Shown: positions 1 to 64,000 of the stretch, piece after piece | How positions within the stretch are numbered: the first letter of the stretch is position 1 | How the letters are laid out: every line of letters starts with the position of its first letter | From: Viridothelium virens | Lineage: Eukaryota; Ascomycota; Dothideomycetes; Trypetheliales; Trypetheliaceae | DNA: 64,000 bases | Direction of reading: 5' to 3' | Assembly: GCA_010094025.1 (NCBI GenBank) | Contig: ML991771.1 | Coordinates: forward strand, 744,001 to 808,000 | Program-made: the position numbers and the translations under genes | Notes under the pieces: generated by a model | Seen by the model: only the letters and a program-made list of their open reading frames with translations | What the model was told of the DNA's origin: nothing | The model's database searches: none

Positions 1-284
1 TTCTTATGAAATGTAAATATCCGAGGCCAGCAGAGCTCTGAGGAGCAGCAACAGGGAGTTTCAAGTGGCAGGTAGAGGGTAGGCTTCAGGTCTGTGAACG
101 GACGATGATGCGCGTGAGAGTTCGTTGATGCTGGACCGGGGAGCTCTTGTCCGTGCGGCGAAAGTATGAAGCCTTGCCGCCAAACTTCCGCATCATCTCC
201 TCGGGCACCTCCCCACCTTTCACCTACCTAACCTAGGCCTCACCACCATCAAAAACTACATCAGTCGTCGCGAGCGCCCTCAAA

Positions 285-1730
285 ATGAAGCTCGATACGC
301 GAGCAATCCGGTACTTGACTGCCGAAGACTGGCGCGTCCTCACCGCGGTATATTTTACCTTCCTTGCCAGCGATCTCCAAAAAATGACTGACTGATATCA
401 AGCCGCGTGCCAGGTCGAAATGGGAAGCCGCAACCACACACTCGTCCCCACACATCTCATCATCCAGATCGCGAGCCTTCGTAGCCCTGGGAGTGTACAC
501 AAATCGATTTCTGCCCTCGCCAAGACTGGTCTCATCGCTAGGATGAAAAATGCTAAATATGACGGCTACCGGCTCACTTATGGCGGCCTGGACTATCTAG
601 CTCTCAACACACTACGCAAGGGGCAATGGGTATACAGCGTCGGAAACCAGATTGGGGTGGGTAAGGAGAGCGACATTTACGTCGTCGCAAATGAGAGCGG
701 CACGAACTGCGTGCTCAAGATTCATCGGTTGGGGAGGATTAGCTTTAGGACGGTCAAATCGAATCGAGACTACTTGAGGAATCGAGCGAGTGGAAGCTGG
801 ATGTATATGAGTCGCTTGGCAGCTATGAAGGAATTTGCATTTATGCGGGCGCTGAGAGACAATGGGTTCAGAGTCCCCGAACCCGTGACCCAGAACCGAC
901 ATACGGTGGTGATGGAATTTGTGGATGCTTTCCCATTGAGGCAAATCAGTGAAGTGCCGGATCCAGCAGGACTGTATGACGAGTTGATGGAGATGATATT
1001 GAGTTTGGCAAGGGTGGGCTTGATTCACGGAGATTTCAACGAATTTAACATTTTGATCAAGGAGGAGCAAGGTCTGGGTGCAGACGAGCCAAGAAAACAA
1101 CAACGGGACCTGGAGCATCTGACACCAGATGTGCAACAATCCACGCTCTCGAATCCAGGCGTAACAAAACTTACACCAGTCTTAATCGATTTTCCCCAAA
1201 TGCTCTCAATGGATCACTCGAACGCCGCCTTTTACTTTGACCGAGACGTTGCTTGCATTAAACGCTTCTTCGAACGACGCTTTGGTTTCACGAGCGACGA
1301 ACCAGGTCCTTTCTTTGCTGAGGCCGCGAAGGAAGTTGGAAAAGGAAGCGTCAAGAGGCTCGATGTCGAGGTTGAGGCAACGGGCTTCTCGAAGAAGATG
1401 GCAAAGGAACTAGAGATGTATATGAAGGAGGTTGGGGTTGTGGGTGATGGGGAAGCTCCACAAGAGAGAACTGGCGATGATGATGCTGATCAAACTGGCG
1501 AAGACGACAGTGACCAGGTAGAAACTTCCGAGGAATATGAAACATCTGCAGAGCATCCCAGATCAAAAACCGACTCAGACTTGGAGCCATTGCCCGATGA
1601 CCTGGAAGCCAACTTCGACGCGCTGGACCTGAAGGAAATCGAAATCCCTGGACTGGAGGACTGGAGTAGACCCGTCAAGGCAGCCCCAGATCTCCGCGCG
1701 ACTAAGAAAGCAGCAGGGTGGGCAATATGA
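285..1730 (+). CDS. RIO2: RIO2 atypical protein kinase/ATPase
   Basis: Cytoplasmic 40S ribosome maturation factor that acts on late pre-40S particles. Two exons, 285-347 and 414-1730, with a 66-bp GT..AG intron; the joined protein is 459 aa. The ATG at 285 is chosen because the join gives RVLTAVEMGSRNH, the conserved RIO2 N-terminal winged-helix sequence. The wHTH domain (about 1-90) is followed by the RIO kinase fold: P-loop GVGKESDIY, catalytic HGDFNEFN with Asp228, and the metal-binding LIDFPQM with Asp280 (phosphoaspartate site in the family). The acidic C-terminal tail after about residue 345 is low complexity, as usual. It converges with the methyltransferase gene downstream. Nothing is missing. 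Family assignment is very secure; the exact splice sites are inferred from protein continuity. Confidence 0.95.
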
Positions 1731-1930
1731 GACTGCATTCGAGAACTCGCTCACTTAAATACACATTAACCTCCCGCGCTCTATCAAGGGGAAGCCTAAG
1801 TCAAGGCGAACAGAGATCCGTCGCAAGCTATGCCACGCGCTCCGCTACATGCGTGAATGCTTGAAGTAGAGATTTATAGAGATACCCCCAAAAGATTTCC
1901 ATATCAAAAGCTTTTCCTTCTTCTTGACCT

Positions 1931-3494
1931 TTATAGCGGCACTGCTTCTGCAATTTCCATCGCGCCCTCCCTAGCAGCAGTAATGATGACGTCCCCAAGC
2001 GTACACGTTGCGAAACCTGCTTCACAGTACGTAAAATAATACTCCCATTTTCTTCGAAAAGCCTCTATCTCGGCTTTTGTCATACCCGTATCTTTCTTGC
2101 CTTCTTCTCTTCTCGTCCCGTCTCCAACATAACCGTCAACTTCTCTCGGTTCCGACTTTTCGCTCCTCTGCAATGCAGGCTTGATCTCGGCATCAAAGTT
2201 GCGCATGAAGTTTTGCTTCCAGATTCTCAGAGTCTTTGCGTAATGAGGGCCTATATTCTCGACGCTATTAACAACAAGCTGATTACGTGACCCGGCGGTG
2301 ATGGCGGCAACGAGCTGTGAGACTGTAGGAAGATGACCGCCAGGGAAAATGTAGCGTCGAATGAAATCGTCAGAACGGGCGTATGCTTCGTATCTCTGTT
2401 AAGTTTGCATATGTTAGGTCTGCCAAAGGAAGGTATCCCGAACTCGTCCGGCTTACCATTTCGGGCATTGTTATGCATTGGAAAACCGCAATTCCCCCAT
2501 CCTTCTTGAGCAGCTTCTCTACGCATTCAAAATAGATATTCAGAAACTCCCTCCCTACCGCCTCCAGCATTTCGATACTGACAACTTTGTCGAACTTTTC
2601 GTCCTCTGGAGGCATCATTGCACGGTAATCGCGCAGTAAAACTTTGATCTTGTCCTGCAAGCCAGCGTGTTGTATTCGCTGCTCCGCTAGCGCCTTTTGC
2701 TCTGTACTGAGCGTCAGGCTGGTCACGCGACATCCAGTCTGCCGAGTTGCCATGATCGCAAAGCTCCCCCATCCGGTTCCAATCTCGAGGACATGATCGG
2801 TACTCTTGATCCTAGCATTATCGATGAACCGTTGTAACTTGCGATATTGCGCCTCTTCCAGAGATTCGGCAGCGCATAATGGATCCGCCAAAGAACGCCA
2901 AATTGGGCAAGAATACGTCATGTCCGATGAGAGAAAGGCAGCGAACATGGCATTACTAATGTCGTAGTGCGCAGCAATATTGAGACGGGCATTCGAAAGC
3001 GTATTAGTAGCTCGAAGCAGACCAGATACAGTAGATGAGAGGGACGACGTGATAGTGCTACCATTGGAGAGGTAGGGGCGGTTCAGAATGAAGATCTTGA
3101 AGAAAGACGTGAGGTCTGGGCAAGAAAATTCCCCTAGCATGTAGCTTTCGGCAAACCCCTAGATTGAAGTCAGGACCTGTTCATAACGGGTGGCGAGCCT
3201 GGAGAGCCGAAGTACCATGTCTGCAAAGAGCAGCAATCGAACCCAAAAGGCATCACTGTGAATTTGGAGCTCTGTACGTGGGCTGGCCTTCTCTTTCGGT
3301 GTACCGTGACTGCCGCCACAGACGATCAGCTCCCCGTTCTCGTCCGTTACAATTAGTTGGCCGACACGTATGCTTCCGAGCAAGGAAAGGATTGCGCCCC
3401 GCGACAGCCGTACAAGTGGACCCCACGTCCAAGTACCTGCATACTGTCGCAGCGCATTGTAGCGCGCAACGAATGGGGCAGTAATGTTCAACAT
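1931..3494 (-). CDS. cyclopropane-fatty-acyl-phospholipid synthase-like methyltransferase
   Basis: SAM-dependent methyltransferase of the CFA/mycolic acid cyclopropane synthase family, expected to methylate or cyclopropanate unsaturated acyl chains of membrane lipids. Three exons (3494-3216, 3158-2457, 2395-1931) with introns of 57 and 61 bp give 481 aa, normal for fungal members. Visible: the SAM motif LEIGTGWG (about 218-225), the acidic loop with SIEMLEAVG, QCITMPE before intron 2, then RSDDFIRRYIFPGG just after it. The stop inside the first intron is removed by joining FADM to GFAESYMLGE. ATG 3494 is the first in frame, but an upstream exon with a hydrophobic helix (minus strand, about 3540-3720) cannot be excluded. 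In the fungus the substrate could instead be a sphingolipid precursor; the sequence does not decide. Confidence 0.88.
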
Positions 3495-4205
3495 TCAAGC
3501 TGCCTCCTCTTGTTATAAGAGATCAACTGAAACATGGTACACAAAGAGAAGAACGAGAGGAACGCAGCAGACTCTGGGTCAAGGACAGCACGCACGCTCA
3601 CAGGACCGAACACTACGGGAAGAAATGCTGCGAAAGGAACGATGATGCGACAAAGCGTGTAGCGGGCATGGCGGGTCAACAATTCAATGGCAGTTGCAGT
3701 GGGGCAATTCGCGACCATCAGCACACCAGCAACTCGCCCGCAGTCGGAGCACTAATTACCGTTCACGCCGTAATTGTGCCTTTTCACCCTTTTGCTGTTA
3801 GGGCGCTCTCGGCCACAGTCGCCGGCGCATCCATGACGTCGAGACAACCTTAATCCGTCATGCGAGGCCCTGCAACCGGCACTCCGGACGAATTCTTTTG
3901 TCCGCTGTCCTGTACGAAAGCGGGCCCTTGCAGCGTGGAGGGTGGCCGGCTGAGCTGTCGCGGAATGACAATCGCTCTCCGAACCTTGGAAACGGATGGT
4001 GTTGAAGAAAACCCTGCCCGCGCGCCTGCTCCGTCAAATCAAGCTCAATTTAAGGTTAGCTACACACGCGATCACCCGGAGACAACCCCGATCTCGGCTA
4101 CGCGCGTGCAGGGGTCCTACGACGCGTTCAGTGCGTTTTCGATGCGACACGCTCCATCTACCACGCCACTCTCGACGTTGACAATTGTCTCTACGGAGGA
4201 CGACC
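3495..4205. other. divergent intergenic region, methyltransferase / RNH203
   Basis: About 710 bp between divergently transcribed genes, so it should hold both promoters. An open frame of 158 codons (3860-4336, +) overlaps the RNH203 start and has no recognisable protein. A minus-strand open stretch (about 3490-3724) encodes a hydrophobic segment that might be an upstream exon of the methyltransferase. No convincing TATA box was seen. Confidence 0.4.
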
Positions 4206-4852
4206 ATGTTTGCCATACAGAAGTCTTCAGCCAACACAAACACGTGTACTCCCAACCTATTGCCTTGTCGCATCAATCACAATGGTGCCACAGACGCCAA
4301 AGAGAGATACTGGAAGCCAAGAACAGAAGAGGGTAGGCCTTCTTGACATCTTATTGATTCATCTCTGACTGTTGAAAGATGGGACTCAAACCGCCTACTT
4401 TCGAGGACGCAAGCTACGGGGGAAGCAGGTGAAGCTACCGCATGATTACCAGGGTCAGAGCAAATGTTCTATGCAACCGCGCAATCCATTTACAGTCTGC
4501 AGGCGCACTCTTAACCAAGACCGAGAAGCTTGTACCAACTCAGCAACCACATAACCCGCCCATGGACGTGGATGAACTGGAACAAGACGAAGACGATGAT
4601 CTACCGGACCAGGCAAAAATCGCAGAAGCGTCGAGACCATTTGATAAAATTGTAGTCTGGGGTCATGATTCCCTCCCGGACCCAGCAACGAATCCACATA
4701 TCAGAGGGATTGAGGAGTGGATATCATTTGCAGAAAAGGTATGCTAGCAGAGACAGGAGTCGTAATGCTGTGCAGGGAATTAATCGGCATATCAGATGCA
4801 TCGGCATACAAAGCAGGGTGAAGCAGCCGGAGATAAGACGAATAGGGTATGA
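4206..4852 (+). CDS. RNH203: ribonuclease H2 subunit C
   Basis: Non-catalytic subunit of the RNase H2 complex, which removes ribonucleotides from DNA and RNA:DNA hybrids in the nucleus. Proposed exons are 4206-4332, 4379-4453, 4503-4738 and 4796-4852, giving about 164 aa. Family hallmarks appear in order across the splice junctions: LLPCRINHNG, then DGTQTAYFRGRKLRGKQVKL, then ALLTKTEK, an acidic linker, and FDKIVVWGHDSLPDP with GIEEWISFAEK. Three short introns (46, 49 and 57 bp) explain why no long open frame is seen. The last exon (MHRH..., ending at TGA 4850) is less certain: the frame also stays open for two codons past 4738 (stop 4745-4747), but FAE..MH is the usual fungal ending. It converges with the DUF4385 gene. 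Confidence 0.85.
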
Positions 4853-5005
4853 CAGTTTGGGACATCGGCGTGTCCGACGCTTGTGTCCGCTGATGTACCG
4901 TCTTTTTGATAAGACGATTCAGACAGGGCGCTCGATAGCGTTTAGAAAGAACAGGATTCGGTAGGGGGTTTCCTGAACATCCAAGCAAGGGCCCGACGCT
5001 TCATC

Positions 5006-5503
5006 TTATTCGACTGTGGCCTCGTGACGTTCATGTGCCTTCTTCTGGGTTTTGTCCCATTCCATCTGCTCTCTTAGAAACTCTTCCTTTCTCTTTATGT
5101 ATGCTTCATTCCTCTTGCATCTTTCCCAAACCTCTCTAAATATCCTACTCGCCTCCTCTTTCTCCTTCCTGCCATCGTGATCCTTCTTTTCTAACTCTTT
5201 ACCGCTATTTTTATCATACTTCCTACCCCCCTTATGATTCGCGTATCGCTTCGCTCGCGTCATGCCCATTTGGATGAATTTCCTACACATGTCCATGCCA
5301 ACGAAGTCTCCCCGCTCGTCGTATTCCAGAAATCGATTGTAGAGCACAGATGAAGAGTCGCGCGCCGTTGATGGATTTTTGAATCGCCAGTATGGGAGGA
5401 GCGCGGATTTGTAAGGTTCAAAAGTCAGAACCCCCTGCTCGCCCCGGGCAATGCGGTAGCTCATGCGAAGGGCTTTGTCGGTAGCAGCCGGCGCATCGGT
5501 CAT
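5006..5503 (-). CDS. DUF4385 family protein
   Basis: Protein of 165 aa matching DUF4385, a family of unknown function also present in bacteria and tailed phages. The signature runs from YRIARGEQGVLTFEPYKS through LPYWRFK and FLEYDERGDFVGMDM to RKFIQMGMTRAKRYANHKGG, followed by a lysine/glutamate-rich helical tail that is probably coiled coil. The first ATG in frame is 5503; the open frame reaches a TTG nine bases upstream, which I reject as a start. Family members usually have about 10-20 more residues before the YR.GRGEQG motif, so a short upstream exon is possible. Single exon, about 460 bp from the divergent ESA1 start. Function is unknown. Confidence 0.75.
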   Translation of the reverse strand: MTDAPAATDKALRMSYRIARGEQGVLTFEPYKSALLPYWRFKNPSTARDSSSVLYNRFLEYDERGDFVGMDMCRKFIQMGMTRAKRYANHKGGRKYDKNSGKELEKKDHDGRKEKEEASRIFREVWERCKRNEAYIKRKEEFLREQMEWDKTQKKAHERHEATVE

Positions 5504-5960
5504 ATCGGGCAATAAATGTACAGTACAGGGTAGATATTTGTGGAAGGCCTAATTACACTCCAATGATCCTCAAACGAAGTTTTCGTCGACAGGCTTCCAG
5601 ACACTGGCTGAATGATCCAAAAATTGGTAGCGTTCATCGCAATGCAGTACGTTCGACAGAGCCTCCATTTCTGGGGGGAGTGGAAGGAACACGGTAGTGA
5701 CGTAGGTACTTTGGCGTGTTTGGTTAGCAGGTTACCTAGCCTAGGTACGAGGCAGAAGACGCCATGACATGAAATCTGATAAGATAAGATGCTCAGGACA
5801 AAGGGATCAATCACGTGCTTTACCAACGCCACTCGAGCGCCCGGGAGGGCCTCTCACGGTCGCAAAAGCTGCATCTGCCCCCAGGAACTTGAAGCGACGA
5901 CATCAATTCGGCGCCATCTATTTCCATCCCTAAACTTCACTAAGCGGTCCTTTCAATACC
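5504..5960. other. divergent intergenic region, DUF4385 / ESA1
   Basis: About 457 bp between the two divergent start codons; it must carry both promoters. It includes a TCACGTG-type E-box-like CACGTG at about 5813-5818. Nothing else recognisable. Confidence 0.35.
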
Positions 5961-7733
5961 ATGGCACCTCGTGAGGTCGATCATGAGAGTGCTCCGAGTC
6001 CGGCGCCGGTGGAAAAAGGGTTTGCTACTTTATCTACATTGCGGTAAGGCGTTTTAGAAATATATCTGATTTCTGAAACCATGACTGACATGCTCATCAG
6101 AATCGGAGTGAAAGTTTTCGTGGAAAAGGTAAGTTATGGTCTTTGTCCCGGGCTTCCCCCTGGTTTCTTGAATCGCATTTCAGGACAACACAATAGCTAG
6201 ATGCAGGCTTGGAAATAGATTCCATTCACTCACTCCTCGAACTATCGTCTTCATTCAGAGGAATTCCACTCCAAGCATGGGAGTGCCTGTAGCAATCTCT
6301 GACCATGATTCTAGGATGGCGAAGAACGCAAGGCAGAGATACTTTCCATGCAGACGCGGAAGGGAAAGCCGACCTTCTATGTGCATTATGAAGAATTCAA
6401 CAAGCGTCTCGACGAATGGGTTGCAGCAGAACGCATCGACCTCAACCGTGAGGTAGAATGGCCCGCACCAGAGAAGCCCGACAAAAAGAAACAAGGTGCA
6501 GCGCAAAGTAAAGCGCATCCAGCAAAGGCCGACAACAAAATTCCCAAAGGCCAAAAGCGATCTCGCTCGCAAGTGGAACGGGATTCACCTGCAACTCCTG
6601 GTATTACAGAATCACAAGGTCAAGGCAAGGCCCCGGAACCATCAAAAGCTGGTGGCAAGGAGAACCGGGACGGTTCTGTTGCTGTAATTTCCACCGTAGT
6701 CGAAGATGGAACACCTAAACCGGAGGATGAGGAGATGGACCTTGTTGATGTACAAGATGCAGCTGCAGCTGCCAAAGCCGCCGCCCCGGAGATCTACTCC
6801 CGCGAAGATGAGATTGAAAAACTGAGGACCTCAGGATCGATGACACAAAACCAGACTGAAATCTCACGAGTACGAAATCTGAATAGAATCCAAATGGGCG
6901 ATGCAGAAATCGAGCCGTGGTACTTTTCACCCTATCCTGTCGAGTTCAGTGACGAGGACATGGTTTATATCTGCGAATTCTGTCTTGAGTATTTTGGCGA
7001 GGAGAAGCCATTTCATCGTCACCGGTCCAAATGCACATTGTTGCACCCGCCAGGAAACGAAATTTACCGAGACGACTACGTCAGTTTTTTCGAAATCGAT
7101 GGGAGGAGGCAGCGGACATGGTGCCGGAATCTCTGTCTCCTTTCGAAACTCTTTCTGGACCATAAGACACTATACTATGATGTTGACCCGTTTCTCTTCT
7201 ACTGCATGTGTACTCGAGATGAGCATGGATGTCATCTTGTTGGCTATTTTTCCAAGGAAAAGGAAAGTGCAGAAGGCTACAACGTCGCCTGCATCCTGAC
7301 TCTCCCTCAATACCAGCGTAAAGGTTTTGGCAAGCTGCTTATCGCCTTTTCATATGAGCTATCCAAGCGTGAAGGCAAGCTTGGGAGTCCGGAAAAACCA
7401 CTCAGCGACTTGGGATTACTCGGATATCGAGCTTTCTGGCAGGAGACAATTGTTGACCTGCTGATGGAACCCGGAAGGACGGATGCCAACGTGGAAGAAT
7501 TGGGAACCTTGACTGCGATGACGACGAACGATGTCCTACACACTTTACAAAACTTGAACATGCTACGCTATTCGAAGAATCAGCATGTCATTGTTCTGAC
7601 AGATGCTATCATTGAGCAGAGAGAGAGGCAAAAAGAAAAGGAGAAGATTAAGGGCAAGAAAAGTATTGACTCTGAGCGACTCATGTGGAAACCACCGGTG
7701 TTTACGGCATCTTCACGCACATGGAACTGGTGA
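5961..7733 (+). CDS. ESA1: MYST histone acetyltransferase ESA1 (NuA4 catalytic subunit)
   Basis: Acetylates histone H4/H2A in the NuA4 complex. Exons 5961-6043, 6101-6128 and 6315-7733 give 509 aa; the 28-nt second exon is required to restore the conserved chromo/Tudor-knot sequence [21 protein letters not shown]. Order: chromo barrel (about 28-90), acidic/basic linker, C2HC zinc finger CEFC...HRSKC, then the MYST core. The core shows [12 protein letters not shown], the autoacetylated lysine in LFLDHKT (Lys321), catalytic Cys363 in NVACILTLP, the acetyl-CoA loop QRKGFGKLL, and Glu397 in GSPEKPLSD. The C-terminus [12 protein letters not shown] is complete. The second intron is 186 bp, longer than the others here. 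Family assignment is near certain; the small exon is inferred from protein continuity. Confidence 0.95.
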
Positions 7734-7981
7734 TACTTATGTCTTTGGCCTCAGGTAGGTCCTTAATGAGCACAGCGATGATTGTATTTGATAGTGGTTC
7801 TGAAGATTCAATGATACCCAATTTATATTCTCTCGGCCGGATCCACACAATTTGACTGCTGAATATTGACCACCACGTCCTTTCGAGTGGAGGAGCCAAC
7901 ATTTTTATTGGCGCATTCAAGAAATCTATTCACGTCCTTGGTTCCGAGGGGCCAATTCGTAGGGTGTTCGGCCGATATATA

Positions 7982-8162
7982 CCTTACGGCGGCTGGGGGG
8001 TTCCTCAACTGGTGATTAATACAATGTTATGTCGACTATACTGTTATGACCTTGTTGGTCCATGTTAACACCGCCTTGACATAGGCCAACATGGTCATAA
8101 CAGTTAAACTGAGGTAACATGGTATTAATTGCCAGTTGAGGAACCCCCCAAGCGCGGTAAGA
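7982..8162. mobile_element. TA-flanked palindromic MITE, copy A
   Basis: 181-bp non-coding element flanked by TA (7980-7981 and 8163-8164). Terminal inverted repeats begin CCTTACGGCGG and extend about 50 bp inward through GGGGTTCCTCAACTGG and ATTAATAC. The inner part is also an inverted repeat (TGTTATGACC.TTGTTGG against CCAACATGGTCATAACA), so the whole element can fold into one long hairpin. It lies between ESA1 and the transporter gene. TA target duplication suggests mobilisation by a Tc1/mariner-type transposase, which is not present in this window. Confidence 0.9.
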
Positions 8163-8689
8163 TACGTTTGAAAAGACGAGACTCTTCTGTTTCGAATGGC
8201 ATCTATTTCGGGACATTTCACTAAGGGCATATGACTAACTTCGGGTCAACGGATACTGGCCGAACGACGCGGAATGAAGGCAAACGGTTGAGTTTGCCGC
8301 CAAAATCCGAACGCTACCTAGCTAGTGTCACCTCCCAACGTGCGAGCTCTGCATTTCCCCACCGCCTCTTCCCACTAAACCGAGCGCTTAGTCTCTAAGA
8401 TGCACCCAATCCGATGCTGCTGCTTCATTCCAGAATGCTCGTCAGGATCATTACCTTTGCTACCGTTTGTGCAGATTTTGATGTTGTGGATGCAGGTGGG
8501 TGGGTGTTGTGGCGTTTCTTGCGTAATCCAGGCCACATTCCAAACGGGGGAATAGCTCCTACCTAACAATGCTGGTTTGCAGCTGCATCACAGTCCTGGA
8601 ATCGCCCTATTTCTTGCATGACATCTCGCTTCTGGAAACATGCATATGGTAAATGTCTAATTATTTCATTTTCTTTCGTTTTCTTAATA

Positions 8690-11539
8690 ATGGAAGCAAC
8701 CCTTCACCCGGATGGCCAACCTGCCATAGCGGACAGTTCTGGAGATATCACCCGCAATTCTTCCTCTGCAGCAAGTCCCGGATATTTGACTCCACCTGTC
8801 GATACACCAGAAACACCCCGACGGAAACATGTCGCATGGGAGCGTCTAACTACCCCTTCGACTCCTCATGCTAATTTCTCCTCGAAAGGAAATACTACTC
8901 CGCAAGAGACTCCGTTTAAACATAGTCGCAGGAAATTGAGCAACCAAGAGATTGAAGAGGATCTGCGAAAGTCAGTGATTGAATATTTTAGCCGAGAAGC
9001 AGAGCCATCCGGAAAGACCATACCAGGGGAATCAGCTACACAATCTCAAGAAATTCCCGTGCTGAAACGAAAGCCAAAGTCCGCACTTCGTAGCGGAACT
9101 AACACTCCACCCAGCTCCAGAAGTCCACAGGTTCTTCCAGCCCATGATGAGACTCCAGAACAAGAAGAGGGTAAGGCGCGCTCGGCAATTCAAGCCCGAA
9201 ACAAAGCCAATAAGCTACAAGAGCATTTGGGAGACGGCACTGAAGAAGAACTGAACACATCCGATCGGCAGAAAGATCGCCATCGGTGGAGTCGTGGAAG
9301 TTTCTCAAATCTCTATCACGACAGAGACGATGACTTACTGGAGTCTGGCCAAATAACGCCGTCATTTGGAGACGATCATGTTCCTCGACCTGCAAGATTC
9401 CGCCTGGGAGGCCTTTCTGCACATAACATTCTGAATAGGCTCGCGAACTTCAGTACGCCATCCTCTCGAGCTGGCTCACGGGCTGGCTCAAGGGCCGGCT
9501 CTCCCGAAAGACCGACTTCTGAAGGCGATGGCGCTTCAAAGTCCAAACTGTCCAGTCTACCGAGAACGTTCAGTGAGCAGGATATCGCTCAGACCTTTAA
9601 CAAAATCGGCCAGAGATTGATAAATCCTAAGAAAAAGCGTCATTCGCACGAGGCAGATCTTAGGATTAAGAAACATGTGCAGGAAACGCTGATGAGGCAG
9701 CGCTATATTCTTCTTCTCTGTCGATGCTTGATGGTGTACGGAGCGCCTACCCACCGTTTAGAGGATTATTTGAAGATGACATCTCGCATCTTGGAGATTG
9801 AGGCTCAATTTCTCTACCTTCCCGGCTGCATGATTGTCTCCTTCGATGATTCAAGGATGCACACCGCGGAAGTGAAATTAGTGAAAGCAAACGAAGACGT
9901 CGATTTAGGGAAACTTCGGGATACCCACAGCATCTACAAAATGGTCGTTCATGACGAGATAGGCGTTGAAGAGGCTATGAAGCAATTGAACCTGATTCGG
10001 GAGAAACCGAAGAAGTTCAAGTTGTGGGTTCTCATTCTACTTCACGGAGTAGCAAGCGCAACGGTTGCCCCATGGGCATACCAAGGTCGTGCCATTGATC
10101 TACCCATCGCCTTTTCCCTGGGTTGTCTCCTTGGGTTTTTGAGGCTGTCCTGGGCCGCCAAGTCCGATCTCTATTCCGCTGTGTTCGAAATTGCCGCCGT
10201 TGCAATCACGAGCTTTCTTTCGCGTGCGTTCGGTTCCATCAACGGTGGTCGTTTGTTCTGCTTTTCCACATTAGCTTCGTCATCAATTACCTTGATCCTC
10301 CCAGGGTACACAATTTTGTGTGCCGCCCTAGAGCTGCAGTCCCGCTCCATTGTTGCTGGCTCAGTTCGAATGGTTTTTGCGCTTGTCTATTCCCTGTTCA
10401 TTGGATTCTCTTTGACTATTGGCACAGCTATCTATGGAATCATAGACAAAACCGCTACCTCGTCTCCTCAGTGCGAGAACCCAATGCCCGCGCATTGGGC
10501 ATTCTTCTTCGTTCCCGTCTTTACATTCTGCTTGGTGGTCATTAACCAAGCGAAATGGAGGCAAATGCCACTCATGCTCATAATTGCATTCGCTGGTTAT
10601 ATCGTCAGTTTCTTCTCCGCAAGAGCATTTTCGGAAGTTTCGGCAGTAAGCTCAGGATTGGCCGCCATTGCCATTAGCGTAATGGCAAATGTCTACAACC
10701 GATTAGCTACTCGATTAGATACGTGCGTTTCATTGGCCAACGCGTCGTTGACGAAGACCTTCCTTCGAAGGGGTAATCCACAAGTGGCCGAATCGGCGGT
10801 AGAACCGGATCTCGAAAAAGAGGCTGGTTCTGTGAGAGGAGATGGAGTAGCCTGTAGCACTGGAGACGTGGAAGGTGGGCCTCATGATGACAGCAGATCC
10901 CTATTCTATGAGAAGGAGCTTGATCTCCCTGAGGAGAATTGTGTCTCAACGCCAGAAATACTTCCTAGGTTCGAAGGCACCGACGAGGCACCTAGTAATA
11001 GCAGTGTCAATTGGGGACCTCTTAAAATTGATGCCGACCGGAACACGAAGACCACGGGAGAGAGCAAAGACTCGCCAGTAGGTCGAAACGAGCGTGTTAG
11101 CTGGGGTCCTTCCAGGATTGATGACGCCCAGAATAACAAGAGCTCTGACTCCAATAAAGAACAGTCAAAGCCTCGCGTTAGCTATTCTCTTGCTGCATCG
11201 GCGATGCTTCCCGCAATCTTCGTGCTCGTTCCTTCAGGCCTATCCGTTCAAGGATCACTCGTCCAGGGCATCTCCACCGCGGATCAGATTGCAAACCTCA
11301 CCTCCAACGGCGGCAACAATGGCACAAATGGCTCGGGGATTGTGACGAGCTCCCAACTATCAAACGGAGCCAACGACCTGCAGAATAGCCTGGCGTTCAG
11401 CGTCGGATACAGCGTGATCCAAATCGCCATAGGTATCACGGTGGGCCTTTTCATAGGCGCCTTGGTGGTGTATCCCTTTGGGAAGGGTGGTAAATCGGGC
11501 GGGACAAAGAACATGAGGAGTGGGCTGTTTTCTTTCTGA
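8690..11539 (+). CDS. ThrE/DUF1212 family membrane transporter (Prm10-like)
   Basis: 949-aa integral membrane protein of the threonine/serine exporter (ThrE, DUF1212 plus ThrE_2/DUF3815) family; the yeast relative is pheromone-regulated Prm10. The first 320 residues are disordered and rich in Ser/Pro/Thr, with a short repeat SRAGSRAGSRAGS. The DUF1212 domain starts near IKKHVQETLMRQRYILLLC and contains VYGAPTHRLEDYL, followed by about ten hydrophobic segments to residue 680. An acidic linker and a final pair of hydrophobic segments (about 832-855 and 900-930) end with VVYPFGK and RSGLFSF. The frame is open 24 codons further upstream to an ATG at 8618, but that stretch is AT-rich, begins with a GTAAATG donor-like site and looks like leader, so ATG 8690 is preferred. 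Substrate unknown. Confidence 0.9.
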   Translation: MEATLHPDGQPAIADSSGDITRNSSSAASPGYLTPPVDTPETPRRKHVAWERLTTPSTPHANFSSKGNTTPQETPFKHSRRKLSNQEIEEDLRKSVIEYFSREAEPSGKTIPGESATQSQEIPVLKRKPKSALRSGTNTPPSSRSPQVLPAHDETPEQEEGKARSAIQARNKANKLQEHLGDGTEEELNTSDRQKDRHRWSRGSFSNLYHDRDDDLLESGQITPSFGDDHVPRPARFRLGGLSAHNILNRLANFSTPSSRAGSRAGSRAGSPERPTSEGDGASKSKLSSLPRTFSEQDIAQTFNKIGQRLINPKKKRHSHEADLRIKKHVQETLMRQRYILLLCRCLMVYGAPTHRLEDYLKMTSRILEIEAQFLYLPGCMIVSFDDSRMHTAEVKLVKANEDVDLGKLRDTHSIYKMVVHDEIGVEEAMKQLNLIREKPKKFKLWVLILLHGVASATVAPWAYQGRAIDLPIAFSLGCLLGFLRLSWAAKSDLYSAVFEIAAVAITSFLSRAFGSINGGRLFCFSTLASSSITLILPGYTILCAALELQSRSIVAGSVRMVFALVYSLFIGFSLTIGTAIYGIIDKTATSSPQCENPMPAHWAFFFVPVFTFCLVVINQAKWRQMPLMLIIAFAGYIVSFFSARAFSEVSAVSSGLAAIAISVMANVYNRLATRLDTCVSLANASLTKTFLRRGNPQVAESAVEPDLEKEAGSVRGDGVACSTGDVEGGPHDDSRSLFYEKELDLPEENCVSTPEILPRFEGTDEAPSNSSVNWGPLKIDADRNTKTTGESKDSPVGRNERVSWGPSRIDDAQNNKSSDSNKEQSKPRVSYSLAASAMLPAIFVLVPSGLSVQGSLVQGISTADQIANLTSNGGNNGTNGSGIVTSSQLSNGANDLQNSLAFSVGYSVIQIAIGITVGLFIGALVVYPFGKGGKSGGTKNMRSGLFSF

Positions 11540-12669
11540 GGTAACCGTTGATTCTTATATGGCTTCGTTGCGTATACCAATAATACCCAAATCTGAGATT
11601 ACTGCTTCAAAGGCTTCTGGCGTGTCGCCACACCGTAGTACAGGAGTTGAGAACAAATTGGATGGCTGATACCCTGGGTGGTCCTCTGGCGTTCGTCGTC
11701 TTTCAAAGTGGCTCGCTCGCAGCCCCAAATTTAACGGCTGGCTCTCAAGCTTCGAATCAGTGCGAGGACGGATGTCAGGTGGCTCGCTGTGTATGTTGTA
11801 CAGCTATTGAAGTCCTCGACCATTGCGGGAATGAAGCAACAAACCTGCTGGGCTCCGTGCACTTTGGCGACGCTAAAAGTGCTGTGATTCGGGCGACCAA
11901 TGTTTATGTTGACCACTTGATAGCCAGGAAATGGACTGCCCTGTCCAGCACAGTGCAAACTGAAAGACACACTGCTTTCGGGACGACTCTGGTACCTGAG
12001 TACCCTCTCCCGATTGAGACATTTTGCGTACATTCTCTCTCGTAGTTTTGCGCAATGCTGTATAATGCAGCTCCTAGGATGATGTTCAGATCTGTACGAA
12101 ATAACCTGAATGGATAGGGACGTTAGAGCTTGATCGAGGGCAATAGTGAGTAGTCCATCATAGCAAAGCCGCTCCTTGGGTTTAGAGATGCTCCCATTCC
12201 ATCCTCCATAGAATAGACCGAAATTTCAAGTTATGCCTAAGCATCAGGCGTAGCACAAACATTTTTTGAGCGATTCAAACGTGGTAGTTGAGACCCACTC
12301 TATTGTACTATCGTAGTCGTAATTCCGCGAGACGGAGCCTTTCCGTCCCCCACGTTTTCACATTCCGCGTTCTTCACGCGGGGCTTCAGGGAGCTTTAAT
12401 GAACTCTAGGACCTAAAGTATAATGAGTAGGAGGTATTATAGAAGAAAGGGTTTCTAGCGCTTCCGCCGCGCGAGCCCAAACGTGGGTTTCTCCAATACT
12501 CTGGTGCTCTGGTGATTTATAGCATTGGGTGACACTGTCTTTCCCGAACCTGGCAATTCGTATAATAGCATCTCTCTTCTCTGAACTTGGGCCTGTTTTT
12601 CGACCTCACCTCCACATGCACTGAATCATTTTCTCCGCTTGCGAAGTCAATCAGGGCCTTCTAGATACA
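11540..12669. other. intergenic, with short hairpins at 12331-12381
   Basis: No gene recognised in about 1.1 kb; a 132-codon frame (11647-12045) matches nothing I know. At 12331-12347 (GACGGA / TCCGTC) and 12365-12381 (CCGCGT / ACGCGG) are two short perfect hairpins, and CCCACGTTT at 12349-12357 is repeated inverted as AAACGTGGG at 12479-12487. This may be a worn repeat about 140 bp long; no target duplication is clear. Confidence 0.4.
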
Positions 12670-14272
12670 ATGTCATCGTACATCTTCAAGTTTCTCGCCC
12701 CCTACTACGACGCCCACCCAATCCTCCTCCCCACCGTACTCCTCCTCTCCCTCCCCCTCGCCTACCTCCTCTACAACGAATACGTCCGCTACCGCGCCCG
12801 CCTCCCCTCCTTCCCCGGACCTCCCAGCTGGCCCCTCGTGGGCCACATCCCCCACATCCGGTCCAACGCCGCAGAAACCTACCGGCAGTGGTCCCGGCGC
12901 TACGGCGCCGTCTACCAGATCCAGCTGGGCAATGTCCCCGTGCTGGTCGTCAACAGCGCCGCAGCCGCGCGCACCATCTTCGGGGGCCAGAGCGCGGCGC
13001 TCGCGAGCCGTCCCGTCTTCTACACGTTCCACAAGGTGCTGAGTAACACGGCGGGGACGACGATCGGGACGAGTCCGTATAGCGAGAGTTTGAAGCGGAG
13101 GAGGAAGGGGGCGGCGAGCGCGTTGAATAAGCCGAGCGTAGGCACGTATGTGCGGCATTTGGATGTGGAGACGAGGGCGTTTGTAGAGGAGGCCCTGGAG
13201 TATGGGCGGGGTGGGGTGGAGCCGGTGGATCCGATGCCGATGATTCAGCGGTTGAGTTTGAGTCTGGCGTTGACGTTGAATTGGGGGACGAGGATGGGAA
13301 GTCGGGATGATGAGATGTTTCGGGAGATTACGCATGTGGAGGAGGAAATCAGTAAGTTTAGGAGTACGACAGGGAATTTGCAGGATTATATCCCATTGTT
13401 GAGATGGAATCCCTTCAATGTAGGAAGTATGAAGGCGCGGGAAATGAGGGATCGGAGGGATGTGTATTTGAAGAAGTTGAATCGGGATCTGGATGATAGA
13501 ATGGAGAAGGGAGAGCATGAGCCGTGCATCCAGGCGAACGTAATACTGGACAAGGAGGCAAACCTGAACAAGGAAGAGTTAACAAGTATCAGTCTAACGA
13601 TGCTGAGCGGAGGATTGGATACAATTACGACGCTCGTTGCTTGGAGTGTTGGTAGACTGGCAGAGAGACCAGATGTCCAAGAGAAGGCGTTGAGGGCCAT
13701 CAGAGAGTTCTACGGACCGGACGAGCCTCTCTGCGATGCGGAGGATGATCAGAAGTGTGCATATATTGTCGCACTTGTGAAAGAATGCTTGAGGTCAGTT
13801 CACTGCCTTGCTCAATTTTTGCATGTACTGAATAGAATCCAGATACTACTGCGTCCTTCGTCTAGCATTACCGAGGGCAACCATAAAGGATATCACTTAC
13901 GAGGGCAAGCTCATACCAGCGGGCACGACCATCTTTCTCAATGCTTGGGCATGCAATATGGATCCAGAAGTGTGGAGTGATCCAGAAGTCTTCAATCCTG
14001 AGCGATGGCTCGAGACTCCTGACGCACCACTCTTCACCTACGGCCTCGGGTACCGCATGTGCGCTGGGTCTTTGTTGGCGAATCGAGAACTATACCTGGT
14101 TTTCCTGCGTATGCTTAGTAGTTTCGAACTCGTGAAGTCGGATAATGTGGACACAAGGCCAGTCGAAGGAAGCGCAGACCCTACGAGCTTGGTGACCATG
14201 CCAAAGCGGTACAATGTCATCTTCAAGCCGAGAGACGAGAAAAAGCTAATATTTGCTCTGAATGGAAAGTGA
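12670..14272 (+). CDS. cytochrome P450, CYP504-like (hydroxyphenylacetate hydroxylase type)
   Basis: Microsomal P450 of 517 aa in two exons (12670-13793, 13843-14272; 49-bp intron). N-terminal membrane anchor (about 15-37), proline hinge FPGPPSWPLVG, I-helix GGLDTIT (Gly314-Asp317), ExxR as ECLR split by the intron (Glu372-Arg375), PERW, and the haem loop FTYGLGYRMCAG with Cys448. The tail of the haem loop SLLANRELY and the segment NLQDYIPLLR are characteristic of fungal phenylacetate/3-hydroxyphenylacetate hydroxylases (PhacA/PhacB, CYP504), so aromatic acid breakdown through homogentisate is the likely role. No other pathway gene is nearby. Base use is odd: the first 300 bases are extremely C-rich and the next 450 very G-rich on the coding strand. 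Confidence 0.9.
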
Positions 14273-14507
14273 GCATCTTGAAGTATACCATAGTCATTGA
14301 AAGTCTATGTCGATGTCATGGAGACATCGGAATTGTGTCACACAATTGCATGGACAGAAGTAAGAGACTCGTAACTCTTCCAGGTTTCGTCCTCCCCACC
14401 ATTATAGGAGAAACTCTGCTGGGCATCATTGCCTCTGGAGATACGGTAGTAGTGTGCCCGAGGTGAAAAGAGACCGATGGGGATATTGATTGATACTGGG
14501 CTTCTCC

Positions 14508-15524
14508 CTACCCAAACCGTCTCCAGATTGTTGCTGCTTTATCAACACCCTCATAAGTCGGACCAGGCAGGATTTCTCTCAGAAAGTCATTAATACCCAT
14601 ACCCTTGTCCTGACACTCTTTCCATTGTCTTGGATAGCCAAGACTGCATTCCTCAAACCTGACATCGTCTCTCCAATCTGTTCGGCGGATATGGAGATGA
14701 CCGCTAACAACGACCTCCGCATTGAAGTGTCTATGCCAGTCTTCCGTCTGCTTTGTCCCGCACCAGATGCTGAATCGAGGAATGAGTCGTAGGTTCACCA
14801 AATCCTGGCGTAGCGGCCAATGTCCAGCAAGGACGACCTTCACGCCCAAGCCATAGTGAGCGACCGTCTCGGTAAGTCGTGCCGCTGTCCGATTTACCAA
14901 TACTTCGCACCAAGCTTCGCGCGTTGGGTATGGATCTGGATGAAGCATGTACTCGTCCGTAGCTTCTATGTTTTCCTCCCTTGCCCATGCAACGGCGTCC
15001 TCCAGCTTGACATGGTCGGGCCGAAATGAGTAGTCGTAGAGCGTGAAAATTGGCGCAATCAGATATGGTACGGCTTCTCCATTCTTCCCTTCACACCACC
15101 AAAATTGGTAGGGATCCTCCGGGGTAATAACGCCAAACGCGCGAGCAACTTCAATGCTATGTAGATATTTTTCTTCGCCCTTCAAACTTCCACCCTCTGC
15201 CTGCTCCTCTGCCCTCAAGGAATAGAGTTCATGATTTCCCGGTGTCCAAAAGACTGTCTGAAAGCATTCTTTGGCCTTGGAGAAGGCGATGGTGAGGTGT
15301 TCGGATGATTCGCCAACGTCGCCGACAAGAATGAGGCCATCGTTCGGCTTTGGGGCCAATTCCTGAAGTGCTTCACGGTTTCCTTTGAAGGACAGATGGA
15401 TATCTCCTATGGCATACAGCTTTCCGAAGGGTCTCGGTGGGGCGTCAGGGATGGGAGGCTTGGGAGGAGCGGATGGCTCGTCAAACTCAACAGCTCCTGC
15501 TTGCGCGACAAGAGGGTCGGCCAT
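14508..15524 (-). CDS. calcineurin-like metallophosphoesterase
   Basis: Single-exon, 338-aa predicted metal-dependent phosphoesterase. All five family blocks are present in order: GDIHLS (Asp41, His43), GDVGE, GNHE, AGHWP and GHLH. No signal peptide or membrane segment is seen, so it is probably cytosolic; a proline-rich stretch covers the first 32 residues. The substrate cannot be inferred, as this superfamily includes protein phosphatases, nucleotidases and RNA phosphodiesterases. It converges with the P450 gene, with 235 bp between stop codons. Confidence 0.85.
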   Translation of the reverse strand: MADPLVAQAGAVEFDEPSAPPKPPIPDAPPRPFGKLYAIGDIHLSFKGNREALQELAPKPNDGLILVGDVGESSEHLTIAFSKAKECFQTVFWTPGNHELYSLRAEEQAEGGSLKGEEKYLHSIEVARAFGVITPEDPYQFWWCEGKNGEAVPYLIAPIFTLYDYSFRPDHVKLEDAVAWAREENIEATDEYMLHPDPYPTREAWCEVLVNRTAARLTETVAHYGLGVKVVLAGHWPLRQDLVNLRLIPRFSIWCGTKQTEDWHRHFNAEVVVSGHLHIRRTDWRDDVRFEECSLGYPRQWKECQDKGMGINDFLREILPGPTYEGVDKAATIWRRFG

Positions 15525-16551
15525 CGGGTCATGTATTGAACGCGGCTACCTTGGATTCTCGACGCGCTCGGTGCTCTCTGACCTGCGAACCATGACAACG
15601 ATCAGTACCCAGAGATGCAAGGGCGGGGTGGTAAGGTAGAGTGCTGTAGTCAGCGCGAGCGCCATCTGGGTACGAGGGGTTGCTTGGTGAACACCGCAAC
15701 CGCCCCCGTTCTCCGTACAGGCGTGCTGATCGACGGACGAAAACAGTCTTTTGCTTCCGCTTCCCCTTGTACAGTAACTGAGAGTCTCGAGGTAGACTGA
15801 GTTCAATTTCCTACATCACGATCCAGTTGACATAGCAAGATCTATATCATAGGCATGTAGATTAGCTTTTATCAGGACAGATTTTCGGTGTCAATTGCTC
15901 CATCTAGGTACATTTAGGGGACCCGCACAAATCCGCATAGACCTGCACAGGCGCAAACTACTTTCACCTCATATCGAACCAACCAAAGGAGGCAAGTATA
16001 TAGGTAGTTTTACGTTCCACCTACAATTATTAAGACACTAGTAGTCGACGCAAACCTTGCTTCAATACGGGAGAGTGAGTCCTATCCCCTAGAGTTCGGA
16101 CTCCTATCCACAACGTGAATATTGATGACAAATGAGAGATATGTACGCGTGTTTAGGCCTTTCCTAAATGGCAAGGTAAATCTTCTTCTCACGAAGAGAT
16201 AACCTTTTCTTTTGATCATCCAGTAGTTGCTGATCATCGTCAATTATACGTGTCTGATTCCAGCTATTCCCGATCGAGGAAGTTATGGTGAGTTTAATTT
16301 CCGGCCGTGTCAACCCATGAAAATACCTAAGATCTCATCCCATTTGCCACTAAAGCTACGGCAACCTGGAAATTTTTAGGTAAGATTGGAATCTGAACAG
16401 TAAAGGGCATGTAGAAGCCAAAAATAAAATAAAAAACATGCGGCGAATCGTGATTGCAGCGATGACCTTTAGATTGAATGGCCGAAGTTAACTTCAGTCT
16501 AACGCGACTCCCAGCTGCGCCACCCCCGCAACATGTTCGGAAGGGAATTTC

Positions 16552-16574
16552 AAAAAAAAAAAAAAAAAAAAAAA
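16552..16574. repeat. 23-base A homopolymer
   Basis: Uninterrupted run of 23 A in intergenic DNA. No adjoining target duplication was noticed, so there is no evidence that it is a retroposed tail. Confidence 0.95.
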
Positions 16575-16990
16575 GATTCTAAATCTGCTCAGCAATCATA
16601 ATCTTTTTCAGATAGCGCGCTGTGCGAAAAAAATCACTGAAAAACTTTGTGTATTGCCAAGCTTCAAGGGTTGTAGACTGGCCCTGACTGGGCTCCTCTT
16701 GACATGAAGGATCCTGAAGATAGGGTCAGCAAGAATACCCAACGATAAATCCTTGCTTTTAGGTCTGATTTTAATTACGACAGAAACTCTGAGAAGGCAA
16801 TGGTATAGAAATGGTATTGAAGTGGTATTCAGGCAATCATAGCTGAAGAAATATTCAATCATCCAGGCTCATCGCAAATCGCCCTACCCTCCCAGCAAAT
16901 GCACACATCTAAGATAAGAGATTGAGGCTGAATCACGCTAGCTCGTGCTGCGTCTATCCTAGCTCATGGCGGCTCAGGATGCGTCCAAGT

Positions 16991-17040
16991 TTGCTCAGTC
17001 TAGCTCAGTGTGGCTCAATGTGGCTCAATGTGGCTCAGTC
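16991..17040. repeat. 10-bp tandem array, consensus TGGCTCARTG
   Basis: Five adjacent decamers, each containing GCTCA, two of them identical (17011-17020 and 17021-17030). Scattered GCTCA/GCTCG copies continue upstream from about 16940. It sits about 300 bp upstream of the start codon at 17345, so a protein-binding array in the promoter is possible. Confidence 0.8.
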
Positions 17041-17344
17041 TGCTGACTCAGCGCTCATGTTGTGACCCTGCGTAAGTCACGCCCAAAGGCAGAAGTGGAT
17101 TTTGTATGAGGTTAATTTTCCCTTGAATATTTCCCGCTATCCCAGTGCGCCATCTAGCACGCGACTCAGGCTCCTCCTGCGCGAACGACATTTAGCACTT
17201 TCAGAGGACCATCCAGACCCTGTCCCTCGGTCAATGGCACTGCCGTCTTTCGTCACGAAATCATCAAGCATGAGCCGAGCTCCAGAACACTCAAGTTTGC
17301 ATCCTAGGACGTCCGAGTCTTCGCGGTGGAGCCTATAGCAAATC

Positions 17345-19846
17345 ATGCCTCATCCTTCTCGAATATATCCCAGCGACGAAGAGCTTGGGAAGCGCAATGA
17401 CGATTACAGACCAAAAAGAGTCAACTCGTGGTTGGGATGGAGGACAAGACTTATGCAATATCGCAAGAGGAGGATTGTCGCTCTCCTTGTGGCGGGCTTT
17501 TTCACATGGGTGATATGGACAAGCACATTGGGGTCCTCGGGAATCGGCCCTCTCGGTCATCAGGTTGGCAAAGTGGCGAGGATTGTTACGAATATGCCCG
17601 AATTACAGGATGATGGTACCGATCCAATAGAACCGACTGGACCACCACCAAGAATCACGGATGAGGAAGCGCTTCGAGCTGTTGAGCATTATTTTAGTGG
17701 CCCTATTCGGTTTTTCAGACTGGCAGACTCTCTACATGCAATCTCAAAGACATATGGACATCGAACAAGCAACAGAAATGTCTTATTCGCAGCGGCAAAC
17801 CTCAAGAGCGCGGGTACTTTGCTGCCAATGGCATGTGAGATGGCAAAAACCAAACGCAATTTTGTACATATCGCGATAATGGGGAGGGATGGTCTGACGC
17901 TTCAAGAACTCAAGGAAATCAATGGGATCAATGACAAGGACTGCTCCATGTACTGGCATGATGCGAGGCCGGACTACTCGAAGTGGAGCACGGATGGTCG
18001 AATGAGTGTCAGTGTCTCGGCAGGTTTGAATCACATGAATCAATACATGCATCCTCAAGCCCTTTTCATTGATGGCTCAAGTCAAGAAGATGCCTACTTT
18101 TCCAAAGCAATCACCACAAAGGCGAATACTTATGACATTCCCATTATCAAAATCCCAGACGGCAAGCTGGAAGACTTTAGATGGGCTACGAGGCTAGATA
18201 GTGGCTCGCTGAATGCGTGGTACAAACCAGTTGTCGACATTCTCGTTCATGCTCCGCCGAAGGCCTCCGGCTCCCTAATTCGACTACTAAGGTCCTTGGA
18301 GAAAGCAGACTATTCTGGTCTTCCACCACCCAGGCTCACCATTGACCTTCCTCCTGATGCAGAGGAATGGACGAAAGATTTCATCAACAAATTTGTCTGG
18401 CCGCCACGGTCAGCGGAAGAGCAGAAAGACCCTCGAAAACGCAACGAGTTGCGTCTGAACCACCGAATTGCTCGAGAACGAGTCTCCCCGGAGGATGCCT
18501 CTGTTCGATTCATCGAGTCATTTTATCCCTCTAAAACTTCCGACTCCCATGTATTATTATTGTCCGCCCAGGCGGAACTCTCTCCGCGATGGTATCACTA
18601 TCTGTATTATACTATGTTGCAGCATCACTATTCCCCTTACCAACCGGTTAAACCCTCACAATTGGCTGGTATCTCGCTTGAAAATCCTTCTCTTCATCTT
18701 GACGGTAGTACTTCCTTCAAGTCGCCCGCGGTTGCCGACGTTCAGGATGAATGGTATTCTAAGTACTCCGAAGACTCTGCCGTGCCTTTCCTCTGGCAAG
18801 CTCCGAATGCGAATGCGGCTTTGTATTTTGGTGACAAATGGGCTGAGCTGCAATCGTTTCTCACACACCGTCTAGTTGCGTCTAATCATGCCAAAGCTGC
18901 TGGCGGATCCTCACAAAAGAAGAAACTCATATCTTCTACCCAGCCTGCATGGACAGAATACCTCTTAGAACTCATGCGCATACGGAGCTACGGGCTCCTG
19001 TATCCAGGCACCTCGGATTCCTCCGACGCGCTCGTCACCGTGCATCGTGACCTCTCACGACCAGCAGAAGAATTCGATAGGCCACCTTCTGATTCGGACT
19101 CAGCTGACGAAAGCGACTCCAGCGAAGCATTCGTTCCCAACCCCGAAGACAAAGGCATCCTCCTCGCTGCCGAATCGCTCCCCTTCGGCGATGCCCAACC
19201 CGCCAGCCAGGCTGCCGCGCTCCCACTACATGCTCTCCTCCCTTTCGACGGCGAGCTCCCCGAACTCCCTCACATTCCCATGCTCTCCTACGACGGACAC
19301 CTCGTCAAATCTCCCTTCGTCGCCCGCTCCGCCGAAGACCTCATCGAGGAAGAATACGAAGCCAGCCTCTCGGAAGACGACCCAGACGCCGCTCCCAGCT
19401 CCAGCCGGCCCAGCTCCGCCGCCGTGCTGGCCTCGCGATTCGCGCGCACCTTCCGCACCACCATCGGCGGCTGCACCTCCACCGACGCCACGCGCGTGCG
19501 GAAAGTCGTGTCGGGCTCGGCGCGCGACCTCTTCTGCTTCGACGATGGTACGGACAACCAGTTCGAGGATCCGAGCCGTGTCGACAAGTCTGGCGAGCCG
19601 ATGCCGCCGGTGGACCCGAAGGATAGCTGGACGCGGTGGGGCGAGGTGGACGAGGAAGCAGAGAAGGCGAAGAATGAGCAGGCAAGGCGTGAGCGCGAGG
19701 CGAAGGATCGTGCGGACGGGAAGGGGATTAAGTGGCAGGATGTTGGGAAGCCGGGCTGGGATCGGCTGCCGACGGTGGAGGAGGCGGCGGGCGGGAGGGC
19801 GGGGGGGGATGAGGTTGCTGAAGCGGTGCAGGCGGCGAATGCTTAG
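17345..19846 (+). CDS. type II membrane protein, fungal glycosyltransferase-2-like family
   Basis: 833-aa single-exon protein. A basic cytoplasmic N-terminus and one membrane anchor (about 43-62) point to a Golgi/ER type II topology. The lumenal part has the conserved blocks NRNVLFAAANLKSAGTLLPM, MGRDG, WHDARPDYS, ATRLDSGSLNAW and SGSLIRLL that I associate with fungal proteins annotated as glycosyltransferase 2; the donor and product are not known to me. The last 230 residues are acidic, low-complexity and alanine-rich and end in a charged tail. Within this tail the coding strand changes from C-rich to G-rich at about 19.53 kb. The start at 17345 precedes the basic region directly and is the first ATG in frame. 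It converges with REX4. Confidence 0.75.
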   Translation: MPHPSRIYPSDEELGKRNDDYRPKRVNSWLGWRTRLMQYRKRRIVALLVAGFFTWVIWTSTLGSSGIGPLGHQVGKVARIVTNMPELQDDGTDPIEPTGPPPRITDEEALRAVEHYFSGPIRFFRLADSLHAISKTYGHRTSNRNVLFAAANLKSAGTLLPMACEMAKTKRNFVHIAIMGRDGLTLQELKEINGINDKDCSMYWHDARPDYSKWSTDGRMSVSVSAGLNHMNQYMHPQALFIDGSSQEDAYFSKAITTKANTYDIPIIKIPDGKLEDFRWATRLDSGSLNAWYKPVVDILVHAPPKASGSLIRLLRSLEKADYSGLPPPRLTIDLPPDAEEWTKDFINKFVWPPRSAEEQKDPRKRNELRLNHRIARERVSPEDASVRFIESFYPSKTSDSHVLLLSAQAELSPRWYHYLYYTMLQHHYSPYQPVKPSQLAGISLENPSLHLDGSTSFKSPAVADVQDEWYSKYSEDSAVPFLWQAPNANAALYFGDKWAELQSFLTHRLVASNHAKAAGGSSQKKKLISSTQPAWTEYLLELMRIRSYGLLYPGTSDSSDALVTVHRDLSRPAEEFDRPPSDSDSADESDSSEAFVPNPEDKGILLAAESLPFGDAQPASQAAALPLHALLPFDGELPELPHIPMLSYDGHLVKSPFVARSAEDLIEEEYEASLSEDDPDAAPSSSRPSSAAVLASRFARTFRTTIGGCTSTDATRVRKVVSGSARDLFCFDDGTDNQFEDPSRVDKSGEPMPPVDPKDSWTRWGEVDEEAEKAKNEQARREREAKDRADGKGIKWQDVGKPGWDRLPTVEEAAGGRAGGDEVAEAVQAANA

Positions 19847-20189
19847 ATGGGAGAAGAGGTGGATTGTGGCGTCTTTGAGCATCGTGTGGTATTTCAGCGA
19901 GCATCGTTTCCTGTTGCGTTGTTTGTCAGCAAGAGTGTGACTGGAGAGGTGTAGGAGTATGGGCGATTGACTCGACTGCGTTTGGGACAGTCTTTAGTGA
20001 AGTAGTAAATTCATCGGATACCTTGTAGCTTTTTTGATATTCGTATCGACAATTGTCGTTGAACTACAGACGCAGGTAGACCTGGAATATATACTCGCTA
20101 GAAGCAAAACATGCTGATCAGGGTATATAAAGAGCCACCGTAAGCCATTTCCATTTGCAAAATCGCCATACACGTTTCTCTTTGCTTCA

Positions 20190-21386
20190 TCAAGCTCTCT
20201 TCGTCCTCTTCCTAGCCTTCTTCTTCTTTAATCGAGTCTTCCTCTTCTCCTTCCTTGCCCTGACCTGGCTGTCCTCCTCAAGGTCTTCCTCCCCCTCGTC
20301 ATCCTCCACGTTGTCCTTTTCTTCGTCTCCTTGCTCCCTTTCTATAGCCTTCCAATTCACGATCTTCCCTTTCTGCGGCCCCTTTTTGCCATTACCCTTC
20401 CATGCCCTCATACCACCCTCCCACTCTCCTCTCACATGCTTGAACAGATCCATCGCCGCCTGCGCATCCTCCACACTACTGTGTTCTCCTGTCTGGATCT
20501 CTCTTCCCAGTACCTGCTTCGCAAGTTTCCGCAACGAGGGCGTGCGTCCCCCAGCCAGGGCTCGGAAAGGTGCATAGCGCGATGTGTCGCGGATCAAGGC
20601 GTGCGGATGCGAGAGTAGAAGGGCGGAGAGGTCGTTTTTAAGGGCGTGGCCGATGAGGATGCGGTCTTTGAGGAGGGCATCGAGAGTGGATTGGACGGAG
20701 TAGAGGCTCGCCAGAGGTTGGTTTTTGAGGTTGACGAGAGATTCGGCTTTGGCGGCTTCGGCTTCGGCTTCGGCGGCTTCGCCTTGCCCAGTCTGAGGGT
20801 CCGTAGGAAGGGTCGGCCTACGGGTAGGGTTAAGAGCAGATGTTTCTGAGCGACTTCTTTTAGGCTTTAAATGTTCGGGCTGGATCCCGCTGATTGCGGT
20901 TCGGTAGTCTGTAACTTTTACGCCATCGGATGGAAGGACGTATGTGTCGTAAAGAATTGTGCCATGATAGTTAACGACGGACACTCTTGCGAGTACAGAA
21001 TCGGCATCTGGAGTCGACCCTACCCCTACCATCTCACAGTCTAGAGCGACATACTTTTTGGCAGCAGTCGAGGAGATAGAGGCGGTAGAGGTCGAGTTCT
21101 GCGAGTTGTGCCTTGGGAGAGAGCTGCTTAAATGATCCTGTGTATCATTTTGGAGATCCTCAGTGCTGCCGAAAGAGACAAGATTGTTGGACTGTTGCAT
21201 CGACGTAGATCGTTCCGTTTTGAACCTCTTCGAGGGCGGCGCTGATCGTGTAGTGGTAGTACTTATTCGTTTGCGTAGGAAACTGGGTCCATCATTGGGT
21301 CTTTTTCGCTTGATGGGTTCGTGAAGAGGTTTATTCTCTTTCTGGAGCTTCTTCTGCAGCGCCTTCCAGTTGCTAGAGAGCTCCAT
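20190..21386 (-). CDS. REX4: RNA exonuclease 4
   Basis: DEDDh 3'-5' exonuclease of the Rex4/REXO4 group, involved in rRNA processing. 398 aa from ATG 21386 (MELSSNWKALQKKL, the family's typical start); the open frame reaches a TTG 54 bases upstream, which I do not use. Catalytic motifs: YVALDCEMVG (Asp116, Glu118), GHALKNDL, and HSSVEDAQA carrying the final His and Asp. Between ISGIQPEHLK and the next block lies an insertion of about 50 residues rich in Ala/Glu (EAEAEAA), longer than in typical members. The C-terminal tail is acidic then strongly basic (nucleolar targeting likely). A strand-composition flip lies at about 20.55 kb within the gene. Confidence 0.92.
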   Translation of the reverse strand: MELSSNWKALQKKLQKENKPLHEPIKRKRPNDGPSFLRKRISTTTTRSAPPSKRFKTERSTSMQQSNNLVSFGSTEDLQNDTQDHLSSSLPRHNSQNSTSTASISSTAAKKYVALDCEMVGVGSTPDADSVLARVSVVNYHGTILYDTYVLPSDGVKVTDYRTAISGIQPEHLKPKRSRSETSALNPTRRPTLPTDPQTGQGEAAEAEAEAAKAESLVNLKNQPLASLYSVQSTLDALLKDRILIGHALKNDLSALLLSHPHALIRDTSRYAPFRALAGGRTPSLRKLAKQVLGREIQTGEHSSVEDAQAAMDLFKHVRGEWEGGMRAWKGNGKKGPQKGKIVNWKAIEREQGDEEKDNVEDDEGEEDLEEDSQVRARKEKRKTRLKKKKARKRTKRA

Positions 21387-22711
21387 AGATCTGATATCCG
21401 TCACCGAGACATTCTGTGTCTCTGTTGGAGTAGTAACCAAGATCGAAATGCCTCTCGTGCCCCTCCGATTTTAAATTCCAGGTGGTCCAAGCTCCTACTC
21501 TAACTTCTCGTACAAAAATCCGAAAGCATTATTGTATTTCCCAATACACCTCTCTTGACCTCTTTCTTTAAGAGCCTCACTAGATATCAGAGTCGGTCTA
21601 CGAAGGAAAGGAATGGTGTTGGTGAACTTTCAGTACTGAGATTTTTGCTGTTCTGAGAAACCCCACCGCGTGGAAAGCAACACTTCGTTGTACCGATGGA
21701 AAACTGATGTACCTTCTAGATGATCTGAGCTTGCTTCAGGGCGAGCAGTAATTGTTTACAATGATGGTTTACTGTTAGGCCAAACTTCATATTAATTCCA
21801 AGCAAGGGGCTCAAAGACTTTCAACAAGAAGATCTGCATCCGAAGTACCCTGTGTAGCGACCTTATCCACATCTGTTGTAGTCGAACACACCCTTCATTC
21901 TTTATCTCAGGATTCCAAAAAATTTGACGTTCCCATCAATTCTATTCCAACCTGCCCTAAGTTCGTTTTCTACTACTGTCCGAAGGCGACTTTGTCGATC
22001 ATTACTATGTGCCTCCTCCGAGGAATATATCGTACGGCTTGGGTTAACCAAACTCAGTGTAAAATCGTCATCGTTGGTAGAGATATCGAAGCTTCGGCCC
22101 AGTGTCACAGAACAGGGGCCACTTATGAAAAGATACAGTACTGATCTCTATCAGCAGCCCTAACATACTATCACCCTTACCGTGCTTGTATGCTTATTAT
22201 CTGTCGGTTACAAGAAGTGGATTTTTTGTGATGAATAACGAATGTAAATTTCAGAATAATAAGTATTTGAAAGCTGTGGATTTATTTGATTGAGACCGAC
22301 CATCCCGAATTGGTCCTTAGCATGTTGTTCAGACAAGCGAGTTCCCCTTGGATATTGGCTATTTATCGTGCTTCCAAACTAAACTCAGTTGTGCCGTTCT
22401 TGACCGTACACGCCATTTCGCACAACATGAAAGGACTGCTAAGGTTCTAATGGACCTAGCGAGGATAACTTCCACTTTCCAATTATAGTCATTTCGGTCA
22501 ATTGTGACGCGTATTCGAAGGACGGCATTGCGGAAGCTGGGCTTGGAAGAGCCTAGGAGACAGGCAATTACTGAGAAATGGTCGCGTCCTTTGAGATTTG
22601 GAGTAATAGACGGAACTCGATGGTCGAATCGAAAACGTGTAGAAGATCATAAGTCCCGCGTAAGGAAGCGTTCGTGCTGACACAAGGATGTTGAAGAGCT
22701 TGGAAAAGCTG
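21387..22711. other. intergenic
   Basis: About 1.3 kb, mostly featureless. A minus-strand open stretch of 68 codons at 21902-22108 and its plus-strand shadow match nothing I recognise. The right end is the flank of MITE copy B. Confidence 0.4.
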
Positions 22712-22851
22712 CCTTACCGCGGTCGGTGGGTTCCTCAACTGATGATTAATACAATGTTGTGCGGCGTCAAAATAGGCCAACAAGATCATAACAGTAAGGT
22801 TGAATAATATTGTATCAAATACCAGTTGAGGAACCCCCCTCCGCGGTAAGG
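22712..22851. mobile_element. TA-type palindromic MITE, copy B (internally shortened)
   Basis: 140-bp member of the same family: CCTTACCGCGG at the left, CCGCGGTAAGG at the right, both followed inward by GGTTCCTCAACTG-type repeats. The core is shortened relative to the 179-181 bp copies. The right flank is TA, the left is TG, so one side of the target duplication has mutated. It ends only 29 bp from the stop codon of the HeLo gene and so may contribute to that gene's 3' UTR or terminator. Confidence 0.88.
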
Positions 22852-22880
22852 TACGCAATTGACCTCTACATGCGTAGAGT

Positions 22881-23828
22881 TTAGGGTGCTTGAGCACCAC
22901 CGTTGATGAATGAGTGGAAATCCGTGCTTTTCATAACTCCGCCCACCACTCTAGCCTCGCCCTTCGTGACTCCAACACGATAAGACACAACTTGCCCCTT
23001 TGGAGCCGGTTCAAGTTTCGCTCCATCAACGCTTCCTTGAAATACTCGTGAGCGGTCTTCCATCCTCTCAACGAGCCAATCGTATCCTTCTTCTGAGTGC
23101 ACTCTGGACTTGGGTTGGCCATCCGATGTCGTGCTGGGCACTTCCTCCGTGAACTGATGGGAGTCTTTGCGCTCCGCCATAATCGGTCGTGAAGCTTGAG
23201 AGCTTGTTCGACGAGCACCTCGATTAGCACCACTGACTGACTGTGGCTCAGATCCTTTGTTGTTCATTTGTGGTGAAGAGATGGAAGCAGTGTATAATCG
23301 CAGCGAAACGGCTTCCAGGTTTGATATGAAGAATTCAAGGTCGTTAATCAGAATGTCAAATTTCCCTTTATCGCGGATTGCCCAAGAAGTTGAACGCCGA
23401 ACCAACGAGATATTGCAACAATGGCCCAGGAGTCGACGTCCGGGCTTACCTTGGATAGCTCGAGCTGGGCCGCTTCGGTACAGCGAGGCCTTGAACCTCC
23501 ATTTGCGGGGTAGCACACTATACTTGCTTTTCAGCTGCTCAGCATCACCAAAGATACCAGCAATACCCTGCAGGCTTTTGTGAACCACATCCTTTTCACT
23601 GGACCATTGCTCCCGTACTTCTGTATCTTCCTGGCCTCCGTTGTTCACATCGACGGTCCGGCCCCAGGTGTCCAGTCGAGCCTTGAGCAAGGATAATTTC
23701 AAACAAGCTAGCTCGTAATCGCACTCGTAGCTCTTACTTAATTCGAAATATTCCATTAGCTCGACGCAAGTTGAGAACAAAGAAGCCAAAGCAACAGCTC
23801 CCAGCGCCAATCCAACAGGTTCTGCCAT
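22881..23828 (-). CDS. HET-S-like HeLo-domain protein with two C-terminal amyloid repeats
   Basis: 315-aa intracellular protein built like Podospora HET-S (289 aa): an N-terminal HeLo pore-forming domain (about 1-225) and a C-terminal prion-forming region. The N-terminus MAEPVGLALGAVALASLF aligns residue for residue with the HET-s start, followed by SKYSVL and TSWAIRDKGKFD blocks. The tail carries two pseudo-repeats: R1 VERMEDRSRVFQGSV (253-267) and R2 VGVTKGEARVVGGVM (285-299). R2 is close to HET-s VGKGESRV, and the two conserved arginines (261 and 293) are 32 residues apart, against 36 in HET-s. ATG 23828, single exon; a GTAAGC donor-like site inside has no usable acceptor. It faces the gene at 24327 head to head. 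Expected role: cell-death execution at the plasma membrane after amyloid templating. The frame looks whole. Confidence 0.88.
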   Translation of the reverse strand: MAEPVGLALGAVALASLFSTCVELMEYFELSKSYECDYELACLKLSLLKARLDTWGRTVDVNNGGQEDTEVREQWSSEKDVVHKSLQGIAGIFGDAEQLKSKYSVLPRKWRFKASLYRSGPARAIQGKPGRRLLGHCCNISLVRRSTSWAIRDKGKFDILINDLEFFISNLEAVSLRLYTASISSPQMNNKGSEPQSVSGANRGARRTSSQASRPIMAERKDSHQFTEEVPSTTSDGQPKSRVHSEEGYDWLVERMEDRSRVFQGSVDGAKLEPAPKGQVVSYRVGVTKGEARVVGGVMKSTDFHSFINGGAQAP

Positions 23829-24326
23829 TGCAATAGCCTCAAACTTGAAGCAAAAGACTTGAGAGGGGGGCTTCGGGACACGGCGGCCGTAAACAGGGCA
23901 AGGCTAGCCTTCATGTACCTACAGCGCCCTGGCTTTGGCCAAACACAGCCATCGAGACAAGTAGGCCAGCACATATCAAGCGTCCCCAAGCATATGCACC
24001 AAGCTGAAGAGAGCAGTCGAAAATGCACGCGATTTTCCGGCTATCGCGGGCCTGCGCATCTTTCCTCGTGAGGACCCCTGTACCCTAGTCGGTGAGCTCG
24101 GCCGCCCTTCCTGATAAAACCAGCTGTAGTACCGCGAAGACCAAAACTGCTGCCTCGCCGAGCTCTGTCGTCGTACATTGAAAAAGCACAACAGCCAACC
24201 TTCGAATGTGATATGCCAGTACGCGCTCGGCACCGCTGAGATCTCGGTAATGCCACTTTGCTAGGCGTCGACTGTACCTGTGCAGTTGCGCTGAAAGCGC
24301 ACCAAATTGCGCGGCATCAGCGCCAT
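23829..24326. promoter_or_regulatory. shared divergent promoter region of the HeLo / amyloid-motif pair
   Basis: 498 bp between two divergent start codons, so both promoters must lie here. No TATA or named operator recognised. Head-to-head spacing suggests coordinated expression (inference). Confidence 0.55.
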
Positions 24327-25184
24327 ATGACCGGTAATAATCATTATTACATCTTCGGAGAGTCATCCAACGTCGAAAATATAGAAGGCAATGCACGCAC
24401 CTTTCTAGGCCAAGTCCATTCGCCGTCTCCCGTCAATCAAGCCTATTCGCTGCCGCCAAGCATGGCAACTAAAGTCAGAAGCAGCGACGCCGCGGACGAT
24501 CGGAGCTATGACGAAGGAAGTGGTAGGTTCCAACATCCATTTTCTTCTCTCCGAGCCGAGGACCCAGTGTGCTAAGTTTTTCATAAAGCGTCCAATTCTA
24601 GCCAACACAATGAGAGTGTGTCTGCGCTTGCTCAAAGCCTCAATGAGCTGGCTCTGGATCCCGTTTCATTCCAAACCCAACCAGAGGTCTACCCTTCCGC
24701 GACAAACGGGAATAGGGTGGAAGAAAGGCGATGTGAACCGAGGGAAGAACATTATAAAGATTGCAGCAATTATATCCAGAAAGGCGACATTGTCAGAATC
24801 TGGCGCCCCATGAATACAGACGTCCATCTTACTACATTTTTAGTCCTTAATATTCAAGGCACCAACATGATTTGTCTCAGAATCGTGCATCGGGATCCTC
24901 GTGAGGTGGGTTACGGGTTCTCGAAGGACCATGCAAAGCTCAAGGTGGAGAAATATATTCATGGTGCACCCGACTTGTCGCCAAATCAGGATTCCGACTC
25001 GTGTCGTGCTATCATGAATGAGTCGCAGGATATGAAGGAAAATTGCTGGATCAACCTGCTCATTCCTGAGAATATCGACTCACGAAAAGAGTATAAGTTT
25101 GTCCGATGTGGTCAACTTGATGACGATTCGTTTGAGCGGGCTAAAGCGAAGCATCTTCGACTCTACGCAGCGAAATTACGATAA
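24327..25184 (+). CDS. protein with N-terminal HET-s-type amyloid motif and DUF6590-like domain
   Basis: Two exons, 24327-24522 and 24589-25184 (66-bp intron, branch-like GCTAAG, acceptor AAAG), give 263 aa. Residues 16-30, VENIEGNARTFLGQV, match repeat R1 of the neighbouring HeLo protein (VERMEDRSRVFQGSV) at 7 of 15 positions including the key Arg and Gly, placed at the extreme N-terminus as in the R0 motif of Podospora NWD2. The rest is a polar linker (31-100), then a domain with GDIVRIWRPM, FLVLNIQGTNMICLRIVH, DHAKLKV and CWINLLIP that resembles DUF6590; that match is from memory and weaker. No NACHT or NB-ARC domain is present. The acceptor at 24588 is chosen because it keeps the frame; TTCTAG at 24601 would not. 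ATG 24327 is the first ATG in frame. A role as trigger or adaptor for the HeLo protein is inference. Confidence 0.65.
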
Positions 25185-26699
25185 ATGAGCGCGGAGATCC
25201 TCATGTCCGACGTCGAGGTACTACCCACTGCAGTCATCGGAAAGGGCGCGCGGCAGAGGGTCCAAACGATGAGCCCAGTCCTTCGACTTTCGGTCTGGAT
25301 CTGAGTCGACAGCGGCTCCGAAGTCCATATTAGGGCTCCGCTCGTAGAGTTTTTCCTTTACTTTTTTTCTCTGGTTGTACGACCATGGTGGTGGCTCATT
25401 CCTTGTAGGATATTGGATGGATTTTGTTAGGTGGAGTGCTGGGATAGCTGCGTTAACAACAGGTCAGTTCGCCGATCGCTTGCGGTTTGGAATCGGTGCA
25501 GAACCCCTAGACGCGTGGGAGGAAAGCCATAAGTAGCGATGCGTACCTTCATGATCAGCCACTTACCTAAATACACGTACATCTTTGAATCGTGAGGACG
25601 TACTCCGTAACGAGGATATGCAGTTTCAGCCTTGCGAAGACGTTGAGACAAGGTTATTTAGCCACCTTGCAAGTGCGGCGCTGACATAGCCCGCCAAGGC
25701 CCCCTGTTGATGATCACCTACATGTACCGACCGCAGCGTCAGCGCATCTATCACCTAAAAAGGTACCCTTTGCAAATGCCCTCCACTTACAGCCTTGCAC
25801 CCTAGTATTCACAGGTACCGTCCGTCTCTCTGAGTCAATGTAACGTACACATCCAATAATTCAGGCCAGTACTACTTGATCCGGTGTGCTATCTATTCAC
25901 CGATAGCTTAATCAACCTGAGTGTGGGAGACTGCATTTTGAAGAAACCCGACCGTAGAATGAACCCGCTGATGAATCCTTAGACCGACTGCTGGAATATC
26001 CTCGTCTACTGAGATGCATTGGTCCTACAAGATCTCCGCCTGCTGCGGGCCCCACTGTCTTAATGGAATTCAGTAGCTCTGCGAGTGAACCAGGTGATGG
26101 AAATAAATTCCGCTTTACTTCAAGCTGAGCGCCTCCTCACTAATGTCAAGGTCGGTTTCTCAGGATGACGGCATAGTGAGAAAGTCGAAAAAATATGAGC
26201 AATCAAGGGATAAGTGGCGAGTCCTCTACCATCTCGAACACCCCCCTGAACCAGTGGCATATATTTCTTCAGAAACGTCTCCAGGAGGCTCATGCTTATC
26301 CTATGCATGCTCTGTCGAAAAGTGTTGTTTATTACACAGTCCGAACTCAGTACTACCATTTGTTACTCATTGTCATCCTGAACAGGCAAAGGTACATTGT
26401 TTTCTTGTCCCAGTGTTCGCTATCTGTGACGTTTGATGGACTTTCTTATCCCTTTTGGCTCCCGTAAGACACAGATGATCTGTAAAAAGCTATGCCAGTT
26501 TGTGATAACCCTGGCAAAGCCATTCGGTATTCTGCAAGGGCGATGCATAGAACTCAGATGCGGAAGAGCCGGAGATCCCTTCCTGACGGTTGAGACTGTT
26601 TTACACATACGGTATATCACCGTGACTACTATAGGTTTGTCATAATCAAGGCATTCCCTACTCACACTCATCATCAAACAAAAGCCCACTTCGAGGGAG
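25185..26699. other. intergenic
   Basis: About 1.5 kb with only short open frames (up to 97 codons), none recognised. No repeat noticed. Confidence 0.4.
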
Positions 26700-27116
26700 C
26701 TATGCGAAATTGACACCAGTCTTTCTCGGATGCACGGAATGTGACAGTTCCGTACGCATGCATTGGCGATGACGTATCCCAGCCATAATTACATATCGAT
26801 ATGTAAATATCTGGCTGATTCTGTAATGACCACAGTCCAGTGCTGCCAATATGGATAGCCCAAAACTATTGACGTCTCCAAGTCCCATCAGATTTGAGCC
26901 AAACACCAATTCCGCTATTACTTCTACCTTTCTGGGCTTAGTGCATCTCCGGTGAAAGCTTCGGAAAATTTGGCTTTTCACTGGGGCATCAAGCCTATTA
27001 GAAGTGGGAGAACGATTGAAGGTCCACGCAAAAGAGTTGTCTAAAATTACGACAGCCCTATTATCCCTCTGTAGAACAGGAGTTAGAAGGCCCTCCGACG
27101 TCAATTTCGGCCACGA
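26700..27116 (-). pseudogene. possible ankyrin/STAND-type protein fragment
   Basis: Minus-strand open stretch of 139 codons without a good ATG. It contains RSFHRRCTKPRKV, ELVFGSN and GDVNSFGLSILAALDCGHYRISQIF, which reads like one ankyrin-type repeat preceded by a helical segment. Its 5' side runs into MITE copy C within 14 bp, so the element may have cut it off from an upstream part. No domain match is secure; it could also be chance. Confidence 0.3.
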
Positions 27117-27129
27117 CAATTCCTACTTA

Positions 27130-27308
27130 CCTTACCGCGGAGGGAGGTTCCTCAACTGGTAATCAATACAATGTTATTTCAACTTTACTGTTGTGACCTT
27201 GTTGGCCCACGTCAACGCCGACTTAATATGGGCCAACATGGTCATATCAGTTAAACTGAGATAACATTGTATTGATTACCAGTTGAGGAAGCCCCCTCCG
27301 CGGTAAGG
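27130..27308. mobile_element. TA-flanked palindromic MITE, copy C
   Basis: 179-bp full-length member with intact TA duplication (27128-27129 and 27309-27310). Ends are CCTTACCGCGGAGGG and CCCTCCGCGGTAAGG, with the same TTCCTCAACTGGTAATCAATACAATG inner arms in inverted order. Same core orientation as copy A. Confidence 0.92.
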
Positions 27309-27492
27309 TATGCATATGCCCACCCCCGTCTGTTCCACCAATGAAATTGACTGGCGAGAAGATAACGGATTTGAGCTGTGATTTGCCATGGAATATTGGA
27401 AGTTGATCTAAGTGTCTTGCAGTCTCGGGCGCTCTCCCACTGAAGCCTTAAATAGACCATGATCAATTTGATCGAAACTGAATTCCTACTCA

Positions 27493-30123
27493 TCATCCGA
27501 TCTCTTGAGACTTCTGACTGTCATCTGCATAGGGCTTGCGCACCCTCAATTGACCAGACCGTTGGCCACCGATATCCTCTTCAATCTGCACTGCGCTAGA
27601 CTTGGCACCCTGTAGACGCAGAAACTCGCGACAGCGGCGCCCATCCTCGGCATAGACGTCTGCAGGGTTGTTGCCGCACCTTCGGAGTGCTGTTTCAAAT
27701 ACTTCGTCAATCCCATGAGTTATCGCATAGATTGCTGGCGTTGCAACGTGAGTGATAAAGAACGGTCCTTCAAACATGGATTTATCGAACATCCACCTGG
27801 GTGGTATAAAAATATGATGAATATCCGCTCCCAGCTGTATCAGTGTCGTTAAGTTATCGATGCAATACTCCAGCTTGGAAAGTTCCTCGACCGCGTCATC
27901 ATGATACAGAAATATGCCGCGCAAAAGTGCTAGAAGAGGTGACTCCCAAGAGTATATGCTAGAATAAATGCGATTTGGAGCGAACCCAACAACAGCAAGA
28001 AGTCGTACTAAGTGTGGTCTGTGAGAAAACTTTCTCAGCGCATCGTTCGGGTTAATATGATCCGGAAATGGGAACGCATTTCGGTGCAACGTGCCGAACC
28101 ATTCTATCATGAGCTCCGAGTGAGTTGACCATACATCATTGTACACGCTATCCATGTAGTAAGCTGAGTAAAAATCAAGTAGACTCGTGTCACTGGAGCT
28201 TGCGCCGGCCGGTAGGAGTGTCTTAAGCAGATTTGATGCCTGGTCGATATTGACCACGGGGGAATCGTCAGAATCCGAACGGAAATGAGCATAGAGGTAT
28301 GGGAACCCAACCCAATGGTCTATGATGGAAACGCCGGCGCTATTACATCAGTGGGCAATTTCCTCGATATATCTCAGAATACTTACTCATTCGTTCTTGA
28401 GGTGTTCGCACCACTGTTGATGAGAATATGACAAATTTCTGGACGGCATAAAAATGCTGCAGCCTGGCCTTCCAATCAGCCCACTGGAGTTAGAGTCGGA
28501 TAAGACAGATGGCTCACGTGTAAAAGTGTATTCCCCCCTTGGACCTTGATCATTTGGACCTGCTAGACCATTGTCTAGGAGAGAGCGAAGGCCTTCGACA
28601 TTATTGTCCCGAATGCAATCCCAAACTTCAGCGTTGTCTGAGATGATTGGGTACGTCGTAACGAAAGGACAGAGCTGATAGTATCCCTCAGCGACATGCA
28701 AAGTCGAGTAGAGCAGGGAGACGCAATTCCTACGTAGCAATGGACATGAAGGCCAGAAGTCAATCGACACGACCTTGTGTCTTGTGTGCCGCTTTCCGAC
28801 ATATCTGATGCATGTCTCAACCTTTACAAGGATCTTTCCCAGCCAAGACCACTTTCGATGGTACATCCAAATGGACTCTGTTTCAATTCTAGATGCGGGC
28901 CAGTGTGATGCAACGATGTCAGAGTTATTGGCATCTGAGAGTGGCAGATGTTGCGGATCTGTTGTCGAGTAATCGTTGGGGGTCGCTTCAAGGTGAATGC
29001 ACCTATCAACAGGCTTCAGACCAGCCGGACCGGAATATTTCGGAGTAAGTCTGCTGTCGGACGCTTCAAGAAAGCCTGGATATTGTACAAGTCCCGCACT
29101 GAGGTGATCTACAATACTCTGCAACTGTAAATTGAACCGTTCACGACGATCTTGAGATTCCGTGATTGCTTCCGTGACAGGATGTAGCAAGCGTTGAAGC
29201 TCCCACCTAATGACGTGTGAAATTTTCCGCTCGGAGTGGTCGTTGAGAGTAACGCGGGAAGAAGTCGCTGCTGATGTCGTTGCTGTCCAACCGACAAGCT
29301 CCAAGATTTTGTCGAGTTTTGAGGAGAGTTGTTGATTCTCTGAGACCGCAGCTCCGGAAAGACCCTGGCTCGAACTTTGGTGAGCGTCAGCGAATGCAGA
29401 TACCGGCAGCTGGGAACTTAGCAGGTTCGATGGTTCGGTGCCGATAGCCTCAGATCTTGATGCGAGGCTCGTTGGTTGGATGGGGGGTACCGGAAGTCGA
29501 TTGATACTTCCTTCGTTAGTGATGGATTGAATTTGTGAAGAGTCAATTCCCAAAGCTTCTAATTGTCTCCCTTGCACGTGCTGACGGCGACTAGGCACGA
29601 TCACATGTCAGCCATACCAGTGAGAATCTTTGAAAAACATACAGCATGACTACAAACATTGCAGTCTGTAGGCTTTCTCTCCAGCTCTCAACCTTCCTCA
29701 TAAGACTGCATACAGTCTTCTGATCCAATGTCCATTTGACCCTTGATCACAAACGAGTTTTTGTGTCTAGAGGGAGGATTGCTCTGATCTGATCGAGATC
29801 AGTGCGAAGGCCTCGCAGAGACGAGGCGAGAAGGAGCAGATCTCCGTGTGCATCATGGTGTTGATCAGCCTGACCATCGATTACGAGGGTAAAATGCAGA
29901 TAGTGCAGGATCGATTTTAGATTGTTAAGGACTGCCAGAACGTGAGCATTTCAACGATCTAAGATTTAGACGAGGGACATTTACTTGTGACATATTGTTG
30001 AACTTCCTGGGGTGCGCCTTGCACGTTATCGAAGAGTTGATACAGCCTGATGGTGGACTGTAGGGCTGTACCAAGAAGGGCCACCGACGATGAGACTCCC
30101 TCAAGGATTGTGAGTGGTTCCAT
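27493..30123 (-). pseudogene. STAND N-terminal-domain / ankyrin-like gene, probably decayed
   Basis: Exon pieces 30123-29985, 29931-29643, 29590-28387 and 28339-27493 are joined by 52-53 bp introns (47 bp for the last). The start MEPLTILEGVSSSVALLG and RVKWTLDQKTVCSLMRKVESW are typical of the fungal STAND N-terminal (PigL_N-like) helical domain. IRWELQRLLHPVTEAI and a C-terminal ankyrin-like region (VWDCIRDNNVEGLRSLLDNG, LIQLGADIHHIF) follow. Two problems: an in-frame TGA at 29747-29749 inside the conserved N-terminal domain, and a frame mismatch with a TGA (28387-28389) at the end of the third exon. The gene is therefore probably a pseudogene, unless my exon 3/4 junction is wrong or the assembly has errors. 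No nucleotide-binding domain is seen. Confidence 0.5.
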
Positions 30124-31834
30124 CCGTTTACTAGAACAGTCAAAATCTCTTGGTTAATGATGAGGCGGAAAGAGGCAGGCCTCTTCTTAAAAGTCAGCCG
30201 CCAAACGGAGAAGTGATTGCAAAGCTCGCAAAGTCCACTGCCCGAGCCTCCCTGTACTTGGCTGAGAGAGCTGCACGTCAGGTTGCAGAACATGGAAGTG
30301 GAGAACAACGCGACATCGCTACTTCTCAAAGTAGTGTTGAGAACCTTGTAAATTCTTCTACCTCGGGCGGCTCATATGCGTAACGAAAATCGATTTGGTG
30401 GTAGAGCTGAGTCGTAGGTCAAAAGGAGAATGAGATTGCCCATGAAATGTGGAGAGCCTACGTAAATTCCAAGATTTTTTAACGAGCCCATCAATCAACC
30501 AATCACTATAATTGGCACTTCACTAGCCTGATATATGCAGTGTCAGCTATATTTGTGGATTTCAGCTCACGAGCAGAGAAGAAATCGGTACCTAAATGCA
30601 CTCCGTAATCTAAGTACCGCATTCTGCTGAGCACGGGCTACCAGAAGCATTCGAAATAAGGATAGCCAACCATGCAAGTAGCCTAAGCTTCTCCATGAGC
30701 ATTCTAAGCCGTGGTCAAAGAACCTAAGTTGTAGCTGAGTGAAGCTTGAGCCAGTAGCTGTCATGCTCATCATAATTTAGTAGGACTCGAGTCTTGAGCA
30801 GGCATTATTCGTTGAGTTTGCGCGCTGTAAATATACATACATGTTGATTATGAAGACGTGCCAGTCGAAAAAGGTCGCAATATCGTCAAGCTCGATACAC
30901 AGCATGCACGAGCGAAGTAGATTGCAATAAGGTACAGGCTGAGATTCTAGGAAATAACAAGTTTCCGCACTCTCTGAGAGTTGTAGATCATTTTCTCACG
31001 GGACGGTCTAGGATCATTTTGATCACGTGCCATCGTAGCCACCGTACCAGTCAAGCAAGCCAGACAACTCTGGAAAAGGCGATAAAAGTCTTTTGCATAA
31101 GGTCTCACTGACAAGGGAAGGAAGCGAGCAAGTTTCAGTATCATTGTAGTACCTAATTATCAGAGCACAGAGAGTTCATGTAAAGCAAGTGAACCAGTAG
31201 TCCCAAAGACATCACCGTCCTCCAGCATCCTTCCGATATCTGGTACCAGCTACATCATCGGAACAGCAGCCATCTCGATGGTTGCTCGTTCAATGATCAG
31301 ACCATGCCATTAGTGAATGGCCTCAAGCAGTGCCGTCCAAGAGGGGTAGTCGATATGGCTGCGAATTCGACGAAGGCGCCAGTGCAACCTTCGCGCAGCC
31401 TGCATATGAGTGTTCGTGTAGTAGGAGATGTTATCCGACAAGAGCGCCAAGAGTGCGTTCTGAAAAGAATTTGATTTGTGATCCTTGTGTTTGTGCGCGT
31501 GAGCGCTTGGCGATTTGCCAATGAAAAGAGGAGGAAAAATCAGTGTCGACCGTTGAGCTACTCAACGCCCATGTAATTGTGTGTACTTGTCAGGAAACCA
31601 GTGCAAGCAATAGGTGAATAAGGTGAAACCGGTCATCGTCGCTCGATGGTGTTGTGCATGTGTCTACAATATCGAAAATCCAGCGAAGAGAGAATAGCAA
31701 ATCGTACAATGCAGTGTCGATAAAGAAAAAAAGACAGTTCAGCTTCCATTGTCATGGCTACTCAGAGTGATGATGTTGATGATGGGCACTTTGCTGAAAG
31801 CCTTGTCGATTGCACATTGTCGTTATGTGGTCGT
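30124..31834. other. intergenic
   Basis: About 1.7 kb; only short open frames, none recognised. The right end is probably the 3' UTR of the gene ending at 31835. Confidence 0.4.
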
Positions 31835-34800
31835 CTAATTGCGTGGAGTAGCCTTTGGTGGTCTGGCCCACTGGGATTTCCTCTGTGCAGTCGGGGTCTT
31901 TGATGAACCCTTGGCACCACCAGCACCTCGAGGAGCTACCTTTGGTTTTCCATACACGAGGGTTGTAGGCTTGAGATCTTCCGGCTTCTCGACTCGCTTA
32001 AGCGTGCCGTCGCGCCAAAGCACGGGAGTACTCTTCTCATCGCCAGGCAGCTTAACGTACAGGACCAAGCCAAGCTTTGCATCATAAATTTGTTTTTCAA
32101 CAGCATGGAGAATTTGCATACCGACGCTCTCGGGATCGACGGCACGTGGCTGATTGACTTTGGTGTTGCGCCAGAGGCTGAGTAGGTTCATCGGCTTCGG
32201 GTCTTCAACCTGAACTGCGCCTGTCGTTTTGGGAATCTGGACGGTCGGCAAGGATCCAAATTCACGCTCTTCCATGAGATTGTCCACAGGGGACTTCGAA
32301 GTCACGGCCGATTTGTCATTGACAGTAGAGCTGACAGGCTCGACGCCCGGAAGAGAGATTGAGACAGCGCGTTGCTGGTTCATCTGACTGAGTGGTTCTT
32401 TGGTGGAAGCATCGGGAGCTACCACAGAAGCGCGCTGAGCTGACGGAGTAACCGCAGGCCGAGCTGACGGAAGAGCCACAGGCTGGGCCGATGAGGTATT
32501 CGCAGGCTGAGGTGAAGTAGTTGTAGTCTGCTTGTTTCCGCAAAGCTTGTTGATACGGTCTTGCCAATCAGTGGTATCGACGAGTGCAACTGCTCCTGCT
32601 GGCGGCATATGTACCGGCATCTGGACAGCTGGGGCTGCCTGCTCTTTGGTTGGGGCGGGCTCTGGTGCTTTCGTAGGTGGCAACTTGACTACGATGGTCT
32701 TGGGAAGGTTGACGCGCGGCTTCTTGATGTCGCCGTCGTATGCCGGATGATCAATAGAATCTGGTGCCGGAGCATCATCGAGAACCATGGAAGGAAAGAA
32801 GCGTGACATGCGAGTATTGCCAATAAGCTGTTGGGGCATTTGCTGAATTGCCTGCTCGGCAGCGAAAGTGGGCGAGGTCGATGGCATACTGACTTTCGGT
32901 CCCAAACCCGGAAGAGGCTTTGGCAGCTGGCCAGTGAAAGCAGGTGGTGCTGTAGAGACCTCAGGTGGAGGGCTGGCCTCACGTTCCATGCGCAGTCCTT
33001 TCTGCTGAGCTGCTACAGTCGGTTTGTTGGACTTGACTGGCGCAGGTGCTGCAGTCGCTTCATCAGACTTGGCTGACGCAGGTGCTCCACCTTGAGACCT
33101 TGCATGATCAATAGTCGTACTCTTTTTTCCAGAGCTGCGCTGGACGAAAGTCTCTTTGATCGCTGGACGTCCGGGCAGAGTTCCATTCTTCCTCATCTCG
33201 AGCCACTTGCGGCGTTTGACTTTGTCCTCGTATTTCTCTCTGTCCAGAAAGTACATATTCTCCACGACTTCAGGTGGCAATTCCTGAAAGTCGTCATCAT
33301 CGTCGGTAATCGAGGATTGGACTTTAGGAGGTGCGATCGGACCAGGAGTGGAGACTGAGGCTGGCTGACTCATGGCGCCGTTGCTTTGAGCGATGCTGTT
33401 GGACTGAGGAACACGGTGAAGAGTATTGGGCTGCTGTTCAAAAACTTGGCTTGCAGGCATACCCGAAGCGGGTGGGGAGGCTCGATTGGGTGGGCCAATT
33501 GGGCCGGGACCATGTTGCTGATTGGTAGCTGGATATTGGGTGAAAGGACGGGCGTGGTTGTTCTGAAAACCATTGTCGAAGGTGCCGTTACCAAGGGCGC
33601 GACCTTGGGTCGGGGCTCCCCAGACTTCGGCGCGAGGTGCAACAGTAGGCATGTTGCTAGGAGACCAAACACTGTGACTTGCACGAGTTGATTGAGCTGG
33701 GCTCCAGGAAACTTGATGGCGTTCCCTAGGTGATGGCTGAGCGAAGCGTGACTTATCGAAGTCGACAAATTGAGGTCTTCTGCTCGAGTCTGGCACAGGA
33801 GGTGGATGCAGATTGATTTCTGAAAAGTTGCTTGATGAAGTAGACGCCGGTTGTGGCGGTAATGGTGTTGAGGGTGAAAGTAATTGAGAAGAAGGTAGGA
33901 GTTGCTGACTAGAAGGTGGAAGTTGCGGTTGCGAAGTATGATCGGGAGAAGGTTTAGGAGGAAGTCTCTCGTCGCGGGAAGTAGTCCTATTTATAAGGGG
34001 CTGGGGCGGGTGCACTTTCATGGACCCGTACTGTGTGATCTCCCCAGAGGAGGCTGGTAGAGGGGGTTTGGGTGGCGAGGGTGCTATTGTCGAGGTCGTT
34101 GCTATTGTGGTTCTGTCAGGCTGGGTCACAATAGCTGTTTCAGATGCTCCAACACTCGGTTGCTGCGGCTTGTCTTGCGCTTGCTCCTGGGACCTCTTCT
34201 TCTCAGGCGCGGGGCCGAGTGATTCAAGCTTTCGTTGCAATCGTTCTCGTTTCTCTGCCTCTAATTTCGCCTCTTCTTCCTCTCTACGTTTCCTGGCCAA
34301 CTCCCTCTTCTCACGCATCACCCGCTTTTGCAACTCGGCCATGTTTTCACCAGGCGGACTCACTGGCATTGCTGCTTGTGACGTCTTCTCTTCTTCTGGT
34401 GATGCAATTGACACCGATGGCGACGATAGTGAGGCCTTCTCAATAGCCGGTGATGAGTGTTGCGTCCATTGACCGCCACCCATCCTTTGTCGCCCAGCCA
34501 CCGCATTTTCTATCCCATTCACTGACGGTGATTGTCGCGCATCATCAATAGCAGGTGGGAAATCCTGTGGCCGGCTCATGGACATGCGCCGGCCAATTTG
34601 TCCGCTACCGCCGCTCACTGTTGAAGAGGTTCGGCGCCGCCCCCAAGTCATACCATCAACTTGCGCACTTGAGCGTGAAGTTTGGAATGCGGGTGAGGGT
34701 TCCGCCGGTGATGCATTGCCTGGTTGTGAAGGTCTTTGCAGGACTGCTGGCTGCCGAAAGCCTTGTTCATGCCTAATTGACCCCCGCCGTCCTTCTGGCA

Positions 34801-36467
34801 CTGGTTCGTACTTGCCAGATTTGGAGTCATAAAGTTCTCTATGCCCACGTTCGTTCTCACGCCAGGATCTATCAAAGTCATCTGCGGCGATTTCTCGAGC
34901 AGGAGAAGGCTGCAGTGGTATTGACTCAAAACCATGCGGATTCGTCTGTTGAAATCGCGATGGCTGGGGCTGTGGAGGAGGTTGTGGATTTATTTGTACG
35001 GGAGATACTTTGTCAATCGGTGGGAGCTGCGCCCACGGTGACTTCTGAGGAGCACTCGCTGTCGGTTTAGCAACTAATGATGGTTTCGCTTCTGGTATGC
35101 CCTTCAGCACTAAACCTGCTTTTTGTTGATTTCCTCCACCTGGCTTCAAAATTGTCTTTGCCGTGCCAGTCAAGGAAGAGCGCTGCGCCGAGGCATCTGT
35201 AGGCTTTGATGGCTCCTTAGTAGGTTCTTGTAGCGCTGCAACCGGTGTGGATTCTTCAGCAGGTGTCGCTTGGTTTTCAGCCGGTACTAGCATCGACTTA
35301 GTTCCATCAATCCACTCAACCGTTTCAGGCGCCCAATCATCTTCATCGTCGTCAATGTCCGCCCATTTCGATTCCTTGCTATTCTCGTCTGCCTGCAATC
35401 GCGTAGCCATATGGATACCGTACTGCTGCTTCAGCTCCTCGTCGGTGAATTGTTTGGGGGCGGGTGGTGGGGTGGCTGATACATCATTAGGTCCTGTTAC
35501 GCGATTGTTTGCTGACGAGAAGGAGGTAGACATACGCCTATTCTTGTTCCACACCTGAGCAGGGTCAGGACCCTTGCCATTGGTTTTATTGGTCTTGGGT
35601 AACGAATCTCGAAGCCCGCCTCCAGACTTGGCGACCAGCCGCGGCCTCGGCGTTTGCTGTCTAGACTCACTTAGAGCCCCAACTTGTGAAGCTACATCCT
35701 GTTAATCAGATCCAAATGCAATTTACCCCGTGTACTTACATTTATCTCCGCCAGTCTTAGCTGCTTGCCCAACTACGGCAGATTTTGCAAGGAAATTCTT
35801 CGTGACTGACACTGTCTTGAACGACAGAGGCTTCTTGACCGAGTTCGATCGAACATGCCCTAAAGCGCCCTGCTCCCTTTGCTCAGTGCTATCTGCCTTG
35901 CTCGTGTCTGTGTCAGATCCGCCACTTGCATCCAGCGCATTTGGATGCGCAGCTACCTCATCGACGTTCAAAGCTTCCCCAGTATCACCGTTTGCCAGAA
36001 TGTTTTGCTCGATGGGCTTGGTAATGTTGGTTTGGCCAGCGTTAGGAATGTCAGGCTGTGGAATATTGTCCTATAGACAATGAGCTTCATTCATATCCAT
36101 GCCAAAGCGATCTCATTCTTACAGCTTCCATGCGCCGAATTTTGTGAGGTACTATTCCGTTGAGACGGGGCTCAGTCGAGGGTCCATGCAGGCTTTCCGA
36201 AGGTACGATATTGACTTGAGAGTCCGATGACTCACTTGTTCCGGAGGTTTGAGTGTCGAGGCTGGGGTTGCCGTGGCCGGCGATGCTGGAGATAGTTTGG
36301 TTCGCATTAACGTCGACGAGCGAGGAATCGCCCATCGACTGAGATTGGTCTACCACATCGTGGTTTATCTGCTGTGCCATAACAAATTCCGGAGCTATTA
36401 TGACGATACCAGAATCGCGGTCAGAAAGAAGATCTTTATCAGTTGGTGATTTGGGTGGAGTAGACAT
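31835..36467 (-). CDS. large, mostly disordered conserved Pezizomycotina protein
   Basis: Three exons (36467-36123, 36070-35740, 35691-31835; introns 52 and 48 bp) encode about 1510 aa. I do not know a function. The conserved islands I recognise from other filamentous fungi are VKKPLSFKTVSVTKNFLAKS, PRLVAKSGGGLRDS, VWNKNR, then FTDEELKQQYGIHMATRLQ with KWADIDDDEDDWAPETVEW. The middle is low complexity (Pro, Ser, Gln) with a basic coiled coil of about 60 residues around KRVMREKRELARKRREEEEA. A short ordered C-terminal stretch runs from ILHAVEKQIYDAKLGL to LWRDGTLKRVEKPEDLKPTT. The third-exon acceptor at 35692 is chosen to keep the frame. The composition suggests a cytoplasmic RNA- or cytoskeleton-associated scaffold, but that is only a guess. 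Confidence 0.75.
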
Positions 36468-37240
36468 GTAGGCTAGCTGCCAGGCTCCGGACGAAGCCGT
36501 GCAGATGCTTGCTGTTATGTGGATGTAAAATTGAGAAATCACAGTACCTAGTGTCAAAGTTTTGAAGGCGCCACGGTCTGAGAGTGCGGTGTCTGCCTCG
36601 TTGCGCGAGGAAATCGCTTCAATACGTCAGTTTACGTGGCGGGCCGGTCGTGACTCAGGCAAGCGCGGCTCGCGAAGTGTGATAACCAAGCAAAGAATCA
36701 AGGTGGGATGCCTGAGTAGACCTCAAGCAACTGCAAGAGGTAAAAGAATTTCGACCACGCGCGGTCTGTGGATAAGAGGGAAGAGAAGTAGTGAAAGGAG
36801 ACGGGGTGCGGTTGACTCTTGGACGTTTCGGGAGAGCGCCAAGACCCGAGGGAGCTGTCCGGAGTAGGTAGTACTACAAATTCATGACCTGAGCGGTCCC
36901 GATCGCCACCATAAAGTAGATACCTACATATTAATAACAGCAGCTATGTCTTTTGCGCGTGTGACTAGGATCTGCCTCAAATAGCACAATCGGCATGGAT
37001 TCTCGCAACTACACCAACATCCTGATTTGAGTCGCTGAGATATGGAGAATCGATTTGGGAGCATGCGATCACCCGAGCACGTCACAATCATGACCAGAAA
37101 CAGTGGGGCACAGCGGCATTGAATTGCTATCGTCTTGACAAACATCAAGAGAAGGCTCGAACAAAGACTTGCTTGGATCTATTTACAACGTATCTGTCCT
37201 ACCCAGAGCCACACGCCTGAAGATCACTCAGCACACGACT
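36468..37240. other. intergenic between the disordered-protein gene and ATP17
   Basis: 773 bp. The left part should be the promoter/leader of the gene starting at 36467; the right part is the 3' side of ATP17. Nothing else recognised. Confidence 0.4.
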
Positions 37241-37895
37241 CTAGTGTGCATTGTTCTTGTGGTGTCCTATATTACCGTCAGTAAACACGCCAGACAGTTA
37301 GACAGATAAATTTCACGCACGTAGGTGGAAATAGTAGTTGAATGAGTATCCGAGCAGTGTGATGCCACCAATGAGGTGGAGGAGAGCTGTGTTAAATCAG
37401 TAGCTGCACAACGCCGAGTACCGAAACGCCAGTATTTGCGTCCTGTTCCAAGACTTACGCATTGCCGATGGATTCTCTCCCATATACCGATGCTGATACC
37501 ATTCCAACGGACCCTTTGGTTGGCGTTTTGGTGCGGGTCCACGAGGAAGTTTCTCATAGAAATTTACAACGCGTTGCATGCGGACAGCATCTTGAGCACC
37601 TCCGATAGCCTTGACAAAGTGAAGTCAGTATACAATATTGGTTACGCCGATCCTGCAGGTATATATGGGTATCCGCTTTCGGTCATTCACTATCACAGCC
37701 AGAGCTGGAAGGTAGGGGAGAGGTGAGAGAGAAAAGGCCGTGAAGCCACAGCGTCCGGGGGATCTCGTGGAACTTACGGAAGGAGAAGCGATCTAGTCTC
37801 AGTCAGCGAAATTGCCGAAAAATAGCAGGGCAGGCCAATGTACGAACCTTTGGTGGAATAAGGGTTGAGAGAGCCCGGCGGGCAATGTAACTCAT
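37241..37895 (-). CDS. ATP17: ATP synthase subunit f, mitochondrial
   Basis: Small membrane subunit of the F1Fo ATP synthase Fo sector in the inner mitochondrial membrane. Five exons (37895-37848, 37792-37778, 37609-37459, 37386-37321, 37266-37241) give 101 aa, the expected size. Joined, the protein starts MSYIARRALSTLIPPK, continues QDAVRMQRVVNFYEKLPRGPA, has a membrane helix LLHLIGGITLLGYSFNYYF and ends LRHHKNNAH, the family's hallmark C-terminus. Exon 2 is a microexon of only 15 nt. Every junction has GT..AG and phases match throughout. It is divergent from NDUFS4 across 261 bp. Confidence 0.93.
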
Positions 37896-38156
37896 CTTGG
37901 ACGCTATTGGCATTGTCAGAATTTCCTCCTATCTCTAGCTCGGCGAAGAGTCAGGGTCAGCAGGTCCAAACATACTGGTATCAGCCGAAAGTCCGTTTCA
38001 ATGTTGGTGTTGTGTTGAGCGGGCAGTCTCAGAAGACTACAACTGGCGAAGTGATGGCACTCTTGAGGCAGGGTGCACAGACCACTTCATGAAGCAAGCC
38101 ATTGAAATCAACCTCATCCGTATCACGAATCGCAAACTGTATTCTCCACAAAAAGC
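37896..38156. promoter_or_regulatory. bidirectional promoter region, ATP17 / NDUFS4
   Basis: Only 261 bp separate the start codons of two divergent nuclear genes for mitochondrial complexes V and I, so regulatory sequence is almost certainly shared. ATTGG occurs at 37906-37910 but lies too near the ATP17 start to be a convincing CCAAT box. No TATA box seen. Confidence 0.6.
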
Positions 38157-38958
38157 ATGCAAAGCATTCCTCGGTCCATCGTCCTTCGGGGCCTTAGAGC
38201 CAACAAGCTCTACACTCCCGTCAACTGCCACCGGTCATTCTCGACTACAACACTCCAAAGAGCGGAAGGAGATCCGGCTGTTCAACCTCCACCGAAAGCT
38301 AGTTCAGAGGATGCTCCAGCTGTAAAGGCTGGAGAGTCTGCGATGATAAGACAGCAAGGTGCTTCAGAAGGCGAACCACGGCATACTCCAGACTACAATG
38401 TTGCGGTGGATTACAGGACATCGTATGACGCAAAATAATTAAGGCAACCGGCAAGAGCGAGGCTAAATCAGTGTAGAGCATTTTCGCCAATTCCAATGAG
38501 GGTTATGGACGGCAGTGAACCTGGAGATGTTGTACCTGCCGCTGTGCTCTCTGGTGCTCCAACAGATCTCCAAGCGCGGAATGTCAGGTGAGTATCCTAC
38601 TTAGCTCATGCCTCAACACAAGGCTTATGCTCACCTTGCGTTCTCTAGAATCTTCAAGCCTACCAAGACTGCTACTCAATCAGGAGATTGGCACTCTCAC
38701 CACTGGCGTATGGATTGGGATGTTCTTGGCAAAGGACACCGATGGGAGAATCCACTCATGGGGTGGCAATCTTCTGCGGATGCGATGCAGGGCACACATC
38801 TTAATTTCAAGAGCAAAGAAGACGCCATCAATTTTGCAGAAAAGCAAGGGTATGAATACTACGTGCAGGAACCCAACGAACGGAGAATTATTCCGAAGGC
38901 ATATGCGAATCAATTTGTACACAGTCCAAAGAAGTTGAAAAACATTCGGACCAAGTAA
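38157..38958 (+). CDS. NDUFS4: NADH:ubiquinone oxidoreductase 21/18 kDa subunit (NDUFS4)
   Basis: Accessory subunit of the complex I N-module. Three exons (38157-38422, 38477-38587, 38649-38958; introns 54 and 61 bp) give 228 aa. The first 35 residues are basic and hydroxylated (RSFSTTTLQR), a mitochondrial presequence. Then PDYNVAVDYRTS, RVMDGSEPGDVVPAAVLSGAP, the ETC complex I core HWRMDWDVLGKGHRWENPLMGW, THLNFKSKEDAINFAEKQGY, and the C-terminal SPKKLKNIRTK. All core blocks are intact. The first junction is fixed by the need to read AFSPIPMRVMDG. Confidence 0.94.
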
Positions 38959-39100
38959 TGGGAAACATCGTATACTTGTACATATAAAGTCTATACAAAT
39001 CGGACAAGCCATCCAAAGTACTACCATTCGAGGTTCTAACGCTATAATTCCCCGGCATTTTGCAGAGGTGAACGGCTCTTCGAGCGATGATTGTATGGTA

Positions 39101-39281
39101 CCTTACGGCGGCTGGGGGGTTCCTCAACTGGTAATTAATACAATATTACCTCAGTATAACTGTTGTGACCATGTTGACCTATGTTAAGGCGGTGTTAACA
39201 GGGACCAACAAGGTCATAACAGTAAAGTCGAAATAACATTTTATTAATTACCAGTTGAGGCACCCCCCAGCCGCCGCAAGG
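39101..39281. mobile_element. TA-flanked palindromic MITE, copy D
   Basis: 181 bp with intact TA on both sides (39099-39100, 39282-39283). Ends CCTTACGGCGGCTGGGGGG and CCCCCCAGCCGCCGCAAGG match copy A most closely; the core is in the opposite orientation to copies A and C. It lies 142 bp after the NDUFS4 stop codon. Confidence 0.92.
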
Positions 39282-39708
39282 TAGTTTCGCCATTGTCTAA
39301 GCGCGAACCGATTTTCCGATCGTTATTGCCGAACTGAGTTGGGGCAGCTCTCGTTCCTGGTGTTCCTTGCCCATTTGCCATCTTCTCCATACGCGATTTT
39401 GTTGAAAGGACCCAAGATCCGAGAGCTTGAAGCGCCGACTTGAATGCTCGCGCCATGATAACTGTGTCGGCTTGGTAAGAAAGATGACAGTGGAATCCTG
39501 GTGAACAACCATAAGATACTTACCAGCCAAGAGGATGACAATTGGATATCTAGAGAGGCTTATGCGTTTTATCGGCAATTGACTTTGGAACAGCTGGGGA
39601 TCGTATGTTGCAGAGAATACGGAGGCGGTCTTGGAGTCCTTTTAAAGGTGACCTCTTTCCGTTTCGGCTTCTGTATTGGGTAGGAACCGACCCTGTAGAC
39701 GCAGAAAC

Positions 39709-39776
39709 AGCAGACATACCGGTTAAAGCCTTTGAAAAACATGCAGCATGACTGCAAGCATTGCAATCTGTAGGTT
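39709..39776 (-). pseudogene. fragment paralogous to the STAND-like gene (exon 2 end and intron)
   Basis: The plus strand 39731-39776 matches 29629-29674 with about five differences, all transitions, and weaker similarity continues down to 39709 (29608). The matched part covers the end of exon 2 (LQ.AM..VML on the minus strand) and most of the following intron, so the copy is genomic, not retroposed. No neighbouring sequence of the gene could be recognised; this is an isolated relic between MITE copies D and E. Confidence 0.7.
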
Positions 39777-40000
39777 TTGGACATGATTCGCACTATACGC
39801 TTTCAATCAGCAACATGCCGACGATTTCGCTGGATGATAGTGGACGACGGCCCCCAAGTGATGAGAGTACGATACCGCGCGCTAATAGGCGCCAGATTGT
39901 TACACATATGAGAGTCTGATTGGTAACACAGTACGGAGTAGCTACCTAGGAAGCTAAGTGGACAAAGAGAGCAGACATGGGCTTTTAACAGTGTAGTGTA

Positions 40001-40048
40001 CCTTACCGGTTGAGGAGATTCCCCCCGCCCCCCGAGACCGCAGCAAGG
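40001..40048. mobile_element. 48-bp deletion derivative of the MITE, copy E
   Basis: CCTTACCGG at the left and CCGCAGCAAGG at the right, flanked by TA on both sides (39999-40000, 40049-40050), with GTTGAGGAGATTCCCCCC between. It retains only parts of both terminal repeats; the core is lost. Confidence 0.65.
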
Positions 40049-40413
40049 TATGGAAGCACTGGAACTGGAAGGTAAAGCGAGAAGGGTAGGACGCTTGGGG
40101 CACATGATGCACCTATCCTGTTTCGTGACAAGTCCTTCACGAGAAGGTAAAGTCTCTAATTATCATAAGGTAGGACGTCTTCCGCGACATGCGCCTTGCT
40201 GTGTCAAGCTATGCTTGCGGGGGAGGTTCGGGTGGGATTGAGTCCCATGGTACATGCTACCATATACATTCTAGTCTCCCTACCTAGGTAGACAGAGCGA
40301 TATCTACGGACCCCCTAACCTGACTTAGACCTTCATTCACTGACATACGATCAGCTACTGTTGACCCACAAATTCAGCGCAGCCCAATCTGCATTTCCAT
40401 TTATGTCAGACCT

Positions 40414-42309
40414 ATGTCTGCAAATATGTGTGGAGCATTATGCATATGGCAATTCTTTCCCATCAGATACGCCCGCCACCGACTTGTTTCAAGGATTATA
40501 ATCATGGCGACCCAAAGCATGCACTCTCTTGAGCCAGCACCACAAGCGCTGCTTCCTGGTACATTATTTCCTACCTACAGAAAATTGTCGGTCACGTGAC
40601 TCATCTAGTCAGATTTAGAGCATGGCGATGAACTCTTCAATTATACTCGAGGGCGCTTCATCACAGATGAGGCAAATGAGATGTCATAACGCCGAGTTCG
40701 CTTTAACGTCAATGAGCTAGGCCGTCGAGCCGCCGAAGTCCTCGGAGCGAAATCATGCATTCGCATTGAAAAGTACCCTGACGGCATGTACAACAAGAGT
40801 ATGCTCCTCACCATGGATGATGGCTCTCAGGTTGTGGCTAAAATTCCGAATCCAAATGCCGGCATGCCCCATTTTACCACCGCGAGTGAGGTTGCGACAA
40901 TGGATTTCGTATGTCGTGCCAGAGTCGTTGCGTCTGGGGACATGATTGACACTTCGCAGGCACGAAATATTCTAGAAACTCCTATCCCCAGAGTCTTAGC
41001 TTGGAGTTCCAAAGCCCAAGAGAATCCTATTGGTGCAGAATATATTATCATGGAGCGAGCTCCGGGAATCGAGCTTGAACGGTTTTGGCCAACTATGAGT
41101 ATCAAAGACAAACTCGCTCTTGTCAAGAACATTGCTGGTTACCAGAACGCCTGGGCCTCGATTTCCTTCAAGAAATTTGGAAGTCTTTACTACGCAAAGG
41201 ATCTGGATGAAGCAGCCGAGAATGAGCCTTTGTACGTCGATGCAAATGGAATCAATATCACAGATAAGAAATTCGCCATGGGCCCATCTACAGGACGCGA
41301 ATTAATGGACAATGGAAGAGCGAACATTAGCTTTGACAGTGGACCATGTATGATTTGCAATCCTACAGCAAGATCTTCTAACTAAAAAATCCAAGGGCGC
41401 ACTTTAGAGAAATATCATGCTGCGATCGGGCATCGAGAAATGGCCTGCGTCAGCCAGCTTCCTCGCCTACCCAAGTCTCCAATAACCCTGTGCGGTCCAG
41501 GAACCTACCAGCCGACCAGAGAAAAGAAACTGAGAGCGTTGAGCTGTTATCCTACATTGATTAAGTTCTTACTCCCAAAAGACGAAGCCGTTTCATCCGC
41601 ACATCTCTGGCATGGTGACCTACATGTTGCTAATATATTCGTGAACCCTTCCAAACCCACCGAAGTTGTGGGTATTATTGATTGGCAATCAACCGAAACA
41701 TCTCCTCTCTATTTCCAAGCTCGTCAACCTCAGGTAATTGATTATGATGGCCCCCCTGTCCACGGTCTGGAACGACCGCAGCCTCCAAATGATATGGACA
41801 AACTTGGCGCAAACGCAAAGAAGCAGGCAGAGACCTTATACGTTCAGCAATCACTCTGCTCTCTATACAACACCCTTATTCACCATCGAACACCACGAGT
41901 TTACGCTGCGCTCGAGTTCCAGCGAACCCCGAGCTACTTACTTCTGCTTCTTGCTCGTAACCTCCTCAGCGATAGCGAAGCAACCTACCTCTCACAAGTG
42001 ATCGAACTGGAGGCAGTATGGGACACGCTTCCTAGAGCCGAGGGCTCGACTTATCCACTTGCGTTCTCGACGAAAGAGCGGCAAGAAATTGAGGCTAATG
42101 TTGAGGATGTGGAGCGGGGTATGGAAATGATGCTCTCAATTAGAGGAAGTATAGGTGAATTGTTTCCCGAGCAAGGAATAGTGAGACCAGAACGATACAG
42201 AGAGGCTTTAGACGCGTTAAGGCAGATGAAAAGCCAAGTCATCAAGGAATTTGCTAGCACTAAGCAGGAGGAAGAGTTATGGCAAACACCATGGCCTTTT
42301 GGAGCTTAA
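40414..42309 (+). pseudogene. AIM9: AIM9-like phosphotransferase (APH/kinase fold) gene with one premature stop
   Basis: Proposed exons 40414-40558, 40619-41347 and 41396-42309 (introns 60 and 48 bp). The protein belongs to the fungal Altered Inheritance of Mitochondria 9 / aminoglycoside phosphotransferase-like family. Visible: HGDELFNYTRGRF, VVAKIPNPNAG, TTASEVATMDF, EYIIMERAPG, the catalytic loop HLWHGDLHVANIF and metal-binding VGIIDWQSTE. The second intron restores the family sequence GPW-RTLEKYHAAIG. An in-frame TAA at 40687-40689, where relatives have a Tyr or Arg codon, interrupts the N-terminal lobe; everything after it is intact. Either a very young pseudogene, a sequencing error, or expression from ATG 40786, which would lose part of the N-lobe. 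The N-terminus may be a mitochondrial presequence. Confidence 0.7.
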
Positions 42310-43014
42310 GCATGTCCAAGCTGGGATACTCGACGCGACACTTGACGCGACGTCTCCCACCAACGACCAATCCATCACTGCATCCTTCACACGGTCGTAA
42401 GAGGTGATGCTGACGATGATCCTAGAAAGCGGTATCGATTTTGCATCAGATTAAGCGCATGGCGTCTACTTCAACCTCGCAGGTGTGAAACGTATGGAAG
42501 AATTACGCCCTGCGAATAGTACGTACAACGGCCAAAAGCTCATTCTGTAGATAGTCGGGTTATCTGGCAAAGGGCTGGCCGAGTTTGGGGTTGAGATCTT
42601 TGACGCAGAAGTTTGATGATAGTGATCCTATCCAGACAGAGAATCTCTCTCCTACAAGTTGAAGACCATCTTCGCCAGTAAACCTTATGCTGCATGGATG
42701 CCTTAAGGCTCGCTCATCAGGAGGAGATAGAGGGGAAACCGTGATGCTTGGGTAAGTGAGATCTGAAGTGAGAATCCGGCCCAACTCGAGCTCATAGCTG
42801 TGATCTACCTCAGATCATCTGCCTCACGGGTCATGTACCCTGAGGGGCCCTAGGAGGTAGGTAGGTAGGTGCTCTTCAGATATAAAAACCGTCTCAGCCT
42901 ATCTCCTCACTCGAAACTCCACCACTACTCCCAGATACTCTATTGCGTTCCCACTGCTTAGCTACCCTGCGAAGATCTTTTTGCTGAGCTTCTCCTAACT
43001 GATCTCTCTTCAGC
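42310..43014. other. intergenic, promoter of the F-box gene
   Basis: 705 bp; no gene recognised. It contains a GTAG tandem stretch at about 42854-42870 and a TATA-like box (annotated separately). Confidence 0.4.
42881..42887 (+). promoter_or_regulatory. TATA-like box
   Basis: TATAAAA about 130 bp upstream of the F-box start codon; position fits a core promoter with a 60-100 base leader. Confidence 0.5.
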
Positions 43015-43710
43015 ATGGCCCCGGGGTATTTCCCAGCTGAGATCGTCGTTGAGATCTTCAAACAGCTAGACCATATCCGAGACGTGATCAACCTTTCCAT
43101 GGCCTGCACTAAATTTCAAGCGATCTGGCAAGACAACTCTCGCATTATTGCAGATATTGTCCTACCAAAGCATATTCATTTTTATTCTACTGCAAGAATT
43201 GTGGCAGAAGAGGAAGGCAGGCTGGAATTGCTACGCAGGCAGGAAGGATCAACCACCATGTCAACCGCTCCGACAACTGAGAACACCTACGAAGTCACTG
43301 TTTCTTACCTCAAGCGTGTACTGTTCAACGACCACAATGCGGACTTAGCGGTCATGTTTCTAAACGGAACATTTCCTTATTATGGGCCCCGGATGCCGAA
43401 GGGCTTCTACAAACCTGATTACTGCATAGCCCATTTGGCTATAATCCTTTGGCACCTAGCCCGCCCCAGCGAGAGCTGCTCCTGGCTCCTCGGCTACTTT
43501 ACGAAAGACGAGTTCGATCATGCCATGCATGTGTTGTTCCATTTCATGATGACAATCGAGATGAGCCCCGATAGCCCACGTTGGTTATTAAGAGGTCTTG
43601 CCAGCACTTGGTCGATGGATGAATTCAAACGGGGGTGTCAATTTTTCAATGAGTTACAGGATTCTTCTTGGTGGAAAGAGATACAGGGAGGGTATGGGAG
43701 GAACGCCTAA
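43015..43710 (+). CDS. F-box domain protein
   Basis: 231-aa single-exon protein. The N-terminal FPAEIVVEIFKQLDHIRDVINLSMACTKFQAIW (about 6-40) is a recognisable F-box, which would bind Skp1 and make this a substrate-recognition subunit of an SCF ubiquitin ligase. The rest has no repeat domain I can name; the middle looks helical with aromatic residues. ATG 43015 is directly before the F-box. Such short F-box proteins are numerous in filamentous fungi. Target unknown. Confidence 0.75.
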   Translation: MAPGYFPAEIVVEIFKQLDHIRDVINLSMACTKFQAIWQDNSRIIADIVLPKHIHFYSTARIVAEEEGRLELLRRQEGSTTMSTAPTTENTYEVTVSYLKRVLFNDHNADLAVMFLNGTFPYYGPRMPKGFYKPDYCIAHLAIILWHLARPSESCSWLLGYFTKDEFDHAMHVLFHFMMTIEMSPDSPRWLLRGLASTWSMDEFKRGCQFFNELQDSSWWKEIQGGYGRNA

Positions 43711-44788
43711 GGCCGTGAGGATACGTGGTGCTGGAATGGATCACTTGGCATGGTTCGATGATTTCCCCAAGTCTTGAAATTTGGCCCATATTAGATGATT
43801 TTTCAAATGAACCCTCAGCCCGTCTCTTACTTACACGGGCCTTTAAGGTAGTTCTGAAGTTGAAGATTCGAAACTCGAAGCACACATCCTGGATGGCAAA
43901 CCTCACTACCCTATATCTTCGGATCCCACGATTCAGTAGAGTAGTTTGCAGGTAGTAAACCTTTCTCTACCTCAATTTTCGAAGCAATATCTCGTAGCAT
44001 ACAACTCATCTACTGGTTTGGTGCGTTCTGGACTGTGTGAGAGAGCGTGAATCTACTTGTTTTCGCCATCGCGGGTGTAACTTCTCCTTGCATCCCAGGC
44101 GTATCCGGGCAATGCAGAACTGACGGTATTATTCCGCCTGCAAGCAACTGTCACCTGCCGCCACTCTTGCCATCCTTCAATAGGACCTGTCATCGACATA
44201 TGTGAAGTTGTGAAATGGGTCCGTCAATTTTAAGTTCATTGCTGTAGAAAGATAGCCCCAGCTTGAAACATTGACATTCTACTTGCAACCACGAGCCAGC
44301 CGACTGCTGGTAGAGCTTTGAACGCTATTTAAAACCTGTCTGACCTGTCACTACTACATTTGAGGAAGCTGAAGCCCTATGCCATCCCCATGCCCATGCC
44401 GAATGTCCAAAAAAGGACTGGGTTTCCCCCCTGATAATTTATCTGGGACGATGTGAAGCGAGAGGTGGAACGTCAAGAGAGCAAACAAGGCATTGGGTTC
44501 CTACCCAATACAGAATTCGAAACGAAGAGAGGAGATACCTTAAAGGTGTTGAAAGTTGATTCTCGGTATATGTAGGTATCTAGGTTGAGCTAAGTGTAGC
44601 TTAGAAGTGCCATTTATTACGGCTTTGCACATGAACAGCAAAAAGTTTACTAATGTCAACTCATACTTGTTCACGTTTGAGTAATGGTATGCGGAAGCAA
44701 TTACCCAGTTCTGCAGGACGACCATCGCCAAAGCAATGTCTAACACGTCCTCGCGCCAATGACTCCAAATTATCTCGTCACAGTCGCT
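43711..44788. other. intergenic
   Basis: 1.08 kb between the F-box gene and the LPMO gene (convergent). Only short open frames; nothing recognised. Confidence 0.4.
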
Positions 44789-46333
44789 CTACAAATGTTT
44801 CCGTGCACGTCTTGCACGATGCTTCCTCGCCATATTCAGGTTCATACTTGCAGTATTACCACAAGTCCCAAATCCCGCCTGACATCCATTCCCACAATAA
44901 TCTCCTGAACTCCCACAGTACCCATGAGCAGAGCAGCAATTGCCCATTATCGACCCCTGACAAGTCTGTCCCGCATTCCCGCCACAAGCTCCATCCAGGG
45001 AGACCTTCGACCCACCAGCCGCTGCCGCCGCCGATGACGACGGAGCAGCAGCAGCAGGACCGGACACAGCCGACGACCAATCCGAACCCGTCGGTGCAGA
45101 CGCCCCCACCGTCCCACTAATCTTCGCCCACACCGCACTCGCACTCCGACTCAACTCGCCCGTATCCACCTCACTCCCCTCCACATTGCCCTTCCCCAGC
45201 AGCACCACCCCCATCGGACTCGGACTCGGCGACGGACTCAGCGTCTTCGGCTCAGGCGTCAGATCCCGCCCATACCCCGGGGGGCCCTGCAGCGTTGCGT
45301 CGGCGGCGGCACCGGCGCTCTGACACTGCGCCTGGATGGCGTCGCAGCGCGCCTCCCAGATGCGGCAGCCGAAGGAGCCGGTTGGCGGCGCGGCGGCGTA
45401 GCAGGATCGCGCTTGGGCCCAGCAGGCGGCGGAGGCGTTATAGCAGCCTGAGAGGGTGGTGTAGGGCGGGAGCTCGGTGCCGAACCAGTTTGCGGCGATG
45501 AGGATGGTGGAGGGTGGAGGGAGGCCTTCGGACTGCTGTAGTTGCTGCTGTTGGGCTTTGGCGTCTTTAGAGTCGGAGGTGGATAGGGTGGAGATGTTGG
45601 CGATGGCGGGGCCGGGCAGCGGATATGGGAGGGCGAGGGGTGTGGTCCAGATGTCGAAGTGGACGGGGGGTGACATGGGCTGGATATAGGAAGGGATGGA
45701 GACGGTGGAGGTGGGCTTGCCGGTGCCGGTGGAGTTGACGAAGAGTTGGGCACAGCCGACATAGAATTGTGGGTTCGAAGGTACCTTATCGGCTTGATGA
45801 AGGGCGAGGAGTTCGGGCCGTGCAAGGTAGTAGCCACCTTCGAGGGAGGAGGGTAGTTGGACGTAGAAATGGCCAGCGTTGTCACGAAGCTTCTCGGTAC
45901 ACCATTTTCCAGCGGTCTCGTCGTAGCCATCATCCCAAATCTTGAACCAGCCGTCGCCGACGCCCGTATCGTTGATAGCGGAAACGACTTTCTTCAAGTA
46001 GACAGCACACGGTCCTTTATGTGATATGTCGATACTCTCAGCGGAGCTGTCATCCGGAATTGCGCGGTATTCGAAAGTGATGGTAGAGCCCGCATTGGCA
46101 GGGCAGACTTGGGCGACACCATCCTCTCCGTTATATCCACAGGCCATCTCATTGCCTAAGAGATTGTTGATTGGAAATGTAGCATTGTTGGGAACCATAG
46201 GCATGCGAACGCATGTTGCATTGCCTTGGTCTACGCCATCGAGGTAAAAGTTCGTAAACAAAGTATGTCCAGCAGCCAGCTGAGCGACTCCCAGAGCCGC
46301 GAGAGCCGATTTGAGAATAGTAGTGGAAGGCAT
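44789..46333 (-). CDS. AA9 lytic polysaccharide monooxygenase with C-terminal CBM18
   Basis: Secreted copper enzyme that cleaves cellulose or hemicellulose oxidatively. 514 aa: signal peptide 1-22, mature N-terminal His23 (HTLFTNFYLDG), second histidine-brace residue His105 in SHKGPCAVYL, conserved His179 and the QFYVGCAQL motif with Gln189 and Tyr191. After the catalytic domain (to about 215) comes a Ser/Pro/Ala-rich linker with a Cys-rich segment (CYNASAACW to CDAIQAQC), then an eight-cysteine hevein-like CBM18 (450-491, CGGNAG to GFGTC), which binds chitin. The end is basic (ARKHRARRARKHL). Most AA9 enzymes carry CBM1, so CBM18 is unusual. ATG 46333 is chosen because it starts a clean signal peptide; the frame is open further upstream. 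A composition flip lies at about 45.28 kb. Confidence 0.92.
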   Translation of the reverse strand: MPSTTILKSALAALGVAQLAAGHTLFTNFYLDGVDQGNATCVRMPMVPNNATFPINNLLGNEMACGYNGEDGVAQVCPANAGSTITFEYRAIPDDSSAESIDISHKGPCAVYLKKVVSAINDTGVGDGWFKIWDDGYDETAGKWCTEKLRDNAGHFYVQLPSSLEGGYYLARPELLALHQADKVPSNPQFYVGCAQLFVNSTGTGKPTSTVSIPSYIQPMSPPVHFDIWTTPLALPYPLPGPAIANISTLSTSDSKDAKAQQQQLQQSEGLPPPSTILIAANWFGTELPPYTTLSGCYNASAACWAQARSCYAAAPPTGSFGCRIWEARCDAIQAQCQSAGAAADATLQGPPGYGRDLTPEPKTLSPSPSPSPMGVVLLGKGNVEGSEVDTGELSRSASAVWAKISGTVGASAPTGSDWSSAVSGPAAAAPSSSAAAAAGGSKVSLDGACGGNAGQTCQGSIMGNCCSAHGYCGSSGDYCGNGCQAGFGTCGNTASMNLNMARKHRARRARKHL

Positions 46334-47431
46334 ATCTTCGGGAGAAATCAATGAAAGGATAGATGCCGGAACGAACTCCGATGAAAGGAATGTCTGTACT
46401 TGGTCTAATGGGCGAAAGAGGATTGCTAATTTCCTAAAATGCCTTGCCAATATGAAGCAACAGGAACAAGAAAGTAAAGGTTTGGGAAGAAAATGTAGCT
46501 CAGGTGCCGGGCTGCTGCATTCTATTGTTTGGCAACGCAATCACGCGGAGGGCGTCAACAAAGGAAATCTCGTGTTAGCCACAACCAAGAACACAGACTC
46601 TGCTGTGAATGTGAAGGGCAAGGAGATGAAGCCGTCGCATAAAAAGACTTTTGAAGTTTGCTTGACCTACGGTCACGCGAAAGTGGATCTGGAAGATTTG
46701 CATCTCACGCTTTTCGGTCTTGCTATTAAGTCCCATAGTATTTCTAAAAGCTGTCATTGCCACATCAAGAATGTACGGTTTGTGGGATTGACGGCGGCTA
46801 TTCAAGAGGTTTCACGAGCTCAAATGTTGTTAGGAAGCGGAGGGATGTTCATCTTTCTAGAGTAGATGGAGGGACAGAACAAGGACGGACCAATCGCTCA
46901 ATCTCACAAATCCGAACTTTTGATCAACCTTGTCGATACTAGGATGGACCTTTTTCCCATGAGGATCGAGCGCTTTACACGATCTTACTCAATCATCACC
47001 TCAGATCATGGCGGAAGAACTTCCAATAATGGTAATCCGATGGGTCCATATCCACTTCAGGTGTGGGAGACGCGACTTCTTAACTGGACCCACTAATTAC
47101 CGAGCAGCATCACCATGATGATGTAGAGTGGCAAACTGGACTGATAGAGGCAGGGATTACAATTTTTTTTTTTCTACATGTTCTTTGATTCTATTACCTT
47201 TGCTCAAAGCAGGCGCCGAGACACCGCGTAATTATGCATTGCTCCGATGCATGTATCCTTGCAATATCAATATTCGAGCCCTGGTATACTAGAAAAAAGG
47301 CGCCGAAGTGAGAAGACGCAGTCCTCAACTCCATGGCAGTGATGGTATATTGCAATGAGAGTCCCGTTTGTGCTTTATATTGTTACCCTGAACTACCTCG
47401 CTTGCTAGACAAGAGAAAACTACAGAAGCTC
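46334..47431. other. intergenic, LPMO promoter side
   Basis: 1.1 kb; upstream region of the LPMO gene and 3' side of the MFS gene. One 184-codon plus-strand frame (46311-46865) overlaps the LPMO start antisense and matches nothing. Confidence 0.4.
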
Positions 47432-49297
47432 TCAGACTGCTGATTTCTCGTTCTGCTCCTCACGCTCCCGGGTTTCTTTCTCCTGTTGCAACCGTTTGTG
47501 GACATAGTCAGCAGCATGGCTCTGCGCGCGTCCATCGGCTCCTGTGGCAATGCTATTGTTCCTGCTTGCCTCGCGGCTACTCTTGTATGCGGCCATCGAG
47601 TTGCTACGGGAACCCAGTCCGGGGAGGTGTGAGACCCTGCGACCACCAACATTGTCCATGCGCGCATCCTGGAGTTGTTGGGCAAAGGGAGAGCGCTTTC
47701 GAAGTGTCGGACCTTTCCAATAGATGACGTAGACAGCAATGATAAGGAGAGTGGCAATACAGAAGAGAATTGTGGAAGCATACTCAAGGTTGCGACCCTT
47801 GCTCTTGCCAATGTTGGTAAAGAATGGTGTCGCTGGGATGGTAAGGACACCGGCAAGGAAGTCACGGGACCATCCGTTTCCACCTGTGGCGGAGGCGGAA
47901 TAGGGACCGTACGCGCATATCATGTAGTCGATCGTTGCCATGTAGATACTGTAGTTTGCAATACCAATGACGGCAGCGAAAACCATGGTTCCGATCCAAT
48001 GGACTGGAGGCCCAAGAGATGTCCAGGCAAATCCAATCAGGCCAATAGGAAGGCAGGGTGCCGTGAAGAGCAGGAACCACAGGCGAGATTCGTACTGAGC
48101 TTGCTCGTCTTCGGGCTTTTCACGACGTTCTCTCTGATTACGCCGGATGGCTGGGATGAATAATGCCCAGGCAATGAAGTAGCCAACCAAGATGGGCAGA
48201 AAGGCAAGCCCGAGTTGGTAATCATTGAAGTTCCATTGCTTGTACACAAGGGAGAAAGATTGAATAAACATGAACACAAGCGCATCACTGAATCCGGAGA
48301 GGAGGGAGAGCGTAAGCACAATCGGCTCAGTAAGGAACATTTTGAAGGGGCGGATCCAAGTGATAAGAATTTCCCTCGGACTGAGTCGCTCTCTCAGGTC
48401 GGAGAGCTCGCCTGGACCGTAGAGATTAGGATGAGTACCGGCTTTGCGCCTCTTCTTTGCAATCTTATCCATCATGATTGTGGCTCGTGTTTCTGGAACA
48501 GTGATGAAGTGGAGGATCTGAACAGCGCCACCAAAGATCAGCTGAATCCAGATATTCCAGCGCCAAGGAAGGAACTGTTGAACAAAACCGCCGACGACAG
48601 GGCCCAGAATTGAGCCGCCGACTGATGAGAAGACGATGTAGGCGACAGCATATTGCTGATCTTCCGGCTCGAACACGTCTGCAATCATACCAAGAGTGAC
48701 GGAACCGCCAGCAGATGAAATACCGCCGAGAGCCCGGCCGACGAGAATGGTGCCAAAATTCTTGGCTAGAGCAACCGGAAGCTGCCAAATATTGACGAGG
48801 AAGAGGGAGAGCTGCAAGATTGGCCATCTTCCGAATTCCTCCGACCACGGAGCCCAGAGCTCACATCCAAAAGCATAGAGGACCAGGAAGATCATTGCGC
48901 CGCATCGTGCCGCCTGCTCGCTGACGTGGAACTCCTCAGTGATGCCATCGAGTGCGTTGGAGTAGAGACTGGTGTTGAAGTTCATAGAGACTTGAACAAT
49001 AAAGATGACGGTCAGGATCCACCACTTCTTCCAGCTGGGAAAGCCAAATCCGAGCTCGTCATAACAGTCGTCTTCGGTGATTTCAATCTTATCATAGGTG
49101 CCTGCTTTCTCCAGCTCTTGCCCATAGTGGGAATTATCAACGGGACGGTTGTTGGCAGGATGTTCCATGGCAGGATCCTGATTAGAGATGGCCTCGAGAT
49201 GGCCGGCCTCAGCCGCAGTATCTGAAGAATGTTCTGATGGTTTGCGCATGTTCGCTGGGGCAGCTGCGCCTGGCGAGGGTTCTCTCGAGGCGCTCAT
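47432..49297 (-). CDS. MFS multidrug/polyamine-type transporter (DHA1 family)
   Basis: 621-aa single-exon membrane protein of the major facilitator superfamily, drug:H+ antiporter-1 type. Cytoplasmic N-terminus of about 90 polar residues, then twelve hydrophobic segments starting at KWWILTVIFIVQVSMNF. DHA1 signatures: ALDGITEEFHVS in the first loop, WAPWSEEFGRWP (motif A type), GRALGGISSAGGSVTLGMIADVF (motif B/C region), and PETRATIMMDKIAKKRRKAG after segment six. The C-terminal tail is charged and Ser-rich. Substrate unknown; close relatives export drugs or polyamines. Confidence 0.9.
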   Translation of the reverse strand: MSASREPSPGAAAPANMRKPSEHSSDTAAEAGHLEAISNQDPAMEHPANNRPVDNSHYGQELEKAGTYDKIEITEDDCYDELGFGFPSWKKWWILTVIFIVQVSMNFNTSLYSNALDGITEEFHVSEQAARCGAMIFLVLYAFGCELWAPWSEEFGRWPILQLSLFLVNIWQLPVALAKNFGTILVGRALGGISSAGGSVTLGMIADVFEPEDQQYAVAYIVFSSVGGSILGPVVGGFVQQFLPWRWNIWIQLIFGGAVQILHFITVPETRATIMMDKIAKKRRKAGTHPNLYGPGELSDLRERLSPREILITWIRPFKMFLTEPIVLTLSLLSGFSDALVFMFIQSFSLVYKQWNFNDYQLGLAFLPILVGYFIAWALFIPAIRRNQRERREKPEDEQAQYESRLWFLLFTAPCLPIGLIGFAWTSLGPPVHWIGTMVFAAVIGIANYSIYMATIDYMICAYGPYSASATGGNGWSRDFLAGVLTIPATPFFTNIGKSKGRNLEYASTILFCIATLLIIAVYVIYWKGPTLRKRSPFAQQLQDARMDNVGGRRVSHLPGLGSRSNSMAAYKSSREASRNNSIATGADGRAQSHAADYVHKRLQQEKETREREEQNEKSAV

Positions 49298-51885
49298 GTT
49301 GTAAAGTTATCTCAAAGCTAGTGGAAGGTGTATGTGGACATCTAGAAGGTAAGATTACCGATATATAAGAATCAGGTCTCTCGTGAAAGTGATGGTGAAG
49401 AACGACAGAAATCTAACAGCCGTTGATGTGTTATGCAGAGCAAGCGGGACGACGCTGGGCGTAGAGGAATCCACAAGACCCAGGCTCGGAAGGTAAGGAA
49501 GGTGAGGTTAACGAGGCGAATCTAGTGTTATTAAGACAAGGCGGGGAGGGAAGGGTTCATATTAGTTGTTAGGGTAGTGGCCGGGGGGACAATGAACCTT
49601 GTCGTCCTTGGGCGGGATCGTGGTCGCGTGTGCCACGGTTGCAACTAATTGAGGCAAACAACGGAACCCATTCTGCTGGCTCCCACATGGACATCTTTTT
49701 CTCTCTTGGCACTGAGAGGATTGTCGGTCAGTACCGGCATGACGACCGCGAATCGTGTTGTCTGGCGGAGATCGCAAGGGCAATGAGAAAAGGCAACAGT
49801 CGAATCACGATCGCAAGTGTGGCGTTTCGTCGGTGCGCATAAAGCACCAGAAAGTACGTACGAGTTGCCTGCTCATCTACCCACCTACCTGTGAAGAGTG
49901 TGCCTTGCCTGAGTCGAGGCACCCGAGGGATTTTGGTCCTGGTCTACTTGTGGTGCTGGCGGTGCTCTGCTTGCGGGGATTTGTCCAATTTCCAGCCTGA
50001 CGTCATGGGGCTACACCTTGGAGGCTCGGAGCCACAAACTCAATTGAGTAAGAGATGGGGGTCACGCTGCACCCCGATCGTTGTAATGGCCTGCAATCGA
50101 CTGGTGCTCTCGCAACTTTCCGCCCGCACGTCCTTCGACTCCGTCAGCCCGTCCCGCACCTGGAGTGCAGAACCATCAATGCGAACCTGAAGCACGCGAA
50201 TGAGTGCTGCACTGATTCGGTGCAGGGTGCAGCTGCGACATACGGGAATGAGCCCGCATCCACGTCACAACGTCATAAGCATCGTACTGCAGTGCACTTA
50301 TGAACCGCGCAATCTTGCAAAAGCTGCATTCCGTGTTGAATCTAATTACTGCGCCTCTACGCCACATTATACTTTAAGCATTAAAATGGCAATAGCAACT
50401 TTAAAGCTTCCAGTTATTTCCAAAGTCGCTGGAGGACAAGAGGGCAATTTGCATGGGTAGTGGCTTATGGGAATCCCATAAGACCGCACGTCCATTTTTG
50501 GGATGTTTCGCGATCTGTGACAGGGAAAAACCAACATTTCCGCATCTGCACCTGTTGGTTTCTGTAAGCCTTGCAGTCATCATAAGCTTTTGGCGCTCTT
50601 CCCGTCTCCCGTTTCCCGTGGTCCGTGTCTGCAACTCGTGAAGCGAAAAGTCTTGGTGGTCTGATTTAGTATTCCCCCGCAAAGCTTTCTGTCGGATTTC
50701 CTTAGATTACCAGCCGATTAAACGTGCTCCTTTCGAAAAATTACCTTAGGTATCTACCGCCTTATGGCACTACAAAGTTAAGGTTTACATATACCACGTT
50801 CTTCCGAACATCTAGGGCAATCCTCACTATGAAGCGAGCCCGACCGCCCCGCCTCACTGCCCAATTTGTGCATTTTTTGCTAAATACTCCAGCTCCTTTA
50901 CTGGTACCATTGCGTTGCATCTTGTCATCCGGGGTCTCCGCAAATCTTCCACAAAGTAACCACCGAGACCCTGACTGACAGACCAAGATGAAACTAGAGC
51001 CTCCAGAGTCCTGTCCTACGTCTTGAGCTTGTCATCCAAAGAAGACCAAGGCAACCAGGCAGAAAATCTCGATTGCTTGAATACGCGTCTAAATGAGCTT
51101 CGTTGAGGGATTCTTTGCTAAAATTTTTACCCTTCAGTCATTCAATGGCCTTCAAGATTTATGAGTATCTCTGGAGAACATCGCGTGATTGCCCATATTA
51201 CTAGTAGAGACCACGTGTTCGAGCAGTTCTTCAAACCTTTCCAATCGCATCTACCATAGGTGAGCTCGACGCGACTGAGAATTGTATTCTGAGCTTCATT
51301 CAATTCTGGATGAACCATTGTTATGATGTTACGAACCTGTAGCGGCGTTTCCCGGCACCCTCGTCTTTCAAGGGCATAATCCAGAGCAACCCTTTCATCA
51401 ACCAGGCTAACGCTGTTACTGTGCTTTTAGGTCGAAGTCAGCTTGTAGTGCTCTTGATCTGCAGGGAAGGTCTTCGGTCGTGAAGATGCTGCAGGTCATG
51501 CGTGCTGCGCGCCAGCGCATACGCGTAAGACGTTTCGGGCTTAGTCATGATCGGAACTTCAACCCCCAGTCATCTCGCACACCAATCACCATCTGTCATG
51601 TATTCAACCCATCTGTTCCTCTCCGCTGTTTGAGTATGAGATGGTTAACGGAGTACTTCGTTTTGAGATAGAATATCTCACCCTTCGTCTCAATTTGAGA
51701 TAACTCGGACAAGGATGACCGCGCGGAAGTTTCCTAGGCAGGTTACACTGCATGCCTAATGGTTACATGGACCTGCGACTTCAGGAAGGTCTGGGGATGA
51801 TCTCCAGAACCGTTACCGAGCCTCAATTGCTCACTGTTCGGATGGCATCCCCTCTTGCGACCCACCGGCAAACTTCACCTCTAGG
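49298..51885. other. long intergenic region
   Basis: 2.6 kb between the divergent MFS and hydrolase-like genes. All open frames are short (up to 99 codons) and none is recognised; no repeat seen. The left 300 bp should be the MFS promoter and leader. Confidence 0.45.
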
Positions 51886-53710
51886 ATGATGATGACTATG
51901 CTGAGCCCGCTGGTACTTGGTATTATTTCATTGCTTGGGATTGGAGCACAAGCTGCATTCGACGCGCCTCCGGGAGTCCAGATATGGTGCGGCAAAGCCT
52001 ACAGACCAGAGTAAGTCACTGTCTCAAAGGGCCGCGTGTTGATATTCTAATTCGAATAATAGGAACGCCTCCTTCAATCCCGGGGGATGGCTTGAAGCGC
52101 CTGCAAGCTCTCCTAGCCCTCTACTCAATGTTAAGATATACCCCCGAATGAACCTGTACACTGCGGATGACCAGACAGGATCCTTCATTGTTGAGGCCGC
52201 GATTTCGAATATCCACGGAGCCCCATACTACAACACTACCGGCAGTTTACAGAATAATGGTAGCGTCTCATCGGAATCATTTACGACGCTCTACGTCGAT
52301 ATCTCCGATGCTGATAGTGGAAACGCCTTGGTTTCTGGGGCCAATATTACTGTGAACTCTACTGCTAATGAGTTTTCGTTTTCGCTATCGAATCTCACCG
52401 CTCGGACCAATCCGTACAATATTGTCCTCTATGGTGCTTCGCAAGACGGGAATCAAACTTACACTGCCACAACACAACTCTATAGACTACCTAGCCGAAC
52501 CGATGGAGGAAGTGTCACCAAACTTGATTACCTGTATGGTGGTCTCATGGTGCAAAATTACCTTGCAAACTCCACGACTTGGTCACCAATATTTCCCTAC
52601 TCCTACTATGTCTCATGGGACTGGCTCAGTGCTAATCTCTCAAACCTCGATGCGTTGAAGTCCGACGGCTACAATATCGTTCATCTCATTCCGGGTGGAT
52701 CTACAGCCGGCGAGTATGCCTTTAACATCACCCTCCTAGATCAATTCCTCGATCGCATGGATACCCTGGAGCTATGGCTCATGTACGACATGCGGTGGAC
52801 CTACCAAAACCAATCCGCCGTTGCAGAACAGGTCAACCGGATTAAGACGCGGAAATCTCTGCTCCTGTGGTACACGGGCGACGAACCAGACGGAAACGGC
52901 GACCCGCTCAATGCCACCAGCATTGCCTACTCGCAGATCAAATCCCTCGACCCCTACCACCCAGTCTCGCTCTGCCTCAACTGCTACAACTTCCACTACC
53001 AGGCCTACACCGCCACCGGCACCGACATCGTCATGGAAGACGTCTACCCCATCGCCGTCAACACCTCGTACTCGACCGTGTACGGCACCGTCTGCAACAC
53101 CACCTACGGCTGCTGCGGCTGCGACGACTGCAACCTCTTCACCCCCTTCCGCAGCATCTCGGGCCGGCTCGACCAGCTGCACGCCTACGACGTCTGGCTC
53201 GACACCAACCCCCCCAAGACGTACTGGGGCGTGCCGCAGGGCTTCGGCGCCAGCCAGTTCTGGACAAGGTACCCGACCCCCGCCGAGGAGGCGGTCATGG
53301 ACGTGCTGCGCCTGAATCATGGCGCTAAGGCGCTTGTCGCTTGGACGTTTCCGACGCAGCCCGATTTGGTCGACGTGACGAGTCGGTTGGCGGCGGTGTT
53401 GACGCAGCAGGAGACGACGGCGTTTTTGCTGGGTGCGCAGCCGAGTGGTGTGGTGGTGAGTGCGGGGAATGGGACGTTGGGGAATGCGGATGCGGCTGTG
53501 TGGGTCCAAGGAGGGAGGATGTTGGTTAGTGTCGTGAGTCTGGACTATGAGGATGTCGAAGGGACGGTCCGGGTGAGTTTACCAGGGAATGCGAGTGCGG
53601 TAAGCAGTGTGCTTTGGGGGAATGGCGGATGGACGGTTTCAGGAGGGGCGTTGATGAAGAGTGGCTTGAGTGGGCTGGAAGTTGATATGCTCATCTTGGA
53701 CCTAAGCTAA
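51886..53710 (+). CDS. secreted protein with glycoside-hydrolase-like fold
   Basis: Two exons (51886-52010, 52063-53710; 52-bp intron) encode 590 aa. A signal peptide (about 1-24, ending GIGAQAA) and many N-x-S/T sites show secretion. After a beta-rich N-terminal domain (to about 200), the region beginning DYLYGGLMVQNYLANS contains WDWLSANLSNLDALKSDGYN, LWLMYDMRW, LLLWYTGDEPDG, DIVMEDVYP and YWGVPQGFG. This layout fits a TIM-barrel hydrolase with the GDEPDG glutamate as a likely catalytic residue. I know similar fungal proteins only as glycoside hydrolase subgroup catalytic core proteins; no GH family number is claimed. The C-terminus is a small beta domain. Strong C-to-G composition flip at about 53.25 kb. 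Confidence 0.7.
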
Positions 53711-53875
53711 GGAATGGCATTCTGAAAGTAGTGAATGTAAGTCCTTACGGGTAAGCTAGCTCTACTTCGTGTACATAGCTACGATGCATTGGTTCAAAAA
53801 AGAGAAAAAAAAGTCTCGGCTTGATCACACGTTGCTCATTCCATCCCAATGCTTACCTGCCTCCTTATTTTCATT

Positions 53876-54484
53876 TTATTGCTCTTCTAAATTATTCGTG
53901 TTCAGAAAAAGATCGGGCTTAGATCTTGTCCAAGAGCTTTCTGTGGTAGTGCTTGTGCGTCTGTGGAGTGGCCTCATAGTTGCCTTTTCCCCTCGGATTC
54001 CTACCCAAGATCTCGTCAGCATTACTTCTCGCGTCTTTGAGGAGGGGAGTACGCACATGGTATCATCCTGACATTCGGTGAAATCATCATTCTTCTGACC
54101 ATCGTGAGTAATGGTCGCGCAGTATACGGCAGACTTGTAGTCTTGAGCAATGGATCCAATGACAACACGGTCTGCACCGGGTTGACCACCATCATACGTT
54201 TCACCGCTCAGGATGGGAAACTCGAGGTAGGGTTTCTGGGCTTGGTGGAAGTTGAAATGTTCGTAATCGTTGTAGGTGTGAGGATACTTGTCCTTTCCTA
54301 GAGAAGACAATATGAATTGAGGATATCTCTTTGGTCAGCATGATTTGGATTTACCAAGAGTTTGACCTTGAGAGGTAAGTTCGAGAGCCTTGGTGGCAGC
54401 ATTGTTGATATCAGCTTTACTGTATTGGATTTTGCCGCCGCAGTTACAACCAGAAGGCTCATAGAAGATCTCGACGCCGGACAT
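53876..54484 (-). CDS. guanyl-specific ribonuclease T1-like protein
   Basis: Two exons (54484-54355, 54297-53876; 57-bp intron) encode about 183 aa. All RNase T1 catalytic elements are visible: the His of YPHTYNDYE, the Glu of YLEFPI, the Arg of GADRVV and the His of ATITHDG, with an N-terminal half CNCGGKIQYSKADINNAATKA of the usual type. Two features are odd. There is no signal peptide: the protein starts MSGVEIFYEPSGC, whereas T1 enzymes are normally secreted. It also carries about 70 extra basic residues after the FTEC end of the normal fold, which may reflect a further unrecognised intron. An upstream exon with a leader was looked for and not found. Confidence 0.85.
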
Positions 54485-55601
54485 CTTGTTTCGTAATCCA
54501 ATCTGAAAGCAGAAAAGGCTTGAATCTAGCTTGAGACAGAAGGAACGAAAAGAAGTTGGAAACCAAAGAGAATGATTTACGTTGCAAAATACCGAATTCT
54601 TACCTTAACTACCCCTCAAGTCCACGTAATTCTCGATGTTCGAGCTGACGTATGCTCTTGCAAAGGGATATGGAAACAGGGTTGGCGTAGTCCTCGAAAG
54701 CTAGGAACACCAGGTATTGAGGAAGAGCACGTTTGCCGATTTATTGGATGAAATTGCTTGGCAGGGGTGGCACAAGCGCTTCCAGCTCTGCCATACTGCA
54801 GAACCTCCTTAGTGTCCTTTTCCCGTCATGCCGGCATGGACATCGAAAAGAAATATCATGAAAAGTATGCCCGGTTTCATTCAAGGGAAGTAGTGGGCGA
54901 ACAGGCCAAGCAGCGACCGTGTGGAAATGTTGTTGCTATCCTGCTGCGCCCGGCTTTTGATACTACCTACTAAGGTACGGTAGGCAACTGTGTATTATTG
55001 GCTCTTGACACTTGAACCCTGGACGTTGCAAACATCTCATCTCATATTGCGCGGTCTAATCGAACAGGACCTGTTGCAGCTTATCTATCTCTCTCCAGTC
55101 TCACTGCAGCTCAGTGCACCAATCGTACTACCACCTCGTTTTCGTAGCCTTCCCTTTTCGGACCGATCAGAGGATAGCTCCGATTCACTTTTGGTGCTGC
55201 TAGTCGGATGTGGAAGTCGAACATTCCGGTTGCTCACGGCAGTCGATAAACATTTTTTTAACGAAAGATCGCTTTTGCTTTCAGAGCATCGTCTTTACCT
55301 TGGTTCTTGGAGACTTTCTACTCTTTTCACACTGTCTCAAGCGTGATATTCAGAGAAGCTGCCGACTTCGACTTTGCCAACATGGTCATAACGTCCTGCA
55401 TTCGGAACCATGTACTTGAGCGACAGCCTGACAGAGTACGATGTATCGGCCCAGCAGGAAGTAAGCGCCTGCCTTGTGGAGCTCCAGCTCAGGGCTTTGT
55501 GGAGCTCTGTAAAGTCCATCTGATCTCAATTAGATTATAGTAAATGCACAAGTTACAAGGGTATATCAAAAGCCCCAACCCCAATGTTTTTCTTCTGGAT
55601 C
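54485..55601. other. intergenic
   Basis: 1.1 kb. No gene recognised. At 55377-55393 a 17-base stretch (GCCAACATGGTCATAAC) is identical to the core of the MITE family; no ends are present. Confidence 0.4.
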
Positions 55602-58600
55602 CTACTGCACTTCCACTCTCTCCACCAACAGCCCGGCACTCCAATCCCTCACTCTATCCCTATCGCACATCTCCAGCACACGTTCCTTCAGTCTCTTCAG
55701 TATTCCCGAGTCTCCGTCTGCCACTACGATCCTCCCGTCCAACCATCCCACAATTCCCACTCGTGTAATTAGCGTCGTTGCTCCTCCCTGCACCTCAGTC
55801 GCTCTCGCTACCACTTTGACCGCTCGCTCCTTCACCTCTCTCGACACGCCAGGCATTGTGTACAGCGCGAGCACGGCCTCGAATACGCTCCTCACTCGAT
55901 AGATCTCTAGATCCGACGGTGTGCGCAGCGCTTCGTAGAGATAGTCTAGCAGCCAGAGAATCTCCGCTTCACGCACATCATCCGAGGAAGTATCGTCCGG
56001 AGAGTGGCGTAAGATGCGATCAAGCCAGTAGGAAGGGAGGCGATTAACATCCCACGTTGGGCCTTTGTTTAGGTACCGGTTGACCTTCGCATAGAGCACA
56101 TGCGTTGGGTCAGCAAGGACTGGGGCAGCGCTGGCGGCAAAAATGGAAGCAGTGCAGGGGAGCGGGCAGGTGTCGAAGTCGGTAGCGGCCGAGGCAGTTT
56201 CTGCGGTTTCGAGAAGGAGCAGATGCAGCAGTTCTCGTTCGGGATGACTGCTCGATAAAAGGAGGGCGGCGAGCTTGCGGATGGATGAGAGAGCCTCGCG
56301 GCGGATGGAGAGGTGCGCTGAGGAGAGGCAGAGAAGGAGTGGGGAAATGAGGTTGGAGTCGACGATCGTCGATATGTCTTTGTGCTGCCAGCGTGAGAGC
56401 TCGGGGTGAGCTTCGGGCTCCAGGGGTGGAGCATGCGCTGCCAGAGACTGGCTACCGTTAGTGGGTTCATCTTTAGTCATGCGAGATTTTGAATTTGCGC
56501 CATCGGATGCATCTTGTACAGCTTCTTGCCTCTGCTCTCGGTACTTGAAGGTATCTTTCAGACCAGTGCCATCCAATTGTGACCGGTCAAGCCCAGAGTT
56601 GTCTGCTGTTTCGTCAAACTTGCGTCGAAGAATTGGCAGTAAACTAGCGTCCTCGCCTATGCCTTCTGCTAATGCTAAAAAGGCATCGATGATGCGTCCG
56701 ATTTCGTATACTTCATTAGGCCGGTTTTTGGGTGCAAAAGCCCATTGCTCAAGTACTGTGATGAGTATCATGCTCAAAGGCGCACTGACTTCGGTTACTT
56801 TCCTGCTTTCCTGTACAAGCACATCCAAGTCGTCTAGGTATTTCAGAGACCTTCGTGTAAACCGCTGAATGCAATCGTCGAAGAAGTCCAAGACAGTATC
56901 AGGAACGCCTTGTCCGTCGGGCCTACGCAATGTGTGAATCAGAATATCCAGTGGTTGTGTTGATGTTTCAGTCTGGATTATTCCGTACTCTCTCACAATG
57001 GAAAGTAAAAGCTCTCGTATCGCGCCCGTCGAGCTCTCGTGTGGACTCTGGATGACTAGTTTCAGAAGAGTCATGAAAGGAGAAAAGCGGAGGATCTGCG
57101 GCTTGTTGAACCACTTCATATCAGGGGCTGTGCGTGCAATGACGACAAGGTGAGACAGCTCAAGTAAATATATTTGTCGTGTCTCGATGTCCAGATCATG
57201 ATGGTCAAGATTTTGCAGCGTTTCGGCTAATGTAGAGGAAATATCGAGCTTCTCATCAAGCGCGACTGACGGCGTGACTTGGAAGCATAATGCTAGCAAC
57301 CGTGTCATTGCCTCTCGACGCATGACACTGGACTTAGGAATCTGCTGGAATACCGTGATGATGTCCCTTATTGATGGACATCGATCGAAGAATCCTTCAA
57401 CAAGTCGGGTCATAGCCTGGTCCCATAGGTCCCCACGTTCTCGTGCCGCGTCTCTAAACATTCTCAGGACATGATCAAGTTTTTCGAATGCGATAGTAAG
57501 AATGCGGATGGTGAAGAAGGTCATCAGTTCAGACTTCGAGTTCAAGCATTTCGTGAGTGCTCGTTGTGACAGTGGCTGAGGGAGGAGGCTTTCAAGAGTG
57601 ATCGAGAGAGGTGGCGGGACCGAGTGATAGGTTGATCTCCTCCCAAACATTCGAGGAATAGGAAGCTGAAGTGTAGAAAAAAGAACAGAAGCAAAGCCAA
57701 TCCAAGTGGCGGTCAGCTTAGGGTCAAATTGAAAACTCCTTTTCTTGAAATAGTAGTCAGCAACGAGCTCGGGAGCTGCGTTGAAGATTGTCATGAGTAG
57801 TTCTCTCTCGAGATTGTTGGAATATGGCCGCAACCCTTGGATAAATGATGCCAAGACTACATTCCGCACTGGGACCTCCTTGCGAAAGTTGTTGTACCAA
57901 TCGATCGAATCTAGGCCAAGGTCAATGGCAACGTCGTCCTGTTGCTCGTCTCTTGGGGTCGGGGAAAACATTAGTTGAGTACTTTGAGGATGATTTCTAT
58001 CGACTTCGGTTGAGCCTAACGAGAGCCTGATATCCTGGTTTATCTCTCGTTCTGTACCAGGTGGATACCACCCCGATGTTGTAAGGAACACTCCGAGGTC
58101 GGGTTTGGTACATACCAGCAACAGAAGTTCGTGGGCTATCTTGTGGATCGAGCTTCTATCGGCTTTGGAATTTTCATCAGATCGGTAAAGGCTCGCAATA
58201 TCAGAAAGTGTGCGATCGGTCATGACTTGGCTCTTCGTCTGTCGCGGAATCGACTCATCTAGTAGGATGTTGTTCCTCACAATAGCAAGTATTTCGTTCG
58301 CGACGTGATGAGGATCCTCTCGGATATGAGTGAATAGAGCTCTCACGATGTTTCCATTTCGAAGGATGTCCATTTTGGGCCCTTCCTCTTGGTACTTAAG
58401 GTGTGCCAGCAGGTATCGAACCGACGTTGACCGTACAGTTTGTATTCTTTTGGACTCGTCCGCGCTATCTTCGGCCTTGGTCTTGTTTAGATGGAGGTTA
58501 CGACCCATGATCTTGGTATCGAAGGTGAAGTCTCTTTTGGCATACACCTGTCGAGCCAAGGCGCCGGCGTCAAACGACACAACTTCGGTGAGCAACCTTA

Positions 58601-59179
58601 GACACGGCGAGATAATGAACTCCTTATGGGTAGGAGCAGAGAGGCCTCGTGATAGTAATTTTACCTGATTGAAGTTAAGGACCATCCGGCCTAGCAAGAA
58701 TCCATAATCCCGAAAGTCTAGAAGGCCGCCGATGACTTTGAACAAAAGGGCTAAGACGGCCGTGACCGAAGAAAACAAGTGGTCATTATGAACCTGGCTC
58801 GCGAAACTCCAGGCCTGCTCGAGATCCCGGAGGTAGACATGGTCTTCATGTCTCGGCTTCTGAGAGTTCAAGTATTCCTTAAGAATAATAAGACGCTCTT
58901 TCTTGAGAGCCTCCTCTTCGCCATAGAGGATCGAATCTAGAAAAGTTTTGAAAGATCGAATATCTGCAGCTCAATTAGACAAAATGAGGCTGTCGAGAGA
59001 TATAGTAATATACTGTTTCTCAACTCATCAAGGTTATCTTGAGAGAATATCAGAAGCTGCTGCAAATGGCGAGCCGATGTGATTTCTTCGGGCTGTGCTA
59101 GACCCTTGACAATCTTTGCTCGTTTTTCCTTGCGCCGCCCTTCACCATCAGCCTCCTCGTTCGCCCTCTTTTTGCTCAT
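55602..59179 (-). CDS. URB1: nucleolar pre-ribosomal-associated protein 1 (Urb1/Npa1)
   Basis: Large helical-repeat scaffold for early 60S ribosome assembly in the nucleolus. Two exons (59179-59014 and 58963-55602; 50-bp intron) give 1175 aa. The basic N-terminus KKRANEEADGEGRRKEKRAK is followed by SARHLQQLLIFSQDNLDELRNN; the intron junction restores IRSFKTFLDSILYGEEEAL, the conserved start of the Npa1 domain. Later blocks such as GGLLDFRDYGFLLGRMVLNF and SVRYLLAHLKYQEEG are typical. The C-terminal part has the URB1 C-terminal domain around SPLLLCLSSAHLSIRREALSS. A composition flip lies near 55.95 kb in the 3' part. Confidence 0.92.
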
Positions 59180-59683
59180 AGTAGCATCAGCACCATGGCT
59201 AGACTCGCATAGGTCAAATCATCAGTCCAGTGATGCTGATATTCGGAAATTGCGCTGAGTAGGTTAGGTAAGTATTTTTGCCTGCTTTTGGCAATCAAAT
59301 AATTGGTCCGGCACAGGCGGCAGAAAAGTTTCACCGCCTTTACGATAATTGTACTCTTCTCAGATAATTTGCTCCCACGACTTCGTACTTTACCTTACTA
59401 CGTCGAAAGGCTGGAAGAAGGCTCGGAGTTTCATTTGCCTTTGTTTCCCTTCACAAGCGGCTCGAAGCCACTGAGATGTGAAGAAAGATCGCTCATGTCT
59501 GCAGACTTAGACGCCGTAGTACGATATTCGCTCAAGGGTACAGTAATAGAGACGACTCAGGATTTCACACTCCTCTTTATATTCATTGGTTTGTCTTTGC
59601 AACAAGATTGCACGCACTAAGGCTGTCTACTTCTAAGTCTATCCACCCGCTTGGTCAATAGCTGATAGATTCGATCGATTCGC
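59180..59683. other. intergenic
   Basis: 504 bp between URB1 (promoter side) and the dehydrogenase 3' end. Nothing recognised; a 105-codon plus-strand frame (59303-59620) matches nothing. Confidence 0.4.
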
Positions 59684-60534
59684 CTATGAATTCATGGTAG
59701 ACACGCCATATTGCTCGAAGACTGGACGAAAAGCATCCCACCAAATTCCTGCTCGAGTGGCTGCAGTGCCCACCCCGACTTCCTTCTTCGGCTTCCCGTC
59801 CGACCGATCCTGCAGACCCTTGTACGCCTCCTCAGTGAATTCGTCCAACGGCATGGCCTTCAGCTTCCCGCCTGTGCGCTCCATCAATTGCGCTCTGAAG
59901 TTCTTGTCGAAATCTGTATCGACGTATGGTGGGATAAGCTCGGTGACTGTAATCGGCGTATCGGCGAGCTGCCCGCGAAGAGTGCAGGCAAAATAGTGAA
60001 CTGCCGCCTTGGCCGGGCAGTAAACTGGATAGATGGGAAAGGGCACGAAGGCTAGGCCAGATGATACAAGAACGATTTGCGCGGGTTGGTCCCTTGAAAT
60101 GAGAAATGGGACAATGAGACGCGAGGCGATCATAGGGAAAGTGACATTCGTGGCAATTTCGCTGGCAATATGTGTGTCGCTGGAGGATGAAATATCCTTG
60201 AAGTCGAAGACGGATCCACTACCTGCCATGAGAATGATCTGATCAATGTCAGAGAAACGTCTAGTGACCTCCGCCACCTTCTTCGGAAACGCTTTCAAAT
60301 CTTCGACGTCTATCTGTGGGCCGTTAGTGTCGTCCATATAGAAGCTCGACCCGCTAGCAACCATGCCTGAATGGTCTCAACACCTGGCATTTCCTTTTGC
60401 AAGGCTTGAAGACGCTCCTGTCGTCGACCAGAGATCATAATTTTCTTTCCATCTTGATAGCAACGGCGAGCCAGAGCCTCGCCCAATCCCGAGGTGGCGC
60501 CAAGGATAAAGACATTGTCGAAAGTGGTAGACAT
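59684..60534 (-). CDS. short-chain dehydrogenase/reductase
   Basis: NAD(P)-dependent oxidoreductase of the SDR family, 265 aa. Exons 60534-60367 and 60313-59684. The cofactor motif ILGATSGLG (10-18), the MAG-type NNAG position (ILMAGSGS), SSGLAF with the catalytic Ser, and YPVYCPAKAAVHYF with the Tyr-x3-Lys pair are all present. The intron is unusual: continuity of VETIQ-IDVEDLKAF requires a GC..AG intron (CAG|GCATGG ... CCACAG|ATAG, 53 bp), since the only nearby GT donor creates a stop. Substrate unknown; single-domain soluble protein. Confidence 0.88.
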
Positions 60535-62809
60535 CAGTGGCCTTCAGATTGATCGAAAGTGTACCCGAAAAAATTATTGCTTGGACTCAGGCAAGATTAT
60601 GGCGGTTCTATGGCTGTGAGAAAAAGTGGCTGGTCAAGGACGCCCAAATCCATGAAAGAGAGCAGACGCTTATATACCTTAGGATTGCACAGTACAAGGT
60701 GAACGGGTGAACGGATATATAAGTGTTAGTATGTCCGAGAGGCAATGTAACATCAGGCCACCGGTATTGATCTGACAAATTCTCAACGAAGTGCATTGCA
60801 GCGGTACTTTGTCAATTGCGAGCTTGTGATATGTACATCTGGTGGACTTTACAATTCGTCGACATTCTGGTCAATCCTTACCAGTTCAGATTATGGATAG
60901 GCACCTTGTCCTCTGCCTCTACCTTTATATTATTTTGTGCCTTGAGGAAGGCCAGAGTTTGGTGTTGTCCAAGCTTGATGCTCCGGAGATACACTAGCCA
61001 TTGCTCCGGTAGGACCTATCACGTCTCAGATAGCAGCTGGATTTATGCACAGAAACTGTACGTGTGGGTTTCGAGCATTTGGCAGACGATGACATGAATC
61101 CTTGACCTAGTCAACATTTCATTGAACTATACGAGGGATTGATCAATGAGCCAGGTATCGGTCAAGTCGTCTATGCCGGCCGCTGCAGAATTGGATAAAA
61201 AATTGGAGCCTCGGGTTAGCTGAATTTGGCACAAACGAATCCATCGACTCAAGGAGAAGAAAGGACGGCTTGGCCGAATTGCGGAGAGAGAAGTGCAAGA
61301 TCAAATACTTTCCACGTGACCCTGTTTGGAAATATTCGTTCCGCATGAATGACATTAAGTCGGGCTACAGGACTGGAAGACTACCAATGTACATGCGAGA
61401 GTTTTTGGGGAGAAGTTGACCACGAAACAAGAGTTTTTTGTCTGCAAAATTTGATAATCCAGCGGCGACCTTCCAGATGTTATTCTTGCCACCTCGGAAA
61501 TGACGGATAGGCGTCGATTAGAACCCCTATTGCTATATTCTTTGAAGAGAGAACTCGGTTCCTAGAGTCTCTGGCATTCTCAAGTCGCATGTTCTACTAA
61601 CGAGCTATATGGGCGTCAGCGTTGCTATTCAGTGAGAGAATATTGAGAAGATGAGGTAAGTGAAGCCCCATGGAGGCAAATAGTGAAATATTTAAACCAT
61701 GGTTCCATCTTATGCGACTCGTATCTATAGCAAGAGCACATTGCTTCTACATTGCACAATAACGCGTTCGTATTTTGCTTCTACCTTGAAGGACTGAAGC
61801 ATGCACGAACGGGTTCTCACCACTTCATATCCGGGAAGAGCTCCCGGCTTATATGATGTAGAAAGTGGCTTTCATCATTGGGACATTATTTGAGTGGCTT
61901 GTTTTGTCATTGGAAAAGAAATGAGAAATTCGCATGGCTATTCCTTATGCCCTAGGGGTTTCCTAATGTGTCTAATTCAGACATGAGACTTCGAAACGAT
62001 ATATGCAGCTGTGTAGTATCGTACGTCGTTCAGCTCCGAATCTACTGACCGTCCAGTTGTACGGCTCACAGGGTTCACGGGATACAGTTTGAGGGGTAAA
62101 ACGGGTTGACAGTAAGGTACACTTCGACAGTTTGACATGGGAAGAATCTACAGGTCCGATGCCACGGCTGGGCACAAGGTACTGAGTCCGACGGGTCTGG
62201 TGGCTAACCATCGGCGATCGGCAGTTAGCAGACATGAATGCCACCAGAAGCCTGCATAACGGCCACTCTCTCCACCGACCTCATCAGGTTATTCGAAAAC
62301 CTTCAATGGTTCTTTACTCAGATCCAGAAGTGGTGATTCTCGAGTTTGTATGAATATTGTCACACAGACAGGGACGCAGAGGCATGTGAATGTCCGATGG
62401 CTCTTCCGAAGTCTAGTATAAGATGCTCGCCATGGCTTTCAAAAGTCTTAGTACGCTTCTCGATAACCACGGTATCCTCACAGCCAAAATCTTCTCGGCT
62501 CGGAACTTCGTCTATGGAGAGGTGCATCATCGTCGTCATGCACGGGAGCTAAATTGTAAACTGTGAGACTGGACCAAAGTCTACCTTCTAAGTTAAACGA
62601 TCACTCGGTCCATACCAGTCACGACCAAACTACGGACCGGCCCCACGAGGCTCAAACTACCCAATCCGTGCTTGGCGTAGCCAGTCTCTGAGAGCATCAG
62701 TCGAAACAAAACAGGGTCTGGCGCATCTTCTCATTTTCTCTTTGTCGTAGCTCTGTTCGTATCTAGTTTCGTTCTCTATTTCCTCTCTACTTTCTGAAGG
62801 AATTGTGAC
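60535..62809. other. intergenic
   Basis: 2.3 kb without recognised genes. A tRNA-like stretch near 61,560-61,620 was examined and rejected. The last 150 bp are pyrimidine-rich, as expected for a leader before 62810. Confidence 0.45.
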
Positions 62810-64000
62810 ATGGCTGCACCTCAGGTATGCTCCTTTCTCAGTCTTTAGTCAGATTGTAGATGTTTGCGTGCTGACTATTTGTGAACGTAGGGGCCAGCAG
62901 GAGGTGCAGGAGGAGCAGGAGGAATGCCTCCCATGAGTGCTCCATATCCACCTCAGACACAGAGTTTGGGGGGAGTACCCAGTGTTATCCCTGATGTTCC
63001 CATCACTACAGTGTTCCTTGTTCTCTTCATTCTCGGTGGTGCTGTTCACATGAAGATCTTCAGGGAAAATATGAAAGATGGCAAGAAATTCATCATGTCT
63101 GGAATGACTTTCGGTATGCCCTTGACTTGTCGACCGCCATTCAAATTGCATATCTACTACTTACTCGAATACACTTCTTGTCCACAACGCTCAACTGACC
63201 ACCTTCAGGCTTCTGCGTGGCGCGGCTCATAACGTGTATCCTTCGCATCGCCTGGTCGACGCGTCCTCATAACGTCAGTCTCGGCATCGCCGCTCAAGTT
63301 TTCGTCTACGCCGGCATTGTCCTTCTCTTCGCCATCAATCTTATCTTCGCCGAGCGCTGCACCCGCGCTCAGCATCCACGCATTGGCTGGTCCCGGCCTT
63401 TCACGCTCTTCTTCGCCTTCCTCTACTTCGGCATCGTTGTCACAATCATCATGCTCATTACGGTATTGGTCCAATCCTTCTTCACCCTCTCTGTCCACAC
63501 CCACAACATCGATCGCGACATTCAGCTCTACGGCGGAACCTTCTACGCTGTCATTGCCTTCATGCCGCTCTTGCTCATTGCCCTGGGTCTGCTCATCCCG
63601 CGGCACAGCTACATTGAGAAATTCGGTATCGGACGCTTCCGCACCAAGGAGGAGATCCTCGCACTGGCATCTGCACTCCTCACCTTAGGGGCGGCATTCC
63701 GCGCCGGCACCAACTATCTTGATCCCGTGCCTTTGCGCGCCCCAACACCATGGTATTTCTCTAAGGCGGCATTCTACTGCTTTAATTTTGTCATCGAGAT
63801 TCTGGTTGTCGCTCTATATGCGGCGGGACGCATCGACAGGCGCTTCATTATTCCGGATGGGGCACATGGACGCGGATCTTACAATCCGGAGCACGAGAAG
63901 CGGATGAGTCGCATGTCACAGGGTGCTAGGGATTGGCAATCTTCGTATCTTGACGATTTGAGGAGGCAATGGCCACGAGCATACATGGCGCAGCAGGATG
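62810..64000 (+). CDS. DUF3112 family membrane protein (5' part, runs off the window)
   Basis: Exons 62810-62824, 62891-63113 and 63209 to beyond 64000, with introns of 66 and 95 bp; the first exon codes only five residues (MAAPQ). The protein is a fungal multi-span membrane protein of DUF3112, function unknown. Hydrophobic segments include ITTVFLVLFILGGAVHM, a helix after the second junction (GFCVARLITCILRIAW), QVFVYAGIVLLFAINLIF, FFAFLYFGIVVTIIMLIT and AVIAFMPLLLIALGLLIPR. Family motifs are RPHNVSLGIAAQ and DRDIQLYGGTFYAV. No stop codon is reached before the window ends. Confidence 0.88.

Follow-up and report, generated by a model that had tools for sequence, protein, structure and literature searches.

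Fungal amyloid signaling has been described as passing from NLRs to executor proteins, and among published HeLo-HRAM genes 98 of 155 have an adjacent NLR (PMC4518210), which by subtraction leaves 57 without a reported one. The window studied here, by which we mean the whole 64-kb stretch of DNA that was analyzed, holds a HeLo gene and, transcribed divergently from it, a small putative gene with a similar motif near its N-terminus. The locus raises the question of whether an executor of this kind may take its input from a protein that is not an NLR. An earlier note on this DNA had read the pair as HET-S logic in which the NLR was replaced by a small DUF6590-like domain, a receptor or adaptor class of a new kind.

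The HeLo gene and its candidate C-terminal repeats

The gene at 22881..23828 on the minus strand is a single exon encoding 315 amino acids, the stop codon being included in the coordinates. Its product matched the Pfam HeLo family (PF14479) over residues 6-174 with E=5.6e-29, and a sequence search of the PDB returned 2wvn, 2wvo, and 2wvq ("small s protein", the HET-s HeLo structures; E 7.3e-14 to 1.4e-9) as the sole matches at E<=10. By a codon-usage score for which nine long window ORFs served as the training set, the annotated frame was the best of the six. The open reading frame and HeLo assignment given earlier were therefore upheld, and with a HeLo domain at the N-terminus, as in executors of the HET-S type, the predicted protein is a genuine member of that group.

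HET-s-related amyloid motifs (HRAMs) are described as pairs of 21-residue repeats with a conserved Gly at position 19 and a preference for Arg or Lys at position 15 (PMC4518210). The first candidate repeat, R1, spans residues 247-267 (23028..23090, minus strand; Gly19 is residue 265). The second, R2, was located by means of the position pattern published for HRAMs (Gly19, Arg15, polar residues at 11-13) and spans residues 279-299 (22932..22994, minus strand; Gly19 is residue 297). A register with Gly19 at residue 296 was dropped, as it displayed only 6 of 10 HRAM features and failed to pick out the motif of the neighboring gene, R0, in its first exon. The linker between R1 and R2 is 11 residues long, and the translated C-terminal tail after R2 (residues 300-315; 22884..22931, minus strand) contains two Phe residues and a diglycine. 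Linkers of 6-18 residues were reported for 154 of 155 HRAM pairs, and aromatic residues and diglycines are often found in the tails of HRAM proteins (PMC4518210).

We scored the motifs against ten features drawn from PMC4518210, with the 40,087 21-mers of the window ORFs as background. R1 displayed eight features, a score of at least 8 being reached by 30 of the 40,087 (R1 included), and lacked those at positions 3 and 8. R2 displayed seven and lacked those at positions 3, 8, and 18; seven features were reached by 283 of the 40,087, with R0, R1, and R2 included in that count. All three motifs carry Gly19 together with Arg at position 15, and positions 10 and 16 are hydrophobic in each when Thr is counted. 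HRAM hydrophobic residues are generally found at 5, 8, 10, 16, and 18 (PMC4518210), a set that is incomplete in R0, R1, and R2: position 8 is non-hydrophobic in all three, and position 18 is occupied by Leu in R0, by Gln in R1, and by Gly in R2, Gln18 being known from HRAM4. Position 3 is never Asn, Gln, or His. Charge complementarity between repeats has also been reported for HRAMs (PMC4518210). Across the six positions compared, R1 and R2 have opposite charges at 11 and 13, which are two of the three HET-s salt-bridge positions, and like charges at none; the net complementarity was reached by about 1% of shuffles.

R1 and R2 are identical at only 4 of 21 positions, and a blind self-comparison of the tail was not significant, with 257, 132, and 336 of 500 shuffles doing as well at lengths of 13, 15, and 21 residues. 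The claim that the protein has two HET-s-type repeats thus held insofar as R2 fits the published position pattern, but did not gain from the blind comparison. The 82-residue HeLo tail had no match at E<=10 to a HET-s family of Pfam, PF11558 (HET-s(218-289)) among them; PF11558 recognizes only 38 of the 155 published HRAM pairs, and the constraint on HRAM sequences is described as loose (PMC4518210). A single-sequence AlphaFold2 run on 71 residues of the tail yielded no confident solenoid (pLDDT 50.9).

The divergent neighbor and its N-terminal motif

The start codons of the two genes are separated by a shared divergent intergenic region of 498 bp (23829..24326), and the neighbor opens with an ATG at 24327 on the plus strand, just as the earlier reading had it. 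Its putative first exon (24327..24522, plus strand) is an open frame that carries R0 at residues 10-30 (24354..24416; Gly19 is residue 28). R0 displayed seven of the ten HRAM features and lacked those at positions 3, 5, and 8, with Ser at position 5. In gapless alignment it is identical to R1 at 8 of 21 positions and to R2 at 6 of 21, a closer likeness than that of R1 to R2, and the previously noted identity of partner residues 16-30 to R1 at 7 of 15 positions was confirmed.

That R0 would outscore shuffled sequence had been posed as a check, and it did so in several comparisons, which share data and are not independent. Over the whole 82-residue HeLo tail, the best match of exon 1 was equaled by 49, 16, 13, and 47 of 5000 shuffles at lengths of 13, 15, 17, and 21 residues. 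The exon 1 segment was the top non-self match to the tail among 555 ORF segments of 65 residues, by a thin margin over unrelated ORFs (34 versus 33 at 15 residues and 31 versus 30 at 21). Against a two-row profile of R1 and R2, R0 ranked first of the 40,087 21-mers after R1 and R2 themselves (37 versus 30; z 5.1), and its score was equaled by 1 of 5000 exon shuffles. The register of R2 had been set by eye from Gly19 and Arg15 before this profile test, and a blind search of 377 tail register pairs served as the check; its top six results were all the R0 alignment of the profile test, and the best score was reached by 0 of 300 shuffles. Against R1 alone, the score of R0 was reached by 1 of 2000 shuffles; against R2 alone, it was not significant (360 of 2000).

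Pattern searches covered 440 ORFs of the window. A core pattern built from the positions named in PMC4518210, weaker evidence when taken alone, had 10 matches, among them R0 and R1 with R2 missed, and the same pattern without position 18 had 15, all three motifs included. When hydrophobic residues at 17 and 21 were added, only R0, R1, and R2 matched; this last pattern was picked after the motifs had been seen, although the 17/21 covariation itself is published. Another pattern, with Ala or Ser at position 14 (5 matches), and the core patterns tried alongside the feature scoring were likewise picked after the motifs had been seen, and we do not count them as evidence. Exon 1 had no HET-s match in Pfam. 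By these comparisons, the resemblance of R0 to R1 and R2 exceeds chance within the 64-kb window, and the motif lies near the N-terminus of a putative exon in an adjacent, divergent gene.

The codon score of exon 1 was 0.142, the best of six frames, and 3.6% of 112 open intergenic windows scored as high. A putative second exon (24589..25184, plus strand) would encode a linker and a C-terminal domain without a known family; it lies within a 202-codon stop-free frame that ends at 25184, shares the phase of the frame opened at 24327, and is also the best of six by codon score. The likely intron between them, as judged from the sequence, is the in-frame 66-nt segment at 24523..24588 (plus strand, GTAGGT...AAAG), with which the C-terminal domain would comprise the 142 residues from 122 to 263 (24756-25181, plus strand). 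The donor GTAGGT at 24523 is a good one, and 16 in-frame GT-AG pairs were listed. Acceptors in frame with this donor lie at 24576 (AAG), 24588 (AAG), and 24684 (CAG, for a 162-nt intron), which would give proteins of 267, 263, and 231 residues, respectively, all retaining R0 and the C-terminal domain. Over codons 24591-24683 the frame of exon 2 scored best (0.077 versus 0.007 and -0.064), so an acceptor before 24684 is mildly favored and the long intron mildly disfavored. The same donor with the acceptor TTCTAG at 24601 makes what we take, by fungal splice preferences, to be the best-looking short intron, yet that junction breaks the frame and would give a 135-residue product without the C-terminal domain. 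Of the exon claimed earlier at 24327-24522, the open frame and the good donor stood, whereas its best-looking acceptor is out of frame. The join of exon 1 to exon 2 is uncertain and is the weakest point of the partner model.

Searches of Pfam, NCBIfam, and the PDB sequences gave no significant match for either exon. Sub-threshold hits, which we take as chance, were SeleniumBinding (Pfam, E 0.32) for exon 2 and, from the queries with exon 1, exon 2, and the HeLo tail, DUF7793 and DUF4170 in Pfam and lactadherin (E 0.31) and PNPase (E 1.1) in the PDB. The proposed likeness of the partner domain to DUF6590 was a loose one. Pfam gave no such match at E<=10, either with the 202 residues of exon 2 or with the last 142, and the label is therefore unsupported. 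A new class of receptor or adaptor is a candidate reading of the partner. An AlphaFold2 single-sequence model of the 142-residue domain was unreliable (pLDDT 50.0). Searches for relatives found none of exon 2 or of the HeLo protein in viral contigs and none of exon 2 in prokaryotic genome contigs, collections that are uninformative for fungi.

No NACHT or NB-ARC match was obtained in Pfam with 28 protein queries from the window, some of them overlapping and the partner among them. The other ORFs, and the stretch at 25.2-27.5 kb, were covered by a six-frame search for Walker A only. Walker-A-like strings occur three times in the six frames of the whole 64 kb, at about 14.6, 46.2, and 62.1 kb; each sits close to a stop codon, and none is near the pair. 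The predicted partner, which by Pfam has neither NACHT nor NB-ARC with repeats, is without a recognizable NLR part.

Two related MITE-like inverted-repeat elements, about 4.4 kb apart, bracket the pair and point to mobile-element activity in the vicinity. The one at 22725-22853 has 34-nt arms that are 82% complementary, and the one at 27128-27310 has 82-nt arms that are 89% complementary. The next gene (27496-30126, minus strand) is weakly similar over its first 45 residues to PF17111 (PigL_N, E 0.09, under the cut-off), a family termed HeLo-like in PMC9815663. Its pieces are separated by an in-frame stop, as would be expected of a pseudogene or of an unrecognized intron; in Pfam, three pieces between 27.5 and 30.1 kb matched none of WD, TPR, ankyrin, and NACHT. 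Farther along the window, an APH-like phosphotransferase gene (40690-42309, plus strand) consists of two same-phase frames split by one stop or intron, of which Pfam APH matches the second half only (E 1.4e-6). At 44789-46540 (minus strand) lies a gene for an AA9 polysaccharide monooxygenase (E 2.9e-48), the C-terminal part of which is similar to Chitin_bind_1 at a score under the curated cut-off (E 6.1e-5).

A possible non-NLR input and competing explanations

The above considerations suggest that cell death may be switched on here by an input that is not the usual NLR immune receptor. We judge the chances to be even that the locus is a divergent HET-S-type amyloid signaling pair in which R0 resides on a small non-NLR protein and that protein serves as the input. 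The mechanism that we infer for such a pair would require that the two exons are joined, that the C-terminal domain acts as a sensor, and that the repeats undergo amyloid folding and templating. The HeLo protein, a membrane-death executor, would be restrained as long as its C-terminal repeat pair has not folded into a β-solenoid of two rungs. The small plus-strand protein would bear one cognate rung, R0, at its N-terminus, and binding of a ligand by its C-terminal domain, or clustering of that domain, would cause R0 segments to stack. The stacked R0 could then template R1 and R2, and the HeLo domain would be unleashed on the membrane. More specifically, the executor may be under a compact, ATPase-free sensor or adaptor made of an unclassified domain of about 140 residues and its own HET-s-type nucleation motif, which we regard as possible but somewhat doubtful.

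Work in Podospora bears on whether an R0 carrier needs to be an NLR. There, induction of the HET-s fold requires the N-terminal rung of NWD2, and this rung suffices for it; NWD2(1-30)-GFP expressed from a strong promoter induces the prion with no NACHT domain present, although in mammalian cells it was insufficient (PMC4344463). Activity without NACHT makes a non-NLR carrier of R0 mechanistically possible, and a small protein that clusters copies of R0 could therefore do the same. The earlier proposal of HET-S logic with the NLR replaced thus survives as regards the HeLo domain, the gene geometry, the shuffling tests, and the missing NACHT/NB-ARC match, and fails as regards DUF6590 as the replacement domain.

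The likeness of R0 to the repeats could also be fortuitous, in which case the HeLo protein would have an amyloid tail of its own and a distant NLR partner at another genomic locus, and the plus-strand gene would be a neighbor without any link to it. The likeness spans only about 15-21 residues, published core positions fail in all three motifs, the margin over unrelated ORFs across the whole tail is thin, and R0 compared with R2 alone is not significant. On the other hand, few or no shuffles did as well with the whole tail at 15 residues, with the R1 and R2 profile, or in the blind register search, and the match falls at the N-terminus of an adjacent divergent gene; we consider coincidence unlikely.

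Alternatively, R0 may be the first exon of a lost NLR, now joined, by splicing or fusion, to a downstream frame that is unrelated to it, in a pair that is decaying. The uncertain splice junction, the inverted-repeat elements on both sides, and the seemingly broken gene at 27.5-30.1 kb are what such decay might leave behind. Both exons nevertheless score as coding-like by codon usage when read in the joined frame, exon 2 lies in its long stop-free frame, no Walker-A-like string is near, and the pieces of the broken gene are without WD, TPR, ankyrin, or NACHT, which together make a remnant distinctly improbable. A further reading, and to us a very improbable one, treats the exons as separate transcripts, with exon 1 encoding a short R0-only peptide of about 135 residues that seeds or modulates the HeLo protein. 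The frame-breaking intron would yield a peptide of just this length, and NWD2(1-30)-GFP is active alone from a strong promoter, but the frame-shifted extension is not in the coding frame that scores best for exon 2, and the exon 2 frame lacks an early in-frame Met. We hold with moderate confidence that the small R0 protein is either a new sensor or adaptor or the remnant of a lost NLR.

Relation to described amyloid signaling pairs

A limited open-access literature search, covering passages of PMC4518210, PMC9815663, PMC7889193, PMC3321046, PMC12258605, PMC12881547, PMC4344463, and PMC12261475, found no case in which a HeLo protein is paired with a protein that is not an NLR and bears a HET-s-type motif at its N-terminus. 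A non-NLR carrier of R0 would be new relative to the described NLR-based pairs, a reading that draws on this one locus. It would uncouple amyloid nucleation from oligomerization by a NOD-ATPase. If the reading is correct, amyloid death signaling in fungi would be a plug-in open to non-NLR receptors, and such receptors could account for part of the 57 HeLo-HRAM genes (of 155) that lack a reported NLR neighbor.

The closest parallel is het-S/nwd2 of Podospora anserina, in which a HeLo executor with a C-terminal repeat pair likewise has a head-to-head neighbor with one N-terminal copy of the motif, nwd2 and het-s also being divergently transcribed. The placement of R0 at residues 10-30 is near that of the NLR motifs, which occupy residues 3-23 in NWD2, most HRAMs being at positions 5-9 (PMC9815663). 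Unlike NWD2, the partner here is without recognizable NACHT or WD repeats and would have about 230-267 residues by the candidate splicings, and R0, R1, and R2 all depart from the known motifs at positions 3 and 8. With HRAM subfamilies 1-5 (PMC4518210), the three motifs have in common Gly19, Arg15, a polar arch at 11-13, and hydrophobic residues or Thr at 10 and 16, as well as the 17/21 hydrophobic pairing, the charge complementarity of the repeats, the linker length, and the aromatic and diglycine tail. They differ from those subfamilies in the non-hydrophobic position 8 and in a Val7 common to R0, R1, and R2. HELLF/FNT1 and HELLP/PNT1 are two-gene amyloid cell-death modules, as the present pair would be, but both published pairs rely on NLRs (PMC7889193), and HELLF carries a HeLo-like domain whereas the executor described here carries a HeLo domain.
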